Shown here: one piece after another, positions 1-64,000 of the stretch
Numbering within the stretch: the first letter of the stretch is position 1
Layout: every line of letters starts with the position of its first letter
NCBI RefSeq assembly: GCF_000153345.1
Contig: NZ_CH724125.1
Coordinates: 1,342,607 to 1,406,606, forward strand
Origin: Neptuniibacter caesariensis
GTDB taxonomy: Bacteria > Pseudomonadota > Gammaproteobacteria > Pseudomonadales > Balneatricaceae
Reading direction: 5' to 3'
Length of the DNA: 64,000 nucleotides
Notes under the pieces: generated by a model
Databases searched by the model: none
The model's input: the letters and a program-made list of their open reading frames with translations, nothing else
Told to the model about the DNA's origin: nothing
Program-made: the position numbers and the translations under genes

Positions 1-587
1 ATTTGCAAACTAGATCCATTCCCTCCAAGGAAGAAGAAATGCCCCGCCTGAATCGGAGCTCCTACAGAATCAGTACCTACGACAATAGCCCCCTCCAGAA
101 CGTAACCGTATAGGCCTACTTTAGCCCGGGTTGTCTCATTACATGTTCTATCGCAATAGAACAATGAGTAGTGAGTTCCCCTGACCCCAATAGTCGCTAT
201 TGGAGTCTGAACTGAATAGTTTGTCGTATCGGCATCACTAATCGCCCCGGTAATGGTCCTTAGTCCACCTTTTAGCAGCTTATAAACAGACCGGCCCTTT
301 TCAGGCTTATCCCTATCAAACCGGTATTCGGCAACTTCGAAGAGGCTTTCCTCACGAAGAGACAGGCGCGAGCCATCAGTAAATCTGAGCTGAAGGACGC
401 TCTTAGCCCCGGTACTAATTGTATCGGTAGTGTAAACAGACGACTGTCTTTTAAGTTTTCGAACCTCTGCACCTTCCATTTGCGCAGTGTTTGTTCCCAC
501 ACTTAAAACAACAGAACCCGCTTTTTCTGCGGCGTTAGCAATAGTAAAGCAACCCACTGAAAATAATAAAAAAATCAATCTATACAT
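1..587 (-). CDS. FecR-domain secreted protein, C-terminus cut by window edge
   Basis: The reverse strand has an open frame from an ATG at 587 to the window start. It is preceded by a good ribosome binding site (GGAGGT). The first ~20 residues form a signal peptide ending in ANA-A. The mature part reads as a FecR-type beta domain: it has the segments LRFTDGSRLSLREES and VQTPIATIGVRGTHY, the hallmark of FecR proteins that are not tied to an ECF sigma factor. It is probably a periplasmic or surface protein. About 195 residues are visible and the C-terminus is missing, so any second domain is unknown. The family call is firm from the motif; the function is not known. Confidence 0.8.
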   Translation of the reverse strand, partial: MYRLIFLLFSVGCFTIANAAEKAGSVVLSVGTNTAQMEGAEVRKLKRQSSVYTTDTISTGAKSVLQLRFTDGSRLSLREESLFEVAEYRFDRDKPEKGRSVYKLLKGGLRTITGAISDADTTNYSVQTPIATIGVRGTHYSLFYCDRTCNETTRAKVGLYGYVLEGAIVVGTDSVGAPIQAGHFFFLGGNGSSLQ

Positions 588-658
588 CAGTCCACCTCCC
601 TGCTGTCTGAAGTTTAGACAATATCACAGAATATGAGTAAGCCTGCCTCAAAGCATTT

Positions 659-2680
659 TTATTCTATAAACGAATGCTGTTTCAGGGTCTGCAGCTCATC
701 TCGGTATTTAGCGGCTAACTCAAATTCCAGATTTTTAGCCGCTTCATACATTTTGTCTTCCAGCTTAGTCATCGCTTTAGACAGTTCTTTAGCCGACATC
801 TGAGCTGGATCAACCTGATAATCGCCCGCCTTCTCAGCCACTTTCTTAGCCGTTCTTGAAGCTTTACGGCCAGGAACAGTGCTCGCCCCCTCCATAATAT
901 CGGCAACTGACTTCTTGATACCTTTAGGCACAATGCCGTGCTCTTCGTTAAAGGCTATCTGTTTTTGGCGACGACGGTCCGTCTCGTCCATTGCGCGTTG
1001 CATTGAACCCGTTATCCGATCAGCATAAAGAATGGCTTTACCATTCACATTCCTTGCCGCTCGCCCAATTGTCTGGATCAGGGAAGTATCGGAGCGCAGG
1101 AACCCCTCTTTATCTGCATCCAGAATAGTCACCAGCGATACTTCAGGCATATCGATCCCCTCACGCAGCAGGTTAATTCCCACTAGCACATCGAATTCAC
1201 CTATACGCAGATCACGAATAATTTCGACTCGCTCAACGGTATCTATATCGGAGTGCAGATAGCGAACTCGCACACCGTGTTCATCGAGAAACTCCGTCAG
1301 GTCTTCTGCCATACGCTTGGTTAACACCGTGACAACCACACGCTCCTGCTTTGCAACGATTTTCTGAATCTCTGACAGCAAGTCATCAACCTGAGTGGAT
1401 GCAGGCCGCACTTCGACAATTGGATCGATCAATCCGGTCGGTCGAACCACCTGTTCAACCACTTGCTGCTGGTTGGCCGCTTCATACTTGCTAGGCGTTG
1501 CAGAAACAAAAATCATCTGTGGTGATTCACGCTCCCACTCTTCAAACTTCATCGGGCGGTTATCAAGCGCTGAAGGCAAACGGAAGCCAAACTCAACCAG
1601 CGTTTCTTTTCGAGATCGGTCGCCGCGATACATAGCTCCAATCTGAGGAACTGTCACATGGGATTCATCAATGACTAACAATGAATTATCTGGCAAATAA
1701 TCAAACAGTGTAGGGGGCGCCTGCCCCGAATCACGACCAGAAAGGTAGCGCGAGTAATTCTCGATGCCTGAGCAGTATCCAAGCTCCATGATCATCTCCA
1801 TATCATAGAGGGTTCGCTGTTCCAGGCGCTGAGCTTCAACCAGCTTATTGTTCTCGCGAAGCTGCTCAAGGCGACCACGTAACTCGTCCTTAATCTTATC
1901 CACAGCCGCCAACAAGGTTTCCCGGGGAGTCACATAGTGACTTTTAGGATAGATAGTCGCCCTTGGGACTCTGCGTAGAACTTCACCAGTCAGAGGGTCA
2001 AAGTAACTAATCTCCTCTATCTCTTCATCGAATAGCTCAAGACGCACGGCTTCTTTTTCTGATTCAGCCGGGAAGATATCAATCACATCCCCTCTGACCC
2101 GATAGGTACCACGATGCAGCTCAACATCGTTACGGGTATATTGCAGTTCGGCCAACCTTCTCAGCACCGCCCGCTGGTCGATAATGTCGCCACGATCTAC
2201 ATGCAACATCATCCCCAAATAGGACTTTGGGTCACCCAGACCATAGATAGCAGAGACAGTCGCGACAATAATTGCATCTTCGCGTTCGAGCAGCGCTTTT
2301 GTGGCGGAGAGCCGCATCTGCTCGATATGGTCATTAATAGAGGCATCTTTTTCGATAAAAGTATCTGAAGATGGCACATAGGCTTCTGGTTGGTAGTAGT
2401 CGTAGTATGAAACGAAGTATTCAACCGCATTATCGGGGAAAAACTCTTTAAACTCCCCATATAGCTGAGCGGCCAGCGTTTTATTATGCGCCATAATAAT
2501 GGTTGGGCGCTGCGCCTGGGCTATCACATTGGCCACTGTAAAGGTCTTACCTGAACCCGTTACCCCTAACAGGGTCTGAGCAGCCAAGCCTGATTCAATA
2601 CCCTCGACCAGTTCAGCTATCGCATTGGGCTGATCACCTGCCGGGGTAAATTTCGAGTGGACCTTAAAACGCTCTTTCAT
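659..2680 (-). CDS. uvrB: UvrABC excinuclease subunit B
   Basis: This is the DNA-damage verification helicase of nucleotide excision repair, acting with UvrA and UvrC in the cytoplasm. From ATG 2680 the product has 673 residues, the length of the E. coli protein, and it aligns from the first residues ([11 protein letters not shown]...GDQP). The Walker A motif GVTGSGKT lies at 39-46, the beta-hairpin segment [12 protein letters not shown] near 93, the DESH box near 338, helicase motif [11 protein letters not shown] near 540, and a C-terminal UVR domain ([15 protein letters not shown]) binds UvrC. An ATG two codons earlier (2686) and a TTG at 2701 are alternative starts. Family alignment favours 2680. 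Confidence 0.97.
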
Positions 2681-2703
2681 ACTCATTCCAACCAAAAACA
2701 AGA

Positions 2704-2720
2704 CCCAGTATTATACCGGG
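2704..2720 (-). promoter_or_regulatory. Probable uvrB promoter -10 inside a small palindrome
   Basis: On the reverse strand a perfect TATAAT (2710-2715) lies about 25 bases upstream of the uvrB start codon. It sits inside a 17-bp interrupted palindrome of form CCC-N-GTAT-N-ATAC-N-GGG. No strong -35 is seen (GCGAAA at a 17-base spacing). A repressor site overlapping the -10 is possible, but it does not match the E. coli LexA consensus, whose arms begin CTG. Confidence 0.4.
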
Positions 2721-2846
2721 CAATGACTTAATTTTCGCGACCAATACACTTTCGCTACTTTAAAGGCTCACCCCCTTTAAGAAACAGGGAACCCTGAGTG
2801 GAAATTAGCGTCCCATAGATGGATTCATTTGCCTGGAGAACTTTTA

Positions 2847-3356
2847 ATGCTTGATAAACTGACCTGTATAAGCCGCTCAACCTGGTATTGGCTGGGGCTT
2901 ATAGCAACAGGTATCGGTATGGAAGCCGTTGCGCTCTATTACCAGTATGCACTGGATTACTATCCATGTGTTCTGTGCATCCACGTGCGCATCTGGGTAT
3001 TAGCACTGATTTTAATTGGTTTGCTTGGCCTGATCACTCGTAAACAGCAAGGGCTAAGTAAATTGAGCCATCTGCTGACACTCGGCGCAGGCATCGGCCT
3101 TGCAGAACGCTCCTGGCAGACACTGGCCGTTGAACGGGGCTGGATCATCGATGAATGCTCCATGGATAGCGGACTTCCTGACTGGTTCGCGTTGGATAAA
3201 TGGTTTCCTTCCGTATTTCAGCCCTGGGAACCTTGTGGTTATACGCCCGAACTGCTTTTTGGCGTTACTATGGCCGAAGGCTTGATGGCTTTCTCTGCTC
3301 TGTTGGTTATCAGCTCTGCGCTGTTCTTTGCGCTTCAGTTCCGCCGCCATCAATAA
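2847..3356 (+). CDS. dsbB: Disulfide bond formation protein B (DsbB family)
   Basis: This inner-membrane quinone reductase reoxidises DsbA. From the ATG at 2847 (GGAGA seven bases upstream) it has 169 residues and about four membrane segments. The first redox pair is C41-V-L-C44, and the second periplasmic pair is C104 and C130, the same numbering as E. coli DsbB. R48, after the CxxC, matches the conserved quinone-site arginine. An in-frame TTG at 2829 is less likely as a start. It is divergent from uvrB. The next gene is not a DsbA, so the partner must lie elsewhere. Confidence 0.93.
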   Translation: MLDKLTCISRSTWYWLGLIATGIGMEAVALYYQYALDYYPCVLCIHVRIWVLALILIGLLGLITRKQQGLSKLSHLLTLGAGIGLAERSWQTLAVERGWIIDECSMDSGLPDWFALDKWFPSVFQPWEPCGYTPELLFGVTMAEGLMAFSALLVISSALFFALQFRRHQ

Positions 3357-3366
3357 ACGCCAACCG

Positions 3367-3399
3367 ATTATCAGCCATCAGAATCTGATGGCTGATAAT
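3367..3399. repeat. Perfect 15-bp stem hairpin downstream of dsbB
   Basis: Arms 3367-3381 and 3385-3399 are perfect reverse complements (15 bp) around a 3-base AAT loop, ten bases after the dsbB stop codon. No T-run follows on either strand, so it is not a classical intrinsic terminator. It may protect the mRNA 3' end or act as a protein-binding palindrome. Confidence 0.75.
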
Positions 3400-3484
3400 G
3401 TCAGTAAAACTCACAAAAATTGTTACTGACAATTAAAGACTATCCCCAGACCATTATCGTTCTTCAACCTAAGAGATCAGATCG

Positions 3485-3985
3485 ATGAAGGTTTCCGCTA
3501 AAACCATGAAACGCCTGCTTAACATCTATCCGCCTTATCTGGGGGCTGGTATCAGAATAGGCTATATCCGGGAAGACTGGAGCGAATTAGAAGTTTCAAT
3601 GAAAGCCCGCTGGTATAACAAAAATGCTGTGGGGACCCACTTTGGCGGCAGTATCTATTCGATGACCGATCCGCACATTATGCTTTTACTCATGCAGCGG
3701 CTCGGAAAAGGTTATTGGGTTTGGGATAAATCTGCAGAAATCGACTTTATAAAAGCGACAACAAAGCGTATCTCATCGATCATTTCAATCAGCCAGTCAC
3801 AAATTGATGAGATCCGGATTAAAACCGCATCGGGCCAAAAATACCTGCCTGAATTCGACATTGAAATACATGATGAAGAGATGAATTTGATCGCCAGAGT
3901 CAAAAAAACGCTCTACATAAAAAAACGTCCGGCAACAGACTGCCCCCTTTTGTTAGTAAATACTAGCCATTATGTCACTGACTAA
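3485..3985 (+). CDS. DUF4442 hotdog-fold protein
   Basis: The 166-residue product has the DUF4442 (hotdog thioesterase-like) pattern: YPPYLGAGIRI near the N-terminus and GTHFGGSIYSMTDP around residue 55, where hotdog acyl-CoA thioesterases carry their active-site region. A thioesterase or acyl-carrier-binding role is likely for the fold, but the substrate is unknown. There is no signal peptide or membrane helix, so it is cytosolic. It starts at ATG 3485 behind AAGAGA. It stands between dsbB and a chemotaxis receptor on the same strand, with gaps of about 90-130 bases, so co-transcription is uncertain. Confidence 0.75.
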   Translation: MKVSAKTMKRLLNIYPPYLGAGIRIGYIREDWSELEVSMKARWYNKNAVGTHFGGSIYSMTDPHIMLLLMQRLGKGYWVWDKSAEIDFIKATTKRISSIISISQSQIDEIRIKTASGQKYLPEFDIEIHDEEMNLIARVKKTLYIKKRPATDCPLLLVNTSHYVTD

Positions 3986-4076
3986 AATTTGATCTCCAGC
4001 AACAATCTCTGGGTGGTCAGACGCAAGTAGCCCAGCAGCCACAAATAAAAATAACAAGATATCTGCGGAGCTTATC

Positions 4077-6056
4077 GTGAATTATGCTTTATTGCCGGTT
4101 ATCCGTTTAATGGACCGGATCCCCTACCTTTATAAATTTATTCTTGTCAGTACCATCTTTATCATTCCCTTGATTGTGCTCGCAACGTTGCAGGTGCAAG
4201 CGCTCCAAACACAGATTGATGATACCGAGCAGCGTATTGCCACAACCACTTCGTTAAAAAACGATTTTCAGCTTCAGCAGGATCTAATCCGCTACCGCGA
4301 TCTGCGTTTCTTGCTCGGTTTTCAGCCTCAGGAAAACCATCAGGGCTTAAACTACTTAAGGGAGAGACTTCCCCAATCATTAGCCGCAATACCACAACTC
4401 TTAGAAGCATGGCAAAAACTCGATCAGAGCCGCTTTTCCACACTCTATCTTGATATCGCAAATCGTTTTGCGCATTTCAGCCAAACCACGGATCAACTGC
4501 TTGAAATCAGTCGCAGCGATGGCTTTGATAGTGGCTTAACCCGAGACAGTGACAGCCGAATATTCCTGGTTCTGGACAGTGTTTTAGAACAGATTCCTGC
4601 AGCTATAACGACACTCAGTGAAACACGCAGTTATGTTGGTCATGGATTGATGACCGGCTATTCGGGATCCGCTGCTCTGGATCACTTAAATCGTCTCTAC
4701 GACCGCATTCAGAACAGCGCCGAAGCACTAGCAAAGTCCGCCGATCTACTCGCGGCTCAACCAGGAATCAATACTGAATTATTAGAACAAGCCAAATCTG
4801 CTGCAGCTTCACTAAGCGCTTTTGCAGATAAGCTCGATGAAGAGATCATCATTGGCGATAAAATGGACCAGCATTGGGAGACTTTCTTTAAAGCCGGTAC
4901 TCAAGAGATTAACCACTTACTTACGCTCGCCAACAGTTCATTAACTTATACAGAATCACTGTTATCAGAACGCCATAACGAACAGGAGCAAACCCTGTTC
5001 ACACTGCTAGCGGCGCTATCAATCATTATTCTTTTATCTTCCTACTTTTATCTGGGTTTTAATATTTCCATTCAACAGAACATGGCGAAAGTTCTGTCTG
5101 CAGCAGAGAGGATGGCGCAGGGAGATCTCACTTCAGAAGTTTATCTCAGGGCGAAAGATGAGATGGCTCAGCTTAGCTCACAATTTAATGAGATGAGTAA
5201 ACAGATTCACGCCGTGATAGGCCAGGTAAAACACACGGCTGTCAGCGTGGCAGAACATTCCAACAATCTGGATAAAACCGCCCAGAATTCCAGTATTGCG
5301 GCAGAACAACAGAAATCCCAGACTCAGGAAATGGAGCTTGTAGTGAATGACATGGCTTCTCTGGCCGATAGAATCAGCCAGGAAGTTGCCCTCGCTTCTG
5401 AAGAAGCCGGACAGGCTAATACCCTTGCCGCAAACAGCCGCCAGCAGGTAGAAAGGTCTCTTAAGCAGATCAACGCACTGACCCAGGATATTAAACAGTC
5501 CAGTACTGCGATAGACCACCTGGCTGAGCAGAGCAACCGGGTTGTTAAGGTATTAGATGTCATTAAAGGTATAGCCGAACAAACCAATCTGTTAGCGCTT
5601 AATGCAGCTATCGAAGCCGCCAGGGCCGGCGATATGGGCAGAGGGTTTGCCGTTGTCGCGGATGAAGTCAGAAGCCTTGCCCAAAGAACGCATAGCTCTA
5701 CCGAAGAGATAGAGCAGATGATCACGGAGTTTCGAAGCGGTATGGAAAGTGCGGTGGTCTACATGAACCGCAGCAGTAGTAGCGCCGAAGACACAGTAAA
5801 AGCTTCTTCAGCCATTGAAAGCGCTCTGTCAGATATTACCGCCTCGGTATCGACCATCTCAGAGATGAATGCACGTATCTCCGATTATTCAGCGGAACAG
5901 AGTGACAACGCGCTGAGTATCAGAAACAGTATCAAAGAGGTAAGCCAGGCAAGCGAACTGACCGCTTCAGGTTCTGGAGAAACAGCTCAAGCGTGCGGCG
6001 AGATGTCTATACTGTCTAACGAGCTGAATAACCTGATCGCTAAATTTAAGGTTTAG
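4077..6056 (+). CDS. Methyl-accepting chemotaxis protein
   Basis: This is a transmembrane chemoreceptor of 659 residues. It starts at GTG 4077 with CGGAG seven bases upstream. Membrane helix 1 is at about 19-40, then comes a helical periplasmic sensor of about 260 residues, membrane helix 2 at about 306-328 and a HAMP domain. The cytoplasmic coiled coil carries the signalling tip [20 protein letters not shown] and [15 protein letters not shown] around residues 500-540. The C-terminus (NLIAKFKV) has no CheR/CheB-tethering pentapeptide. The ligand cannot be inferred. It appears to be a single-gene unit. Confidence 0.95.
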
Positions 6057-6084
6057 TCACAAGGTTTCGTTGTAGATCAGGCAT

Positions 6085-6109
6085 AAAAAAGCCCGCTCAA
6101 TGAGCGGGC
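6085..6109 (-). terminator. Intrinsic terminator of the small gene 6144-6338
   Basis: A 9-bp GC-rich stem (GCCCGCTCA at 6091-6099, TGAGCGGGC at 6101-6109) is followed on the reverse strand by six T residues. The T-run is on the reverse side only, so it ends transcription of the small reverse-strand gene rather than the chemoreceptor gene. Confidence 0.85.
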
Positions 6110-6143
6110 AAAAAAACAGGATGTTACTAAATAGAGGTGTCAC

Positions 6144-6338
6144 TTAACAGCTGTAAGCAGGAGCGCTCTGACGGTCTGAACGGGAAAGGCTCAGCATTTT
6201 CTTGACAGCTTTCGCTACTTTGCTCATTGCCGCCGCAAATACTTCGCCACGCTGCTGCTTAGCCTGGTCAATGTAGTATGCAGTATCAATTGCACCGTAT
6301 GCGTCAAGACGTACTGAAATTTCCTGTTCTTTGCTCAT
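6144..6338 (-). CDS. Small conserved hypothetical protein
   Basis: The 64-residue product starts at ATG 6338 (a GTG two codons upstream is an alternative). It is a soluble, helical, basic protein with the segment AIDTAYYIDQAKQQRGEVFAAAMSKVAKAVKKM and a Cys-terminated tail. The pattern resembles the short RSP_7527-type family of proteobacterial proteins of unknown function, but this is a weak recollection. A dedicated strong terminator 35 bases downstream supports it as a real transcription unit. It is divergent from the LysR gene. No function is proposed. Confidence 0.6.
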   Translation of the reverse strand: MSKEQEISVRLDAYGAIDTAYYIDQAKQQRGEVFAAAMSKVAKAVKKMLSLSRSDRQSAPAYSC

Positions 6339-6528
6339 GTTCACACCAAATTAAATCAACAAAATCTAAAACAAAAATGAAGCCCCGCTACTCGAACAAT
6401 CTGATCTTTATTTGATTTCAAAAGACTAGGACATCTAACCTATTGTTTTTACTTTCAAATTGATCGCTTGTTGATTAACGATATGGCGTATACTAAAGTC
6501 TAATCACACTTTGCACAAACGACTGTTT

Positions 6529-6550
6529 TTCACCCTATTGGTGAATTTTT
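6529..6550 (+). terminator. Weak hairpin plus T-run before the LysR gene
   Basis: TTCACC (6529-6534) pairs with GGTGAA (6540-6545) and is followed by five T residues, 20 bases before the proposed LysR start. The stem is only 6 bp. It could attenuate or be chance. Confidence 0.25.
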
Positions 6551-6571
6551 CTCAACAATGAGGTTTTAGTC

Positions 6572-7495
6572 ATCAGACGCTTACCCCCACTCAACTCATT
6601 ACGCAGTTTTGAGTCCGCTGCCAGGCACGGCAGCTTCAATAAAGCCGCTGAGGAGCTATTTGTTACGCCTTCAGCAGTAAGTCATCAGATAAAAGGTCTT
6701 GAGGAATTTTTAGGGCTAGCCCTCTTCGAACGAATCAAGCGTCGAGTTGAGCTGACTTCAGCGGGTGAACGCTATCTTGTTTCCGTGCAAACCGCGCTGG
6801 ATGAAATCGACGATGCAACACGCAAGCTCATGACCACCCCTAATACAGGCGTGGTCAATCTTAGCGTTGCACCGGCATTCCTTACACGCTGGCTGGTTCC
6901 ACGCATTAACCACTTTCAAAACCGCAATCCCGATGTAGAGCTTCGCCTCACGGCTTCCATGAGTCAGATCGATTTTCGTTACAGCGATATGGATATGGCA
7001 GTGTTCTACGGAGATGGAAACTGGCCCGATCTGCATAGCCATCATCTTCGCAACGTTCACTCTGTGCCGGTATGCAGCCCAAAGCTACTTGAAGGAAAGC
7101 CGGAAATACAATGTGCAGAAGATCTGTTGCAATACACACTTATTCATATTTCTAAGCGAGATAAAGAGTGGCAGTCTCTACTCAAGCAATCTGGCGTCCC
7201 ACGTATTGATAAAGCCCGCAACATGACATTTTCCAGCACATCCCTTGCATTAGGAGCTGCTATGGAAGGGCTTGGCATTGCTCTAGCCGACCGTGGACTT
7301 GCTGAGCGAGAGCTTGAATACGGCCAGTTAGTTTGTCCTCTGGATATTTCTCTTGATACTCAAAAAGCCTTTTATCTGGTGTATCAGAAGGGCCGTCCGT
7401 TGACTGAGAGCATGCAAGCCTTTAGAGACTGGATTCTTGAGGAGATGCAAGCGGAGCAAAGAAATCTGGAGCAGAATAACGATACCTCGCTTTAA
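6572..7495 (+). CDS. LysR-family (GcvA-like) transcriptional regulator, non-canonical start
   Basis: The open frame runs from a TGA at 6542 to the stop at 7495. It encodes a full LysR protein: helix-turn-helix (RRLPPLNSLRSFESAARHGS, then AAEELFVTPSAVSHQIKGLE) and a periplasmic-binding-like effector domain. The HTH begins exactly as in GcvA-type proteins. No ATG, GTG or TTG precedes it in frame; the best candidate is ATC at 6572, eight bases after GAGG. That gives 307 residues, the family length. Starting at GTG 6785 would delete the whole DNA-binding domain. Alternatively the ATG at 6558 would be in frame if a T4 run (6564-6567) had one more T. It lies 167 bases upstream of an RND pump on the same strand. 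Confidence 0.85.
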   Translation: MRRLPPLNSLRSFESAARHGSFNKAAEELFVTPSAVSHQIKGLEEFLGLALFERIKRRVELTSAGERYLVSVQTALDEIDDATRKLMTTPNTGVVNLSVAPAFLTRWLVPRINHFQNRNPDVELRLTASMSQIDFRYSDMDMAVFYGDGNWPDLHSHHLRNVHSVPVCSPKLLEGKPEIQCAEDLLQYTLIHISKRDKEWQSLLKQSGVPRIDKARNMTFSSTSLALGAAMEGLGIALADRGLAERELEYGQLVCPLDISLDTQKAFYLVYQKGRPLTESMQAFRDWILEEMQAEQRNLEQNNDTSL

Positions 7496-7535
7496 CGCTG
7501 TTTTAACCCGTTATTAACCCCGTGTTTACTATAAT

Positions 7536-7564
7536 TTCCCTCTCACTATCCCTTTGAGAGGGAA
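7536..7564 (+). terminator. Hairpin downstream of LysR gene
   Basis: A 10-bp perfect stem (TTCCCTCTCA at 7536-7545, TGAGAGGGAA at 7555-7564) with a 9-base loop lies 40 bases after the LysR stop. Only two T residues follow, so it is a weak intrinsic terminator, an mRNA-stability hairpin, or a site in the pump promoter region. Confidence 0.4.
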
Positions 7565-7662
7565 TTGAAAACAGATTGTTGCAAATCTTTACATAATATT
7601 GCGTTGTTAAGTACACCGATCAGTTTACAATAGCCCAGTGAAATTTATGACAGGGTCTCCAG

Positions 7663-8742
7663 ATGAAATTAATGAAAAACACTTACCTAGCTGCCATTGC
7701 AGTTTTATTGCCTTTTGCCAGCCTGGTTCAGGCACAAGGATTACCGGCGGAAGTCATCACGGTAAAAACCCAGACCCTGGATAAGAAGATCTCGGCTGTA
7801 GGCAACCTCCGCGCCAACGAATCGATCATGCTCAGACCGGAACAGAGTGGTCGCGTCGAGGAGATTCTATTTAAAGAAGGTGCAATGGTTGAACAGGGCA
7901 CTCCCCTCTTCAAACTAGACAGCTCAATTTATATAGCCGAACTTAAAGAAGCTCAGGCACGTGTCCAACTGAGCCGTACCGATTATGATCGTGCGCGCAG
8001 CTTGTTAAGCAAACGCGTTGGTTCGGTTCAGGAGCGAGACAGCACGCTGGCGCAGCTGCGGGTTAACCAGGCTCAGGAAGCTCTGGCACAGGCACGTTTA
8101 GACAAGATGACCATCAAAGCACCCTTTACAGGTTTTACAGGTCTTCGTTTGGTAAGTGCCGGTGACTATGTGAATCAGGGTCAAGATCTGATTGAACTGA
8201 CCGACCTGAGCACAATGAAGCTGGACTTCCGCGTACCTGAGATCTACCTGGCAGAACTTCAACCTGGGCGTCAACTGTCAATCAAAGTGGATGCACTACC
8301 GGGTGAAGCGATCCAAGGTAAGGTCTATGCCGTTTCACCGAGCGCAAACAGCAATGCACATAATATTGAAGTACGTGCAGTTATCCCGAACAGTAATGGA
8401 AAATTACGCCCGGGCCTCTTTGCGCAAGTTGACCTACTGGTTGATCAACAAACGACCGTTGTTATTCCCGAACAAGCGATTATTCCCAAAGACGGTATGT
8501 TCTTTGTAATGAAAGTTGAAGAAGGCAAGGTCGCTATGTCACCTGTGACTATGGGCCAGAGACGCCCAGGCGTTGTACAGATCATTGAAGGCCTTAATGA
8601 AGGTGAAGTACTGATTACCGCAGGACAGATCAAACTGTTCCCGGGCATGCCTGTAACACCGATCTTTGTCGACGGAACTTCCGCAACTAAAGCAGTACCG
8701 GAAGCGCCCGCAGAAAACACCGAAGCTAAACAGGGCGAATAA
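7663..8742 (+). CDS. RND efflux periplasmic adaptor subunit (pump 1)
   Basis: This is a membrane-fusion protein of 359 residues that links the inner-membrane pump to the outer-membrane channel. The signal peptide runs to about residue 24 (LVQAQG). Next come a split lipoyl/barrel-sandwich domain (ANESIMLRPEQSGRVEEI and IKAPFTGFTGLRLVSAGDYV), a helical hairpin rich in Gln, Ala and Leu (about 90-135), a beta-barrel and a membrane-proximal domain. It lies two bases upstream of the permease gene at 8745. The product resembles MexC/MdtA-type HAE1 adaptors. The drug spectrum cannot be read from sequence, and no TetR repressor gene lies next to it. Confidence 0.93.
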   Translation: MKLMKNTYLAAIAVLLPFASLVQAQGLPAEVITVKTQTLDKKISAVGNLRANESIMLRPEQSGRVEEILFKEGAMVEQGTPLFKLDSSIYIAELKEAQARVQLSRTDYDRARSLLSKRVGSVQERDSTLAQLRVNQAQEALAQARLDKMTIKAPFTGFTGLRLVSAGDYVNQGQDLIELTDLSTMKLDFRVPEIYLAELQPGRQLSIKVDALPGEAIQGKVYAVSPSANSNAHNIEVRAVIPNSNGKLRPGLFAQVDLLVDQQTTVVIPEQAIIPKDGMFFVMKVEEGKVAMSPVTMGQRRPGVVQIIEGLNEGEVLITAGQIKLFPGMPVTPIFVDGTSATKAVPEAPAENTEAKQGE

Positions 8743-8744
8743 TA

Positions 8745-11700
8745 ATGGTCCTTTCTGATATCAGCATTAAACGTCCGGTCCTGGCTACCGTGATGAGCAT
8801 ACTGGTGTTACTGGTAGGCCTTCTCGCCTATGAGCGCCTGACTGTTCGTGAATACCCTAAAATCGATCTGCCTGTCGTTACTGTAGAAACCACCTACCCC
8901 GGTGCCAGCGCCTCGATTATTGAAACTCAGGTCACCCAGATTATTGAAGATTCTCTGTCGGGCATCGAAGGGATCGATTTCATGAATTCGATCAGCCGCA
9001 CCGAGAACTCACAGATCACTATTACTTTTAAGATCGATCGGGATCCGGATTCCGCTGCTGCGGACGTCCGTGACCGGGTTAGCCGAATCACCGGAGACCT
9101 TCCTGAAGATGTCGATCCTCCTGTCGTAGCAAAAACCGAAGCGGATGCTCAGCCTATTATCTGGCTGGCTTTCAACTCTGATCGCCATAATATTATGGAA
9201 GTCTCGGATATTGCGGATCAACAGGTCAAAGACCAGCTGCAAACCGTTTCCGGTGTCGCTAACGTGATGATCTTTGGTGAGCGCAAATACTCTATGCGCA
9301 TCTGGCTGGATCCTGCACGTATGGCCGCTTACAAAGTGATCCCTAAAGATATTGAGGAGACACTGCGTGGACAAAACGTTGAGATACCAGCGGGTCGTAT
9401 CGAGAGTAAAGAACGTGAGTTCACCCTGCTGACCAAAACGGATGTCAACGATATTGAAGCCTTTAAGCAGCTGATTATTCGTAATGATGAAGGTTACCCT
9501 GTCCGAATTCAGGATGTTGCAAGGGTCGAGATAGCGCCGGAAAACGTTCGCCGTATTACCCGTTATAAAGGTGAAAGCGCTGTTGCTTTGGGTGTTGTAA
9601 AACAATCGACCGCAAATCCACTGGACGTATCCAATGGTATCCGCGAGAAGCTCGCTAAGCTTGCGCCAACCCTACCAGAAGGCATGAATGTTGAAGTCGC
9701 GTATGACTCCTCCATTTTTATCGACGAGTCAATTAAGTCCGTTTATCAGACCCTGATTCAAGCCGGTGTACTGGTAGTACTGGTACTGTTTTTCTTCCTG
9801 CGTAACATCCGTGCAACACTGATACCTGTCGTGACGATTCCCCTGTCACTGATTGGTGCCTTTGCCATGATGTACTGGATGGATTTCAGTATTAACACTC
9901 TGACCTTACTGGCATTGGTTCTGGCGATCGGCCTGGTGGTTGATGACGCCATCGTAATGCTGGAAAACATCTATCGTCATGTTGAAGCGGGCTTAAGCCC
10001 GATACAGGCAGCATTTAAAGGCGCCAAAGAGATCGGCTTTGCAGTACTGGCTACCACCGTGGTTCTTGTGGCAGTTTTTGCTCCGGTTGCCTTCTCTGAA
10101 GGACGGACCGGCAAACTGTTTACCGAATTCGCTCTGACGCTTGCGGGTGCTGTGGTTGTTTCAACCTTCATCGCTTTGACCCTATCGCCCATGATGTCTT
10201 CGCGACTACTGAAACATGAAACACGTCACAGTGCGATTTTTAATCTGATCGAAGGCTTCCTACAGGGGCTGACAGACGGCTATAAAAACCTTCTGAATAA
10301 ACTACTCCGTTCGCGTTTGTTGGCTGTTGTCATCATGCTGGCAAGTTTCGGCGGTGCTGCGTTTTACTACATGCAACTACCTCAGGAATTAGCACCTTAC
10401 GAAGATCGAGGTACTATTCTGAACTTTGCCCTGGCACCTGATGGCTCTTCGGTCGACTATATCGACCGCTATACACGTCAGATCGAGGGCACTATCAGTC
10501 AAACCCCTGAAACAGACCGTTTCTTTGCAGTGGTAGGCTTCCCGTCCGAAACCAATGCGATGGTTTTCCAGGGTCTTGACCGCTGGGAAGAACGAGATCG
10601 TAAACAACAAGCTATTGCTCAGGAGCAAACACCCAAACTTTATGGTGGCATCCCAGGGATCATGAGCTTCTCGCTGAACCTGCCATCTTTGGGTCAAAGC
10701 TTTATCTCACGTCCGGTTGAATTCATTGTTAAGACCAATGGCACTTATGATGATCTGAAAAAAGTAACTGATCAGTTGATGGCAAAGATCTATGCAAATA
10801 AAGGCTTTGCTCAACCAGACTCAGACCTGAAACTGAACAAGCCCGAACTGCAGATTGATGTTAAGCGTGACAAACTCTCCGATATGGCTGTCAACGTATC
10901 GGATCTGGGACGTACGCTCGAAACTTATATGGCAGGCCGTGAAGTGACCCGCTTCAAACGCGAGGGTGAGCAGTACGAGGTTATCATCAAGGTTGCCGAC
11001 GAACAGCGTCGTGACCCAAGTGATCTAACCGAACTTTACATGCGCAACCAACACGGCGATATGGTGCAGCTATCTAACTTGGTAGAAGTCAGAGAAACCG
11101 TAGCGCCACGCGAACTTAACCACTTTGATAAAGTGAAAGCAGTTAAGATCCAGGCACAGTTAGCACCCGGTTACAGTCTGGGTGAAGCTCTGACCTTCCT
11201 GGAGCAAAACCTTGCAGAGATTGCACCGCAGGCTACCTACGATTACACAGGGCCTTCACGGGAGTTCAAAACCTCAAGTAGCAGTATGCAGATCACTTTT
11301 GCCTTGGCATTGATTGTGGTATTCCTGGTACTTGCTGCCCAGTTTGAGAGCTTTAAAAATCCTTTGATTATCATGCTTTCTGTACCACCAGCCATATTCG
11401 GGGCATTATTTGCGCTACATTACAGTGGGGGCTCACTGAGCGTATACAGCCAGATTGGTCTAATCACACTGGTGGGCTTGGTAACTAAACATGGTATTCT
11501 AATTGTTGAGTTTGCAAATCAACTGCAGGATCAGGGCAGGGACCTTCGAAGTTCGATTATTGAAGCCGCTTCTCTACGTTTACGCCCTATTCTGATGACA
11601 ACCGGTGCAACTGTACTGGGCGCGGTTCCTCTAGCCATTGCTTTTGGAGCTGGCGCTGAATCCCGCCAGCAGATTGGTTGGGTGATTGTGGGTGGAATGA

Positions 11701-11795
11701 CCTTCGGTACACTTTTGACACTTTTTGTCATACCCACCGTATACAGTTATCTAGGTAAGCGAACTTTTAAGGAAGTTCAACCGGAACAGGTTTAA
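8745..11795 (+). CDS. RND multidrug efflux permease, HAE1 type (pump 1)
   Basis: This proton-driven inner-membrane exporter has 1016 residues and 12 membrane helices, with two large periplasmic loops. The proton-relay Asp pair is in helix 4 (LAIGLVVDDAIVMLENI, near 405) and the helix-10 Lys is in GLVTKHGILIVEFA (near 930). N-terminal ISIKRPVLATVMSI is typical of AcrB/MexF relatives. It lies between its adaptor (2-base gap) and a TolC-type channel (13-base gap), so this operon encodes a complete tripartite pump. Confidence 0.96.
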   Translation: MVLSDISIKRPVLATVMSILVLLVGLLAYERLTVREYPKIDLPVVTVETTYPGASASIIETQVTQIIEDSLSGIEGIDFMNSISRTENSQITITFKIDRDPDSAAADVRDRVSRITGDLPEDVDPPVVAKTEADAQPIIWLAFNSDRHNIMEVSDIADQQVKDQLQTVSGVANVMIFGERKYSMRIWLDPARMAAYKVIPKDIEETLRGQNVEIPAGRIESKEREFTLLTKTDVNDIEAFKQLIIRNDEGYPVRIQDVARVEIAPENVRRITRYKGESAVALGVVKQSTANPLDVSNGIREKLAKLAPTLPEGMNVEVAYDSSIFIDESIKSVYQTLIQAGVLVVLVLFFFLRNIRATLIPVVTIPLSLIGAFAMMYWMDFSINTLTLLALVLAIGLVVDDAIVMLENIYRHVEAGLSPIQAAFKGAKEIGFAVLATTVVLVAVFAPVAFSEGRTGKLFTEFALTLAGAVVVSTFIALTLSPMMSSRLLKHETRHSAIFNLIEGFLQGLTDGYKNLLNKLLRSRLLAVVIMLASFGGAAFYYMQLPQELAPYEDRGTILNFALAPDGSSVDYIDRYTRQIEGTISQTPETDRFFAVVGFPSETNAMVFQGLDRWEERDRKQQAIAQEQTPKLYGGIPGIMSFSLNLPSLGQSFISRPVEFIVKTNGTYDDLKKVTDQLMAKIYANKGFAQPDSDLKLNKPELQIDVKRDKLSDMAVNVSDLGRTLETYMAGREVTRFKREGEQYEVIIKVADEQRRDPSDLTELYMRNQHGDMVQLSNLVEVRETVAPRELNHFDKVKAVKIQAQLAPGYSLGEALTFLEQNLAEIAPQATYDYTGPSREFKTSSSSMQITFALALIVVFLVLAAQFESFKNPLIIMLSVPPAIFGALFALHYSGGSLSVYSQIGLITLVGLVTKHGILIVEFANQLQDQGRDLRSSIIEAASLRLRPILMTTGATVLGAVPLAIAFGAGAESRQQIGWVIVGGMTFGTLLTLFVIPTVYSYLGKRTFKEVQPEQV

Positions 11796-11808
11796 GGAAG
11801 CTTTATTT

Positions 11809-13092
11809 ATGAACGTAAAACAGCTATTTCAGGTATCTTGCCTATCCTTGGCGATCAGCTCTACTGCTTCTGCTGGTAGCTTGTCTGAGATCTACCAACA
11901 GGCGCTAGCAAATGACCCTCAGCTAAAGGCCGCTGAAGCCTCGTATAATGCTGGCAAAGAGGTTGAAATACAGAACCGTGCTGCGCTATTGCCAAACATT
12001 GGCCTGACCGCAAATACAACTTCCTTTGACACCGACAGTGCCAATTACAACAACCACGGATACACTGTATCCCTGAGTCAGCCTGTTTTTAATGCAGCCT
12101 CCTGGTTTACCTTCAAGCAAGGTAAGGTACTGTCTGAACAAGCGGCGCTACAGTTTGATCTACAACAACAGAATCTGATTCAGCGTACCGTTGAAGCTTA
12201 CCTTGGCGTTCTTCGCGCTAAAAGTGAACTACAGACTTCCGAAGCCCAGGAGCGCGCGATTAAACGCCGTCTTGATCAGGTTAACGCCCAGTTTGAAGTT
12301 GGCCTGATTGCAAATACTGATGTGCAGGAAGCCCAGGCATCTTTCGATAATGCCCGTGTTGCTCGGATTACTGCAGAAGGTGAGCTGGATAATAGTTACG
12401 AAGCGCTTGAGCGCTTAACAGGTCAAACCGTAGCCAAAACAGCAGAGCTGGCTGACGATTACCCAGTAGAAGAACCTGTACCAACTCAAGCGCAACCATG
12501 GCTGGAAAAGGCATGGAAAGGCAATCTGGCCCTGAAACTAGCGGACATTGGATCGGAAGCTTCCCGACGCGCAGCACAAGCGGCACGTGCAGGTCACTAC
12601 CCGACACTGAGCCTGACTGCGAATTACGATTACGACAACGGTACTGCAACTACAGACTATGGATCGGATACTTCATCCATTGGCCTGTCCCTTTCAGTGC
12701 CTATCTTTAGTGGCGGTGCAACAAGCTCAAAATCCCGAGAACTTGAACAACGTCTGACAGAAAGCCAGTTCAATCGTGAAGACACGCTTCGTGAAGTCAC
12801 CCAGACCACCCGTAGCCTGCTGCGTAATCTGCGAACCGGCGCGCTCAGCGTCAATGCACTTAAGCAAAGCATAAAATCCAGCGAAACAGCCCTGCAGGCG
12901 ACCGAAGAGGGTTACAAAGTTGGAACGCGTAATGTTGTTGATGTCCTGCAAGCGGAGCAACAGCTCTATGCAGCACAGCGCGATTACGCGAATGCCCGTT
13001 TTAACTATGTACAGAATCTGATTACCTTTAAACAGCAGCTCGGCACACTCAATCCCGAAGATATAAACGAGCTGGATAGCTGGTTGAAATAG
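11809..13092 (+). CDS. tolC: TolC-family outer membrane channel
   Basis: This is an outer-membrane/periplasmic trimeric channel subunit of 427 residues with a signal peptide of about 22 residues (STASAG). It has the two tandem outer-membrane-efflux repeats of TolC: the first opens with LSEIYQQALANDPQLKAAEASYNAG, and the second has LKQSIKSSETALQATEEGYKVGTRNVVDVLQAEQQLY near 370. It has a TolC-like, not OprM-like, architecture and no lipobox Cys. It is the third gene of the pump 1 operon, 13 bases after the permease, and is followed by a strong terminator. It may also serve pump 2, which has no channel gene of its own. The symbol is by similarity. Confidence 0.92.
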   Translation: MNVKQLFQVSCLSLAISSTASAGSLSEIYQQALANDPQLKAAEASYNAGKEVEIQNRAALLPNIGLTANTTSFDTDSANYNNHGYTVSLSQPVFNAASWFTFKQGKVLSEQAALQFDLQQQNLIQRTVEAYLGVLRAKSELQTSEAQERAIKRRLDQVNAQFEVGLIANTDVQEAQASFDNARVARITAEGELDNSYEALERLTGQTVAKTAELADDYPVEEPVPTQAQPWLEKAWKGNLALKLADIGSEASRRAAQAARAGHYPTLSLTANYDYDNGTATTDYGSDTSSIGLSLSVPIFSGGATSSKSRELEQRLTESQFNREDTLREVTQTTRSLLRNLRTGALSVNALKQSIKSSETALQATEEGYKVGTRNVVDVLQAEQQLYAAQRDYANARFNYVQNLITFKQQLGTLNPEDINELDSWLK

Positions 13093-13099
13093 CAAGAAC

Positions 13100-13128
13100 A
13101 GCGGGTGTAGATCACCCGCTTTTTCTTT
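13100..13128 (+). terminator. Intrinsic terminator of the pump 1 operon
   Basis: AGCGGGTG (13100-13107) pairs with CACCCGCT (13113-13120) around a 5-base loop, followed by TTTTCTTT. It sits 8 bases after the tolC stop codon and separates the two pump operons. Confidence 0.92.
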
Positions 13129-13229
13129 GTATATCGGGGTTATCCTATATTCCCCCTAGCCAGCATTAGTAGCTACACTTCAACTTTATTCTTTTTCTGG
13201 TCTGAACAGGCAAGTTCGAGGAGTTTGTT

Positions 13230-14318
13230 TTGAAAAAGTTATTTATCGTCTCACTTTTAAGTGCTTTAGCCATCAATCCGGCTGTCACATTTGCTGAAGA
13301 CAAACCTCTCCCTGCTGTTTTGGTCCACAAGGTAGAAACGTCAGACCTCACGCCTACCTTTAAATTGGTCGGCCGCATCCAACCGACTGAACGGGTTAAC
13401 CTTCTGGCACGTGTTTCTGGTTTTCTGGAAGAGCGCCTGTTTACCGAAGGGCGGGATATTGAAGCGGATCAACCACTATTCCGTATTGAAAAAGACAATT
13501 ACGAAATTGCCTTAAAGCAAGCAGAAGCAGACCTTGCTTCAGCCCGTGCAGGCCTAAAAAACGCGCAGGCTAACCTTAATCGGGTCAGTCAGCTACGTAA
13601 GCGTCAGGCCGCTTCGCAATCTCAACTGGATCAGGCGGCGGCTGATCGGGATCAATCTCGCGCCCAGGTTCTGAAAGCTGAAGCAGGCTTACGTAAGGCT
13701 AAACTTGACCTTAGCTACACAGAAATTCGTTCTCCCTTTAGTGGGCGCATAGGTAAAGCTAACTTTTCTGTCGGTGACCTGATCAGCCCTGAGAGCGGAA
13801 CCCTCGCCACCGTTGTAAAAATCGATAAAGTGTATGTAGAGATGGCGGTCAGTGAAAAACTGATGCTGGATGCCCGCCGTAAAGGTATCGATCTGGATAA
13901 CCCTCCGGTCGCGCCTAGACTCATTCTTTCCGACGGTAGCGTGTATGATCAGGCAGGCAGTTTTGATTTTATCTCTCCAGAGGTAGACACCAATACCGAT
14001 ACCATTACGCTGCGGGCCAATTTCCCCAACCCTAAATATCTGCTTCTGCCTGGCGAATTTGTCCATGTTGAGATCAAACGGAAACAGCCAGAAACCGGCA
14101 TTCAGATTCCACAATCAGCTGTTCAGCGTGACCGTGAAGGTTACTTCGTACTGGAAGTCGATACAGACAATAAAATCAGTATATCCCGGGTAGAGATGGG
14201 GCCACAGGTTGAAGGGCAATGGCAGGTCATAAACGGATTGGAACCAGGTGACCTAATCATTACCGAAGGGTTGCAAAAGGTTAAACCTGGCATTCAGGTT
14301 AATGCGGTAGAGGAGTAA
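13230..14318 (+). CDS. RND efflux periplasmic adaptor subunit (pump 2)
   Basis: This is a membrane-fusion protein of 362 residues starting at TTG 13230, supported by GAGGAG six bases upstream and a signal peptide (KKLFIVSLLSALAINPAVTFA). It has lipoyl halves (RVNLLARVSGFLEERLFTEG and IRSPFSGRIGKANFSVGDLI), a helical hairpin (about 90-150) and a beta-barrel, as in AcrA/MexE-type adaptors. The permease gene starts 3 bases downstream. It is only distantly similar to the pump 1 adaptor, so this is not a recent tandem duplication. The substrate is unknown. Confidence 0.93.
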   Translation: MKKLFIVSLLSALAINPAVTFAEDKPLPAVLVHKVETSDLTPTFKLVGRIQPTERVNLLARVSGFLEERLFTEGRDIEADQPLFRIEKDNYEIALKQAEADLASARAGLKNAQANLNRVSQLRKRQAASQSQLDQAAADRDQSRAQVLKAEAGLRKAKLDLSYTEIRSPFSGRIGKANFSVGDLISPESGTLATVVKIDKVYVEMAVSEKLMLDARRKGIDLDNPPVAPRLILSDGSVYDQAGSFDFISPEVDTNTDTITLRANFPNPKYLLLPGEFVHVEIKRKQPETGIQIPQSAVQRDREGYFVLEVDTDNKISISRVEMGPQVEGQWQVINGLEPGDLIITEGLQKVKPGIQVNAVEE

Positions 14319-14321
14319 ACC

Positions 14322-17300
14322 ATGTTCTCTATCTTTTTTATTAACCGGCCCAAATTTGCGTTGGTTATTTCGATCGTATTAATGATTGCTGGCGGGTTGG
14401 CTATTTTAAGCCTGCCTGTCGCTCAGTTTCCTGATATCACACCGCCTAAGGTACAGGTACAGGCAAAATACCCTGGCGCAAATGCTGAAGTCGTTGAACA
14501 AGCCGTAGCCACACCGATTGAAGCTCAGGTGAACGGCGTTGATAACATGCTGTATATGTCATCAAAGTCTAACAATGATGGCAGCTATAGCCTGGATATT
14601 ACCTTTGCGGTGGGAACCGACCCTGACCAGGCCGCTATCAATGTACAAAACAGAGTCGCTCTGGCTGAATCTTCCTTACCCCAGGAGGTTGTTCGACAAG
14701 GGGTTACCACCCGTAAACAAGCGACCAATATGCTGTTGGTCATCAACCTGTTTTCTCCTGAAGGCACCTATGACGAGTTATTCCTGAGTAACTACGCCAC
14801 CCTTTACGTGCAAGATGCGCTAGCGCGTATTAACGGAGTAGGCTCAGCTTCTCAGTTTAGCCCCATGGATTACGGCATGCGGGTCTGGCTCGACCCTGAC
14901 CGTCTGAAAGCGCTGAATATGTCGCCTAGCGATATCAGCAATGCGATATCGCAGCAAAATATACAGGCCTCAGTCGGTATAATCGGCCAGCCACCCCTCA
15001 CTCAAAATCAACAATTCCAGTACAACCTTAGAGCAAAGGGTCGCTTAGAAAGCGTCGAGGAGTTTGAAAATATCATCCTCCGTACCGGCGAGAATGGTGC
15101 CTCCGTTCGCCTTCGCGATGTCGCTCGTGTAGAGCTGGGTTCGCAAAGTTACAGCGCTTCATCGATCATGAATGGCAATCAGGCAGCCACGATTGCTATT
15201 TATCAAAGTCCGGGAGCGAACGCACTCGATGTCGCCGATCAGGTTTACGCTGAGCTAGAAAGACTAAGCCAGCGTTTTCCCGATGACATGGACTATGCCA
15301 TTCTTTATGACACCACACTCTCAGTGAAAGCGTCTTTGCAAGAGGTGGTAGAAACACTGTTTATCACTTTTGCACTGGTTGTACTGGTCACCTTCCTGTT
15401 CCTGGCGGATTGGCGGGCCACACTCATTCCATCGGCAACGATTCCTGTTTCGCTAATCGCAACCTTCGCTGTCCTTTCCGTACTGGGTTTCAGTATCAAC
15501 ACGATTTCATTATTCGCTCTGATTCTGGCCATCGGTATTGTGGTCGATGACGCTATTGTGGTTGTGGAAAACGTTAAACGTCATATGCAGGAAGGTCTAT
15601 CGGCAAAAGAAGCAACAGCGGTATCAATGAAAGAGGTTATCGGCCCGGTTATAGCAACCACACTTGTACTGCTAGCCGTATTTGTTCCTGTCGCATTTAT
15701 GCCAGGGATCACCGGTAAACTGTACACGGAGTTTGCAGTAACAATCTCTGTTGCAGTCTGCTTCTCCTCTCTGAACGCCCTTACCTTGTCCCCGGCATTA
15801 TGTGGACTGCTTCTGAAACCTGCTCAGGAACCTAAAGGCTTGTTCCGTAAGTTTGACCAGTTGATCAGTTGGACCCGCCGAGGCTACGTCAATAAAGTCA
15901 GCTTTCTGAATAAACGCCTCTTATTAAGCATGGGCTTGCTCGCTGCCATGGGCGGTGGTGTTTATCACATGTTTAGTACGACGCCTACCGGCTTCCTACC
16001 CTATGAGGATAACGGTGCGTTCTTTATCAATATCCAACTGCCTGACGGTGCGTCACTAAACCGTACTGATGCTATCGTTGCGCAGATCGATGAGATCCTT
16101 GCAGAACAACCCGGAGTAGAAAACCGCATTGGTATTAAAGGCTTCAGTATTCTGGGTGGCGCGGCTCCCAACGCTGCACTGGCCATTCCTGTTCTGACGC
16201 ATTGGGATGAGCGTACGGCACCAGAGATGGCCTGGTACCGTATTTTAGGAGAGCTCAACCAAAAACTGGCAACGATACCTGGCGCCAACATCATGGCCTT
16301 CCCTACTCCGCCGATTCCTGGCCTGGGTAATGCAGCGGGTCTGGAAGCCAACATTCTGGATATCCGTAATGGTTCACCCCAAGAACTGGCTCAGGCGACA
16401 AACGCTTTAATCTTTGCGGCAAACCAGCTTCCGCAATTCAGCCGGGTTTATTCCACTTACTCTGCCAATGTACCCCAGCTTGAATTAGTCATCGATCGTG
16501 ACAAAGCGCTAGCACTGGGGGTCTCAATGAGCGATCTGTTCAGTACGCTTCAGGCGCAGTTAGGCACGCAATATGTCAATGACTTTAACCTCTACGGGCG
16601 CAACTATCGGGTGATGATCCAAGCCGATGCTCAGTTCCGCGATAATGTGGACGATCTTAATGACCTGGATGTTAAGAGTAATCAGGGCTATCTAATTCCA
16701 ATCAGCGCGCTGGTTGATGTAAAACCCGTACTTGGACCACAGTCTTTAACCCGCTTTAACCAAGCACGTTCCGCCTCTCTAACAGCAATGGTCGGCAGTG
16801 GCATTGCGACCGGAGAAGGTATCGCTCTGATGGAGAAACTCGCTAAAGAGACACTACCTGATGGTTACGTACTTGAATGGACCGGCACGACCCAGCAGGA
16901 ACAGGAATCAGGTGGCTATGTGATTATTATCATGTCGTTAGCCATTCTGTTTGCCTATCTATTCCTGGTTGCTCAATATGAGAGCTGGTCAATCCCAATG
17001 GCGGTGATGCTATCCATTACGGTAGCATTACTTGGCGCTATTCTGCCGCTTTGGCTTATTCCAGGTCTCACTAATAACCTTTACGCCCAGATCGGCATCG
17101 TTATGTTGATTGGCTTAGCCAGTAAATCAGCCATTCTGATTGTCGAATTTGCTAAACAGTTAAGGGAGCAAGGCAAGGGGATTATTGAAGCAGCAAACGA
17201 AGCAGCAAACCTTCGCTACCGAGCCGTTTTAATGACCGCCTTCTCATTTATTCTGGGGGTACTTCCGCTAGTCACGGCTTCAGGCGCAGGTGCAGCTAGC

Positions 17301-17435
17301 CGTATCTCAATAGGCTTTGTGGTACTTGGCGGTATGCTTCTGGCTACGATAGTGGGTATTTTCTTTATCCCCTCTCTCTTTGTAGCCATGCAATCGCTTA
17401 GAGAAAAACTAAAAGGCACAAGCCCATCAGAATAA
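14322..17435 (+). CDS. RND multidrug efflux permease, HAE1 type (pump 2)
   Basis: This inner-membrane proton/drug antiporter has 1037 residues, with 12 predicted helices and two periplasmic loops. The helix-4 Asp pair is in LAIGIVVDDAIVVVENV (near 405), and the helix-10 motif is GLASKSAILIVEFAKQL (near 930). FFINRPKFALVISIVLMIAGG at the N-terminus places it in the AcrB/MexB-like group. Its adaptor lies 3 bases upstream. No outer-membrane channel gene follows, so it probably borrows the TolC encoded just upstream or another channel. Confidence 0.96.
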   Translation: MFSIFFINRPKFALVISIVLMIAGGLAILSLPVAQFPDITPPKVQVQAKYPGANAEVVEQAVATPIEAQVNGVDNMLYMSSKSNNDGSYSLDITFAVGTDPDQAAINVQNRVALAESSLPQEVVRQGVTTRKQATNMLLVINLFSPEGTYDELFLSNYATLYVQDALARINGVGSASQFSPMDYGMRVWLDPDRLKALNMSPSDISNAISQQNIQASVGIIGQPPLTQNQQFQYNLRAKGRLESVEEFENIILRTGENGASVRLRDVARVELGSQSYSASSIMNGNQAATIAIYQSPGANALDVADQVYAELERLSQRFPDDMDYAILYDTTLSVKASLQEVVETLFITFALVVLVTFLFLADWRATLIPSATIPVSLIATFAVLSVLGFSINTISLFALILAIGIVVDDAIVVVENVKRHMQEGLSAKEATAVSMKEVIGPVIATTLVLLAVFVPVAFMPGITGKLYTEFAVTISVAVCFSSLNALTLSPALCGLLLKPAQEPKGLFRKFDQLISWTRRGYVNKVSFLNKRLLLSMGLLAAMGGGVYHMFSTTPTGFLPYEDNGAFFINIQLPDGASLNRTDAIVAQIDEILAEQPGVENRIGIKGFSILGGAAPNAALAIPVLTHWDERTAPEMAWYRILGELNQKLATIPGANIMAFPTPPIPGLGNAAGLEANILDIRNGSPQELAQATNALIFAANQLPQFSRVYSTYSANVPQLELVIDRDKALALGVSMSDLFSTLQAQLGTQYVNDFNLYGRNYRVMIQADAQFRDNVDDLNDLDVKSNQGYLIPISALVDVKPVLGPQSLTRFNQARSASLTAMVGSGIATGEGIALMEKLAKETLPDGYVLEWTGTTQQEQESGGYVIIIMSLAILFAYLFLVAQYESWSIPMAVMLSITVALLGAILPLWLIPGLTNNLYAQIGIVMLIGLASKSAILIVEFAKQLREQGKGIIEAANEAANLRYRAVLMTAFSFILGVLPLVTASGAGAASRISIGFVVLGGMLLATIVGIFFIPSLFVAMQSLREKLKGTSPSE

Positions 17436-17449
17436 GGCAGGTACATAAT

Positions 17450-17692
17450 ATGAAAACTAAGATCTTTCTTATCTGCGGCGCCCTGATAGTGACGGGTTGT
17501 CAAAGCCAACCTGAAGTCCCTTCAGGTGCGCTGGTTTGCGAGGAACCCAGACCGCAATTTTGCACCATGGATTACCGGCCCGCCTGCGGTTACACCCGTG
17601 ACAAAGAAGCCGTAAAAACGTTCTCTAACGCTTGCGGGGCCTGTGCTGATAAACAAGTTGATTGGGTCATCGAGGGGGCTTGTCCCGAATAA
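17450..17692 (+). CDS. Small Kazal-like Cys-rich lipoprotein
   Basis: The 80-residue product has a lipoprotein signal peptide ending in the lipobox VTGC at residue 17, so it is anchored in the envelope. The mature part has seven further cysteines with the spacing seen in short Kazal-like domains (CEEPRPQFC, RPACGYT, SNACGACADK, GACPE). Bacterial Kazal-like lipoproteins are of mostly unknown function; protease inhibition is possible. It starts 14 bases after the pump 2 permease with GGCAGG upstream, so it is probably co-transcribed as the last gene of the operon. It is convergent with the Ada-like gene. Confidence 0.75.
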   Translation: MKTKIFLICGALIVTGCQSQPEVPSGALVCEEPRPQFCTMDYRPACGYTRDKEAVKTFSNACGACADKQVDWVIEGACPE

Positions 17693-17703
17693 AAAACTCT
17701 GTT

Positions 17704-18561
17704 TTACCGACGCCCGGTCGAGTACCGGGCAGCTTCCCAGCCAAGCATTGCAGCTTTCCTATCACTGCCCCATCGGTATTGACCTATTTCACCTGTCTCT
17801 CTAACAACACGATGACAAGGAATTAAATAAGCTATTTTATTTTTCCCTACCGCACTGCCCACAGCACGGGCAGCCTTCGGGGATTCACACAATCTAGCCA
17901 ACTGCGAATAAGAGACCAGGTCAGCTTCACGAACCTTTAACAACGCTTCCCAGACTTTGATCTGAAAATTGGTACCTTTAAGAAGCAGATGCAAAGGAAG
18001 CGGTTTATCTGCAGGCGTAAAGATCTTTTCAGCCAAGCCAGATGCTTCAAGATCCTTCCGGCAAAATACTGCATTGGGCCATTCCTGCCGTAAACCACAG
18101 AATAACGAGTCAAAGACATCACCAAACATCAGATAACAAACACCCCGATCGGTCCAGGCGATAAGAACCTGACCAAAGGGTGAGAAAGCCAATCCATAAC
18201 TGATATACAACCCTTCACCCTGGCGTTTGATCTCCCCAGGGCTCATTGCCTCACATGTCACCAGCAAATCATGCATTCGTCCCACACCTGAGACACCGGC
18301 TTCTTCAGCCGCATCCAGAACACTAGAAGTAGTGAGCAGAGCCTGCTTAGCTCTCTCCTTACCCAGAAACTGAATAAAGCGCTTGGGGGATATGCCAACC
18401 CATTGAGCAAAAAGGCGCTGAAAATGATAGACACTTAGCCCAACACTTTCCGCAATCTGCTCCAGCGATAACCCCTCAGTCTGGTTTTCAGATATAAACC
18501 GAATTGCAGCAGCGATCTGCTGATAATGTCTACTCTGGGTGTACAAACCATTATCAGACAT
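17704..18561 (-). CDS. Ada-like AraC HTH / methylated-DNA-protein cysteine methyltransferase fusion
   Basis: The product has 285 residues: an AraC-type double helix-turn-helix (about 15-115; GLSLEQIAESVGLSVYHFQRLF), then an O6-alkylguanine-DNA methyltransferase with the acceptor motif IPCHRVV near 255. It matches E. coli Ada but lacks the N-terminal zinc domain whose Cys38 senses methyl phosphotriesters. It can repair O6-methylguanine and perhaps regulate, but by another sensing route. It overlaps the upstream EamA gene by 8 bases, so the two are co-transcribed. An AlkA-type glycosylase is encoded divergently about 1.1 kb away, which fits an alkylation-repair cluster. Confidence 0.9.
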   Translation of the reverse strand: MSDNGLYTQSRHYQQIAAAIRFISENQTEGLSLEQIAESVGLSVYHFQRLFAQWVGISPKRFIQFLGKERAKQALLTTSSVLDAAEEAGVSGVGRMHDLLVTCEAMSPGEIKRQGEGLYISYGLAFSPFGQVLIAWTDRGVCYLMFGDVFDSLFCGLRQEWPNAVFCRKDLEASGLAEKIFTPADKPLPLHLLLKGTNFQIKVWEALLKVREADLVSYSQLARLCESPKAARAVGSAVGKNKIAYLIPCHRVVRETGEIGQYRWGSDRKAAMLGWEAARYSTGRR

Positions 18562-19456
18562 GGGCAGACCTGTTTTTAAAAAGGTTTTTTGGCGAGAAGC
18601 CTGTCACCAGCATCGTTCCGATCACCACGATGACTCCTCCACAGAAGGTATGCCAGCCCATATTTTCATTTAAGAATAACCCGCCCCATAAGACACCAAA
18701 CACAGGAATAAGAAATGTCACAGTTAAAGCGGAGGCTGCTCCAACGTCTTTGATTAAACGAAAATAGAGCAGATAAGCGATCCCGGTACAGATTACCCCG
18801 AGTGCGGTTACCGACATCAGTACAGCCCCTTCCGTTATCACCGTTACTTGTTCTGTAGAAGAGAACAGGATCACCATAGGCAAGAGAATCAAAGTTGAAG
18901 ACCACATGGTCCCATGAGCATTGCTAAATGCATCATCTGCTTTAGCTCTACGGGTATAGTTAGAAGCAATACCATAACAGAATGCTGCACCTATCGCCGC
19001 CAAACAGGGTAACCAGCCCGCTTCACTGACGACTGCAGTATCAAAGCCAAGCAGCACACCCACACCGATAACCCCCAGAACAAGGCCGCTGAATGTCTTA
19101 ACCGGAATTCGCTGCCGATCCAGAGCCGCTGCAATGACACACCCCCACAAGGGTGCTGTGGCATTCAGTATCGAGAGAATCGATGCGGACAATTGCAAGG
19201 CGGCATAACTAAATAAGATGAACGGTAGTGCCGAATTAAAAAAACCGACAATAAGATAATGACGCCAGTTTTCACCCACCCTTAAGGAACGCTTGAAAAA
19301 AACACTGGCCGCCCAAAGAAACATAGCCGCTAGCAATACTCTTATCTCAGCCACTAATGCAGCGCCTAATTCCGGCGCAGCAATACGCATGAACAGAAAG
19401 GATGCTCCCCAAATTGCGGCTAATAGAAGTAAACGAACAACACTAGCACCGTCCAT
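18554..19456 (-). CDS. EamA/DMT-family transporter
   Basis: This inner-membrane protein of 300 residues has ten predicted helices arranged as two five-helix EamA halves (LLLAAIWGASFLFMRIAAPE at the start of half 1; GVICTGIAYLLYFRLI and PVFGVLWGGLFLNE in half 2). Members export amino acids or other small metabolites. The substrate is unknown. It starts at ATG 19456 and its 3' end overlaps the Ada-like gene by 8 bases. The inverted-repeat element at 19484-19580 lies directly upstream, in or next to its promoter. Confidence 0.9.
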   Translation of the reverse strand: MDGASVVRLLLLAAIWGASFLFMRIAAPELGAALVAEIRVLLAAMFLWAASVFFKRSLRVGENWRHYLIVGFFNSALPFILFSYAALQLSASILSILNATAPLWGCVIAAALDRQRIPVKTFSGLVLGVIGVGVLLGFDTAVVSEAGWLPCLAAIGAAFCYGIASNYTRRAKADDAFSNAHGTMWSSTLILLPMVILFSSTEQVTVITEGAVLMSVTALGVICTGIAYLLYFRLIKDVGAASALTVTFLIPVFGVLWGGLFLNENMGWHTFCGGVIVVIGTMLVTGFSPKNLFKNRSAHV

Positions 19457-19483
19457 GCTGATACCCCTGCGATATAATGCCTT

Positions 19484-19580
19484 AGGAACCTGCGAATAAG
19501 TCTTGGACTTTCTCAGTGGGCATAGAAAAGTCGTTCAAGACTTGTTTGTAGGTTCCATAGAATTCTATGGAACCTATTTT
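19484..19580. repeat. Composite inverted-repeat element with 28-bp palindrome
   Basis: Arms 19485-19513 and 19524-19556 are imperfect reverse complements of about 30 bases around a 10-base loop. The right arm overlaps a second structure, a perfect 28-bp palindrome at 19549-19576 centred on GAATTC and followed by TTTT. The right arm (19518-19556) matches a second copy at 34785-34823 in 36 of 39 positions. It lies in the divergent gap between the EamA and AlkA-type genes. This looks like a REP/MITE-like dispersed element rather than an operator. Confidence 0.8.
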
Positions 19581-19661
19581 CATCAAGCCACCCGTTTCTT
19601 GCGCATTCGCGCAAAATAAAAAACTTTTTCAAACCCCTGAATAGCGTTAGGCTAAATAGCT

Positions 19662-20270
19662 ATGGATAACACAATGATCGCTAAGGGAATAAAATATCTG
19701 GCATCAATCGATCCCGATATTCAAGATGCTGTTGAACTGATTGGCGCACCCGCACCACGTATCAGGCCCCATGGCATAGAGGCCCTTGTCTCAATTATCA
19801 TCAGCCAGCAGCTTTCCACTGAAGCTGCAGCAAGTATCATGGCAAAAGTAAAAAACCTCCTGCCCGATATAAGCGCCAATTCCATTCTTAAAACACCTCC
19901 GGAGCAACTGAGAGCAGCAGGACTTTCACGCAGAAAGATCGAATATGTTTGCGCGCTGGCAGAAGCCATTAAAACTAACAGGCTAGATCTGGAAGCCTTA
20001 AAACAGATGCCCGATAGCGAAGCGATTAATCATATTACTCAATTACGGGGAATGGGCCGCTGGAGTGCAGAGATCTACCTGATGTTTTCACTGCAACGAC
20101 AAGATATTTTCCCAGCCGACGATCTGGCTATCGTCATTGCTTTACAAAAACTAAAAGGTCTTGAGGAACGCCCCAGTGCAAAAGAGGCGCGTGTCATAAC
20201 CGAACATTGGTCCCCATGGCTGAGTGTTGGATCACTTTTTCTATGGCACTATTACCGAGGCGCGCCATAA
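19662..20270 (+). CDS. AlkA-type DNA-3-methyladenine glycosylase (HhH-GPD)
   Basis: This base-excision-repair glycosylase of 202 residues lacks the N-terminal beta domain of E. coli AlkA (282 residues). The helix-hairpin-helix is LRGMGRWSAEIYLMF near 125-140 and the catalytic Asp lies in PADDLAIV near 155. The segment IISQQLSTEAA near 50 is typical of the short form. It removes 3-methyladenine-type lesions. There is no Fe-S cluster loop, which separates it from Nth/MutY. It starts at ATG 19662. It is divergent from the EamA-ada pair, which supports a shared alkylation-damage context. Confidence 0.9.
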   Translation: MDNTMIAKGIKYLASIDPDIQDAVELIGAPAPRIRPHGIEALVSIIISQQLSTEAAASIMAKVKNLLPDISANSILKTPPEQLRAAGLSRRKIEYVCALAEAIKTNRLDLEALKQMPDSEAINHITQLRGMGRWSAEIYLMFSLQRQDIFPADDLAIVIALQKLKGLEERPSAKEARVITEHWSPWLSVGSLFLWHYYRGAP

Positions 20271-20393
20271 AAAGTGAATGCTCTTTCAACTGATACAGCT
20301 CATTATTTATTCACATAGGTCCATAACTACCATGCTGTCATTAATAAACTAGGCTAGACTGGTAAAATATTAGCTGATAACGAATTCATAAAG

Positions 20394-21575
20394 ATGACGA
20401 AAAAGAATCAGGGATCTCAGATACTTTTCTACATCATCGGTTTCTGTTTGATTTTTTTCGCCTTCGCTGGCTCTTCAATCTATTTCTATCAGCAGTTCGC
20501 AGGGCTGCGCGACACCTTAGTCCAAACCACCAAAAATAATGACACACAGTTACGTGCGGCTATGGCAATGCGAGTCGCTGTCCGTGAACGAGCTATATTG
20601 CTCTGGCATATGACCCTTTCAGAAGATTTTTTTGAACGTGATGAGCTATTCGAGCGGTTCTACAATCATGGTTCAAATTACCAAAAATCCCGACTGGCCC
20701 TACTAAGCAGTGAGCTGGATTCGACCGAACGTGAAATCTTTACCACCCTCGATGCAGAAACCACACAGAGGGCACCTGTTTTGAGAAGGTTTGCTGATCT
20801 TCTTATGGAAGATGTCGAGCGCGATTACACACCTGAACTTAACAGAGTTCTTTCAGACCAGATCATTGTGGCCGACCAACTGGATAGCCTGATCGACCAC
20901 CAGCAACAGCAAAATATTGCGGTTCGTGAAGCTTCTGCACTTAACTTACAGATTTTATTAAGGGATCTGATCGTTACGTTAATAGCTATAGTGTTCTGCG
21001 GATTACTCTTCGCTAGCATCGTTATATTTAATACCCGCAAACAGAGCATGAAACTGGCTATAGCTAACCAAAGGCTGGAACACATTGCCTGCCACGACAC
21101 CCTGACAGGCCTCCCCAACCGGCTCTTTCTTCTGAACCAACTGGAGGTGGCCATCGCCTCATCAAAACGTAAAAAAGAACATACCGCTGTACTGTTTATT
21201 GATTTAGACAACTTTAAACCCGTCAACGACGATTATGGACATGACGTGGGTGATCAATGTTTAAAGCAAGTCTCCGAAGCGATGGCAAAAGCCCTACGAG
21301 GTTCAGATATTTTGGGTCGTTTAGCCGGAGATGAGTTCCTCGTTATCCTGACCGATATTGCCGCAGCTTCCCATGCAACAGTGGTCGCCAATAAACTTAT
21401 TCACACTCTGAATAAAACATATTCTGTCGGCCCCTATCAGTTTTCATTTACCGCGAGCATCGGGATCTATATACACAACGAAGAGGATATCAGTGCTGAA
21501 GAGTGTATAAACCTGGCAGATAAAGCGATGTACCAGGCGAAAAAAGCGGGTAAAAACCAGTTTTTTACAATCTAA
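20394..21575 (+). CDS. Membrane-bound GGDEF diguanylate cyclase
   Basis: This 393-residue product makes cyclic di-GMP. It has membrane helix 1 at about 11-32, a helical periplasmic sensor of about 155 residues, and membrane helix 2 at about 188-212. The GGDEF domain starts near DTLTGLPNRLFLLNQL; the active-site loop is AGDEF (near 310), a variant often still active. An inhibitory-site motif RGSD lies the usual five residues ahead of it. The conserved Asp of FIDLDNFKPVND binds metal. No partner gene is obvious. The start at ATG 20394 has only a weak ribosome binding site. Confidence 0.92.
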   Translation: MTKKNQGSQILFYIIGFCLIFFAFAGSSIYFYQQFAGLRDTLVQTTKNNDTQLRAAMAMRVAVRERAILLWHMTLSEDFFERDELFERFYNHGSNYQKSRLALLSSELDSTEREIFTTLDAETTQRAPVLRRFADLLMEDVERDYTPELNRVLSDQIIVADQLDSLIDHQQQQNIAVREASALNLQILLRDLIVTLIAIVFCGLLFASIVIFNTRKQSMKLAIANQRLEHIACHDTLTGLPNRLFLLNQLEVAIASSKRKKEHTAVLFIDLDNFKPVNDDYGHDVGDQCLKQVSEAMAKALRGSDILGRLAGDEFLVILTDIAAASHATVVANKLIHTLNKTYSVGPYQFSFTASIGIYIHNEEDISAEECINLADKAMYQAKKAGKNQFFTI

Positions 21576-21649
21576 GCCCTGATCACAGGTCTTATTGCTC
21601 CTTGCCCCTGAACTGTTAGAATTGCGACCTCATTGTAAAGGTAGCAGTC

Positions 21650-22705
21650 ATGTCCGAGTTTTCTTCACTCACTCAAGTACTTCGCCACAGCGGCGGTCAG
21701 ATTCGTTTTTTTGATATGGGTCGCAGGGTCCAGAAAATCTCTGCTGATCTCTTCGAAAAAATTGAAAATCAACAAACCCCTTATCCGTACCCTTATCTTC
21801 AACATGCCTGGTTGGCATTGATGATCTGGAATCCTAAGAACAAGGATCAAGGTGTTGCTTGGTTTTTAAAGCTGCCACTTGATGAGCAAGGTTTTCTGAT
21901 TCAGGCCGTACGCGATGATCTTTTGGGACGGTTACTGAAAAATGCTGGAGGTATTTTGCAGCATGAAGAAACCGGCGAGATGCCTGAAGACGCACTGAAG
22001 GATAACCCCTTCTCCTTTAAACCTGATCAGGAAAAAATGGCACTGTTCCATGCCTATTCAACGCTGGCAGCAAGCCAACCTGCTTCACAATACTATGAGA
22101 ATGCGCAGCAATACTTTGCTGGCCAGGCAGGTTTCGATAACTGGCAAGCACTTGGATTCCAGGGCATTGCTGATCTTGCAGTTCGCCACGAAAAAGGCAG
22201 TAACAGTTCAATCCTGACTAAGGCCATCCCCCTACTACCGGATGTCCCTTTTGAGGTGCTGTGTACCTGTCTGGAAAGTATTGAGCCAGACCATAAGCTA
22301 TTTGAGGCACTCTGTGTAAGAGCGGAACAAACCCTAACACGGGGCACGGCCAACGCAAATCATATTGCAGCCCTTACCCGCGGGCTTTCCAATGGAAGGC
22401 ATTCGGATCGCAAACAAGCCATTATTAAAAATATTCTGGAGAGTGACTACGCACTGGAACCTGAAGTGATTGTTTCAATAGCCACGCGTTGCAGCGATAG
22501 CCTTCAAGACCCGGCGTTACTCGCCGTCTTTCTTGAGAAACTGGCAATTGGCAAAGCAGGCCAGGCTGGGTTTTCCAGGGTGTTATCCGATCTGATGTTC
22601 CTGCCAACTCTGAGGGCGTTGATCCTCATGCAGTTTAGAAATGGTGAGAGGAGCGAAGCCCTCACTCAAGCCATTGGAGAGATGTTTGGCGCCAATTTTA
22701 ACTAG
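21650..22705 (+). CDS. DUF3549 family protein
   Basis: The 351-residue cytosolic protein opens with the DUF3549 signature: FSSLTQVLRHSGGQIRFFDMGRRVQKI, then PYPYPYLQHAWLALMIW. The family is known mostly from Pseudomonas and Oceanospirillales and has no assigned function. The protein is largely helical, with HEAT-like repeats in the C-terminal half, and has no membrane segment. It starts at ATG 21650 behind AAAGGTAG. Its stop codon overlaps the 3' end of the convergent exonuclease gene by 8 bases. Confidence 0.8.
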   Translation: MSEFSSLTQVLRHSGGQIRFFDMGRRVQKISADLFEKIENQQTPYPYPYLQHAWLALMIWNPKNKDQGVAWFLKLPLDEQGFLIQAVRDDLLGRLLKNAGGILQHEETGEMPEDALKDNPFSFKPDQEKMALFHAYSTLAASQPASQYYENAQQYFAGQAGFDNWQALGFQGIADLAVRHEKGSNSSILTKAIPLLPDVPFEVLCTCLESIEPDHKLFEALCVRAEQTLTRGTANANHIAALTRGLSNGRHSDRKQAIIKNILESDYALEPEVIVSIATRCSDSLQDPALLAVFLEKLAIGKAGQAGFSRVLSDLMFLPTLRALILMQFRNGERSEALTQAIGEMFGANFN

Positions 22706-23201
22706 CCGACATCGCTAAGGTACGTTTGTAGGTCAGCTGGATTATAAGGGCATCGTTACTGGCACGATGCCTTTCTAACTTAAGTTCCTGAATCACCTGA
22801 TCCTTTACTTCATGCCAGGATTCCATCTGACTTTCATTCAGGATCATCTCTAAAGGGCTGATTCTGAACTGCATTGGCAATCCGGCCCTGTAGAAAAGTT
22901 TGATCATCCAGCTTTGATCAACCACCCAACCATCACTGTAAACAGTAAGATTAAATAGCCGCTTATTCAGTTCCGAAGCGACATGCTCTGCAGTCAAACC
23001 AAAGCGGATTAGATTCTCTCGCGGGATCTTATGATAGGCCTCAGCCTCTTCACACCAGTGGGTCCACTCGGGTTTAGGCTGGATCAAACTGCAATATCGT
23101 TCTCCTTCATCCAGCGCAAGACCTACCTCAATAGGATAACTATCCGGACCAAAGCCAGACGCTTCCAAGTCAATAATATATGGATGAAGAAGTGTAGCGA
23201 T
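22698..23201 (-). CDS. DEDDh-type 3'-5' exonuclease, start codon unclear
   Basis: This RNase H-fold exonuclease has all catalytic motifs: IIDLEASG (motif I, Asp-x-Glu), SDGWVVDQSW (motif II) and HRASNDA (motif III, His-x4-Asp). SYPIEVG after motif I is typical of a small gammaproteobacterial family. The first in-frame conventional start, TTG 23168, lies inside motif I and would lose its Asp. Upstream to the TAA near 23219 there is no ATG, GTG or TTG. ATC 23201 (GGGG eight bases upstream) is the best simple candidate, giving 167 residues. Alternatively ATG 23217 would be in frame if an A5 run had four A. The cellular substrate is unknown. Confidence 0.75.
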   Translation of the reverse strand: MATLLHPYIIDLEASGFGPDSYPIEVGLALDEGERYCSLIQPKPEWTHWCEEAEAYHKIPRENLIRFGLTAEHVASELNKRLFNLTVYSDGWVVDQSWMIKLFYRAGLPMQFRISPLEMILNESQMESWHEVKDQVIQELKLERHRASNDALIIQLTYKRTLAMSAS

Positions 23202-23418
23202 TTTTATGACCCCGCATTATCGTAGTTATCAATGAGCCCTAAACTGAAAACTACACTAGGCGACTTGTACTGTCTATCAAGCCATTCCATTGCCACTGCT
23301 TTAACGACATATCCATTAAATGAATTTAAAACATTCCGAAAATAGATTTAAATCAATCTCATAGAACCCGATAACATGGTTATACTAAAAGCAAAGCCCG
23401 AGATGAGAATTACTGGAA

Positions 23419-26076
23419 ATGGAATCATCCAGCTTTATAGGCCTTATTAATAACGTTGCCCTGCTCTTAGCGATGGGCATCGTCTATGATTCTCTGGGCT
23501 TACAGAATATACACCAGCGTTTCCTGCGTGAAGGAATAACAGGGATACTCGTCGGTCTGCTTGGTATGGCGGTCATGTTAACGCCATGGGAGCTGATCCC
23601 CGGTGTTTTCTTTGACGCACGCTGGGTCCTGATCAGCCTGTGTGGCTTGTATTTTGGTGTCATACCCACTTTGATCGCAGTAGTAATGACGGTCACCCTC
23701 AGGCTCTATCAGGGAGGCGCGGGCATCTATGTTGGTTCCGCTGTCATTATCTGTTCGGCTCTCATTGGGTTAGGCTGGCGGGCTTACATTGAGAAACACA
23801 ATAAAGCCCTTACCTGGTGGCGTCTTTATTTTCTTGGTCTCAGTGTACAAATCACCGTGTTATGTCTGATGTTCTTTATGCCTGAGCATCTTAGATACAA
23901 AATTATTGCGGCTATCGCTCCAACCATCCTGATCTTCTACCCTATCGGCACTATGTTGCTCGGTATGATCCTTAGTCGGCAGGAGGAACGCCGTTTAGCT
24001 GAGCGAGAACTCCATATCAGTCGACAGATCCTAAATAGAGAACGAGGCCTGTTAAGAGGACTAATTGACGCTTTACCTGATCATATTTTCATTAAAGATA
24101 AAGAAGGTAAGTACCTCGGCTGTAACAAAGCATTCCAGAGTTTTACCGGGCATCAAGAGGCAGACCTGATCGGTAAGACAGATCAGGATTTTTCTGAAAG
24201 TAACCATGCAATAACCGATAAAAGTGACACGCTTCAGGTCATCAATAACTTACTGCCGATTAACCGCGAAGCCTGGACTCATGAACAAGATGGCTCTCCA
24301 ATACTATTAGAGTCTCAATTAGCCCCCTTTCTGGATATGGATGGTGAGCCCCAGGGTATCGTAGGCATCAGCCGGGATATTACTGAAAAACGCAAGGCTG
24401 AAGAACGTATCCTGACCCTCTCTCAAGCAGTAGAACAAAGCCCTGTGTCAGTAGTGATTACCAATCTTAAAGGGGAGGTTGAGTATGTTAACAGTACCTT
24501 TGAAAGCGTTACCGGTTATTCACAAGCAGAAGTACTAGGTAAAGATTCGAGCATTCTTAAGTCAGGTAAAACACCGCCTGGGCGCTATGCCGATATGTGG
24601 GCCAAGCTCGTACAAGGGGAATCCTGGCAAGGCGAATTCCAAAATAAAAAGAAAAATGGCGAAATATTCTGGGAACAAGCTCATATCGCTCCGGTGCTTG
24701 ATGCCGAAGGCGAAGTTCGTCATTTTCTTGCCGTGAAACAGGATGTAACCAAACAGAAGGCCCAGGAAGAAAAGATTCTTCACCAAGCTCATTTCGACGG
24801 ACTCACCGAACTGCCAAATCGTTTTCTTGCTATGCATCGTTTAGAGACCATGATGCATGAGGCAAAGAGAAACCAACACCAGATCGCTGTTCTCTTCCTT
24901 GATATGGATGACTTTAAGAAAGTTAACGATACTCTTGGTCACGATATGGGGGATAAAATACTCGTTGAAGCCGCCAAAAGGTTACAGGGGTCGGTCCGGG
25001 ATTCAGATACCATTGGTCGTTTAGGCGGCGACGAATTCATCGTTTTGATAAACCACCTTGAAAGGCCTGAACAAGCACTCCCTATTGCACAAAATCTTCT
25101 GCAACAGTTCCGCTCCTCCCTTACTATCGATGGTAGAGATATCCTGCTGACAATGAGTATTGGCATCGCCTTATACCCTGGCGACGGCACAACCCCTTCT
25201 GAACTGCTGAGAAATGCAGACTCGGCCATGTATCACTCCAAAGCGGCTGGCAGGAATAGCTTTCATTTCTATACGCAGGAGATGAATATCGAGGCAAACC
25301 GTCGCCTGCAATTGGAAGAGCAATTGCATAATGCACTGGATAGAAATGAACTTCGTTTGCTATACCAACCTGTTGTCGATCTGAAAACACGTAAAATCGT
25401 CGGTGCCGAAGCTCTGCTGAGATGGGATTCAAAAGAACTGGGAGCAATATCTCCAGAGGAATTTATCCCGGTAGCGGAGCATACAGGTCTAATTGTTGAG
25501 ATAGGAAAGTTCGTTTTGGACGATGCCCTGCGCACCACAAGCAGATGGATAAAAACCTTCATCCCGGATTTCCATATCGCAATCAACCTATCACCACGCC
25601 AGTTTCGTGACCCTCATTTGATTGATAATATAGAATCTTTCGTAAATAGTTACGGTCTTGAAGGGCGCAACCTCGAGCTGGAAATTACCGAGGGCGTACT
25701 TATGTCACAACATGCCGATGTTGAAGAGGCCATCGCCAAACTGACCCAAAAAGGGATCAGTATATCCATGGATGATTTTGGTACTGGCTATTCATCCTTG
25801 AGCTATCTGCGAAGCTACCCTTTTAATATTTTGAAGGTCGACCGTAGTTTTATAAATGATATATCGGTTGATGCAGCCGACCTGGAATTAGTTAATGCAT
25901 CGATCGATATGGCTCATGGTCTGGGCCTAAAAGTGATTGCAGAGGGGGTTGAGACCGAAGAACAAACAGCCCTTCTCTTAAGAAAGAACTGTGATATGGC
26001 ACAAGGTTACTACTTCAGTAAGCCCATTCCTGCCGATGAATTAGAAGAGATCCTAAAAAAACAAACATCTCACTAA
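23419..26076 (+). CDS. 5TM-5TMR / PAS-PAS / GGDEF-EAL cyclic-di-GMP protein
   Basis: The 885-residue product has an N-terminal five-helix LytS-type receptor region (PGVFFDARWVLISLCGLYFG near 60-80, RLYQGGAGIYVG near 95). Two PAS domains follow (about 215-325 and 335-450), then GGDEF with an intact GRLGGDEF (near 537), then EAL with EALLRW (near 675) and DDFGTGYSSLSYL (near 790). Both catalytic sites look complete, so it could make or break cyclic di-GMP, with PAS domains probably sensing redox, light or small ligands. Its TAA overlaps the convergent ybaK stop codon within CTAA. The inhibitory-site RDSD is present. Confidence 0.93.
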   Translation: MESSSFIGLINNVALLLAMGIVYDSLGLQNIHQRFLREGITGILVGLLGMAVMLTPWELIPGVFFDARWVLISLCGLYFGVIPTLIAVVMTVTLRLYQGGAGIYVGSAVIICSALIGLGWRAYIEKHNKALTWWRLYFLGLSVQITVLCLMFFMPEHLRYKIIAAIAPTILIFYPIGTMLLGMILSRQEERRLAERELHISRQILNRERGLLRGLIDALPDHIFIKDKEGKYLGCNKAFQSFTGHQEADLIGKTDQDFSESNHAITDKSDTLQVINNLLPINREAWTHEQDGSPILLESQLAPFLDMDGEPQGIVGISRDITEKRKAEERILTLSQAVEQSPVSVVITNLKGEVEYVNSTFESVTGYSQAEVLGKDSSILKSGKTPPGRYADMWAKLVQGESWQGEFQNKKKNGEIFWEQAHIAPVLDAEGEVRHFLAVKQDVTKQKAQEEKILHQAHFDGLTELPNRFLAMHRLETMMHEAKRNQHQIAVLFLDMDDFKKVNDTLGHDMGDKILVEAAKRLQGSVRDSDTIGRLGGDEFIVLINHLERPEQALPIAQNLLQQFRSSLTIDGRDILLTMSIGIALYPGDGTTPSELLRNADSAMYHSKAAGRNSFHFYTQEMNIEANRRLQLEEQLHNALDRNELRLLYQPVVDLKTRKIVGAEALLRWDSKELGAISPEEFIPVAEHTGLIVEIGKFVLDDALRTTSRWIKTFIPDFHIAINLSPRQFRDPHLIDNIESFVNSYGLEGRNLELEITEGVLMSQHADVEEAIAKLTQKGISISMDDFGTGYSSLSYLRSYPFNILKVDRSFINDISVDAADLELVNASIDMAHGLGLKVIAEGVETEEQTALLLRKNCDMAQGYYFSKPIPADELEEILKKQTSH

Positions 26077-26549
26077 AACTTGGCGATCTCAGCAATTTTA
26101 CCTGAGGTAATCTGCAGCAAATCATCTGCATGCATTTCGATCTCCAGCCCCCTCTTACCTGCGCTCATGCATATTGTCGGGTAATTGCTCGCACTGCTGT
26201 CCAACAACAACGGTAAACGTTTCTTTTGCCCCAGTGGACTAATTCCGCCGACAACATATCCGGTCGCGCGCTCTGCATCCTGAGGATTAGCCATACTGAC
26301 TTTCTTCGCCATTAACGCTGACGCCATCGCTTTCAAATCCAACTGGCCTGAAACAGGCACAACGCCCACCGCAAGCTTCTTATTATCACCATTAATGGCG
26401 ACCAGCAGCGTCTTGAAGACACGATAAGGATCTTGCCCTAAGGCATCAGCCGCTTCTTCGCCGTAAGAAGCAGCATTGGGATCATGGTCATATTCGTGAA
26501 CCTTGAATTCAACCTTAGCTTTTTTTGCGGCATTAATTGCTGGAGTCAT
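26073..26549 (-). CDS. ybaK: Cys-tRNA(Pro)/Cys-tRNA(Cys) deacylase YbaK
   Basis: This editing enzyme hydrolyses Cys mischarged on tRNA(Pro). The 158-residue product starts at ATG 26549 (a start five codons upstream is less likely) and aligns with E. coli YbaK from MTPA onward: HEYDHDP, VFKTLLV near 48 (catalytic Lys), GQLDLKAMA, YVVGGISPLGQKKRLP and AGKRGLEIE. It is cytosolic and the last gene on this reverse-strand stretch. The downstream gene is convergent and shares the CTAA overlap. Confidence 0.95.
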   Translation of the reverse strand: MTPAINAAKKAKVEFKVHEYDHDPNAASYGEEAADALGQDPYRVFKTLLVAINGDNKKLAVGVVPVSGQLDLKAMASALMAKKVSMANPQDAERATGYVVGGISPLGQKKRLPLLLDSSASNYPTICMSAGKRGLEIEMHADDLLQITSGKIAEIAKF

Positions 26550-26568
26550 ATTTGTCTCTTGCAAGAAT

Positions 26569-26593
26569 TAAAAAAGCCGGCACTACGCCGGCT
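26569..26593 (-). terminator. Intrinsic terminator downstream of 26617-27177
   Basis: AGCCGGC (26575-26581) pairs with GCCGGCT (26587-26593) around ACTAC. Six T residues follow on the reverse strand. It ends the CigR-like/SYLF transcription unit just ahead of ybaK. Confidence 0.9.
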
Positions 26594-26616
26594 CAGTAGA
26601 GGATACTATTTTAATC

Positions 26617-27177
26617 TTAACTACCACCGCGTCCAGTTAGAATATCGGCGATATCAATAATATCGACAACGGTTCCTTCCCCTTTGCCCACGCGAATAAT
26701 CTTATCTTTAAGCTTGATGATCTCGGTGGCCTGATCGCTACCCGGTAAACGTGAAAGAAGATCGTCAGGAATTGACTCAGCCTGACTACGAAGATCACTA
26801 TCTAGCACTTCACCTCGAGCAACCTTTTTCTGCCAACCCGGAGGTAGTTCCCCCCCGCGTTCCAGCTTTTTCCTAAGCCCCTGAGGTAACTCTTTCTTTT
26901 TACCTTTGTGTTTGCCCGTCCCTGACGCTACCTTTTCATTATAATAATCACGAATTGTTTCTGTTTCTTCTGATGAGAATATATCGTCAAGAATCTCCTC
27001 GGTGTCACTCACGATACTTTCTTCTTCCTGCTTTTCCTTGTGATTTTTTTCAGCTCTCTGTTCCGACTTTTCAGCATGCTTACCACCCTTATTACCTGCC
27101 CATTCGGGCTTTGCGGCCCATGAAGAAACAGGCAGTAAAACCGCTACCATCAATACCATCAAACGTTTCATAAGCAT
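26617..27177 (-). CDS. Secreted CigR-like / RcnB-like protein
   Basis: The 186-residue product has a signal peptide (RLMVLMVAVLLPVSSWA) and a highly charged mature region. The repeated segment LPQGLRKKLERGGELPPGWQKKVARGEVL resembles the Pro-Gly repeats of the CigR family (a Salmonella anti-virulence regulator) and some RcnB-like periplasmic proteins. The C-terminal IRVGKGEGTVVDIIDIADILTG matches the conserved tail of that group. Its role here is unknown; the Salmonella phenotype should not be transferred. It follows the SYLF gene by 11 bases and is probably co-transcribed. The start is ATG 27177 behind AGGTG, or ATG 27171. Confidence 0.7.
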   Translation of the reverse strand: MLMKRLMVLMVAVLLPVSSWAAKPEWAGNKGGKHAEKSEQRAEKNHKEKQEEESIVSDTEEILDDIFSSEETETIRDYYNEKVASGTGKHKGKKKELPQGLRKKLERGGELPPGWQKKVARGEVLDSDLRSQAESIPDDLLSRLPGSDQATEIIKLKDKIIRVGKGEGTVVDIIDIADILTGRGGS

Positions 27178-27188
27178 TATTTCACCTT

Positions 27189-27728
27189 CTATTTCCGTGT
27201 AATTTTAGAGCCTTCAAGCGATAGGTTATACATCAAACCTTTATTTGAAAAAATAAAGCCAATAATCGGATCCTTAATCGTACTGGTATCGATTTCGCCA
27301 CCAGCACCTAAGGTCACTACGGCAACACTTCCGTCCACCCCTGCTTCCCAACCATCACTTTGTTTAAACTGACGAAGCGCTTTATCCGTCATGAACAGAA
27401 TAATCTCAGTTTTAACCTGAGCCCCCAGTTGAAAGCCGATTGAAGCGGCAGCAATGGAGTAATAACCAGTGGTTCTGCCGTTTTCTACCAGCTTACCTTC
27501 TCCATATTCCCCGCCTATGCCGAACCCCGCTTTATAAACTTCAGGAAAGATCAGAGCCCCTTTCGCCTGTTGAAACAGCTGCTTACCCGCAGAAGAGTGT
27601 CTATAAAACTCTTTTAGCGCCTGCTTTGATTTAGCATTTATCTCAGCATTTGAAGCCGCAATAGCTGGGGAAGCGATTCCCAAAAGGAAAAAAACAGAGA
27701 ATACAATTGATAGTATTGATCTAAACAT
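27189..27728 (-). CDS. SYLF-domain (YSC84-like) lipid-binding exported protein
   Basis: The 179-residue product has a signal peptide (IVFSVFFLLGIASPAIAA) followed by a SYLF domain: KGALIFPEVYKAGFGIGGEYGEG, YYSIAAASIGFQLGAQ and the terminal VDGSVAVVTLGAGGEID. SYLF domains bind phosphoinositides in eukaryotes; bacterial secreted forms are poorly understood and may act at the outer membrane. ATG 27728 has AAGGG upstream; an ATG nine codons earlier lacks one. It is the first gene of a likely two-gene unit with the CigR-like gene. Confidence 0.85.
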   Translation of the reverse strand: MFRSILSIVFSVFFLLGIASPAIAASNAEINAKSKQALKEFYRHSSAGKQLFQQAKGALIFPEVYKAGFGIGGEYGEGKLVENGRTTGYYSIAAASIGFQLGAQVKTEIILFMTDKALRQFKQSDGWEAGVDGSVAVVTLGAGGEIDTSTIKDPIIGFIFSNKGLMYNLSLEGSKITRK

Positions 27729-27766
27729 GAACTTACCCTTAAACGTTGAGCTCATGTTTTAGTGTA

Positions 27767-28000
27767 TTAGATATCCGCGCGATTTCTATTTCTAAGGGGC
27801 TGTAAAACAGATTCAACACCATTGATACGAATGTCTAGCATCAGTTGCAAAAGGAAACCCAGCTCCCCTTGTGGAAAGCCCTTTTTTGCAAACCAAAGCA
27901 GGTACTCTTCGGGCAGATCCAGCAGGACACGTCCCTGATATTTGCCAAATGGCATTTTCATGTTTGCCAGCTTAATTAGGTGCTGCTTATCTAGGTCCAA
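27767..28000 (-). CDS. DUF3820 family protein (YpeB-like)
   Basis: The 77-residue cytosolic protein has the DUF3820 core LIKLANMKMPFGKYQG, then LLDLPEEYLLWFAKKGFPQGELG, close to E. coli YpeB. I place the start at TTG 28000, because CGGAG lies seven bases upstream and family members begin a few residues before the LIKLAN segment. Longer in-frame extensions (to 28186) overlap the divergent rof gene and encode no conserved sequence. Function unknown; the family is sometimes described as a putative quorum-sensing-regulated protein, without proof. Confidence 0.82.
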   Translation of the reverse strand: MDLDKQHLIKLANMKMPFGKYQGRVLLDLPEEYLLWFAKKGFPQGELGFLLQLMLDIRINGVESVLQPLRNRNRADI

Positions 28001-28069
28001 ATCGGGCTCCGAACTATCCAATCTCAATTTCAGGCAGTATGCTAAGGAGAAAAATATAAGGCAATAGCC

Positions 28070-28312
28070 ATGGCCAACGAACAGCAATACACACCGATTA
28101 ATTGTGAAATTCATGACGGCTATGAACTTGCGTGCATGCGTAAAGCAATCCACAACGTTGAATGGATTGATCAAGGCAAAACGCATTCAGAGAAGTTACG
28201 TTTCCTTGATCTTGAATACAGTAAAAAAGGTGAGTTTCTAATCGCTGAAAACGAGCAGAAGGAACCACGCAAGATTCGTTTGGATTCCATTTTCAGCCAA
28301 TTGCCATACTGA
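28070..28312 (+). CDS. rof: Rho-binding antiterminator (Rof/YaeO family)
   Basis: The 80-residue protein has the Rof signature YTPINCEIHDGYELACMRK near the N-terminus, followed by a small Sm-like beta barrel. In E. coli, Rof binds the Rho hexamer near its primary RNA-binding site and inhibits Rho-dependent termination. It starts at ATG 28070, is divergent from the DUF3820 gene, and the next gene starts 16 bases downstream on the same strand, so co-transcription with the MOSC fusion is likely. That linkage has no obvious functional logic. Confidence 0.85.
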   Translation: MANEQQYTPINCEIHDGYELACMRKAIHNVEWIDQGKTHSEKLRFLDLEYSKKGEFLIAENEQKEPRKIRLDSIFSQLPY

Positions 28313-28328
28313 TCAGAAGGAAGACGAT

Positions 28329-30209
28329 GTGTCAGAGGTAACACTTAGTTCCATCAATGTATTTCCCATCAAATCCCTCGGCGGGCTAAATCTTTCAGAC
28401 GTCTTTGTTAGCGAGCAGGGACTCTCGTTTGATCGAAGATTTATGCTCAGTAATCCCGATGGCGAGTTACTCTCTGCTCGCCAGATCCCCTCCCTTCTTC
28501 AGTATTCAGTTTTACTGCGGGATGACGGGATAGAGGTTATTGCACCCGACGGTGATCATCTGAGTATTAAATACCCGGAACTTTTTCAGAACTATAAACA
28601 GGTCACTGTGTGGGGTACGGAGATTAATGCCCAACATTGCGGAATCGGTTTTGATGAATGGTTCACTGAAAAACTGGGGCGGGACTGCCATCTTCTGTTC
28701 TTTGGCGAACAATCCGAACGATTTACATCTAGAAGACCTGAAAAACCCGTCGCCTTTGCCGACGGCTATCCTATTCTGGTGATATCGCAGGCTTCACTAG
28801 ATGACCTAAACAGCCGCTCATCGACGCCTATCACTATGGATCATTTTCGTACCAACTTGGTTGTAGATGGGTGCGAACCTTTTGCTGAAGATAGCTGGAA
28901 GCGTATCCGTATCGGTGAGGTAGAGTTTGAAGCAGTCAAACCCTGCTCCCGTTGCGTCATGACGACATTTAACCCTTCTACGGGTGAAAAAATTCCCCAG
29001 GGGGAGCCTATTAACACCTTGGCTAAGTATCGTTTAGGTGCTGATAATGAGGTCTACTTTGGGCAAAACCTTATTCCTCTCAACGAGGGAAAGATCAGCA
29101 CAACAGACCGAGTGGAAGTTTTAGAGACTCAGGCATCTGAAACCTATCCAAACAATGCACCGATCATTCGAAGCAACGACAGCAGCATAGAGGAAAATAG
29201 CTGGCAAGCGGGACAGGAAGTGACACTTCAATGTCTACAACGTGTTGATGAGACCCGTGATGTTGTAACCTTCCGTTTTGCTCTACCAAAAGGGTTGCGA
29301 GCGGAATACATTGCCGGGCAGTTTATCACCCTAAATCTTATGATTGATGATAGCCCAGTCTCCCGCTGTTATACCCTGTCGTCTTCACCCAGCCGGCCTC
29401 AGGATATCGCGATCACAGTTAAAAGAGTAACGGATGGGAAGATATCCAATTGGTTGCACAAAAACCTTCAGCCTGGCGATCAGATACAAGCACTGGCGCC
29501 TATAGGCGAATTCAATGAAGCCGTAACGGGAAATGGATCGCTCCTATTGCTCTCTGCTGGTAGCGGTATTACACCGATGCTTTCGGCCGTTAGACAATTA
29601 ACCGATACCCATAGCGAACGCGATATTGTCTTTTACCATCAGGCCCGAACTGAAGCCGATCTGATATGCGAAGATGAATTGCTATGGCTGACCCGGCAAA
29701 ACCCTAAACTACGGCTTATCTTCAGCCTCAGCCAGCCCGAACCTGACTGGCTCGGTATTAAAGGCCGAATTAGTCGGGAACAGCTCATTCATCATATACC
29801 CGATCTACCCCAGCGCACGGTCATGTGTTGCGGACCGGAAGGCTTTATGTCGCATGCTAAAGACTATTGCCGCCAATTAGGTTTAGCTGAACAACGTTGG
29901 TTTGAGGAGAGCTTCGGGGCACCTCCTGGTATTGATCCCACAGCCGATTCACATAGTGTACAAGTGACTTTGAATGGCGACAGTTTTACCGGTGACAATC
30001 AACAAACATTACTGGAACAAGCGGAAGAGAATGGTTTTTCCATTCCGGCAGGATGCCGTTCAGGGGTCTGCGGTGCGTGCAAAGTTCAGCTGATTGCCGG
30101 TGACGCCCATCGAAGCTCCGAAATTCCTTTGACTGAGGAGGAAAAAGCCAAAGGGATTGTACTCGCTTGCAGTTGCACACCAGAGACGGATGTCGTCATT
30201 GAATACTAA
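28329..30209 (+). CDS. MOSC-domain / ferredoxin-NADP reductase / 2Fe-2S fusion
   Basis: The 626-residue cytosolic flavoprotein starts at GTG 28329 behind AAGGAAG. Domains: MOSC N-terminal barrel (VFPIKSLGGL, about 1-100), MOSC (about 110-260; VDGCEPFAEDSWKRIRIG and the Cys motif VKPCSRCVMTT near 210), FAD-binding barrel (RCYTLSSSP near 345), NAD-binding domain (SAGSGITPMLSA near 400; MCCGPEGFM near 510) and plant-type 2Fe-2S ferredoxin (CRSGVCGACKVQ with a later Cys). E. coli YcbX has MOSC plus 2Fe-2S and reduces N-hydroxylated bases with molybdenum cofactor. Here the reductase is built into the same chain, so it could use NAD(P)H directly. Confidence 0.9.
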   Translation: MSEVTLSSINVFPIKSLGGLNLSDVFVSEQGLSFDRRFMLSNPDGELLSARQIPSLLQYSVLLRDDGIEVIAPDGDHLSIKYPELFQNYKQVTVWGTEINAQHCGIGFDEWFTEKLGRDCHLLFFGEQSERFTSRRPEKPVAFADGYPILVISQASLDDLNSRSSTPITMDHFRTNLVVDGCEPFAEDSWKRIRIGEVEFEAVKPCSRCVMTTFNPSTGEKIPQGEPINTLAKYRLGADNEVYFGQNLIPLNEGKISTTDRVEVLETQASETYPNNAPIIRSNDSSIEENSWQAGQEVTLQCLQRVDETRDVVTFRFALPKGLRAEYIAGQFITLNLMIDDSPVSRCYTLSSSPSRPQDIAITVKRVTDGKISNWLHKNLQPGDQIQALAPIGEFNEAVTGNGSLLLLSAGSGITPMLSAVRQLTDTHSERDIVFYHQARTEADLICEDELLWLTRQNPKLRLIFSLSQPEPDWLGIKGRISREQLIHHIPDLPQRTVMCCGPEGFMSHAKDYCRQLGLAEQRWFEESFGAPPGIDPTADSHSVQVTLNGDSFTGDNQQTLLEQAEENGFSIPAGCRSGVCGACKVQLIAGDAHRSSEIPLTEEEKAKGIVLACSCTPETDVVIEY

Positions 30210-30244
30210 ACGTATTTAACTGCTGAATTTGGCACAACAGGCAC

Positions 30245-30277
30245 AAAAAAACCGCTACCCAAGGTAGCGGTTTTTTA
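30245..30277. terminator. Bidirectional intrinsic terminator
   Basis: ACCGCTACC (30251-30259) pairs with GGTAGCGGT (30263-30271) around a 3-base loop. T-runs of six on the forward strand and six or more on the reverse strand flank it. It serves both the MOSC-fusion gene and the convergent phasin gene. Confidence 0.95.
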
Positions 30278-30301
30278 AATAGGTAGAGAGTAAGTCTGAA
30301 C

Positions 30302-30703
30302 TTAAGCTACTTTCATCTCAGCAGCTTTCTTAGCCACTTCTTCAGCCATCTCAGTTGCTTGTTTAGTAGATTCTTCTACAGTTGCAACGTAAGCGTCTTT
30401 AGCTACAGTCATTGCAGCAACACCTTTTTCAGCAGCTTCAGTCATTTTAGCTTCAACAGACTTGTAGAACTTAACCTGCAGGTCCATTGCTTCTTTAGGA
30501 TCTTTGCATTCGCACAGAGTTTTGAACTGCTCAACAGAAGCATTAGCCAGTTCTTCGATGTAAGCTTTCTGCAGAGAAACCAGAGTTTCTACAGTCTTAG
30601 TGTTTACTTCAGCCAGATTCTGCATTGGCTTGAACAGCGCTTCGATCTCTTTAGACATTTCTGGTTTGAAGAAATCAGCGAAAGGGTTGTTAGCAGCGTA
30701 CAT
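30302..30703 (-). CDS. Phasin family protein
   Basis: The 133-residue helical protein carries the phasin pattern NPFADFFKPEMSKEIEALFKPMQNLAEVNTKTVETL, followed by an amphipathic coiled coil with KDPKEAMDLQVKFYKS. Phasins coat polyhydroxyalkanoate granules and modulate their number and size, so the host probably stores PHA. The start is ATG 30703 with GGAGAC upstream; an earlier in-frame start at 30748 lacks one. No PHA synthase is in the window. Its terminator is shared with the convergent gene. Confidence 0.9.
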   Translation of the reverse strand: MYAANNPFADFFKPEMSKEIEALFKPMQNLAEVNTKTVETLVSLQKAYIEELANASVEQFKTLCECKDPKEAMDLQVKFYKSVEAKMTEAAEKGVAAMTVAKDAYVATVEESTKQATEMAEEVAKKAAEMKVA

Positions 30704-30810
30704 AGTTTTGTCTCCAAAAGTAATTAATGCTGCGGCGCAGCAATCCATTTACAGCAAAGATAAATCTTGTCTATTTTTTAGTCAAGCACTTTTTTGTGCA
30801 TTGCACAAAA

Positions 30811-31260
30811 TTATTTTAAGCGCTTGGCCAAAAAGCGATCCAAAGCATTCGCAAATGCCTGCCTGTCAGCCTGGCTAAAGGCTGCCGGACCACCCGTTTC
30901 AACACCTGAACTGCGCAACGTTTCCATAAAGTCACGCATCGACAAACGCTGTCGAATATTCTCAGGAGTATAGAGTTCTCCCCTTGGATTGATCGCCACG
31001 CCCTGGTTATCAATGACTTCAGATGCCAGAGGAATATCTTGGGTTACGACCAGATCACCAGGCGCCATCTTCTCAACAATATGGTTATCCGCGACATCAA
31101 AGCCCTGCGGGACCTGAACAGCATTGATCAGCGGTGATGGCGGCGTACTTAAAAACTGGTTAGCAACCAGGGTTACCGGTACCTGTTTACGATCAGAAGC
31201 CCGAAATAAAATCTCTTTGATAACTTTTGGACAAGCGTCCGCATCAACCCAAATGTGCAT
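30811..31260 (-). CDS. yaiI: YaiI/YqxD family protein (DUF188)
   Basis: The 149-residue protein matches E. coli Yai[23 protein letters not shown] at the N-terminus, [12 protein letters not shown] near 68, [12 protein letters not shown] near 92, and [15 protein letters not shown] near 110. The family has a PIN/NYN-like fold with acidic residues at the expected metal site, suggesting nuclease-like chemistry, but no activity is established. It is divergent from the 2OG-oxygenase-like gene, with 65 bases between the starts. Confidence 0.93.
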
Positions 31261-31325
31261 GTAGATCCTCTATTACATGAAGCATAAAGTGCTATGATGA
31301 CAAAAATACTGCAACAGGCCCAATT

Positions 31326-31982
31326 ATGAGTGAATTAAAAAGAACCCGTCGCTTACGCAAGTATGAAGCAGATGACAATCTTGGGCGACCCTCTCACTCA
31401 AATCCGACCACTGAACTGCACTCCCCTTTCGGGCCACAGATCGCAAAAACGACACTGCCCACGGCTGTTATAGATCGTTTAAACCAGTCCATTGACCCGC
31501 ATATTGACCAGAATAAGAGTAGTGAAGCACTGCTCTCTGCTGAGGCCGTTTTCAGCGGCTCCCCTTCCCTGGCCTCATTAATTGAGGAACAGATCAGCCA
31601 TTATGTGAAGGAGGTAGAAGGTAGCGAGGTTGAACATATTGAATTTGAAGTATTCTGGGTGGTTAGCCAGTATGAAGATACCCCAAGCCCGGTCCATTTC
31701 CATTCCGGCGATATCTCGGGTGTCTTCTATCTCAAAGAACCGACAAAGATCGACCCGCAGCAATATGAACGTAACTATATCTCGGGACGTAAAGCTGGAT
31801 TTATCAATTTTATTGAAGGCAATAAACAGCGCTTTTCCAAATCCTTGATCAGTTTCGAACCCAGGGTTGGCGACTTATACGTCTTTCCAGGCTGGTTACT
31901 TCATGGCGCTGAACCCTTTATTGGCGAAGGTGAAAGACGTTCAGTCGCATTTAACGCTAATATCAGGATCAAACCGGATTAA
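31326..31982 (+). CDS. Putative 2OG-Fe(II) oxygenase
   Basis: The 218-residue product resembles the small 2-oxoglutarate/iron oxygenase family that includes TIGR02466-type proteins. PSPVHFHSGDISGVFYL (near 120-135) supplies the His-x-His/Asp metal motif at the expected place, and WLLHGAEPF plus GERRSVAFNANI (near 190-212) supply the distal His and the 2OG-binding Arg. There is no signal peptide. The substrate is unknown. It follows no clear operon; a gap of about 215 bases separates it from the next gene. A second, unrelated 2OG enzyme lies at 52129-53454. Confidence 0.75.
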   Translation: MSELKRTRRLRKYEADDNLGRPSHSNPTTELHSPFGPQIAKTTLPTAVIDRLNQSIDPHIDQNKSSEALLSAEAVFSGSPSLASLIEEQISHYVKEVEGSEVEHIEFEVFWVVSQYEDTPSPVHFHSGDISGVFYLKEPTKIDPQQYERNYISGRKAGFINFIEGNKQRFSKSLISFEPRVGDLYVFPGWLLHGAEPFIGEGERRSVAFNANIRIKPD

Positions 31983-32198
31983 ATAACACCCGGCAGGGTT
32001 TATGCCGTGCAACTTAATGGAACCCACCCGCACCAAAACAATGCACCCAGCCACCAATCCATACCCTCATTTGTGCCCAACTACTTTGCACAATCAGTCA
32101 CAAATTGCCCATAAAATGGGCGCTTAAGTTCTCTTTATCTTAAATTGGCTCAAGTTTTGCTCAAAGGTTGTCAGGAGAGCAAGTTTAAGGAGCCAGCC

Positions 32199-33356
32199 AT
32201 GCTGTTTCTATCATTGGGTTACACACTGCTGAGCAGAGCATCACTTCTGCTTTCAGGAATCACTTTACTGTTGATCTGGATTGCTTTGTTTGCAGCCACT
32301 TATGCAGATCTTCCTCATGCGTATTGGCTGCTTTTACCCTTAGTCTATCTGCAAATCTGTTTTATCTTTCTTTGCCAACAGCGCTGGCAGCACCTTTCGC
32401 AGATTATTGCAGCCTTTGCCGATCAGGATCACCAATTCCGCAGCCGATATAACAGTGCTGACAAACCCTTATGTGATCTGAGCCAGCACCTGTACTCAAT
32501 TTCACGTGATTATCAGGAGCTAAACTCCCTTTCAGATCAGTTATGCAGTGAGATGCGCTATTCAACTCACGAGTTAGAGAATCTAGCGACCCATACAGCC
32601 CATGCGGCTTCCGAACAGCAGAACCAATTACTAACAATCGCCAGCGCTTCTGAAGAGATGAGCCAGACGGTTCAGATAATCCGCGGTCACGTGCAGAATA
32701 CTTACGACAATGCACATACCTCCCAAGAGATTTGCCAGCAAGGCAGCAGTGAAGCTGCTGAACTGAGTTACTCATTAAACGGGGTTTCAGAGCAGTTCAG
32801 CCAGACCTGCCACAAGATTTCAGAACTTTCAGAAGAAGCTCAGGCGATTCAAAATTTTGTCAGCACTATCGAAGAGGTGGCTGCACAAACCAATTTACTT
32901 GCCCTGAATGCCGCTATTGAAGCCGCCAGAGCTGGAGAAGCAGGGCGCGGGTTTGCAGTCGTTGCTGACGAGGTACGCCAGCTAGCGGGAAATACCGAAC
33001 GTGCAACAGCTGATATCACACAACTGGTTGAATCTATGCAGAACCGGGTGCATGAAGTCACAAAAAGCATGCAGCAATGCGATGAAGTACTGCAACTGGG
33101 CTCAACTACCTGCAATAAAATGCAGGGACTTTTACAGAACATAGAATCCGGAAGCGATACCAGCCTGAAACTGATTGGTGAAGTGAATCTCTCAATTGAT
33201 GAACATGCCCACGCTAGCAACGAGTTGAGTGAAAAACTTACTCAGATAGGCGATCTGCTTGAGCAGCATAGTCAACAAGCGGGTTCATTAACTGAGTTAA
33301 CCGGCTACCTGGAAAAATTAGCAGAGAAGGCATCCTCTAAGGAGGCTGTAGCATGA
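32199..33356 (+). CDS. Membrane-anchored chemotaxis transducer without periplasmic sensor
   Basis: The 385-residue product starts at ATG 32199 (AAGGAG six bases upstream; a TTG at 32145 has no such site). Two closely spaced membrane helices (about 5-32 and 42-60) form a hairpin with almost no periplasmic loop. The methyl-accepting domain follows, with the tip [33 protein letters not shown] near 240-275. There is no HAMP or PAS domain, so the input must come from elsewhere. The next gene overlaps by four bases (ATGA) and encodes a membrane-anchored sensor-like protein, a plausible partner. Confidence 0.9.
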
Positions 33357-34111
33357 TTGAGACTATTATTTTCATCGGCTTAATCGCGCTAATCATCAGC
33401 GCAAACCTTTACAATAAATTTAGACTTCAGCGTAAAAACCATGCCAAGCTGCAAAAAGGGATCTACCAACTCTCTTTATTACTTAGTCTGATTCAGAACC
33501 TTCAGCGGCATCGCGGAGTTTGTGCAAACCTGGACCCGAACAACCGCCAACAGCAACAGCGCCTTAGCGCTGAAATTAACTCAATTTGGGATAGTCTGAT
33601 TTCACCCGAATACGATGGTAACCAAACACGTTTACATATTCAGAAGCGAAACTGGGAAGCACTGGCAGCACAACCGGAAAATAGCTTTATGCCGCATTGT
33701 CAGCTGATTGAGATGCTACTCAATGAATTAAATGTGATTGCGGATACTTGTTCACTCACGTCAACCCAAACCAACATTAACCATTCTGAACTGTGGCAAA
33801 ACCTTCTCGAACGTCCTATGTTTGCGGAGTCACTAGGTAAACTCAGGGCACTGGGGAATAAAGCGGCTTCTCTGGGCTACTGCCCTGCCGATATCCGGGT
33901 GCAACTGCATTATCAGTTACAGTGTCTGGCAAATAACTCTATGGACAGCACAACGTGCATAGAGATTAAATCTCTCATTGAAAAAGAGATACTTGAGCCG
34001 GAAAAAATTCATATAGAACCCCGGGTATATTTCCAGCGAATGACTCAAGCGATTGACGCCCAGATTCAAATCACTCTGGAACATCTAAACGAATTGAAGC
34101 AGGTGAATTAA
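33353..34111 (+). CDS. Membrane-anchored sensor-like protein, possibly NIT-related
   Basis: The 252-residue product has one N-terminal membrane helix (about 2-20) and a helical cytoplasmic part. [21 protein letters not shown] near 42-62 resembles the QxERG segment of nitrate/nitrite-sensing (NIT) domains, and a later C-terminal half keeps the four-helix pattern; this is a tentative resemblance. It overlaps the upstream chemotaxis transducer by four bases (ATGA), so the two are translationally coupled and probably work together. A hairpin with a T-run follows at 34150. I cannot name a ligand. Confidence 0.55.
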
Positions 34112-34149
34112 GCTTCTACTAGATTACTAATCCTCCTACAATTGCAGAA

Positions 34150-34187
34150 GCTCTGAAGAAAACCTGATTATTTTCAGAGCCTTTTGT
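34150..34187 (+). terminator. Probable intrinsic terminator of the transducer/sensor pair
   Basis: GCTCTGAA (34150-34157) pairs with TTCAGAGC (34173-34180), with partial pairing of the loop edges, followed by CTTTTGT. It is 38 bases after the sensor gene stop. Confidence 0.6.
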
Positions 34188-34205
34188 AGTGCAGGAGCGT
34201 GATCT

Positions 34206-34709
34206 ATGGAAAGTGATAAAACCCCTCAACAAATCGGCAAAGGGATGTGGCTAGCCGCATGGCTGATCCTAATGGGCATTTTATTTGTTTATTTTGAGGA
34301 TCTGATTCAGGAAAAATATGACCCGAATCACGCCCTGTCATCAGACGACTCTGGGGAAGTTATCCTCAAACGTAACCGGCAAGGGCATTACGTAGCGCCC
34401 GGTTTAATCAATGGCAAGCCGGTCGTGTTCCTACTGGACACCGGAGCAACAACCATTAGTGTACCTAAAAAAGTCGCTGACAATATCGGCCTTATTGGGG
34501 GTTATAAACAACAAGTAGGTACGGCTAATGGCATGATTGAGGTTTTTCAAACGCGTTTGGATTCCGTTAGCTTAGGAGGAATTACCCTTAATGATATTCA
34601 GGGGCATATCAATCCACATATGGATAGCAATACCGTGCTTCTAGGTATGAGTTTCATGCGTAACCTGGAGATCATTCAGAAAGGGAATACGCTAACGTTA
34701 CGACGTTAG
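34206..34709 (+). CDS. TIGR02281-type retroviral-like aspartic protease
   Basis: The 167-residue product has one N-terminal membrane helix (GMWLAAWLILMGILFVYF, about 14-32) and then a clan AA aspartic protease domain with the catalytic motif LLDTGATTISVP near 80. The C-terminal LLGMSFMRNLEIIQKGNTLTL is characteristic of the bacterial periplasmic family. Such proteins act as dimers, and substrates are unknown. It starts at ATG 34206 behind GCAGGAGCG. It is convergent with tmcA, with a dispersed repeat between the two. Confidence 0.88.
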   Translation: MESDKTPQQIGKGMWLAAWLILMGILFVYFEDLIQEKYDPNHALSSDDSGEVILKRNRQGHYVAPGLINGKPVVFLLDTGATTISVPKKVADNIGLIGGYKQQVGTANGMIEVFQTRLDSVSLGGITLNDIQGHINPHMDSNTVLLGMSFMRNLEIIQKGNTLTLRR

Positions 34710-34784
34710 GAAACTTCGACGTACAATCTATATCCCTGTAATCGTTGCCTTAATCTTGAACCGCTCTGAAAGCCTTTATCCAAA

Positions 34785-34823
34785 GGGCATAGAAAAGTCG
34801 TTCAGGACTTGTTCGCAGGTTCC
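34785..34823. repeat. Second copy of the 39-bp dispersed repeat
   Basis: This copy matches 19518-19556 at 36 of 39 positions; the three differences are all transitions. It ends directly next to the tmcA stop codon, in the convergent gap. It holds a small internal inverted repeat (AAGTC, then GACTT). The opposite arm and the 28-bp palindrome seen at 19.5 kb are absent. Confidence 0.8.
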
Positions 34824-36983
34824 TTAGTAATCTTGATAGAGCTCTAGCAATAAAGATAAAGCGCTACGCAACTGTCTTATCAAGCCCTTGCGACCTAAGC
34901 CCTCTTGCCCTAGTTCTTGCCAACCATACTGCTGAAACGATTTTCTCAGCAGTAGAATCACCTCTTCATCCTGGAGAAGATGATCTAATTGAATAGCATC
35001 GACAACAGAGAGAAAGGAGCTGAGGAATTTGTTGATGCTCAGTGAACAGCTTTCGTAACTGCGATTGTGCTGTGTAAAGGCGATCAGATCGGCATACTCA
35101 TGTTCAGTTAATTCGTACCTGTTAGCCCCTTTGCTTAACAAGTTACAAACCACTGCTATATCCAGCGAATTCAGGTCATCCCCAAGCCGATAATGAAACT
35201 GCTCCGTAAACCTTGCCTTTAACTGCACAGCTAACTGCACGGCCTCAGCTGAAATAGGCTGCATCACTAAGGCTGCATAACTCCCACTTACACTGTCTTG
35301 AGAAGAGCCCAGGCGAAGCGTTTGCCAATTGTTTTGTTGCCAGAATTTAACCAGAGCAGCGTTTACTGCAAAACTGGACCCTATATAGTCCCAGCCTTGC
35401 TCTCTTGAATAAGCTTCAACACTCTGTAGCAACTGAGAACCCAGCCCTTTACCATGGAGATGAGGATGCACTGCGATACGGATTACCCGGCCCGCCTTTA
35501 GGGGTGCGGCATTTTTTACCCCCTCCTGAGCAACCAGCGTTTGTGGCAACAAATGCCCTCTCGGCCTGCGCTTTCCTGACCAGATATCATCGACTAATTC
35601 TGCGTCCAATGGCCCTTCCTCAGAAACCATGACAGCCCCTGCAACCTGCCCATTGATACGAAGAATCCAGATATGCAGCCCAGGACTATCTAGTAAGATT
35701 CTGAGGTCACCCGGAGAGGTACGATAATGCGCTAAGACCAATAAACCGAACAGCTGATTCAGGGTCTCATAATCCTCAGATAACTGATCTCTATCAAGTT
35801 TTACAATTTCCGGAGAATAGTGATCACTGTCTCCTTTCAGCGCTTCAATACTGGCAGCCTGGGCATTCAGCAATAGCACGTCAAAAACCAGCGTTTCAAG
35901 AGGATCGTTTTCTTTCCAGCGAATAGGCTGCTTGAGATGGATCGATTTCCAGTTCGGTGTTATTTCCTGGAGAATCTGCCTAAACCGTATCGCAAATCCC
36001 TGACCATTGCCCTCATAGCCATGTATTGTCGATGCAAAAGCAACCCGCGGAAAATTCTCTAAACACTTCCTCAAAATAGGTACGGGTATCGCTGCGGCTT
36101 CATCTACAAACAGGACCTTGCCCTCACCTGTTTCAAGACAAGCAAGTTCGGGCTCAACAAACCGAATATGATGGTCGCCTTTACTCAATCGTCCTGGGCT
36201 ATATTCGTAATCGGGAAGAAGTTGATGAGCCATTAAAAATGCTTCTTCTGCTGAATCGTATTCAGGCGCAGTCACCAGAATATCGGTAAAATCCAGACCA
36301 GAAAGCTGCGCTGCCGCTATACCCAGTGCAACCGATTTTCCGCGCCCTCTGTCCGCGGTGATCACAACAGGGCGACGTCCCCTTCTAAATTGACTGAGAA
36401 TTAACTCAACACTAAGTTGCTGATCTTTTGTTTTATGCGGAGAAACAACTTCTTCATCAACAAGGTCGGTTCTATCTGACTGCTCCGGAAGCTCAATCTC
36501 TACACCGGAAAGCTCCTCTTTTTCACGATAGAGTACGGTATAAGCATCGTCCTCTAACAACAAACAGAGACGATTGATAAAGCGTCGGCCCGCGGCCGAC
36601 GAGGGTAAAGGATGCGGAACTAAACTGCGATATTCTGGATCATCAAAGTGTCCCCATTCATCGAGTTCGGGGCACAATAGTATAAAGACTCCACCGCCTT
36701 GAAGAAGCCCGGCAGCCTGCCCAAAACTATCCGGATTGAAACCACTCCAGGCATCAAAAATAAGATGCTCTACAGTCTGGCCCAGCAAACGATGTACTTG
36801 TCGAGAACCGACACTTTTAGCAGGGCCCGAGTAGTCATTTCCTACCCAAATTACCCCTTGGATACTCTCTAACTGTTTGACCTGTTGATGGCACCAGTCC
36901 CGACTGCCACTCACAACGAGCAGTCTGCGATGGAAATGCGCAAGCGCATCTTTTGCTAAACGATCAAACAGAGAGCTGAGCAT
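34824..36983 (-). CDS. tmcA: tRNA(Met) cytidine acetyltransferase TmcA
   Basis: This enzyme acetylates C34 of elongator tRNA(Met) using acetyl-CoA and ATP. The 719-residue product (E. coli 671) has the N-terminal DUF1726 domain (VEHLIFDAWSGFNPDSFGQ), an RNA-helicase-like module with Walker A TADRGRGKSVALG (near 210) and LFVDEAAAIPVP (near 290). A GNAT acetyltransferase follows (IRIAVHPHLHGKGLGSQLL near 505), then a C-terminal tRNA-binding region. The start is ATG 36983, with only a weak ribosome binding site. The downstream repeat abuts its stop codon. Part of a reverse-strand run with the TfoX-like and GGDEF genes. Confidence 0.95.
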   Translation of the reverse strand: MLSSLFDRLAKDALAHFHRRLLVVSGSRDWCHQQVKQLESIQGVIWVGNDYSGPAKSVGSRQVHRLLGQTVEHLIFDAWSGFNPDSFGQAAGLLQGGGVFILLCPELDEWGHFDDPEYRSLVPHPLPSSAAGRRFINRLCLLLEDDAYTVLYREKEELSGVEIELPEQSDRTDLVDEEVVSPHKTKDQQLSVELILSQFRRGRRPVVITADRGRGKSVALGIAAAQLSGLDFTDILVTAPEYDSAEEAFLMAHQLLPDYEYSPGRLSKGDHHIRFVEPELACLETGEGKVLFVDEAAAIPVPILRKCLENFPRVAFASTIHGYEGNGQGFAIRFRQILQEITPNWKSIHLKQPIRWKENDPLETLVFDVLLLNAQAASIEALKGDSDHYSPEIVKLDRDQLSEDYETLNQLFGLLVLAHYRTSPGDLRILLDSPGLHIWILRINGQVAGAVMVSEEGPLDAELVDDIWSGKRRPRGHLLPQTLVAQEGVKNAAPLKAGRVIRIAVHPHLHGKGLGSQLLQSVEAYSREQGWDYIGSSFAVNAALVKFWQQNNWQTLRLGSSQDSVSGSYAALVMQPISAEAVQLAVQLKARFTEQFHYRLGDDLNSLDIAVVCNLLSKGANRYELTEHEYADLIAFTQHNRSYESCSLSINKFLSSFLSVVDAIQLDHLLQDEEVILLLRKSFQQYGWQELGQEGLGRKGLIRQLRSALSLLLELYQDY

Positions 36984-37022
36984 AGAACATTCTGCCCTGT
37001 AAATGACAATAGGCTTGTCGGT

Positions 37023-37250
37023 TTATAGTAGCTGCTTCAGCTCTGCCTTACACTCAGGCGACAAGTCTCTGCAATCTATCTCTTGCAGTGCTCCTTCAAG
37101 CGCCCATAACAGATTTAAGCTAACCTTTTTTCCTTTGACCGCACATACCATCCGATAGGTGCCTATGACACCCACCTGTTTTAGATCAGCCAGGTCGTAA
37201 ACATCAACTTCAGCGAGCCAACGACGACTTACCGGGCCTATATTTCGCAC
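37023..37250 (-). CDS. TfoX/Sxy C-terminal domain protein
   Basis: The 75-residue protein consists only of the TfoX C-terminal helix-hairpin-helix domain: RNIGPVSRRWLAEVDVYDLADLKQVG, then NLLWALEGALQEIDCRDLSP. In competence-inducing TfoX/Sxy this domain follows an N-terminal domain absent here; stand-alone forms are common and of unknown function. It starts at GTG 37250 without a clear ribosome binding site. It is nine bases after, and in the same frame as, the stop of the upstream GGDEF gene, so translation may depend on reinitiation. tmcA follows 39 bases downstream. Confidence 0.82.
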   Translation of the reverse strand: MRNIGPVSRRWLAEVDVYDLADLKQVGVIGTYRMVCAVKGKKVSLNLLWALEGALQEIDCRDLSPECKAELKQLL

Positions 37251-37259
37251 AACTAGGCA

Positions 37260-38663
37260 CTAAACAGAATAAGTCGCAGAAGGCTCGAGCGTAGACTCAG
37301 CATAAGCCTGATACTGGTCACCACCTGCTTCCACAGCGTTGTTTAGCTGTCGATCAGCCTGATCAAGCAGCGTATCAGGTGTGAGCATTCGGGAAGGCTG
37401 TAAGGTCGCAACCCCAATACTCAGCGTGACATAGTCAATATCATCAACACCCTCATGCGGAATTTTCCGTTGGTGCATGATCTCATTGCAACGCTGAGCG
37501 AGCTGCACGACCTGTTCATTTGTTGAGGGAAGGATCAAGCCAAACAGGCAACCATCTAATCTTGCAATAATATCCCCAGGCCTACCCACAGCTGAGCGAA
37601 GCGATTCAGACACCTGCTGAAGTAAGATATCAGCAGCCTGTACACCATAGCGTTCAGAATATTGCTCGTAATGGTCAACGCGGATCAGCATTAAGGTCAG
37701 CGGCGAAAATTCACGTACTGCCCGACGACATTCCACATCCAGTGTTTCATCAAAGTGGATACGATTGACCAGCCCTGTTAAAGGATCGTGCCAAGCGGTG
37801 TCCACCAGCTGTTCTGACATAACCGTTTGTTGTTCACTTAGATTATGTAAGTGATTTCTCACGCGCTTCAAATAGGAAGCAATTAGAAATGAAAGGAGTA
37901 ATCCGGTAAGCAGGAACATTGCCGGGGTCCAGCTCATCGCTGAATCAAGACGATTACCTGATGCAACTAAGCGTATATTCCAGTCAGTCGCCAAAGGAAG
38001 ACGCAGTGCCTTAACATACTCTGCCTCGCTCAACTCATCTGCAGAACCAATAGGCATTAATACCTCAGTACCCGCCAACAAAGCGCCACTCACACCGTTG
38101 AGTTCTTCGTCATTTATCGAGGTTTTCAGCAGTGTATTCAGATCCATGACCAAAGAGATTTGGCCACCTTGAACTAACTGTTGAGAAGCGACCGCCAGGG
38201 CACTACCTTCATGCTCAAACCCATTAAGTGACGGCTGTTCATTTGGGCCTAATCGCTGAAAGTAATCGGAAATAAAACGACTTTGTAATAACGAATCCTG
38301 TTTCAATGCAGAGACCTGAATAGCCCCTTCACCCGAAATAAATGCACCTTGCAATGAATCTCGGCGTTGAATAAAAGCGGCAAGGTTTTCTTCAACGACA
38401 TTATCAAGTGATTCGTTTTCGACACCCAACGCGATCTGCAAACGGTCCAGGGCATACAATTCAGTTGTTATCTGCTGCTGAAAAGCAGCGGCTAACTGAG
38501 TCATCTCCATCTTAAACTGTTGCACAGAAGCATCTCGTTCCTGCTTAAGCATGAAGATAAAAATCAATAGTGAGAACAGAGTGCCACACAGGGCAAACAT
38601 GACCGCTATATCGATCCGTTTTCCCTTAGGACCTTTGGCAACAGAAACCTCTGCTTCAGACAT
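37260..38663 (-). CDS. Membrane GGDEF-domain protein with degenerate active site
   Basis: The 467-residue product starts at ATG 38663 with CGGAG upstream. It has a membrane helix at about 20-42, a periplasmic region of about 200 residues, a second helix at about 250-270, and a GGDEF fold opening with WHDPLTGLVNRIHFDETL. The catalytic loop reads DGCLF instead of GGDEF, and the metal-binding region reads LIRVDHYEQY. It should therefore not make cyclic di-GMP, and may act as a GTP- or cyclic-di-GMP-responsive receptor, or through its periplasmic domain. An inhibitory-type RxxD is not evident. Confidence 0.85.
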   Translation of the reverse strand: MSEAEVSVAKGPKGKRIDIAVMFALCGTLFSLLIFIFMLKQERDASVQQFKMEMTQLAAAFQQQITTELYALDRLQIALGVENESLDNVVEENLAAFIQRRDSLQGAFISGEGAIQVSALKQDSLLQSRFISDYFQRLGPNEQPSLNGFEHEGSALAVASQQLVQGGQISLVMDLNTLLKTSINDEELNGVSGALLAGTEVLMPIGSADELSEAEYVKALRLPLATDWNIRLVASGNRLDSAMSWTPAMFLLTGLLLSFLIASYLKRVRNHLHNLSEQQTVMSEQLVDTAWHDPLTGLVNRIHFDETLDVECRRAVREFSPLTLMLIRVDHYEQYSERYGVQAADILLQQVSESLRSAVGRPGDIIARLDGCLFGLILPSTNEQVVQLAQRCNEIMHQRKIPHEGVDDIDYVTLSIGVATLQPSRMLTPDTLLDQADRQLNNAVEAGGDQYQAYAESTLEPSATYSV

Positions 38664-38822
38664 CAAAAAGCTCCGAATAATCAAACATTAAGGCTGAGTA
38701 AAACCTTTTTTCACTTCTCATGCAACGATAGTGCACTCCAGTAGAGTTTTCCAGCCTTTGCGCGTCTATTTACCGCCAATCTGATATAGTTTTCCTTTTT
38801 TGCGCTACCCCATAGGTTTATT

Positions 38823-39305
38823 GTGACCAAAATCGCCATTTTTGTTGATGTCCAGAATATCTACTACACCACAAGGCAAGCGTTCGGCGGATCCTTCAAC
38901 TACAGAAAGTTCTGGCAGGCGATCTCAACACAAGGGGAGATTGTGGAAGCCAATGCATATGCTATTGAACGAGCGGATGACGGCCAGAAAAAATTCCAGG
39001 ATGCCCTTCGTCACATCGGATTTAACGTTAAATTAAAACCTTTTATCCAGCGTAAGGATGGCACAGCAAAAGGGGACTGGGATGTGGGCATTACCATAGA
39101 CGTTTTAGAACAGGCTGCACATGTGGATAAAGTCATCCTTTTATCTGGAGATGGGGACTTTGATCTGTTACTTAAAAAGATCCGCAGTACTTACAAGGTA
39201 ACAACCGAAGTCTATTCAATCGAAGCACTGACTGCGAAGTCGTTGATCTCTGCAACAGATCATTACCATTCAATTCTTCCCGCAGATCTGATCATTAATA
39301 AGTAA
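38823..39305 (+). CDS. NYN-domain protein (LabA/DUF88 family)
   Basis: The 160-residue PIN-like protein has the acidic metal-site motifs of NYN nucleases: IAIFVDVQNIYY (Asp near 8), KGDWDVGITIDVL (near 82) and LLSGDGDFDLLLKKI (near 108). It is probably an RNA-processing or RNA-degrading enzyme; the target is unknown. It starts at GTG 38823 and is divergent from the degenerate GGDEF gene. About 255 bases separate it from the next gene, and these hold a promoter-like signal and a strong terminator. Confidence 0.88.
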   Translation: MTKIAIFVDVQNIYYTTRQAFGGSFNYRKFWQAISTQGEIVEANAYAIERADDGQKKFQDALRHIGFNVKLKPFIQRKDGTAKGDWDVGITIDVLEQAAHVDKVILLSGDGDFDLLLKKIRSTYKVTTEVYSIEALTAKSLISATDHYHSILPADLIINK

Positions 39306-39339
39306 CTTGGGAAAAACACCCGGTAATCATTTGTGCAAC

Positions 39340-39369
39340 TTGACGCCAGATAAAAAATGCTGAGATACT
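39340..39369 (+). promoter_or_regulatory. Candidate promoter ahead of the leader ORF
   Basis: TTGACG (39340-39345) matches the -35 consensus in five of six positions. GATACT (39364-39369) matches the -10 in four of six at an 18-base spacing. A start near 39376 would give a transcript of about 165 bases ending at the terminator 39509-39541. Confidence 0.4.
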
Positions 39370-39379
39370 CCCAATCGTT

Positions 39380-39481
39380 ATGAAAACAACTCCACAGCAA
39401 GGCCTGATGATTTTGAAAAATACGCTGCGACGTCGCGTATCGATCTCCTGCGCCTTGAGGAAAGTTGAATCGATATGTTAA
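39380..39481 (+). CDS. Possible leader peptide with three tandem Arg codons
   Basis: A 33-codon ORF lies between the NYN gene and the argD-like gene. Codons 17-19 (39428-39436) are CGA CGT CGC, three consecutive arginines inside LKNTLRRRVSIS. No Shine-Dalgarno sequence precedes the ATG, which would be nearly leaderless from the predicted start site. The segment CCTGCG at 39447-39452 could pair with CGCAGG (39512-39517), the left arm of the following terminator. This is the layout of a ribosome-mediated attenuator, but the evidence is structural only and chance cannot be excluded. Confidence 0.35.
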   Translation: MKTTPQQGLMILKNTLRRRVSISCALRKVESIC

Positions 39482-39508
39482 TTGCATAACCAATCACTAT
39501 TTCTGAAA

Positions 39509-39541
39509 AGCCGCAGGTTAATCGCCTGCGGTTTTTTTTTG
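39509..39541 (+). terminator. Strong intrinsic terminator or attenuator before the argD-like gene
   Basis: CCGCAGG (39511-39517) pairs with CCTGCGG (39525-39531) around a 7-base loop, followed by nine T residues. It ends 20 bases before the ATG at 39561 and 204 bases after the NYN stop. It is placed as an attenuator of the following gene or the end of a short RNA. Confidence 0.92.
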
Positions 39542-39560
39542 CCTAAAGGAAATTTGAGAA

Positions 39561-40766
39561 ATGAATAAATCACTATTATCAGTGGCAGAACCACCGATCG
39601 AAAACCAGACTCAGCATCTTATGCCAATCACTCAAAGGCCGGATGTTGTCTTCACCAAAGGAAAGGGGCACTACCTGTTCGACGCTTCAGGTACCGCTTA
39701 TCTGGATATGATGCAAGGATGGGCAGTTAATACCCTCGGCCACTCCCCCAATTTTTTGAAACATGCCCTATTGAACCAGGCTGAGCAGCTAATCAATCCT
39801 GGACCGGCATTTTACAACAAGCCAATGATCGAGCTGTCGAACACGCTTTGTTCCGCATCGGTATTTGATCATGTATTTTTCGCTAACAGCGGTGCTGAAG
39901 CGAATGAAGGAGCGATTAAGTTAGCCCGGAAGTGGGGACAGCTTAACAAACAAGGCGCCTTTGAGATTATTACGTTTAAAAATAGCTTTCACGGCAGAAC
40001 CCTTGCGACAATGTCCGCCACTGGAAAGGCAAGCTTTGCCCCCTTATTTGAACCAAAAATCAGCGGTTTCAAGAAAGTACCCTTTAATGATCCACAAGCA
40101 CTAATCAACGCTATTTCGTCGAACACTACAGCGATTATGCTTGAGCTTGTACAAGGTGAAGCCGGTGTCATCCCTGCCGAATACGATTTTGTCAAAAAGT
40201 TGGAAACCCAGTGCAAGCAACACAATTTGTTATTGATCGTCGACGAAGTACAAACCGGGGTGGGTCGGACAGGGAAGCTATTTGCTTATCAACATTATGG
40301 AATCTCCCCAGACATTCTAACCCTGGGCAAAGGGCTTGGTGGTGGGGTACCAATATCTGCCCTGCTGGCTAAACAAGCTGTTAGCTGTTTTGCTCCTGGG
40401 GATCAGGGCGGTACTTTTAATGGCAACCCTCTCATGTGTGCTTCGGCTTTGGCTGTACTGGAAGCGTTAGAGGCCGAGAATATTTTGAGTAACGTTAATA
40501 AGATGAGCGAATTATTGCAAACCGAGTTCTTTGAGTTGAGCCAGAAATACGGATTAGGCCAGATCAGAGGTCAGGGGTTGTTACTGGCGATAGATACCGG
40601 GGCCTATGATGCCCATCAAATTGCAGCAAGCGCATTCAGAAAACAGCTACTGATCAATGCTCCAAGAAGTAACTGTATAAGACTAATGCCCGCCCTGAAT
40701 ATCGGTCCCGAAGAGATCTACAAAGCGATGTCGGTACTCGAGGATTGTCTAAGTGAGCTAAGCTAG
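39561..40766 (+). CDS. argD: Class III aminotransferase, acetylornithine transaminase-like
   Basis: The 401-residue PLP enzyme of the ArgD/AstC family probably interconverts N-acetylornithine and N-acetylglutamate semialdehyde in arginine metabolism. Signatures: NSGAEANEGAIKLARKW near 108, the cofactor-ring motif FHGRTLATMSATG near 143, VDEVQTGVGRTG near 224, and the PLP lysine in LTLGKGLGGGVPISALLA near 254. AAAGGA lies upstream of ATG 39561. A catabolic or other omega-aminotransferase role is possible, since it is not in an arg operon. The preceding terminator and Arg-codon leader ORF suggest arginine-linked control. Confidence 0.85.
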   Translation: MNKSLLSVAEPPIENQTQHLMPITQRPDVVFTKGKGHYLFDASGTAYLDMMQGWAVNTLGHSPNFLKHALLNQAEQLINPGPAFYNKPMIELSNTLCSASVFDHVFFANSGAEANEGAIKLARKWGQLNKQGAFEIITFKNSFHGRTLATMSATGKASFAPLFEPKISGFKKVPFNDPQALINAISSNTTAIMLELVQGEAGVIPAEYDFVKKLETQCKQHNLLLIVDEVQTGVGRTGKLFAYQHYGISPDILTLGKGLGGGVPISALLAKQAVSCFAPGDQGGTFNGNPLMCASALAVLEALEAENILSNVNKMSELLQTEFFELSQKYGLGQIRGQGLLLAIDTGAYDAHQIAASAFRKQLLINAPRSNCIRLMPALNIGPEEIYKAMSVLEDCLSELS

Positions 40767-40837
40767 GTGTAAATTATTGGAACCTTTCGCAAAAACACCG
40801 TACTAAGAATGCAAAGCTAATTATGTGAGGAAATAAA

Positions 40838-41038
40838 ATGGCTGAACCAAAGTGCCCTGAATGCCAGATTGAAGGAATAAAACATATCGTTTCTAAAGAC
40901 AGCGAAGAACGTGCTCGCGATAATCACGCGTGGTTTCAGGTAGCTTACTGCGATGGCTGTGGACATATCTATGGCGTATTCGCTAAACACACCATTCCAG
41001 CTGGAAAGAAAGGTCCTCAGTTAGTGCTAAACCGATGA
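40838..41038 (+). CDS. Small zinc-ribbon protein
   Basis: The 66-residue cytosolic protein has two CxxC knuckles (KCPECQ at residue 5 and YCDGCGH near 38), typical of a zinc ribbon. The C-terminal GKKGPQLVLNR is basic. No assigned family function comes to mind. The ATG at 40838 follows GTGAGGAAA. It lies 71 bases after the aminotransferase gene and is convergent with the nucleoside-recognition gene 20 bases further on. Confidence 0.7.
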   Translation: MAEPKCPECQIEGIKHIVSKDSEERARDNHAWFQVAYCDGCGHIYGVFAKHTIPAGKKGPQLVLNR

Positions 41039-41058
41039 GGTTTACAGCGCTGTTCAGA

Positions 41059-41991
41059 TCAGAAGATTAGCAGGTGCATTACGCCACGGAGTAACATCCC
41101 GAAAAGCCCGCCATACACCGCGAAGCGTACCACCTGCCCTACCCGTTTACCCGCGGCGGCAAAAACAGCAACGCCAACGATATCCAAGGGGTTGGTAGCA
41201 AAGCCCGCCATACGATTTAGCTCATTGGCCGTGATCGCCCCTTGATTGATCAGGTCGATAGTCACCCCCATATAAGCTGTACCGCCAGCAATGAACTTGG
41301 TCACTAAGGGAAGGACAGTCGCTTCAGGCAATCCAACTAACGCCAAAGCAGGCGCTAGAGCACTACTTAGTAGTCCTATTGCTCCAGTTTCTTTGAGGAC
41401 ATTCACTAAAAAAATCGCCAAAATGAGCATTGGAAGCATATCGAAAACAAGTTGCATCCCCTCTTTACCGCCTGCACCCAATATCTGAATCACGGTTTTT
41501 TTCTCTTCGGGTTGGCGCGCGACTTCAATCTCTTTAGCTTCAGGCTCCTGAATATGCCGAGTCAGTAAATAGTAAGTAAAGGCAGCAGCGGCTAAACCAC
41601 CGATGATCGAAGTGATAAGGGTAACCCCAAGATTAAGCCCTACAGCACTCAAAGGGAATGTCGCATTGGCTTGGGACATCGCAAGTACCATCGCTAAAGT
41701 CGCCGCGATATAACGTTGCGAAGTACCATTTTTGTCCATTAACGCGAAAGTGGCGACCGGTGCGATGAAGCTAACAAAAAGCATTTTCAACATCGCGAAA
41801 ATGCCTAACCCCGGTATACCAAAGATTCTTGAGACAGGAGCAAGCAGGTTGGAGATCCAGCTGAGTACCCCTTTAGCATCGAGAAGCTTCATCAACGCAA
41901 GCATCACGACCATGATAGGAAGCAGTATGTACAGGCCCATATCCAGACCCGCACGTCCGGAATCGAGTATAAGGGTGACTAACTGCTCCAC
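41059..41991 (-). CDS. Nucleoside-recognition (Gate) domain membrane protein
   Basis: The 310-residue inner-membrane protein has about eight helices and two Gate domains as in SpmA/SpmB and YjiG-type proteins: GLYILLPIMVVMLALMKLLDA near 18, FIAPVATFALMDKNG near 78, and GGTAYMGVTIDLINQG near 240. The family is related to nucleoside transporters, but substrates are mostly undefined. It starts at GTG 41991 behind TAGGAGC. It is a single gene, convergent with the zinc-ribbon gene and 103 bases downstream of the zinc operon. Confidence 0.85.
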   Translation of the reverse strand: MEQLVTLILDSGRAGLDMGLYILLPIMVVMLALMKLLDAKGVLSWISNLLAPVSRIFGIPGLGIFAMLKMLFVSFIAPVATFALMDKNGTSQRYIAATLAMVLAMSQANATFPLSAVGLNLGVTLITSIIGGLAAAAFTYYLLTRHIQEPEAKEIEVARQPEEKKTVIQILGAGGKEGMQLVFDMLPMLILAIFLVNVLKETGAIGLLSSALAPALALVGLPEATVLPLVTKFIAGGTAYMGVTIDLINQGAITANELNRMAGFATNPLDIVGVAVFAAAGKRVGQVVRFAVYGGLFGMLLRGVMHLLIF

Positions 41992-42094
41992 TGTCTGCTC
42001 CTAGCAAATTAAACGAGGTTTAATTCTATCGAGCGAGAAAAAGCTAAGCTAGCGCTTTTATAATCTTTATTTCTATTGGTATGACCAATAATTA

Positions 42095-42640
42095 CTAAAG
42101 TTCATAAGGCGCGATCTGGAAAGCTTCCATGCTGTAACCGGAAGTCGCCATATCGGTACTGACAGTCTCGGTTTTCAGCCGCCCTGTTACCCAAATTGCA
42201 TCGTATAGGTTTTCAACCTTGGTACCTGGCTCAAAACGTACATAGATAATCTGATTTGAAGGTGGGGGTGGCACATGGATACAGGCCCCAAAATAGGGGA
42301 CCAGGAAGAATTCGGTTACATTAAGCCCATCAGATTCCATTGGCACTACATAGCCTGGCACCTTGATCATTTTTCCATCTAACTCTGGGATCACGGGCGC
42401 CGACTGCATCGCCACCATCATTTCATCCAAGAGCTTCTGCGCACGTGGATCAAAATCGTCGATCATCGCCAGTTCATCGGATTGCTTAAAGATGCTTTCC
42501 AATGAGAAATCCGCAGGCATCAATTGATCCCACTCCATCTCCTCAACTGGTTGGCCATTCAGCATATTTTCTGTAGCTGAAGCAAAAGACGGCATTAACA
42601 CCATCAGCATTAACACACAGCGGATTACCAATACTTTCAT
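42095..42640 (-). CDS. DUF3299 periplasmic protein of the zinc-uptake operon
   Basis: The 181-residue product has a signal peptide (CVLMLMVLMPSFASA). The DUF3299 core is GKMIKVPGYVVPMESDGLNVTEFFLVPYFGACIHVPPPPSNQ, including a Cys-x-His pair that could bind metal, followed by DAIWVTGRLK. The same domain accompanies the ABC genes of ZrgABCDE-like zinc systems described in Vibrio. It is the last gene of the run zrgA-ATPase-permease-DUF3299, four bases after the permease stop. A role in metal binding or transfer is inferred. Confidence 0.85.
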   Translation of the reverse strand: MKVLVIRCVLMLMVLMPSFASATENMLNGQPVEEMEWDQLMPADFSLESIFKQSDELAMIDDFDPRAQKLLDEMMVAMQSAPVIPELDGKMIKVPGYVVPMESDGLNVTEFFLVPYFGACIHVPPPPSNQIIYVRFEPGTKVENLYDAIWVTGRLKTETVSTDMATSGYSMEAFQIAPYEL

Positions 42641-42644
42641 TTCT

Positions 42645-43904
42645 CTAAAGCCTTATCGCCATACCATCGATCAAAGATTGTTTATACGCTCGAATACCGG
42701 GTATCACCCCAACACAACTACCCGCTAACATCAGTATACCTAAAAGCTGCCACTGCCAAAGAGTTAACGGTTGAACGATTAAACGGAATCCCCATTCAGA
42801 CTGGATCCACGGCGATAAAGTTCCCAAAGAAAGATAAAGTAACGCGACGCCAAATAAGACGCTTAAACAAGTTAAGAGTGAAGACTCGATCACAAGGAGC
42901 AGGAGAATATGCATCGGCCTCGCGCCGACCGATCGCAGAATAGCCATCTCTCGTCTTCTCTCATTGAGTGAAGTTAACATCAGGGCCAAGAGCCCGATAA
43001 AACTGGACAGGGCCACCAGCGCCGAAACAAACATCAGCGCTTTCTCCGCGAGACTAAACATCTGCCAAAGCTCTTGCAAAGCTAAGCCAGGTAAAATCGC
43101 CTGCAAAGGTTCAGATCGGTAGTTATTAATAGATCGCTGCAGGTGAAACACACTTAGGCGCGATTTTAACCCCAGCATAAAAGCAGTGATCTGCTTAGGT
43201 TTCAGGTCCATCCCCAGTGCTTGTTCTGCACTGATGTTAAGTCCTGGAATTTTAGTCCCGGCCTTCCAGTCAACATGGATCGCTTCAATGGCTTCAAGGC
43301 TGACATGCAATGTTCTATCAACCGGCGTACCTGTCGGTTTCAATATACCGCTCACCACAAAGGGCTTATCACCATGCTCGACAAGTGCAGCATTACCCAT
43401 GCCATGGGCAATAACAATCGAATCCCCCAACTTATAATTTAGCGCCTTTGCGACCTCCGCCCCGAGAACCACATCAAACAGCCCGGCAAAGGGTTTACCT
43501 TTAGCAAAATCCAGATTTTGTTTTTTCCCATAACGGTAATGCGTAAAGTACGTCTGACTCGTGCCCAGTACCCGATATCCTTTATGGGAATCTCCCAGCG
43601 ATAGCGGGATACTCCAATCTACTTTGGGGTGTTTTGATATCTCCTGGTAACTTTGCCAGGAGATATTATTTGTTGCATTTCCTATACGAAAAACTGAATA
43701 AAGCAGTAGATTAATCTGTCCACTGCGCGCGCCTACGACCAGATCGGTACCGGACACCGTCGATGAAAAACTGTCTTTGACCTGATGCCGAACCATATCG
43801 ACCGCTAAAAGCAGAAAAACACTGATACTGATAGAGGCTAAGATCAGCAGCAATGTCGCTTTTCGGTTTAATAAACTAAGCCAGGTAAGGCGCAAAAGGA
43901 TCAT
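42645..43904 (-). CDS. FtsX/MacB-like ABC transporter permease
   Basis: The 419-residue membrane protein has four helices: one N-terminal (about 15-35), then three in a C-terminal FtsX domain (SALVALSSFIGLLALML near 280, with the conserved ERRREMAILRSVGARP, and two more). A periplasmic MacB-type domain lies between. It starts at ATG 43904, overlapping the ATPase stop codon in ATGA; a TTG two codons earlier is possible. Partner of the LolD-like ATPase. Context assigns it to zinc uptake, although FtsX-type permeases are usually mechanotransducers or lipoprotein movers rather than importers. Confidence 0.88.
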   Translation of the reverse strand: MILLRLTWLSLLNRKATLLLILASISISVFLLLAVDMVRHQVKDSFSSTVSGTDLVVGARSGQINLLLYSVFRIGNATNNISWQSYQEISKHPKVDWSIPLSLGDSHKGYRVLGTSQTYFTHYRYGKKQNLDFAKGKPFAGLFDVVLGAEVAKALNYKLGDSIVIAHGMGNAALVEHGDKPFVVSGILKPTGTPVDRTLHVSLEAIEAIHVDWKAGTKIPGLNISAEQALGMDLKPKQITAFMLGLKSRLSVFHLQRSINNYRSEPLQAILPGLALQELWQMFSLAEKALMFVSALVALSSFIGLLALMLTSLNERRREMAILRSVGARPMHILLLLVIESSLLTCLSVLFGVALLYLSLGTLSPWIQSEWGFRLIVQPLTLWQWQLLGILMLAGSCVGVIPGIRAYKQSLIDGMAIRL

Positions 43905-44605
43905 ATGCAAAACCCTCCCGCCGGATTGGGTTGCAATACTTCTACTCGGGAAAAATGCTTTTTGAGCGATTCATCATGGCTAACAAACAGCAATGTGGAA
44001 TGGTGCCGTTCACATTGCTGACTCAGCAACTCGATAAACCGATCACGATGCTCTGTATCCAACGCCGATGTAGGTTCATCTGCGATAATCAAATTAGGCT
44101 GTCCGATCAATGCTCTCGCTAAGGCAACACGTTGTTGCTGCCCCGTCGAAAGCTCTCGCACTGAGCGATTCAGGAGTTCTGTGGAATCCAGCCCCAGCTC
44201 TGCAAGTAACTCAATAGCCGCTTGCTCTAATGAGCCATAGTTTTCTTTGGCCTTAAGCAAACGTCGCCTAGAAAAGCGGCAAGGCAACGTGACATTTTCC
44301 ACCAGATTAAGGTAAGGAAGTAGATTGAATTGCTGGAAAATCACCCCCAGGCGATCAGCACGAAAGTGATCCGCCTGACTTGAGGATAGATGGCCTATAT
44401 TTTTACCCAAGATATTGATCGTTCCGGAATCCGGTTTAATCATGCCTCCTAGTAGATTAAGGAGTGTACTTTTGCCACTCCCAGAGCGTCCCTTGATGAA
44501 CACCCTCTCACCTGATTGTATAGCAAGCTGCGGTATTTGAAGTGTTAACGCTTCTTTTTTCCAAGCGAATGATAAACTTTCAATTTCTATCGCAGCTTGC
44601 GACAT
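43901..44605 (-). CDS. LolD/MacB-like ABC transporter ATP-binding protein
   Basis: The 234-residue ATPase has Walker A IKGRSGSGKSTLLNLLGG (near 40), a Q-loop FQQFNLLPYLNLVENV (near 88), signature RELSTGQQQRVALARAL (near 145) and Walker B LIIADEPTSALD (near 170). It belongs to the LolD/MacB/YbbA group that pairs with FtsX-type permeases. It overlaps the permease gene by four bases and follows zrgA by 18 bases. It powers the operon's transporter. Confidence 0.92.
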   Translation of the reverse strand: MSQAAIEIESLSFAWKKEALTLQIPQLAIQSGERVFIKGRSGSGKSTLLNLLGGMIKPDSGTINILGKNIGHLSSSQADHFRADRLGVIFQQFNLLPYLNLVENVTLPCRFSRRRLLKAKENYGSLEQAAIELLAELGLDSTELLNRSVRELSTGQQQRVALARALIGQPNLIIADEPTSALDTEHRDRFIELLSQQCERHHSTLLFVSHDESLKKHFSRVEVLQPNPAGGFCI

Positions 44606-44623
44606 CAGACCTTCCTTTAGATA

Positions 44624-45331
44624 TTAAAGATCTATAGACCAGTTATTCTGAGTTAGTTCAACCTGGCGAGCGCCTTTCTCGGTGAGTAGATTAACATGAA
44701 GTGATTCCATTCCCGGGAATTTAGTGAAGAAATCCAGTTTCACGCTATTCAAGTTAGCAGGCTTAACACACTTGAACGTATAGTGAGCGTGGATATCACG
44801 GTGCTCTCCGTGTTCGCCTTCTTCGTGCTCATGATGCTCATGCTCTTTGTGGGCATGTTCTTCATGATCGTGCTTTTCGTGGTCATGATCTTTGTGACCG
44901 TGTTCTTCATGATCGTGCTTATCGTGGTCATGATCTTTGTGAGCATGTTCTTCATGTTCGTGCTTATCGTGATCATGCTTATCATGGTCATGAGCCTCTT
45001 CATCGCCATGCTCTTCGCCCAGGTGCACATCGACTTCATCAAGCATACATACAGCAGAATCAGGCAATTGAACCCGCGTATAAGCATCTTGAAGCGCCTT
45101 TTGAGCGTTGCTTAATATCGCTTTATCTTCATCGGAGGTAGCTTCATGCTCAAAGCCCGCAATATTGGCTAATGGCGACTTCAGAACCAATTCGATGACA
45201 TTACCTTCAATGGCAACATTCATTTCAGCTTCACCATGAACATGGGCTTCATGCTGACGCTCATAAGCCGTTGCATTTGTTGCACAGATCGCCGCAACCA
45301 ATAGAGATGATTTGAAAAGAGAATTAGACAT
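44624..45331 (-). CDS. zrgA: His-rich zinc uptake protein ZrgA (DUF2796)
   Basis: The 235-residue periplasmic protein has a signal peptide to about residue 22 (NATA-YERQH). The N-terminal HEAHVHGEAEMNVAIEGN and the C-terminal beta domain (HAHYTFKC near 187) define DUF2796/ZrgA. Between them are about 80 residues of His, Asp and Glu with three near-copies of a 15-residue unit beginning HEEH-A/G-HK, a strong zinc-binding tract. Known Vibrio ZrgA is Zur-regulated and works with an ABC transporter; here the ATPase and permease genes follow directly and a Zur-like box precedes. ATG 45337 is an alternative start. Confidence 0.9.
   Translation of the reverse strand: MSNSLFKSSLLVAAICATNATAYERQHEAHVHGEAEMNVAIEGNVIELVLKSPLANIAGFEHEATSDEDKAILSNAQKALQDAYTRVQLPDSAVCMLDEVDVHLGEEHGDEEAHDHDKHDHDKHEHEEHAHKDHDHDKHDHEEHGHKDHDHEKHDHEEHAHKEHEHHEHEEGEHGEHRDIHAHYTFKCVKPANLNSVKLDFFTKFPGMESLHVNLLTEKGARQVELTQNNWSIDL
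44820..44995. repeat. 45-bp tandem repeat encoding the His-rich tract of ZrgA
   Basis: About three degenerate copies of a 45-base unit encode the 15-residue His/Asp/Glu repeat of ZrgA. The strand opposite shows a spurious long hydrophobic frame because His and Asp codons read as Val, Met and Phe. Repeat number probably varies between strains. Confidence 0.7.
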
Positions 45332-45346
45332 GACCATTCCAATAAA

Positions 45347-45361
45347 AGTTATAATATAACA
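45347..45361 (-). promoter_or_regulatory. Probable Zur box upstream of zrgA
   Basis: The perfect 13-bp palindrome GTTATAATATAAC (45348-45360) lies 16-29 bases upstream of the zrgA start. It equals the core of the gammaproteobacterial Zur operator (TGTTATA-N-TATAACA type). It would repress the zrgA-ATPase-permease-DUF3299 operon when zinc is plentiful. The flanks match less well. Confidence 0.8.
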
Positions 45362-45567
45362 ACAAATATATCAGTACTTATCCTCCCAATCCACAATCAA
45401 TCATCTATGAATTCAGAGCTTGCCAAGCATCAATTCCAGAGGCCCCATATCCTTCTGATTATTGATGCTAATCAAGGCTCATGGACTATTATGGAGTAAG
45501 GTGAAAGTAGGAGTGTAGCGCAGGGATGTCGCAGTTGCCGCGTATGCTGTCGCGGCGGAGTTGTGCT

Positions 45568-46725
45568 ATGAAAATCTCGCTAAGTTCCGACATCGGTAAG
45601 CAACTGGGTCTAATGACATTCATTGGCCTGGTCAGTATGCTGCTGCTTTCATACCTCTTTTATCAAGCGTTTAGTGATACCTACTATCAGGAACAACGTA
45701 ATCAATCCCGACACCTAACCTCTGTCGCCTCTTCAATTGTAGAGAGCTTCCATAAAAAAAGTATGCAGGGAGAGCTCACAGAAGATGAAGCAAAACAGCT
45801 TTCATTACATGCCCTTCGCAACGCACGTTACGATATAGACGGCTATTTCTGGATCAATCACACCAACGGCAGGATGGTGATGCATCCAGTGATGCCCGAT
45901 CTGGACAATACCGATGTCAGACCAGTTCAGGACAGCAATGGTCTATACCTTTTCCAAAAGTTTACTGAAACGGCGCAACAGGGAGGTGGCTGGGTAGACT
46001 ACCTGTGGCCGAAGCCCGGTGACCGTTCTACTCATATTGAAAAAGTATCTTATGTTTCGCTGTTTGAACCCTGGGACTGGGTGATAGGAACAGGCCTCTA
46101 CCTGGATGATCTGGATGCTAAGAAAAACCAGATCTTTATACAGTCTGCCGAGTTAATTGCTGCGGCTGTGCTTATTATGACAATAATTTCGGTAGTGATG
46201 GCTAAAAGAAGCACCTCTACTATCCGCAACATGGCAATCAGAGATCCGCTAACACAGTTGTATACTCGTCGTTATCTAAATGAAAGCGAAGACAGTTTTG
46301 TTCGCGAGGACAATCGGAATCAGTTTAACCATCTATATATTGTCTTCCTTGATATCGACTTCTTTAAACAGGTTAATGATACCTATGGCCATATGGTAGG
46401 TGATCAGGTATTAAGCAAAGTCGGCGAAGTACTAAGAACCCATACCCGAGCTCAGGACCTTTGTGTCCGTTATGGCGGAGAGGAGTTTGTTGTCATGACG
46501 TTGGCAAATTCTGATGAGCCCGTACTGAAGCTAACGGAAAGGCTGCGCAAACATACCCACGAATTAACTTTTGCTGAGGGCCAGCAAATCACTTTAAGTG
46601 CGGGAATTGCCCGCCGTGAAGTCGATGAATCATTTGCCCATGTACTGCAAAGAGCTGATCAGAATCTATATGAAGCTAAACAAACTGGCCGGGATAGAAT
46701 TATATTCAATGACCCGCCTTTATAA
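45568..46725 (+). CDS. Single-Cache / GGDEF diguanylate cyclase
   Basis: The 385-residue product has membrane helix 1 at about 12-35, a periplasmic single-Cache domain with the typical string GYFWINHTNGRMVMHP and KVSYVSLFEPWDWVIGTGLYLDD, membrane helix 2 at about 192-212, and a GGDEF domain with intact GGEEF (RYGGEEFVV near 305). It makes cyclic di-GMP in response to an external ligand, perhaps an organic acid as in related single-Cache domains. ATG 45568 (CGGAG upstream) is preferred over the frame start at 45526. Its 3' end overlaps the convergent MocR gene by 20 bases. Confidence 0.93.
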   Translation: MKISLSSDIGKQLGLMTFIGLVSMLLLSYLFYQAFSDTYYQEQRNQSRHLTSVASSIVESFHKKSMQGELTEDEAKQLSLHALRNARYDIDGYFWINHTNGRMVMHPVMPDLDNTDVRPVQDSNGLYLFQKFTETAQQGGGWVDYLWPKPGDRSTHIEKVSYVSLFEPWDWVIGTGLYLDDLDAKKNQIFIQSAELIAAAVLIMTIISVVMAKRSTSTIRNMAIRDPLTQLYTRRYLNESEDSFVREDNRNQFNHLYIVFLDIDFFKQVNDTYGHMVGDQVLSKVGEVLRTHTRAQDLCVRYGGEEFVVMTLANSDEPVLKLTERLRKHTHELTFAEGQQITLSAGIARREVDESFAHVLQRADQNLYEAKQTGRDRIIFNDPPL

Positions 46726-48118
46726 TCTCAGCCAAGCGGATAAGCGCTTTTACCCGGGGTCCTGACCAATTATGCGCAAAGCTCAGACGCAAACAGTTCT
46801 TAAAACGGTCCTGCGCAGTAAACAAGTTCCCCGGCGTAATCAATATTCCTTCTGAGCGGGCCTGAAGGTAACATTCGTTCAAATCATATCTATCCTCTAA
46901 CTCTACCCACAAGGCAATCCCCCCTTGGGGCTGACTAACACGTACCTCTCCCAAGGGAGTCCAGTACTGATCTAACAAGGCAATCAACTGATCGCGTTGC
47001 TGCTGCAATAGAAACTTTTGCTTTCGCAGATGTTTGTCATAACTTCCGTCAGCAATAAAGTCGACCAAGCCTCGTTGAACGAATTTACAAACCGCCAACA
47101 GATTAATCATCTTTAAACGTCGCAACTGCCTGAACTGCTCTGTTACCACCCAGCCCATCCGGACATCACGACTCAGTGCCTTTGAAAAAGAGCCACAAAG
47201 AATCACCTTCCCCTGACGATCAAGCTGTTTGAGGGGGGGGATGCGCTGGGAAAAGCTCAGATCACCGTAGATATCATCTTCGATAACCATAAAGTCTTTT
47301 TCCTCTGACAACGCAAGCAACTGATGTCTTTGTGCAATAGGTAAACAAGCGCCTGTGGGGGTCGCAAAAGATGGCGTAACGACACAAGCTTTGATATTCC
47401 AGTTCTGTGCCGCCGTTTCAAGCGCGTTGATCGACATACCGTGCTGGGCCGATACGGGAATCTCCAGCACTTTCAGCCCCATACTTTCTATCAGTTGTAG
47501 CACACCATAAAAACCCGGTGATTCAACAGCCACAATATCTCCTGGCTGACAGCACATCTGCAGCGCAAGCGCCAAACCATGCTGACATCCTGCGCTCATA
47601 GTGACTTCTGACGAGGTAAAACGACAACCCAGTCGCTGATAGCGCTCCGCAATCTGTTCACGAATCTCGGCGACCCCAGCAGGCTCATCGTAGTATTGGT
47701 GGTCCGCTTCTTTCTGAGATCGCAAAGCCCTGGCTATGGATCGGTTAAGCTCAACAATTCCTGTCGGCAGATCACGACTGTGGCTACCTTGTGGCGCAAT
47801 ATCGAAAGCAGCGCTGTGCTCCATAATATCCCGCATCAGATCACTGGTATCCACCAACTGAGGCTCACTATGAACCAGCGATTCTGAGGGGATAGGTCGG
47901 TTAGTCCCCTGCCCTACGACATAGAAACCTGATTTAAACCGTGCTTCTATCAAGCCTGCAGCTTCAAGGCGTTGATAGGCATGAATGACGGTGGCTTTGG
48001 ATAAGCCAAGCTGTTCACACTGATAACGAATAGAAGGTAATTTGCTTCCGGCAGGTAGCCTGCCCTGAAGAATTTCCTGGGCAAGCTCGCGCTCAAGATT
48101 CTGATACAAATAATTCAT
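46706..48118 (-). CDS. MocR-type GntR/aminotransferase transcriptional regulator
   Basis: The 470-residue product has an N-terminal GntR winged helix (LPAGSKLPSIRYQCEQLGLSKATVIHAYQRLE, about 1-70) joined to a fold-type I aminotransferase domain. The PLP lysine lies in LCGSFSKALSRDVRMGW near 310, and IEDDIYGDLSF near 285 binds the cofactor. MocR regulators respond to PLP adducts. It starts at ATG 48118 behind GAGGGGC. It is divergent from ccoG (103 bases between starts), so it may regulate that gene or itself; the target is not established. Confidence 0.93.
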   Translation of the reverse strand: MNYLYQNLERELAQEILQGRLPAGSKLPSIRYQCEQLGLSKATVIHAYQRLEAAGLIEARFKSGFYVVGQGTNRPIPSESLVHSEPQLVDTSDLMRDIMEHSAAFDIAPQGSHSRDLPTGIVELNRSIARALRSQKEADHQYYDEPAGVAEIREQIAERYQRLGCRFTSSEVTMSAGCQHGLALALQMCCQPGDIVAVESPGFYGVLQLIESMGLKVLEIPVSAQHGMSINALETAAQNWNIKACVVTPSFATPTGACLPIAQRHQLLALSEEKDFMVIEDDIYGDLSFSQRIPPLKQLDRQGKVILCGSFSKALSRDVRMGWVVTEQFRQLRRLKMINLLAVCKFVQRGLVDFIADGSYDKHLRKQKFLLQQQRDQLIALLDQYWTPLGEVRVSQPQGGIALWVELEDRYDLNECYLQARSEGILITPGNLFTAQDRFKNCLRLSFAHNWSGPRVKALIRLAEIIKAGH

Positions 48119-48221
48119 AAGCCCCTCATCTGTACCCATTATAATTATTTTTTTTATCCCTGCCCCTATTTTCTGGTTCGTTTATAGTGAGCTCAGATCA
48201 GATTTGAGCCTGGTGAGCACT

Positions 48222-49631
48222 ATGCAACAATCAACTAAAAGTGAAATTCCCTTAACGAATATTCACGAAGCCCCCCCATTGCCTGGAAATGGTAAATTTC
48301 ATGTACGGCTTGTCGAAGGTTTCTACCAAAACCTGCGGCGTTTTATAAGTTGGCCGCTAATAGGCCTGTTTTTTGCCATGGTTTGGTTCAAGATAGGTGA
48401 CCGTCCAGCCGTATTGTTCGACTTTGAATCCCACAGAATTTTCCTCTTTACACTGGAACTTTCCTGGTATGACTTACCCATTCTGGCCGGCCTCTTAATT
48501 GCTGGCGCCAGCCTACTCTTCTTTATGGCCGTTGGCTGGGGGCGAGTATGGTGTGGGTTTGCATGCCCTCAATCTATATGGACTTGGTTATTCATAAGGT
48601 TGGAGGATCTGACTGAAGGAAAAGCGGCTTTCAGAGCCAAAAATGAAAATCGTCCTTTAACTGGCATCCGACTGTTACGCAGAGTATTGAAGCACCTAAG
48701 CTGGGGGTTACTCTCGCTGGCGACAGCGATCACCTTTAGTGCGTATTTTGTACCTGTAGAGAAACTGCTCTCTGACCTTATCAACATTGAAGCATCACTC
48801 TTTACGCTGTCGTGGATCACCACCATGGCCCTGCTAACTTATCTGAATGCAGGCCTTGTACGGGAAAAAGTATGTCTTCATATGTGCCCTTATTCGCGTT
48901 TTCAGGGTGTAATGTTTGATCCAGACACGCGAACAGTTACCTATGATGCTGTACGTGGCGAACCTCGCCGTGGCCTGAAAGATGGTTCAAGCACAGGCGG
49001 GGATTGTGTTGATTGCGGTATCTGTGTTCAGGTTTGCCCCACCGGTATAGATATTCGTGACGGCTTACAGGCTGCCTGTATTGATTGCGCCGCCTGTATC
49101 GATGCATGCGACACGGTAATGAAGAAGATTGGAAAACCTACCGGGTTAATAGAATTTTATTCCGAGAAGGAACTGGCTCCACAAGGCAGAACTAATAATC
49201 AGTCAGTTGAGAGTCAAAGCTCTATCTTACGCGGCCGGCTGCTTGGCTATCTTTCAGTTCTGGTCATCACCGTATGGGGAGTTGCTTACGGTTTATCAAA
49301 CAGCAAGAGCCTTCTGGTAGAAGTAGCAAGAGAGCGAGGGCAACTCTATCAACAGGTTGAAGACTCTATTTGTAATAGTTATCAGATAGAACTACAGGCT
49401 TTTGATAAAAACCTTCGCCAGGTTGAGATTGGCATTAAGGGTATGAATGAAAATATTCACTACCGGTTAATCGGTCCGGCACAAATCAACCTGATCGGTA
49501 AAAGTACACAAGCTATTTATCGCGTTTGTGCGCCGGTTAACGAACTCAATTCCAGAAATGAGATTGCTTTTACCTTTAGCAAAGGAAAGTTTAATGCGAC
49601 GAAGAAAAGTACCTTTATCGCCCCCTCTTGA
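48222..49631 (+). CDS. ccoG: Cytochrome c oxidase accessory protein CcoG (FixG/RdxA)
   Basis: The 469-residue membrane iron-sulfur protein starts at ATG 48222 with GGTGAG upstream. It has about five helices; GRVWCGFACPQSIW and CLHMCPYSRFQ lie in the membrane region, and two 4Fe-4S motifs follow (CVDCGICVQVCPTGIDIRDG, then CIDCAACIDACDTV near 270-310). The C-terminal domain is immunoglobulin-like periplasmic. CcoG reduces copper during assembly of cbb3-type oxidases. No ccoNOQP genes are in the window. It is followed by an intrinsic terminator and faces the MocR gene. Confidence 0.94.
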   Translation: MQQSTKSEIPLTNIHEAPPLPGNGKFHVRLVEGFYQNLRRFISWPLIGLFFAMVWFKIGDRPAVLFDFESHRIFLFTLELSWYDLPILAGLLIAGASLLFFMAVGWGRVWCGFACPQSIWTWLFIRLEDLTEGKAAFRAKNENRPLTGIRLLRRVLKHLSWGLLSLATAITFSAYFVPVEKLLSDLINIEASLFTLSWITTMALLTYLNAGLVREKVCLHMCPYSRFQGVMFDPDTRTVTYDAVRGEPRRGLKDGSSTGGDCVDCGICVQVCPTGIDIRDGLQAACIDCAACIDACDTVMKKIGKPTGLIEFYSEKELAPQGRTNNQSVESQSSILRGRLLGYLSVLVITVWGVAYGLSNSKSLLVEVARERGQLYQQVEDSICNSYQIELQAFDKNLRQVEIGIKGMNENIHYRLIGPAQINLIGKSTQAIYRVCAPVNELNSRNEIAFTFSKGKFNATKKSTFIAPS

Positions 49632-49723
49632 TCATGCTTGATATCTGAGGGATCAGAACCTGCTATGAGAAAACAGCCCGGTGAACAAATGTTCGAGAGG
49701 GCCTGGCTGTTTCCTCAGCCTAT

Positions 49724-49748
49724 GCCGGAGTCAATCTCCGGCCCTTTT
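49724..49748 (+). terminator. Intrinsic terminator downstream of ccoG
   Basis: GCCGGAG (49724-49730) pairs with CTCCGGC (49736-49742) around TCAAT, followed by CCTTTT. It lies about 90 bases after the ccoG stop, where the convergent GIY-YIG gene begins to end. Confidence 0.75.
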
Positions 49749-50004
49749 ATGATTCCTCAGAGACCAGTGCTAGCTTTTTCTTCCTTGAATAACGCTTAAT
49801 CTGATACTCACGCTTTGTTGCATCAGATCGATTCTCGTGGGGCTCTGACCATACTATTTCCACAGGCCTTCTAACACGTGTGTATTTTGCGCCTCCCTGC
49901 AACTCGCCATTGTGCTCCCTTTCACGGCGTTTAAGCTCCGTCGTTACACCTGTGTACAAACTACTGTCGGCACAACGTACAATATAAACATACCACTTGG
50001 ACAT
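49747..50004 (-). CDS. GIY-YIG nuclease family protein (YhbQ-like)
   Basis: The 85-residue protein is a single GIY-YIG domain: WYVYIVRCADSSLYTGVTTELKRREREHN with the catalytic Tyr pair, Arg in the following helix, and a C-terminal basic tail (KREYQIKRYSRKKK). The short YhbQ-type proteins are putative DNA endonucleases of undefined role. It starts at ATG 50004. It is alone on this strand, convergent with ccoG, with a 362-base gene-free gap upstream. Confidence 0.9.
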   Translation of the reverse strand: MSKWYVYIVRCADSSLYTGVTTELKRREREHNGELQGGAKYTRVRRPVEIVWSEPHENRSDATKREYQIKRYSRKKKLALVSEES

Positions 50005-50154
50005 CAGCTAAAAACCACCCAATCACCGAACACATCGTCGGTGAATAAAACACGATTTATCACACCCTACGATCAGATGTAAGGACCCACTTATTCCACA
50101 GCGCCTATATTACAAGGCTGAAACAAAGGCTAATAAATAATCTTCAAACAAATA

Positions 50155-50366
50155 AAATCCACATACTAAACAGACTACTTCACTCATGTGGATAAATTTT
50201 AAACAATTCGTACCTGTCATTTCCATTTCAGCTTAACTTATTGAAATTTAAAAAATAAATCTCAAGCACAAGATTAGTACAAATTGCTGAACCTCTAGAA
50301 ACTGCGCGGCTTTCAGGAATCTACCCAAAAGTTACCCCATAAGTTATCCACAGATATTTTGGATAA
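50155..50366. other. Gene-free gap holding DnaA-box-like sites
   Basis: The gap 50005-50366 holds no ORF I would support. It has two perfect matches to TTATCCACA, at 50344-50352 (forward) and 50187-50195 (reverse), plus two 7-of-9 matches at 50155-50163 and 50358-50366 (reverse). The stretch 50190-50280 between them is AT-rich. Sites 50344 and 50358 together form a 9-bp-arm inverted repeat (50342-50368) at the 3' end of the AraC-family gene. dnaA, gidA or rpmH are not nearby, so this is not shown to be an origin. Confidence 0.55.
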
Positions 50367-51287
50367 CTACAATTGAGCTTGGCCATCCTGCCTGCGACCC
50401 TCTGAACGAACTGCGCCAGGTGCAGTACCGGTTACCTTTTTAAAAGCTTTACGGAACGCGACCTCAGATAGATACCCGCAGCGTTCAGCAATCTCAATAG
50501 TAGATAAATTTGTGCTGCGAAGTAGTTCCGTCGCTTGAAGCATTCGCCATTCTGAGAGATACGACATCGCGGTTTTCCCGGTAAGCGCTTTAAATTCAGA
50601 CGCGAAAGCAGCTCGACTCATGCCTGCTTCTCTTGCTAATAACTCCAAACTCCATGCCTTTTCAGGCTGAGAATGTATCTGTGAAAGTGACAGGCCAATC
50701 CTGGGATGAAACAACGCCTTTAACAAGCCAGAACCTATATTGTCTAACTGACTACGCAAAATATGAATAAATAAAACATGTGTAAGATGGTTTACAGATT
50801 GCAGATACCCAGGACCGTGCTCTTCAAGTTCAGCGATCAGAAGCTGAAGAAGTGCACGCGTATTACCTAAACGACTGGTATCACTTAACTCCAGAACAAC
50901 TGCGTCTGGAAGTTTATCCAGAATAGGCCAGGCTTCCTGACTTTCAAATTCAAAGAAACCGCATGCCAGGCCGGTTATCTGCCCGTCCCCCATATCTCCC
51001 TGATTATTAAGTGTTTCCTCAACTAATGCTGGTGTCGGGCACAGGCTCTCACTGCTTAAATAATGCGTTGTGTCTCTTGGGAACATGACCAAGTCCCCCG
51101 CACTGAGTAATCGAGGTTCCTGACCTTCAAGATGTAACCAGCTTCGCCCACTGTTTACCAAATGAAAAGGCACCTTCCGACTGCCTGATGTATCTACAGC
51201 CCAGCAACCCTGGAAATCTGCATGAACATAAATTTCCGCTTTCAGGCGTAACCATTTCAGAATATCACTAAGCGCATCAGTATTCAT
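50367..51287 (-). CDS. AraC-family regulator with cupin sensor domain
   Basis: The 306-residue product has an N-terminal cupin domain (VNSGRSWLHLEGQEPRLLSAGDLVMFPRDTTH, about 15-195) and a C-terminal AraC double HTH (WSLELLAREAGMSRAAFASEFKALTG and LSTIEIAERCGYLSEVAFRKAFK, about 205-295). This is the Cupin_6-type AraC arrangement. It is divergent from the cupredoxin-like and glutaredoxin genes, with 115 bases between starts, so these are the likely targets. The inducer is unknown. Confidence 0.92.
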   Translation of the reverse strand: MNTDALSDILKWLRLKAEIYVHADFQGCWAVDTSGSRKVPFHLVNSGRSWLHLEGQEPRLLSAGDLVMFPRDTTHYLSSESLCPTPALVEETLNNQGDMGDGQITGLACGFFEFESQEAWPILDKLPDAVVLELSDTSRLGNTRALLQLLIAELEEHGPGYLQSVNHLTHVLFIHILRSQLDNIGSGLLKALFHPRIGLSLSQIHSQPEKAWSLELLAREAGMSRAAFASEFKALTGKTAMSYLSEWRMLQATELLRSTNLSTIEIAERCGYLSEVAFRKAFKKVTGTAPGAVRSEGRRQDGQAQL

Positions 51288-51402
51288 AATTATACGATCT
51301 GCAATTATTTTTATACTTTATAGCATAGTTCGTACAAATATTTCGATTTAAAGTTAGCTTACTTCTTCACAACTAATCCAAAGGGTAACCAAGGAGAGCC
51401 AA

Positions 51403-51783
51403 ATGAAATTCATTAAACAGATGACATCAGTTTTTATTCTGATCAGCGCATTTATTACCGCACCATTTGCGAGTGCAGCCACTCCAGAGACACGTGCAGA
51501 TGGCGTGACCGTTATACACCTGGACGAATACAGCGGTTACTTTTCCGCAAAAGAGACACTCGCCGGTTTGAAAGCTGGAGAGTACGAATTCGTTGTAACG
51601 AATAAATCTGACAAGTTAGTCGGCTTCCAGATTCAGAACTTCAAAACCCATGAAGGTCTGGATATGTTTCCCCTGGAACCAGGTGAGCAACGTATCTCGC
51701 GTGTAACCGTGACAACCGATGGTGTGCGCTTCCGCTGCCCAATCAATCCTACGCCTTGGTACGACATCGACGGCATTAATTAA
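51403..51783 (+). CDS. Exported cupredoxin-like protein
   Basis: The 126-residue product has a signal peptide to about residue 25 (FASA-ATPE) and a single small beta domain with a cupredoxin-like pattern: LKAGEYEFVVTNKSDKLVGFQI, then PGEQRISRVTV. The C-terminal loop FRCPINPTPWYDI has one Cys but lacks the His and Met that normally follow in type 1 copper sites, so copper binding is doubtful. It starts at ATG 51403 behind AAGGAGAG. The glutaredoxin gene follows by 45 bases, probably in one operon controlled by the divergent AraC-type gene. Confidence 0.6.
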   Translation: MKFIKQMTSVFILISAFITAPFASAATPETRADGVTVIHLDEYSGYFSAKETLAGLKAGEYEFVVTNKSDKLVGFQIQNFKTHEGLDMFPLEPGEQRISRVTVTTDGVRFRCPINPTPWYDIDGIN

Positions 51784-51828
51784 TCATGTCGGGCGGCTAT
51801 TCAGTCGCCCCTTTTAGGAGAGAATGTC

Positions 51829-52062
51829 ATGAAAGTAGAGATATACACAAAAGGTTATTGCCCCTATTGCCGGGCAGCAAAAAAGCTCCTTAAACAACTA
51901 AACTGGGAATATAAAGAATTTGAAATCACCAACCGGCCTGCTCTGCAGAAAGAGATGAAGTTACGTTCTCGCAGACATACGGTCCCACAAATTTTTATCA
52001 ATAATCAGCATATTGGTGGTTTCGACGATTTTTCTGTGTTCCTCAGCAATAAAGTTTCCTGA
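51829..52062 (+). CDS. grxC: Glutaredoxin (Grx3-like)
   Basis: The 77-residue glutaredoxin has a CPYC active site (residues 11-14), cis-Pro motif TVPQIF near 50 and GGFDD near 62. It reduces disulfides and glutathionylated proteins with glutathione. It is shorter than E. coli Grx3 (83) but has all binding motifs. AGGAGA precedes ATG 51829. It lies between the exported cupredoxin-like gene and the tandem oxygenase gene on the same strand. Confidence 0.88.
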   Translation: MKVEIYTKGYCPYCRAAKKLLKQLNWEYKEFEITNRPALQKEMKLRSRRHTVPQIFINNQHIGGFDDFSVFLSNKVS

Positions 52063-52128
52063 AAGTTCACGCCAAAATCTAAACCCCTGCTAATCTGAAG
52101 TAAAGGCAAGCAAAACATATGTGAAATA

Positions 52129-53454
52129 ATGAGCCATACCAAATTACCTAAAGATTGGCTGGACTGGGTAGAGATAAACATCCAGAGAGATTGCGATCGC
52201 TCTGGGATGATAGAGATATTGGTAGAACATGGATTTAGCTATGAAGCCGCCTCAGAAGCTGTTTTTTGCTCAGAGGCGACATCTCCTCCCCCCCCACTAT
52301 TCATTCCCTGTGCTGAGAAAATAGATACCCATAAGGCAGAGGTTTTTTATGTAAACAATTTTCTCTCGCCAGAAGAATGCGCGCAGATGATTGAACTCAT
52401 TCAACATCACCAAAGGCCGTCAACAACGACCAATGAAACCGGTCATTACAAACACTACCGAACCAGCAAGACCTGTGATCTAAGTCTCCTTGAATCTACA
52501 TTTGTAGCAGAGATTGATCAGCGTATCTGTAAGATGCTAGGTATTGAACCTAGCTATTCAGAAGGCATCCAGGGCCAGTGGTATGATATCGGTGAAGAAT
52601 TTAAACCCCATACCGATTACTTTGAGCCCAAATCAGATGAGTTTCTGGAACATGCAGAAGCACGTGGCCAGCGCACCTGGACTTTCATGATCTACCTCAA
52701 CAACACTCAGGAAGGTGGGGGCACTTTTTTCCCAGAACTAGGGCAGCGTTTTTTGCCGTCTCAGGGCAAAGCCGTTATATGGAATAACTTAACCACTGAC
52801 GGTTCTCCTAATCCTGCCACACTTCATCATGGAGAACCGGTGAAACGTGGTTACAAGGCAATTATCACTAAATGGTTTCGCTCTAAAGGAACGGCCGATT
52901 CAGCGCAAAATAGAGAAGCCAATGAAAATTTCCCATGCCATAGCCAGACAGGCTTTCTCAAAAGTGTTATTCCCGAGGCACTGTTTAGAAAGCTGTTAGT
53001 GTTTCACCATTCAAATCAAAATTCCGCCATAACGGAATCTGTACCTGGCTTTATTCACTCCAAAGAGGGTGAGGCGAGTAGTCTAATCACCCTTTCCGAT
53101 GATATGAAAGAAGAGATTCACGCAACCCTGAAACCGATTGCTGAAGCGTGGAGCGGCTGCTTGCTTAAGCCGACTTTTGTTTACGGTATACGAGAATACC
53201 ATCAAGGAGCTGTTTTAGAGATGCATCGGGACAGACTTAACACCCATGAAGTCAGCCTCATTCTCAACATTCAGCAGAAGACGCAAGAGGATTGGCCTCT
53301 TACCATCGAAGATCACTTTTATCGACAACATCAGATAACTATGCAACCAGGGCAAATGCTTTTGTACGAAGGCTGCAGATTGCTTCATGGCCGACCTACA
53401 CCGCTTAAAGGTAGTATTTTCGCCAATATATTCGTCCATTATTCCGTTGAATAA
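52129..53454 (+). CDS. Tandem 2OG-Fe(II) oxygenase, prolyl-4-hydroxylase type
   Basis: The 441-residue product holds two dioxygenase modules. Module 1 (about 70-252) is a clear prolyl-4-hydroxylase: metal residues H161 and D163 (KPHTDYF) and H233, with 2OG-binding K243 (GYKAIITKWF). Module 2 (about 285-440) has H366-x-D368 (EMHRDRL), H420 (LLHGRP) and K427 (LKGSIFANIF), so it also looks competent. Residues 1-50 form a UBA-like helical segment. There is no signal peptide. It faces, across a shared terminator, a gene for an exported protein with a long Pro-Thr tract, a candidate substrate. Confidence 0.85.
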   Translation: MSHTKLPKDWLDWVEINIQRDCDRSGMIEILVEHGFSYEAASEAVFCSEATSPPPPLFIPCAEKIDTHKAEVFYVNNFLSPEECAQMIELIQHHQRPSTTTNETGHYKHYRTSKTCDLSLLESTFVAEIDQRICKMLGIEPSYSEGIQGQWYDIGEEFKPHTDYFEPKSDEFLEHAEARGQRTWTFMIYLNNTQEGGGTFFPELGQRFLPSQGKAVIWNNLTTDGSPNPATLHHGEPVKRGYKAIITKWFRSKGTADSAQNREANENFPCHSQTGFLKSVIPEALFRKLLVFHHSNQNSAITESVPGFIHSKEGEASSLITLSDDMKEEIHATLKPIAEAWSGCLLKPTFVYGIREYHQGAVLEMHRDRLNTHEVSLILNIQQKTQEDWPLTIEDHFYRQHQITMQPGQMLLYEGCRLLHGRPTPLKGSIFANIFVHYSVE

Positions 53455-53483
53455 CAAAAAGGCACCTAAAGAGGTGCCTTTTC
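53455..53483. terminator. Bidirectional terminator between oxygenase and Pro-Thr protein genes
   Basis: GGCACCT (53461-53467) pairs with AGGTGCC (53472-53478) around AAAG. Runs of four T follow on the forward strand and five on the reverse strand. It serves both convergent genes. Confidence 0.92.
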
Positions 53484-53499
53484 CCACCGGATCTCCTGA

Positions 53500-55050
<1,551 letters not shown>

Positions 55051-55346
55051 AAACAGCCTCCATTTATTCGACTACATTATTTCCTTTTAAACAAAGGGTT
55101 AAACTTCAGAAAACCCAACTAAAAAAGGAAGAAGAAATTAACCGTTTAATATCAATAAATTAATAAAACAAAACGGAAATCCATACCGCTTAGGCACTAA
55201 GCCAAACAGACCTATTTAAACAGTATAGTTGTTCTTGAATAAGCAAACAGAAACCGCTGATTGTTTTTTAATCAACAAAAACACATAGGGAAGAGAAAAA
55301 TTCATGCGGAGAAGTGGTTATGACATTTTGAGTAGGTCTTTACCGT
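55051..55346. other. AT-rich gap between nth and the Pro-Thr protein gene
   Basis: The 296-base stretch is strongly AT-rich and holds the promoter region of the Pro-Thr protein gene. No gene, terminator hairpin with T-run or clear repeat was seen; promoter boxes could not be chosen with confidence because many A/T strings match. Confidence 0.5.
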
Positions 55347-55982
55347 CTAAAATTCGGTTTTTTCTTTAAACTCACACAGATCTTCAATCATACAAGATCC
55401 GCATTTAGGTTTACGGGCAACGCAGGTATATCGCCCATGCAAGATAAGCCAGTGATGCGCATCGATAAGAAATTCCTTAGGTACAAAACGTAGTAGCTTC
55501 TGCTCAACCTCATTTACATTCTTACCCGGGGCAATTTTAGTCCGGTTAGACACACGGAAAATATGTGTATCAACGGCCATTGCAGGTTGCCCAAATGCGG
55601 TGTTCAGCACCACATTTGCGGTCTTACGCCCAACACCAGGCAAAGCTTCTAAAGCTTCACGGCTATCAGGCACCTGCGAATCATGCTCATCGATGAGCAT
55701 TTTGCAGGTCTTAATAACGTTTTCAGCCTTGGCATTGAATAAACCAATGGTTTTGATGTATTCCTTTAAGCCATCAACACCCAATGCGTAAATTGCTTCC
55801 GGTGTATTGGCTTTAGGATATAACTTACGTGTCGCCTTATTGACCCCGACATCCGTTGCCTGTGCCGAAAGGATAACAGCAATCAGTAGTTCAAATGGTG
55901 AGTCGTATTCCAGCTCTGTCGTTGGGTGTGGGTTATCTGCGCGCCAGCGCGAGAAAATCTCGTGACGTTTTTGCTTATTCAT
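55347..55982 (-). CDS. nth: Endonuclease III
   Basis: This base-excision-repair glycosylase/lyase of 211 residues acts on oxidised pyrimidines. The helix-hairpin-helix LPGVGRKTANVVL holds the catalytic Lys (near 120), and VDTHIFRVSNR the catalytic Asp (near 138). The 4Fe-4S cluster cysteines follow as C-x6-C-x2-C-x5-C near 187-203. The start is ATG 55982. nth follows rnfE in E. coli and many relatives; here two signalling genes stand between them. Confidence 0.96.
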   Translation of the reverse strand: MNKQKRHEIFSRWRADNPHPTTELEYDSPFELLIAVILSAQATDVGVNKATRKLYPKANTPEAIYALGVDGLKEYIKTIGLFNAKAENVIKTCKMLIDEHDSQVPDSREALEALPGVGRKTANVVLNTAFGQPAMAVDTHIFRVSNRTKIAPGKNVNEVEQKLLRFVPKEFLIDAHHWLILHGRYTCVARKPKCGSCMIEDLCEFKEKTEF

Positions 55983-56000
55983 ATTTAGTGAAAGTAACTG

Positions 56001-56969
56001 CTATTCGGACTCACCAAACAAAGTAACCCAATTACGGCCACTCTGTTTAGACTTATACAATGCCTGGTCTGACTGCTCCAGCCACTCTTTGGGGCTATCA
56101 TGTTCATAAGTCAGTTCAGAGACACCAATACTGATAGTAAATTTCAGCTGATGCTCCCCGTAAGGCACCACCAGCGATTCAATACGCGCTCTCAGGCGCT
56201 CAGCGAAAATCATCGCGTTTTCACCATTAGTTCCGGTAAGAATAGCGCCGTATTCTTCACCGCCATAACGACCCAGGATATCCGTTTTACGAGCTTGCTC
56301 TCGCAAAGTATCTGCAACTACTCGAATCACTTCATCCCCAGCCTGATGCCCATAGGTGTCGTTAACTCGCTTGAAGTGATCGATATCAAACATGACTAGA
56401 GTACTGGTCATCTGACTACGGTTAAAACGCTCAAACTCATTATTCAAGCATTCTTCCCAGTAACCACGGTTAAATAATCCTGTTAAACGATCTTCACGGC
56501 TTAGCGCCTGTAGCTTTTTGTTCGCCTGCTGCAATTCCAACTGGCTGGTTACATTGTCGGTAACGTCGTAGATCAGAATACCGACATGATCAACCTCCCC
56601 CGTCGGAGAGGTTAAAGGCGTCAGGGTAATATTCTGATACATAAAAGGCGCCGAACCCGTAATCGGTCGGTTACTTTTAAAATGAAATAGATAGGGCCTC
56701 TGTTCCCACGAGGTATAAGCAGCGTTACGTAATAGAAATACAGAATCCAGCTTTTGCTGTAACCAACGCTGAGGTAGCTCAGGGAACAACTGGAATAAGA
56801 TTTTCCCTTCAACATTCGATGAGGCAACCCCTGAGTGGTTCTCCATGAAACCATTCCAGAGTTTCACCACCCCTGCCCTGTCTACAACGATCAGGCCGAC
56901 CTCAAGATGATGAACTAAACCCAGAGTCCAATGCAGCTCATCAATTTCTTCAAAGTTGTAGGAATTCAT
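56001..56969 (-). CDS. PAS-GGDEF diguanylate cyclase
   Basis: The 322-residue cytosolic protein has a PAS domain (LHWTLGLVHHLEVGLIVVDRAG, about 12-140) and a GGDEF domain with GGEEY in the active-site loop (RYGGEEYGAIL near 245), an allowed variant, and FDIDHFKRVND for metal. It makes cyclic di-GMP. Its ATG overlaps the stop codon of the upstream receiver-CheC gene by one base (TGATG), so the two are translated in a coupled way and form one signalling unit. nth starts 18 bases downstream. Confidence 0.93.
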   Translation of the reverse strand: MNSYNFEEIDELHWTLGLVHHLEVGLIVVDRAGVVKLWNGFMENHSGVASSNVEGKILFQLFPELPQRWLQQKLDSVFLLRNAAYTSWEQRPYLFHFKSNRPITGSAPFMYQNITLTPLTSPTGEVDHVGILIYDVTDNVTSQLELQQANKKLQALSREDRLTGLFNRGYWEECLNNEFERFNRSQMTSTLVMFDIDHFKRVNDTYGHQAGDEVIRVVADTLREQARKTDILGRYGGEEYGAILTGTNGENAMIFAERLRARIESLVVPYGEHQLKFTISIGVSELTYEHDSPKEWLEQSDQALYKSKQSGRNWVTLFGESE

Positions 56970-57946
56970 CAGAAATAACTCGCTATAGTTTTGAGCTTCG
57001 GTATTGAGTCCGGGGTAAAAGCCAATAACAGGTCACACTCAAAATCATATTCTTGAAGATGATATTTAATTCGAATAGTGAGTGTTTCAGAAAAATGTTC
57101 TGAAGAAGCATTCATGCCTGAATAGTTATGGATGATCGCAGGAGTCGCTTTACTTAAAGTTAGGTCTAATTGTTGAGCCAGGCTAGAAAGAAAAGCCCCT
57201 GTTAGTGCGTTTGATAAAGACATCAGTAGCTCTGACTTTTTATCACCACCGGATACCTCAGCTTCCATCAGCTTGGCGACTTTATTGAGCTCATCAGGTG
57301 GGAGCAGTAACAAAGCTTCACCTGCAACACCACCGCCAATAAACCCCTGACTGGTAATTTCTGCCCCACTACTACTTAACTCAAACAAAGTGCCGTGTAT
57401 CTGTTCAGCGCTTTGCATCTTCACATAGGGAATCGGAAGGTGGACAAAGGTATTCAATAGCCGTGCAAGCATTTCACCGGCCTGCCCCATGGCGACATTG
57501 GAGATCTCTTGATAGTACTCCGGCAAAGCTAAGGCTTTTCCGTCATCTCCTGCATCGAAACTTACTCCCTCCATTTCACTGAGCAAGCCAAACTGTTTCA
57601 GAACCTCGGATATCGCTTCTGGAGAAGTCGGCTTTTTAATGAACTCTAGAGCACCAAGCTCGAGTACTCGCTGACGGGCTTCCGGCTGTACGTCACCTGA
57701 CACAACGATCACCATCGCGGGAAGATCATCCTTGCGGATACGCTCCAACGCTTGATAACCGTCCATAATCGGCATGGTAAGGTCTAAGAAAAGGATATCG
57801 CCTTTGCCTGCCCGAATAGCTTCAAGGGCTTCAAGGCCATGTTCGGCAAATGTGACTTCAACATTCCAACCACGTAAAGCAGATGCCATCTGCTTACGGG
57901 CCATACGGGAATCATCACAAATAACAACAGGTACAGGCTTGCTCAC
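56969..57946 (-). CDS. Response regulator with CheC/CheX-type output domain
   Basis: The 325-residue product starts at GTG 57946 behind AAGGATC. The N-terminal receiver domain has VICDDSRMARKQM, phosphoacceptor Asp in ILFLDLTMPIMDG (near 57) and a Lys near 106 (EFIKKP). The C-terminal part (about 140-325) resembles CheC-family phosphatase domains: VAMGQAGEMLARLLNTFVHLPIPYV near 158 and a second half LLMSLSNALTGAFLSSLAQQL near 245. It may dephosphorylate a chemotaxis-like regulator or control the coupled PAS-GGDEF enzyme. The cognate kinase is not in the window. Confidence 0.88.
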   Translation of the reverse strand: MSKPVPVVICDDSRMARKQMASALRGWNVEVTFAEHGLEALEAIRAGKGDILFLDLTMPIMDGYQALERIRKDDLPAMVIVVSGDVQPEARQRVLELGALEFIKKPTSPEAISEVLKQFGLLSEMEGVSFDAGDDGKALALPEYYQEISNVAMGQAGEMLARLLNTFVHLPIPYVKMQSAEQIHGTLFELSSSGAEITSQGFIGGGVAGEALLLLPPDELNKVAKLMEAEVSGGDKKSELLMSLSNALTGAFLSSLAQQLDLTLSKATPAIIHNYSGMNASSEHFSETLTIRIKYHLQEYDFECDLLLAFTPDSIPKLKTIASYF

Positions 57947-58040
57947 AACGATCCTTACTACTCAGGATTCTAATCAGATACAAAAGCCTAAATGATGCAC
58001 AGACAGAAAACAATTCTGCCTGCGCCGTAAAATTGAAAAG

Positions 58041-58742
58041 TTACCCTGTAATTCTAACTCTTTCAGGGCGTGAACCCGGATCAGGCTCCTGCTCAGCTTT
58101 GCGTTGTTGCATCCGCATATCAAACAGGTTCTTCAAGGCAATCAATAACCCCATACCAACGAATGCACCAGGAGGCAAAATAGCAAATAGAAAACCGGTG
58201 TAATCATCCACCAAAGTGATCTTCCAGTTTTCAGCTATCGGCCCAAACAAAAGGTGCATATCGGTAAATAAAGTTCCCAGACCTAAAGCCTCACGCATGG
58301 CACCCAAAATAACCAACACGGCAGTAAAGCCAAGCCCCATCATGAGACCGTCTAGCAAGGATTCTTTAACAGGGTTTTTACACGCGAATGCATCAGCGCG
58401 GCCCATAATTGCACAGTTAGTTACAATCAGAGGAATGAAAATACCCAGAATAAGATAGAGCTCATAGGTAAATGCTTTCATCAGTAACTCAATAGCGGTT
58501 ACAAATGAAGCAATAATCATAACGAATATAGGCAGACGAACAGATTCTGGCACAAACTTACGAAAAGCCGATACGGTCAGGTTAGACCCCAAAAGCACTA
58601 AAGTACTTGCTATACCCAAACCTATAGCATTAACGACGGTGCCCGTTACAGCCAGTAACGGACATAAGCCCAGTAACTGAACCAATGCAGGGTTGTTACC
58701 CCACAATCCGTCCATCGTAATTTTCTTGTAATCAGCCGCCAT
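58041..58742 (-). CDS. rnfE: Rnf electron transport complex subunit RnfE
   Basis: The 233-residue inner-membrane subunit has six helices and the RnfA/RnfE pattern ([24 protein letters not shown] near 24, [26 protein letters not shown] near 97, [15 protein letters not shown] near 188). The membrane Cys pairs form a 2Fe-2S site with RnfA. Its ATG overlaps the rnfG stop codon in TAATG. The Rnf complex couples ferredoxin and NADH to ion movement, and in E. coli (as Rsx) keeps SoxR reduced. It is the last rnf gene. Confidence 0.95.
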
Positions 58743-59392
58743 TATTTGGCTACCTCAGCTGTTTGTTCATTTGTTTGCTGCAATAAAACCGTTCGATTTT
58801 CAGTAAAGTAATCGACTCCACGAGATACCGCATTTACCACAGCACGGGGTGTAATAGTCGCTCCGGTGAACTGATCAAATTGACCACCGTCCTTTTTTAC
58901 AGCCCAGCGATCATCATCTTTACTCGTTTTACTCAAACCATCGAAGCTAAAGATCCAGTCAGACTTCTTAGTGTCCACTTTATCGCCTAAGCCCGGTGTT
59001 TCTTTATGCGCCAACACCCTGACACCGGCAACCGATCCATCTGCATTAATTCCAGCAATAATGTGGATATTTCCACTATAACCGTCAGGTGCAACCAGCG
59101 GCAGAATCACCGTTTTAACAATCCCGCCTTTTCTTGCCAGGTATACCGTTGCAGGCTGTTCATTACCCTGAAGCTCAGGAGCAATCACTTCGATCGTATC
59201 TTCTAGCAGGTCATTATCGATGGTGCTTTTCGGGACAATTTCGTAAAGCGCTTTTGCGCGCTGCTCTCGCTCATTTTTAGCGATCTGATCTTTTGTCGTT
59301 ACCTGAGTCACCGCGATCACAGCTGCACACACCACAGCAAAAAGGCTGATCGCCAGCGTACTGGTTTTCATTGCGCTATAAAACTGCATCAT
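58742..59392 (-). CDS. rnfG: Rnf electron transport complex subunit RnfG
   Basis: The 216-residue subunit has one N-terminal membrane anchor ([19 protein letters not shown]) and a periplasmic FMN-binding domain. The covalent FMN site is the Thr in [18 protein letters not shown] near 182, and [18 protein letters not shown] near 132 is family-typical. ATG 59392 overlaps the rnfD stop codon; an internal ATG (59371) is also possible. It lies between rnfD and rnfE in the usual order. Confidence 0.94.
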
Positions 59393-60450
59393 GCGCCTCC
59401 TTTCATACCGCGCTTAGCTTTAGCGTGCCCGTAGGTGCGAGGCTGAGTGTATTGATCAATAAACGGGGCAGAAAGGTTCATCAGCAGTACGGCAAAAGCA
59501 ACCGCATCAGGATACCCTCCCCAGCCTCGGATAATGTAGATCAGCAAGCCAATTCCAATACCGAAAATAATCTTGCCACGGTTGCTGGTCGCCGAGGTAA
59601 CCGGATCGGTCGCAATAAAAAATGCACCAAGCATGGTTGCGCCAGCAGTCAGATGGAAAAATGGATCCGCAAATGCGTAAGGATCAACCGCATAAAACAT
59701 CGATGAGATCACAACCAGCGTGATCAGAATAGCCGCCGGCGTATGAATGGTGAACACTTTACGGTAGATCAGGAAAACTCCACCCATAAAGTAAGCAGCA
59801 CTTACCGCATGCCATGCTCCGATCCCCTCTGAAAGCACAGGCAGAGAGTCCCAAACTTCTTCCGTTGTCAGGCCACCACGATGGCGCATCACATCCAGCG
59901 GCGTCGCTCCTGAGTAGCTGTCTACCAGCCCAGGCGCAACCTGCCCAAAAATGACGCTAAGAGTGTCGAAGAAACCCAATACATTCCAGCTACTGCCTTG
60001 ATCAATCATGACAAAAGGCAGCGTCCAACTAGTCATCTGTACCGGAAAAGACACCAGCAACAGAGCATAGGCAACCATAGCCGGGTTAAACGGGTTCTGG
60101 CCCAATCCACCATAGAGATGTTTAGCAATGACGATCGCAACGAATACCCCCACCAGAGTCACCCACCAAGGGGCAAAAGGAGGCAGAGCCAAACCTAGCA
60201 GTAATGCAGTCACAACCGCACTGTAATCCTTTAGATAAAAGCCCAGCGGACGTTTACGGACTTTGACAATGATTGCCTCAAAGCCCACCGCCAGTAGTAC
60301 CGCCCAGATCACATTAATCAGCGTTCCCCAACCAAAGAAAAAGGTCATCGCCGCCAGGCCAGGCAGGGTCGCTAACACGACCAAACGCATCACGTCAGAC
60401 GTGCTACTGGCTTTGTGAAGATGAGGAGAGCTGGTACGTATCAACGCCAT
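59389..60450 (-). CDS. rnfD: Rnf electron transport complex subunit RnfD
   Basis: The 353-residue inner-membrane subunit has about nine helices. SPHLHKASSTSDVMRLV at the N-terminus, LGQNPFNPAMVAYALLLVSFP near 125, and the FMN-attachment Thr of SYSGATPLDVMR near 187 define RnfD. It also shares the NqrB fold. It starts at ATG 60450, 14 bases after the rnfC stop, and overlaps rnfG by four bases. Confidence 0.95.
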   Translation of the reverse strand: MALIRTSSPHLHKASSTSDVMRLVVLATLPGLAAMTFFFGWGTLINVIWAVLLAVGFEAIIVKVRKRPLGFYLKDYSAVVTALLLGLALPPFAPWWVTLVGVFVAIVIAKHLYGGLGQNPFNPAMVAYALLLVSFPVQMTSWTLPFVMIDQGSSWNVLGFFDTLSVIFGQVAPGLVDSYSGATPLDVMRHRGGLTTEEVWDSLPVLSEGIGAWHAVSAAYFMGGVFLIYRKVFTIHTPAAILITLVVISSMFYAVDPYAFADPFFHLTAGATMLGAFFIATDPVTSATSNRGKIIFGIGIGLLIYIIRGWGGYPDAVAFAVLLMNLSAPFIDQYTQPRTYGHAKAKRGMKGGA

Positions 60451-60464
60451 CAGTCAACAATTCC

Positions 60465-63400
60465 TTAGTGGGTAAAACGATTCAACGTCTGGTTTAATTT
60501 TTCCGCTTCCTGCTGTGCAGCCATTAGCTGCTGCTCAATCTCTGGAAGATCGTCCTGCTGGGCTTCACGTGCTTTATCTAAGGCACGTTCTGCTTTAGTC
60601 ACAGCAGCACGCGCCATCGCAGCGTCAATTTTCAACTGTTTCAGATCGACACCTTCAGCCGCTGCTTTATCTATCTGCTCTTTTTCATAAGCATCAAAGG
60701 CCGCTTTAGCTTCATCATGAGCTTTGCTAAGACGCTCTACTTCCGCTTGAAGCTCCGTATCATCTTCAGATTCATCAAGTGCAGCCTGAGCTTTCTTCAA
60801 CTTGGTACGCATGATCGAAACATTTTGTTTCAACGCTTTTGGGTCAATTGCCTTTTCCGGCTCAGGTTCATTAATCTGACCACCCGCAGAGACAAATTCC
60901 TGCTTTAACTCTTCGTATTTACCCTGCAGTTTCTCTACACCTGCCTTCATTTTCTCGGCAGCGGGACTACCCGAAGCTAATGCTGCATCCAGCGCTTTTT
61001 GCGCTTTCTCGACTTTGCCCTGCATAGTCTCCATGTCAGCCTTCAGCTCATCCAGGTTAGCTGAAGATGCTTGAGGTTGAACTTCCAGGGCCTTCTCATA
61101 CTCGGCCTTAGCCTCTTCGTACTTGCCCTGAAGTTTTTCAACGCCGGCTTTCATTTTCTCTGCTGCCGGGCTGCCTGAAGCAATAGCCGCATCCAGCGCT
61201 TTCTGAGCTTTCTCAACCTTAGCCTGGATCGCATCCATGTCGGCCTTAAGCTCATCAATGTTCACAGTAGCAGCTTGCGCTGGAGCGGCTGAGGAGATGG
61301 CTCTTTCGTACTCAGCTTTGGCTTCTTCGTACTTGCCTTGCAGCTTTTCGACACCTGCTTTCATTTTATCTACAGCCGGGCTGCCTGAGGCAATCGCTGC
61401 ATCCAGCGCTTTCTGAGCTTTCTCAACCTTAGCCTGGATCGCATCCATGTCGGCCTTTAGCTCATCAATGTTCGCAGTAGCAGCTTGCGCTGGAGCGGCT
61501 GAGGAGATAGCTTTGTCGTACTCAGCTTTTGCTTCTTCGTACTTGCCTTGTAGTTTTTCGACGCCGGCTTTCATTTTTTCTACAGCCGGGCTGCCTGAAG
61601 CAATCGCTGCATCCAACGCTTTCTGAGCCTTATCAACCTTGCTCTGAGCAGCATCCATGGTCTCTTTTAGCTCATCTAAATTAACTACTGGAGCCGCAGC
61701 CTGAGGCGCATTACCTGACTCAGCCTGATCATAAGCGGCCTGAGCTTTTTCAGTTTTAGCCTGCTGTTCAACCAACTTAGCTTTAAGTGCTTCAATGTCG
61801 CCCTCGCCACTTTCCTCGGCTTTAGCCAGGGCTTTCTCAGCCTGCTTAAGTTTAGTTCTGGCAACAGCAGCATTGGTTTTCAGCTGCTTAATATCAACGA
61901 CAGGTGCTGGAGCCGGGGCACTTTGTGCCTGATCATAGGCCTCCTGGGTCGCTTTTTCTTTGGCTTCAAGTTCAGTCACGGTCTGGCGCAATTTATCGAT
62001 ATCGCCAACCCCTTTCTCTTCAGCCAACTGAAGGGCTTTTTGAGCTTTCTTAAGCTTAGTCCTCGCAACGGCCGCTGCCGTTTTCAGTGCCCTAAGATCA
62101 GGTTCGCCTGAATTTGTAGCTTTCTCAGTCGTTTGTGAAGCTTTATCTTTCTTAACAGCTTGCGCCTTCGCAGCTTCTTCAGCTCGCTGTTTACGACGAA
62201 GCGCCTTCTCTTCTTTTTCCCGTTCTAAACGTTCCTGACGTGCTTCAAAGCGCATACGGGCATGATCCGCTTTACGCTGTTCAGCCTCTTCAGCACGAAT
62301 CTCGGATTTAGCAAAGCGATAGTATTGCACCAGAGGAATATTACTCGGGCAGACATAGGAACAAGCACCACACTCAATACAATCAAACAGGTTATGATGC
62401 TTGGCCTTCTCAAATTCTTTGCCTTTGGCAAACCAGTGTAATTGTTGAGGTAGCAACTCTGCCGGACATACCTGTTCACACATACCGCAACGGATACAAG
62501 GATTCGCCGCAGGAGCAGGCGGCATTTCATCATAAGTCGCCGCAATCACACAGTTGGTGGTTTTGATCATTGGGATAGACTGGCTATCCACCGTAAAGCC
62601 CATCATCGGTCCACCAATGACCAGACGATAGAGTTCTTTATCTTTAACTTCAGCCGCTTGGAGCAACGTTTCCAACGGTGTACCAATCAGGGCACGCATA
62701 TTATGCGGATGACCCAGCGCATCACCTGTCAGCGTTACAATTCTGGAGATCAGAGGTACGCCGTTATAAACAGCATCGTAAATCGCAGAAGCCGTACCTA
62801 CGTTTTGACAGACAATACCCACATCGGCAGGAATCTTACCGCTCGGTACTTCGACACCTGTCAGCAACTTAATCAGCTGCTTTTCACCGCCAGAGGGATA
62901 AACCGTTGGTACAACAATAATATCGATATCCAGCTTTGACTCAGCTACAGCCTGCTCCATCGCACGGATCGCCTGTGGCTTATTGTCCTCTGTACCGATC
63001 ATTACGTGATGCGGTTTGAGCAGATGGGCGATAATTTCTATGCCTTTTACCACCTGATCTGCGTGTTCACGCATCAACATATCATCAGCAGTAATATAAG
63101 GCTCACACTCCATCGCATTGATAACGAGTGTATTTACAATATGATCATCACCCAGATGAAGCTTTACATCCGTCGGGAAGCCAGCGCCACCCATACCGCT
63201 TATTCCGCGGAAACGGATAAAATCAAGTAGTTCCTGCTTGCTGATCGACTGATAATCTTCCAGCCCTTGATGCTCGCACCACTGATCCTGACCATCGGTT
63301 TTGATGATGATACAAGGGGCCGTCATACCTGAAATATGCGGCACGGGTCGCGACTCTATGGCTTCAACAACCCCAGAGCTAGGCGCATGCACATTAACAC

Positions 63401-63608
63401 TAAGACGCCCTACCGCTTCTGAGATAACCTGACCTTTAAGTACCTTGTCACCAACATTAACAACGACCTCTGAAGGTGCCCCTATATGCTGAGAAAGCGG
63501 TACCACCAAGCGCTCAGGAACAGGTGCCACCTGAATAGGCCCACCGGTTGATTGCCGCTTATTTTCAGGTGGGTGAACACCACCATGGAACGCGAACTTA
63601 GTACTCAT
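60465..63608 (-). CDS. rnfC: Rnf electron transport complex subunit RnfC with long repetitive tail
   Basis: The peripheral NADH/flavin and iron-sulfur subunit. Residues 1-440 are conventional: FHGGVHPPENK near 8, a NADH-binding-like domain (RGISGMGGAGFPTDVKL near 133), and two 4Fe-4S motifs (CIRCGMCEQVCPAELL near 370; CIECGACSYVCPSNIP near 410). The remaining about 600 residues are Ala-, Lys- and Glu-rich coiled-coil repeats, including almost four copies of a 70-residue unit. E. coli RsxC is 740 residues and also has an Ala-rich tail, so 1047 is long. The first base overlaps the rnfB stop codon. Confidence 0.95.
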   Translation of the reverse strand: MSTKFAFHGGVHPPENKRQSTGGPIQVAPVPERLVVPLSQHIGAPSEVVVNVGDKVLKGQVISEAVGRLSVNVHAPSSGVVEAIESRPVPHISGMTAPCIIIKTDGQDQWCEHQGLEDYQSISKQELLDFIRFRGISGMGGAGFPTDVKLHLGDDHIVNTLVINAMECEPYITADDMLMREHADQVVKGIEIIAHLLKPHHVMIGTEDNKPQAIRAMEQAVAESKLDIDIIVVPTVYPSGGEKQLIKLLTGVEVPSGKIPADVGIVCQNVGTASAIYDAVYNGVPLISRIVTLTGDALGHPHNMRALIGTPLETLLQAAEVKDKELYRLVIGGPMMGFTVDSQSIPMIKTTNCVIAATYDEMPPAPAANPCIRCGMCEQVCPAELLPQQLHWFAKGKEFEKAKHHNLFDCIECGACSYVCPSNIPLVQYYRFAKSEIRAEEAEQRKADHARMRFEARQERLEREKEEKALRRKQRAEEAAKAQAVKKDKASQTTEKATNSGEPDLRALKTAAAVARTKLKKAQKALQLAEEKGVGDIDKLRQTVTELEAKEKATQEAYDQAQSAPAPAPVVDIKQLKTNAAVARTKLKQAEKALAKAEESGEGDIEALKAKLVEQQAKTEKAQAAYDQAESGNAPQAAAPVVNLDELKETMDAAQSKVDKAQKALDAAIASGSPAVEKMKAGVEKLQGKYEEAKAEYDKAISSAAPAQAATANIDELKADMDAIQAKVEKAQKALDAAIASGSPAVDKMKAGVEKLQGKYEEAKAEYERAISSAAPAQAATVNIDELKADMDAIQAKVEKAQKALDAAIASGSPAAEKMKAGVEKLQGKYEEAKAEYEKALEVQPQASSANLDELKADMETMQGKVEKAQKALDAALASGSPAAEKMKAGVEKLQGKYEELKQEFVSAGGQINEPEPEKAIDPKALKQNVSIMRTKLKKAQAALDESEDDTELQAEVERLSKAHDEAKAAFDAYEKEQIDKAAAEGVDLKQLKIDAAMARAAVTKAERALDKAREAQQDDLPEIEQQLMAAQQEAEKLNQTLNRFTH
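60890..61690. repeat. 210-bp tandem repeats inside rnfC
   Basis: Nearly four copies of a 210-base unit encode the 70-residue coiled-coil repeat NIDELKADMDAIQAKVEKAQ... of RnfC. The middle copies are almost identical over long stretches (compare 61261 with 61471 onward), pointing to recent unequal exchange. Less similar repeats flank them on both sides. Confidence 0.9.
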
Positions 63609-64000
63609 TAAGCTGCATCTCCCTGGCTAACTTCACCGCGTTTATCGGTAACGATCAGTTGCACACCTGGTTTAGGCATATTCCACTTCCAAGTGTTCAG
63701 TGTTGTTTCAATTGGCAACATGTCAATACAATCGACCGGGCAAGGCTCTACACAAAGGTCACAACCGGTACATTCAGTTTCAATCACCGTGTGCATCTGC
63801 TTAGCAGCACCGAGAATAGCGTCTACAGGACAAGCCTGAATACATTTAGTACAACCAATGCATTCGTCTTCGCGGATATAAGCAACTTTCTTAACCGGCT
63901 CTTCTTCTACACCACCCTCAAGTGGAATCGCTTCGACATCCAACAGGTCTGCCAGTGCTTCAACGGTACTCTGACCGCCAGGAGGGCATTTATTGATTGC
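63608..64000 (-). CDS. rnfB: Rnf electron transport complex subunit RnfB, N-terminus outside window
   Basis: The frame is open from the window end to the stop at 63608, giving the last 130 residues. [19 protein letters not shown] belongs to the conserved RnfB region that binds the first cluster. Two 4Fe-4S ferredoxin motifs follow ([16 protein letters not shown] and [16 protein letters not shown]). It delivers electrons to the membrane subunits. Its stop codon overlaps the rnfC start by one base. The expected neighbour upstream, outside the window, is rnfA. Confidence 0.95.

Follow-up and report, generated by a model that had tools for sequence, protein, structure and literature searches.

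A probable two-chain chemoreceptor in Neptuniibacter caesariensis: a sensor-less transducer encoded together with a membrane-anchored NIT-fold protein

The window, which is the whole stretch of 64,000 nucleotides of Neptuniibacter caesariensis DNA that was analysed, contains two overlapping genes on its forward strand. The first (32199-33356, +) encodes a sensor-less methyl-accepting chemotaxis (MCP) transducer of 385 amino acids and the second (33353-34111, +) a membrane-anchored protein of 252 amino acids, assigned to the NIT fold from its AF2 model, a structural match to NasR and Pfam NIT matches of its relatives, and called the sensor in the following. As the original prediction had described, the genes share the four bases ATGA, the sensor's start at 33353 lying within the stop of the transducer. 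A Shine-Dalgarno-like AAGGAG, read directly in the sequence, is found at 32187-32192 (+), 6 nt 5' of the transducer's ATG at 32199, and a Shine-Dalgarno sequence AAGGAGG lies within the end of the transducer gene at 33339-33345 (+), 7 nt 5' of the sensor's ATG at 33353. Scans for promoters and terminators gave no excess over shuffled sequences.

For the transducer, MCPsignal (3.9e-39) was the sole Pfam match above cut-off, and HAMP, PAS and ligand-binding domains were all absent from the matches. The AF2 model (pLDDT 87.0, pTM 0.48) consists of helices at residues 8-32 and 39-74, a short helix at 79-83 and a long one at 89-384. The first two, which coincide with two hydrophobic peaks, form a transmembrane hairpin of residues 8-32 and 39 to about 60 (32220-32378, +), the limit at about residue 60 being estimated. 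Since the loop of this hairpin is only about six residues long, there is no periplasmic sensor, and the earlier description of a transducer with a membrane hairpin and a signalling domain that receives neither periplasmic nor PAS input agrees with these results. The signalling domain with its conserved hairpin tip occupies residues 198-351 (32790-33251, +), as delimited by Pfam and by conserved columns in two alignments. MCPsignal was matched by all 77 members of the split-transducer alignment, window included, and no sensor family was among the 25 listed of the 129 Pfam families for these 77 proteins. In the alignment used for the transducer's structure, loci L104, L114, L135 and L169 were excluded. 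VIA-align placed the model on the HAMP-Tsr fusion 3zx6 (Z 16.2, residues 67-381) and on the chemoreceptors 2ch7 (Z 16.5) and 1qu7 (Z 13.2), and the 3zx6 match is not specific because unrelated coiled coils such as Smc (5xg2) reach Z 15.2.

The original prediction also stated that HAMP is missing, and this held for detection by the Pfam HMM, but probably not in the wider sense. The AF2 model has a HAMP-like arrangement of helix, connector and helix at residues ~60-105 (32376-32513, +), which is the proposed contact site of the sensor, and its break at residues 75-88 lies at the position expected for a HAMP connector. Moreover, 7 of the 77 split transducers matched Pfam HAMP at E <= 0.1, the best at 5.2e-6. 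Profile-profile comparison with HAMP gave a weak probability of 3.2% for 17 window-like sequences versus 0.4-1.3% in four shifted controls of that set, and 22.5% for 42 other split transducers, a value that stands without a shifted control; the window sequence alone gave 0.36%, no better than the shifted controls. The segment is thus probably a degenerate HAMP-like element that is too divergent for the Pfam HAMP model.

The second protein had been described as membrane-anchored and helical, and the AF2 model (pLDDT 92.7, pTM 0.87, eight helices, alignment of 64 sequences that excluded L109, L135, L155 and L169) agrees, with one N-terminal membrane helix followed by an all-helical domain. A signal-anchor helix is annotated at residues 1-19 (33353-33409, +); basic residues after it predict an N-out/C-in orientation, and it is continuous with helix 1 of the NIT domain, the modelled helix of residues 2-58 running from the membrane anchor straight into this helix. 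In a Foldseek search of the PDB with the sensor model, nothing was found at E 0.001 or better; the nitrate sensor and antiterminator NasR (4akk) was ranked first with probability 1.00 and E 7.4e-3. VIA-align superposed the model on the same structure with Z 20.8 over 232 residues (rmsd 4.4 A), the runner-up reaching Z 12.9 over 108 residues. A structure prediction could have gone against the NIT likeness that had been proposed for this protein, and it came out in its favour.

The search with profile HMMs that had been suggested for the same purpose gave a divided answer. The window's sensor protein had no match above cut-off among the Pfam and NCBIfam models, NIT included, whereas 16 of 27 members of its alignment matched Pfam NIT (PF08376) at E <= 0.05, the best at 2.3e-10. 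A profile of the sensor searched against PDB sequences did not return NasR at E <= 10, and a direct search of the window's genome with PF08376 gave no match, but the controls went unmatched as well. The assignment to NIT was therefore reached through relatives and structure and not through HMM matches of the window protein itself. It is right at the level of fold and superfamily because the predicted fold, the match to NasR and the Pfam NIT matches of the relatives support it.

The LQRHRG segment that first drew attention to a nitrate/nitrite-sensing domain is present at sensor residues 50-55 (33500-33517, +). Within it, the motif QRHRG (residues 51-55, 33503-33517, +) holds R54, which is common to classical NIT domains, and H53, which replaces a glutamate: histidine is found at this position in all 75 other split, orphan and fused rows, and glutamate in 20 of 21 classical NIT rows, the remaining one having a gap. 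Two further residues are specific for the subfamily, namely W101 (33653-33655, +), present in 71 of 75 rows versus none of the 21 classical ones, and H115 (33695-33697, +), present in 75 of 75 rows where 20 of 21 classical rows have tyrosine or phenylalanine. A second motif, E159-x2-G162-x2-R165 (33827-33847, +), brings R165 into alignment with the arginine of the classical QER, an equivalence drawn from sequence alignment with classical NIT domains and not from structure superposition. In NasR this QER is Q174-E175-R176, of which E175 and R176 are described as predicted to lie in the nitrate pocket (PMC7496416). Both classical arginines, of ERG and QER, are kept in the window's sensor, as R54 and R165, and likewise in each of the 75 other rows, whether split, orphan or fused. 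The glutamate before the second arginine is present in 18 of 21 classical rows, is leucine in the window, is absent in 39 of 39 pair rows and is outside the five commonest residues in orphan or fused rows. The two exchanges to histidine and the loss of this glutamate across the subfamily would fit a receptor of the same two chains whose HRG-type NIT domain binds some other anion or a small molecule in place of nitrate or nitrite; the retention of both arginines argues against such a change of ligand, to which the genomic context, given below, also speaks.

The conservation of the gene pair was followed in several searches. Among 293 genomes of the window's order the sensor search gave 35 matches, and 30 loci were fetched, window included. 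At 17 of these a sensor-less MCP gene lies immediately upstream on the same strand, 3 encode a single chain in which the NIT part precedes HAMP and MCP domains, and 10 show neither. With class-wide and named loci added, 140 NIT open reading frames (ORFs) in 139 loci were obtained (86 pairs, 36 fused and 18 alone), and after removal of identical sequences 134 remained (81 pairs, 36 fused and 17 alone); these proportions of split to fused are not frequencies because the alignment with which the named loci were searched for consisted of split and orphan sequences. Among the 81 pairs, one (L155) is a misclassified broken fused gene with the MCP part downstream, and two (L119 and L151) have MCP fragments only. 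The 80 pairs with the MCP gene upstream have gaps of -301 to +41 nt, 73 of them within 60 nt, and the longer overlaps are probably due to ORF starts that were called too early. A family-wide search found an MCP gene upstream in 9 of 23 loci, one of the nine (L177) being the same place as L021. As the window's genome (3.92 Mb) has 35 MCP matches above cut-off, an MCP neighbour would be expected by chance about once in 100 cases, the gene number being estimated. Pairs occur in Marinomonas, Vibrio, Alteromonadaceae, Cellvibrionaceae, Methylomonas, Moritella, Neiella and Pseudomonas and at four betaproteobacterial loci (five were tallied, one of them the misclassified L155). The gene pairing, on which the original prediction depended, is conserved well beyond the genus, across many families. 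In addition to the pair, the window's genome encodes a single-chain receptor with an HRG-type NIT domain.

At the 17 orphan loci, no remnant of a transducer was found within 0.4-1.7 kb on either side of the sensor gene. A sensor can therefore exist without a neighbouring partner, and these copies (17 of 134), one of which (L043) overlaps an ANTAR gene, give some weight to the idea that the NIT protein senses or regulates on its own account and has no more than an operon in common with the transducer. This is improbable in view of the pairing across many families, the existence of fused forms and the parallel divergence of both proteins described next, and of the transducers themselves, as neither that of the window nor the 77 split ones, among the 25 families listed of 129, matched any sensor family.

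Pairwise distances among sensors and among transducers correlated with r = 0.83 over 38 pairs; none of 5000 permutations reached this value, the maximum being 0.26. This co-divergence shows that the two genes travel together and not by itself that the proteins are in contact, because shared descent yields the same signal. A tree built from NIT domains set the group of HRG type, with its split, fused and orphan sequences (76 rows, thinned from 125 at 55% identity), apart from 21 classical NIT domains with an SH-aLRT of 97. One change of label accounts for the fused form (support 78) and 11 are needed for the pair; short or motif-less sequences of L004, L005, L021, L056, L132, L135, L155 and L169 and one of the two ORFs of L143 were omitted. 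In a tree of the MCP signalling core, from which the transducers of L150 and L157 were left out, all 38 split transducers fell into one set of 43 rows (SH-aLRT 97) that also holds 3 fused receptors and 2 other MCPs of the window's genome, and the split label requires three changes. Both trees are quick ones, and the program gave a warning that long branches meet, among them that of the window's sensor (L001). Fused copies were considered as direct ancestors of the split form, and the NIT tree has only the single change of the fused label in this regard; a direction between split and fused is not claimed because of the long-branch warning and the unsettled root inside the HRG group.

The distribution of basic residues around the membrane anchor differs between split and fused proteins. 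Topology was scored for most pairs (72 of 81) and orphans (16 of 17) but for little more than half of the fused ORFs (19 of 36). Split sensors have on average 0.47 lysines and arginines in the 15 residues before the anchor versus 5.0 in the 20 residues after it, and the count after the anchor exceeds that before it in 71 of the 72 scored pairs and in all 16 scored orphans. By the positive-inside rule, this asymmetry therefore suggests that the NIT domain of split sensors is cytoplasmic, and the window's sensor probably faces the cell interior, as judged from its sequence. Fused receptors have means of 3.1 before and 2.7 after, and the count after is higher in only 4 of the 19 scored. In 35 of 36 fused ORFs the NIT domain is flanked by two hydrophobic segments, and as it thus stands between two membrane helices in a chain whose signalling domain is inside the cell, the fused NIT domain would be periplasmic.

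Some split sensors, for example L035 and L112, have a second, C-terminal hydrophobic segment. Together with the two segments that flank the NIT domain in the fused ORFs, it would be expected if the domain were periplasmic in the pairs too, as in ordinary NIT chemoreceptors, and the pair had arisen by simple gene fission with the geometry unchanged. The basic residues stand after and not before the first helix in all but one of the scored pairs, and the window protein has a single hydrophobic segment, at its N-terminus, so that this arrangement is unlikely.

It is therefore likely, with a good margin of doubt, that the two genes encode two chains of one chemoreceptor, in which a tethered cytoplasmic NIT sensor signals sideways to the transducer; the existence of one-chain relatives, in which sensor and transducer are fused, supports joint action of the split chains. 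We infer the physical complex, the cytoplasmic placement of the sensor, the path of the signal, the ligand and the resulting behaviour, which might be pictured as follows. The first chain, the transducer, would contribute a membrane hairpin, the HAMP-like segment and, for the docking of CheA and CheW, a long coiled-coil signalling domain. The second chain would hold its NIT domain on a single inner-membrane helix at the cytoplasmic side, beside the HAMP-like segment of the transducer. An anion, most likely intracellular nitrate or nitrite, would be held by the two conserved arginines between the helical bundles of the NIT domain, and its binding would move NIT helix 1, into which the membrane anchor runs without a break. 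The transducer could then receive this movement from the side, in the manner proposed for the action of CetB on CetA. The original prediction placed sensing and signalling on separate chains that meet in the membrane. The separation into two chains is borne out by the genes, and the contact may be at the cytoplasmic face of the membrane rather than within it.

Regarding the ligand, several loci have genes with a possible relation to nitrate next to the sensor. Next to the orphan L004 are a gene that matches the model of a nitrate ABC transporter ATPase, TIGR01184, above its cut-off and one for an ntrB-like permease that scores below cut-off, and the orphan L160 is near an ntrB-like gene whose score is below cut-off. 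The orphan L043 overlaps its ANTAR gene by four bases, and an NMT1-type (NrtA-like) gene comes next. The pair L140 adjoins a receiver-ANTAR gene and an NMT1 gene, which are presumably arranged as nasT and nasS would be, and NMT1-type genes are also near the orphans L016 and L160 and the pair L021. Two pairs (L019 and L126) adjoin genes for molybdopterin reductases for which formate dehydrogenase was the best NCBIfam model with NasC close behind, none above cut-off; the reductase of L126 carries a BFD domain, and neither enzyme was resolved as nasA. A NIT gene within 10 kb of NirB was found in 2 of 35 genomes, G218 (L019) and G271 (L004), and in G103 the distance is ~23 kb. In total, nitrate-type genes occur in the short flanks of 8 of 98 split or orphan loci, of 0 of 35 fused and of 0 of 30 other MCP loci, counts that are not an independent test because queries were taken from five of the eight loci, the flanks covered are short and a single genome provided all 30 controls. 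The window's own locus has no nitrate-type neighbour among the genes scanned.

On the level of genomes, NirB scored above cut-off in 34 of 35 genomes with a sensor match versus 30 of 50 without, the latter being hand-picked from 258 genomes without a match and including one (G211) with a weak fused profile match. The contrast shrinks when only negatives whose CheA has an ordinary length are kept, 24 of 35 by hand count (one-sided Fisher p 0.0015, with no correction for phylogeny). The presence of the system is not paralleled by that of respiratory nitrate reductases, as narG was above cut-off in 5 and napA in 9 of the 35 genomes and neither in that of the window.

Published work on NIT chemoreceptors points in both directions. 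The NIT domain of the chemoreceptor PA4520 is reported to bind neither nitrate nor nitrite (PMC6381276), and a paper of 2026 states that some NIT domains do not bind nitrate or nitrite (PMC13343842). Dd15070 of Dickeya dadantii is tabulated as a nitrate/nitrite chemoreceptor in PMC10832524, where the title of a cited paper calls it nitrate-sensing-domain-containing. Among the loci collected here, the receptor of L192 is without the HRG motif. It is taken to be PA4520-like on account of its AmpE-like neighbour, and the negative binding result for PA4520 may therefore not transfer to HRG-type domains.

Nitrate or nitrite is thus the putative ligand of the sensor, with a chance that falls somewhat short of even, and it stays putative because the motifs of the subfamily differ from those of classical NIT domains and because the NIT domain of PA4520 bound neither ion. 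That the HRG-type domain binds a different anion or small molecule in an otherwise identical receptor is quite possible, if still clearly below an even chance: the motifs are altered, NIT domains that fail to bind either ion exist, and no nitrate-type gene stands in the short flanks of 90 of 98 split or orphan loci. Against it stand the few orphans and pairs that adjoin nitrate-transport, ANTAR and NMT1-type genes, the occurrence of NirB in nearly all genomes with a sensor match, and the lack of the HRG motif in the PA4520-like receptor.

A broader reading of the two-chain receptor with nitrate or nitrite as ligand can be put forward tentatively, as something conceivable though rather less than probable. 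The HRG-type NIT protein might serve as an exchangeable sensor subunit, tethered to the membrane on the side of the cytoplasm, that reports on the nitrate or nitrite inside the cell, working mostly with a dedicated sensor-less chemoreceptor and in at least one lineage with a separate ANTAR protein, its domain having switched sides of the membrane. If this were true, cells would steer by the nitrate they have taken up and not by that outside, the sensor with a separate ANTAR protein would amount to a NasR in two pieces, and the sensor domain would have changed the side of the membrane between one-chain and two-chain receptors.

Among known systems, the layout is closest to the energy-taxis receptor CetA/CetB of Campylobacter jejuni, described as a membrane-hairpin transducer and a separate cytoplasmic PAS protein for which contact at the HAMP domain has been proposed (PMC2628428). 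Such pairs are termed bipartite MCPs, and CetBA2 of Magnetospirillum gryphiswaldense is reported to have been tested genetically (PMC12442639). CetA/CetB and the window's pair have in common adjacent genes, a sensor-less hairpin transducer and a separate sensor that faces the cytoplasm, as is predicted here for the NIT protein. CetB has a PAS domain and no membrane helix, whereas the window's sensor has a NIT fold and is anchored in the membrane by a helix of its own. Of the transducers, CetA carries a HAMP domain, and that of the window a HAMP-like part that is probably degenerate. As a NIT-fold protein without a PAS match, the sensor is therefore outside the CetAB family, and the two systems are alike in layout only.

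Full-length NIT chemoreceptors, for example PA4520 and the one-chain receptors in the genomes studied here, couple a NIT domain to an MCP signalling domain as the pair would do, and the fused relatives carry the same HRG-type NIT domain as the window's sensor. They differ from the pair in having one chain, a NIT domain between two membrane helices (35 of 36) and a HAMP domain detected by Pfam (3 of 3 tested). NasR, a NIT-ANTAR antiterminator (4akk), has the NIT fold and the arginine motifs in common with the window's sensor but is not known to have a membrane anchor, and the glutamate and tyrosine of the classical NIT motifs are histidine in the window's sensor. The output of NasR is described as RNA binding (PMC7496416). 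McpN of Pseudomonas aeruginosa is a nitrate chemoreceptor, as is proposed here for nitrate or nitrite, and is reported to be a single chain whose PilJ domain senses nitrate in the periplasm (PMC6381276).

In the literature searched by title or abstract, where coverage of subscription journals is thin, no two-chain NIT chemoreceptor was found. The bipartite layout is known from CetA/CetB and one-chain NIT chemoreceptors are known as well, so that what would be new is a NIT sensor in the two-chain layout. If the sensor faces the cytoplasm, the pair would be a direct candidate for the molecules by which cells steer on internal nitrate or nitrite, unlike the periplasmic McpN, and an example of a sensor domain that switched compartment in evolution. 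Next to the PAS protein CetB, a second, unrelated sensor fold in two-chain use, in Gamma- and Betaproteobacteria, would generalise sideways signalling from separate membrane partners.

The genome that contains the window also encodes an NIT-MCP receptor in which both parts form a single chain and which carries the HRG-type motif (locus L075, G000:C3:721617-722441). Split and single-chain HRG-type NIT receptors occur together in one organism, which offers a natural comparison of the split with the fused arrangement. In a Zoogloea oleivorans assembly, two fused NIT-MCP receptors lie in tandem (locus L143, 2818-4839 and 4864-6570).

Some split NIT proteins (loci L034, L035, L036, L038, L039, L109, L112, and L114) carry a second hydrophobic segment, which is C-terminal and about 19 residues long; it is absent from the NIT protein of the window. 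At another split locus, L019, the transducer partner of the NIT protein (2159-3085, minus strand) comprises 308 amino acids as its open reading frame was called, and no membrane segment was predicted in it. The NIT protein may therefore be the sole membrane anchor of this receptor. A molybdopterin reductase gene adjoins the pair.

Within the window, a second full-length MCP gene was found at 4077-6056 (plus strand; genome match C5:1348006-1348554). A fused protein in which MOSC_N and MOSC domains precede FAD-binding, NAD-binding, and 2Fe-2S ferredoxin domains is encoded at 28329-30209 (plus strand), and a small retropepsin-like aspartyl protease gene (34206-34709, plus strand; gag-asp_proteas, 9.9e-24) follows the transducer/sensor pair.

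At locus L043, an orphan HRG-type NIT gene (1489-2352) overlaps an ANTAR-domain gene (2349-2969) by four bases, and an NMT1-type gene comes after the two. The NIT and ANTAR genes look like a two-chain version of the NIT-ANTAR antiterminator NasR in which the sensor is membrane-anchored.
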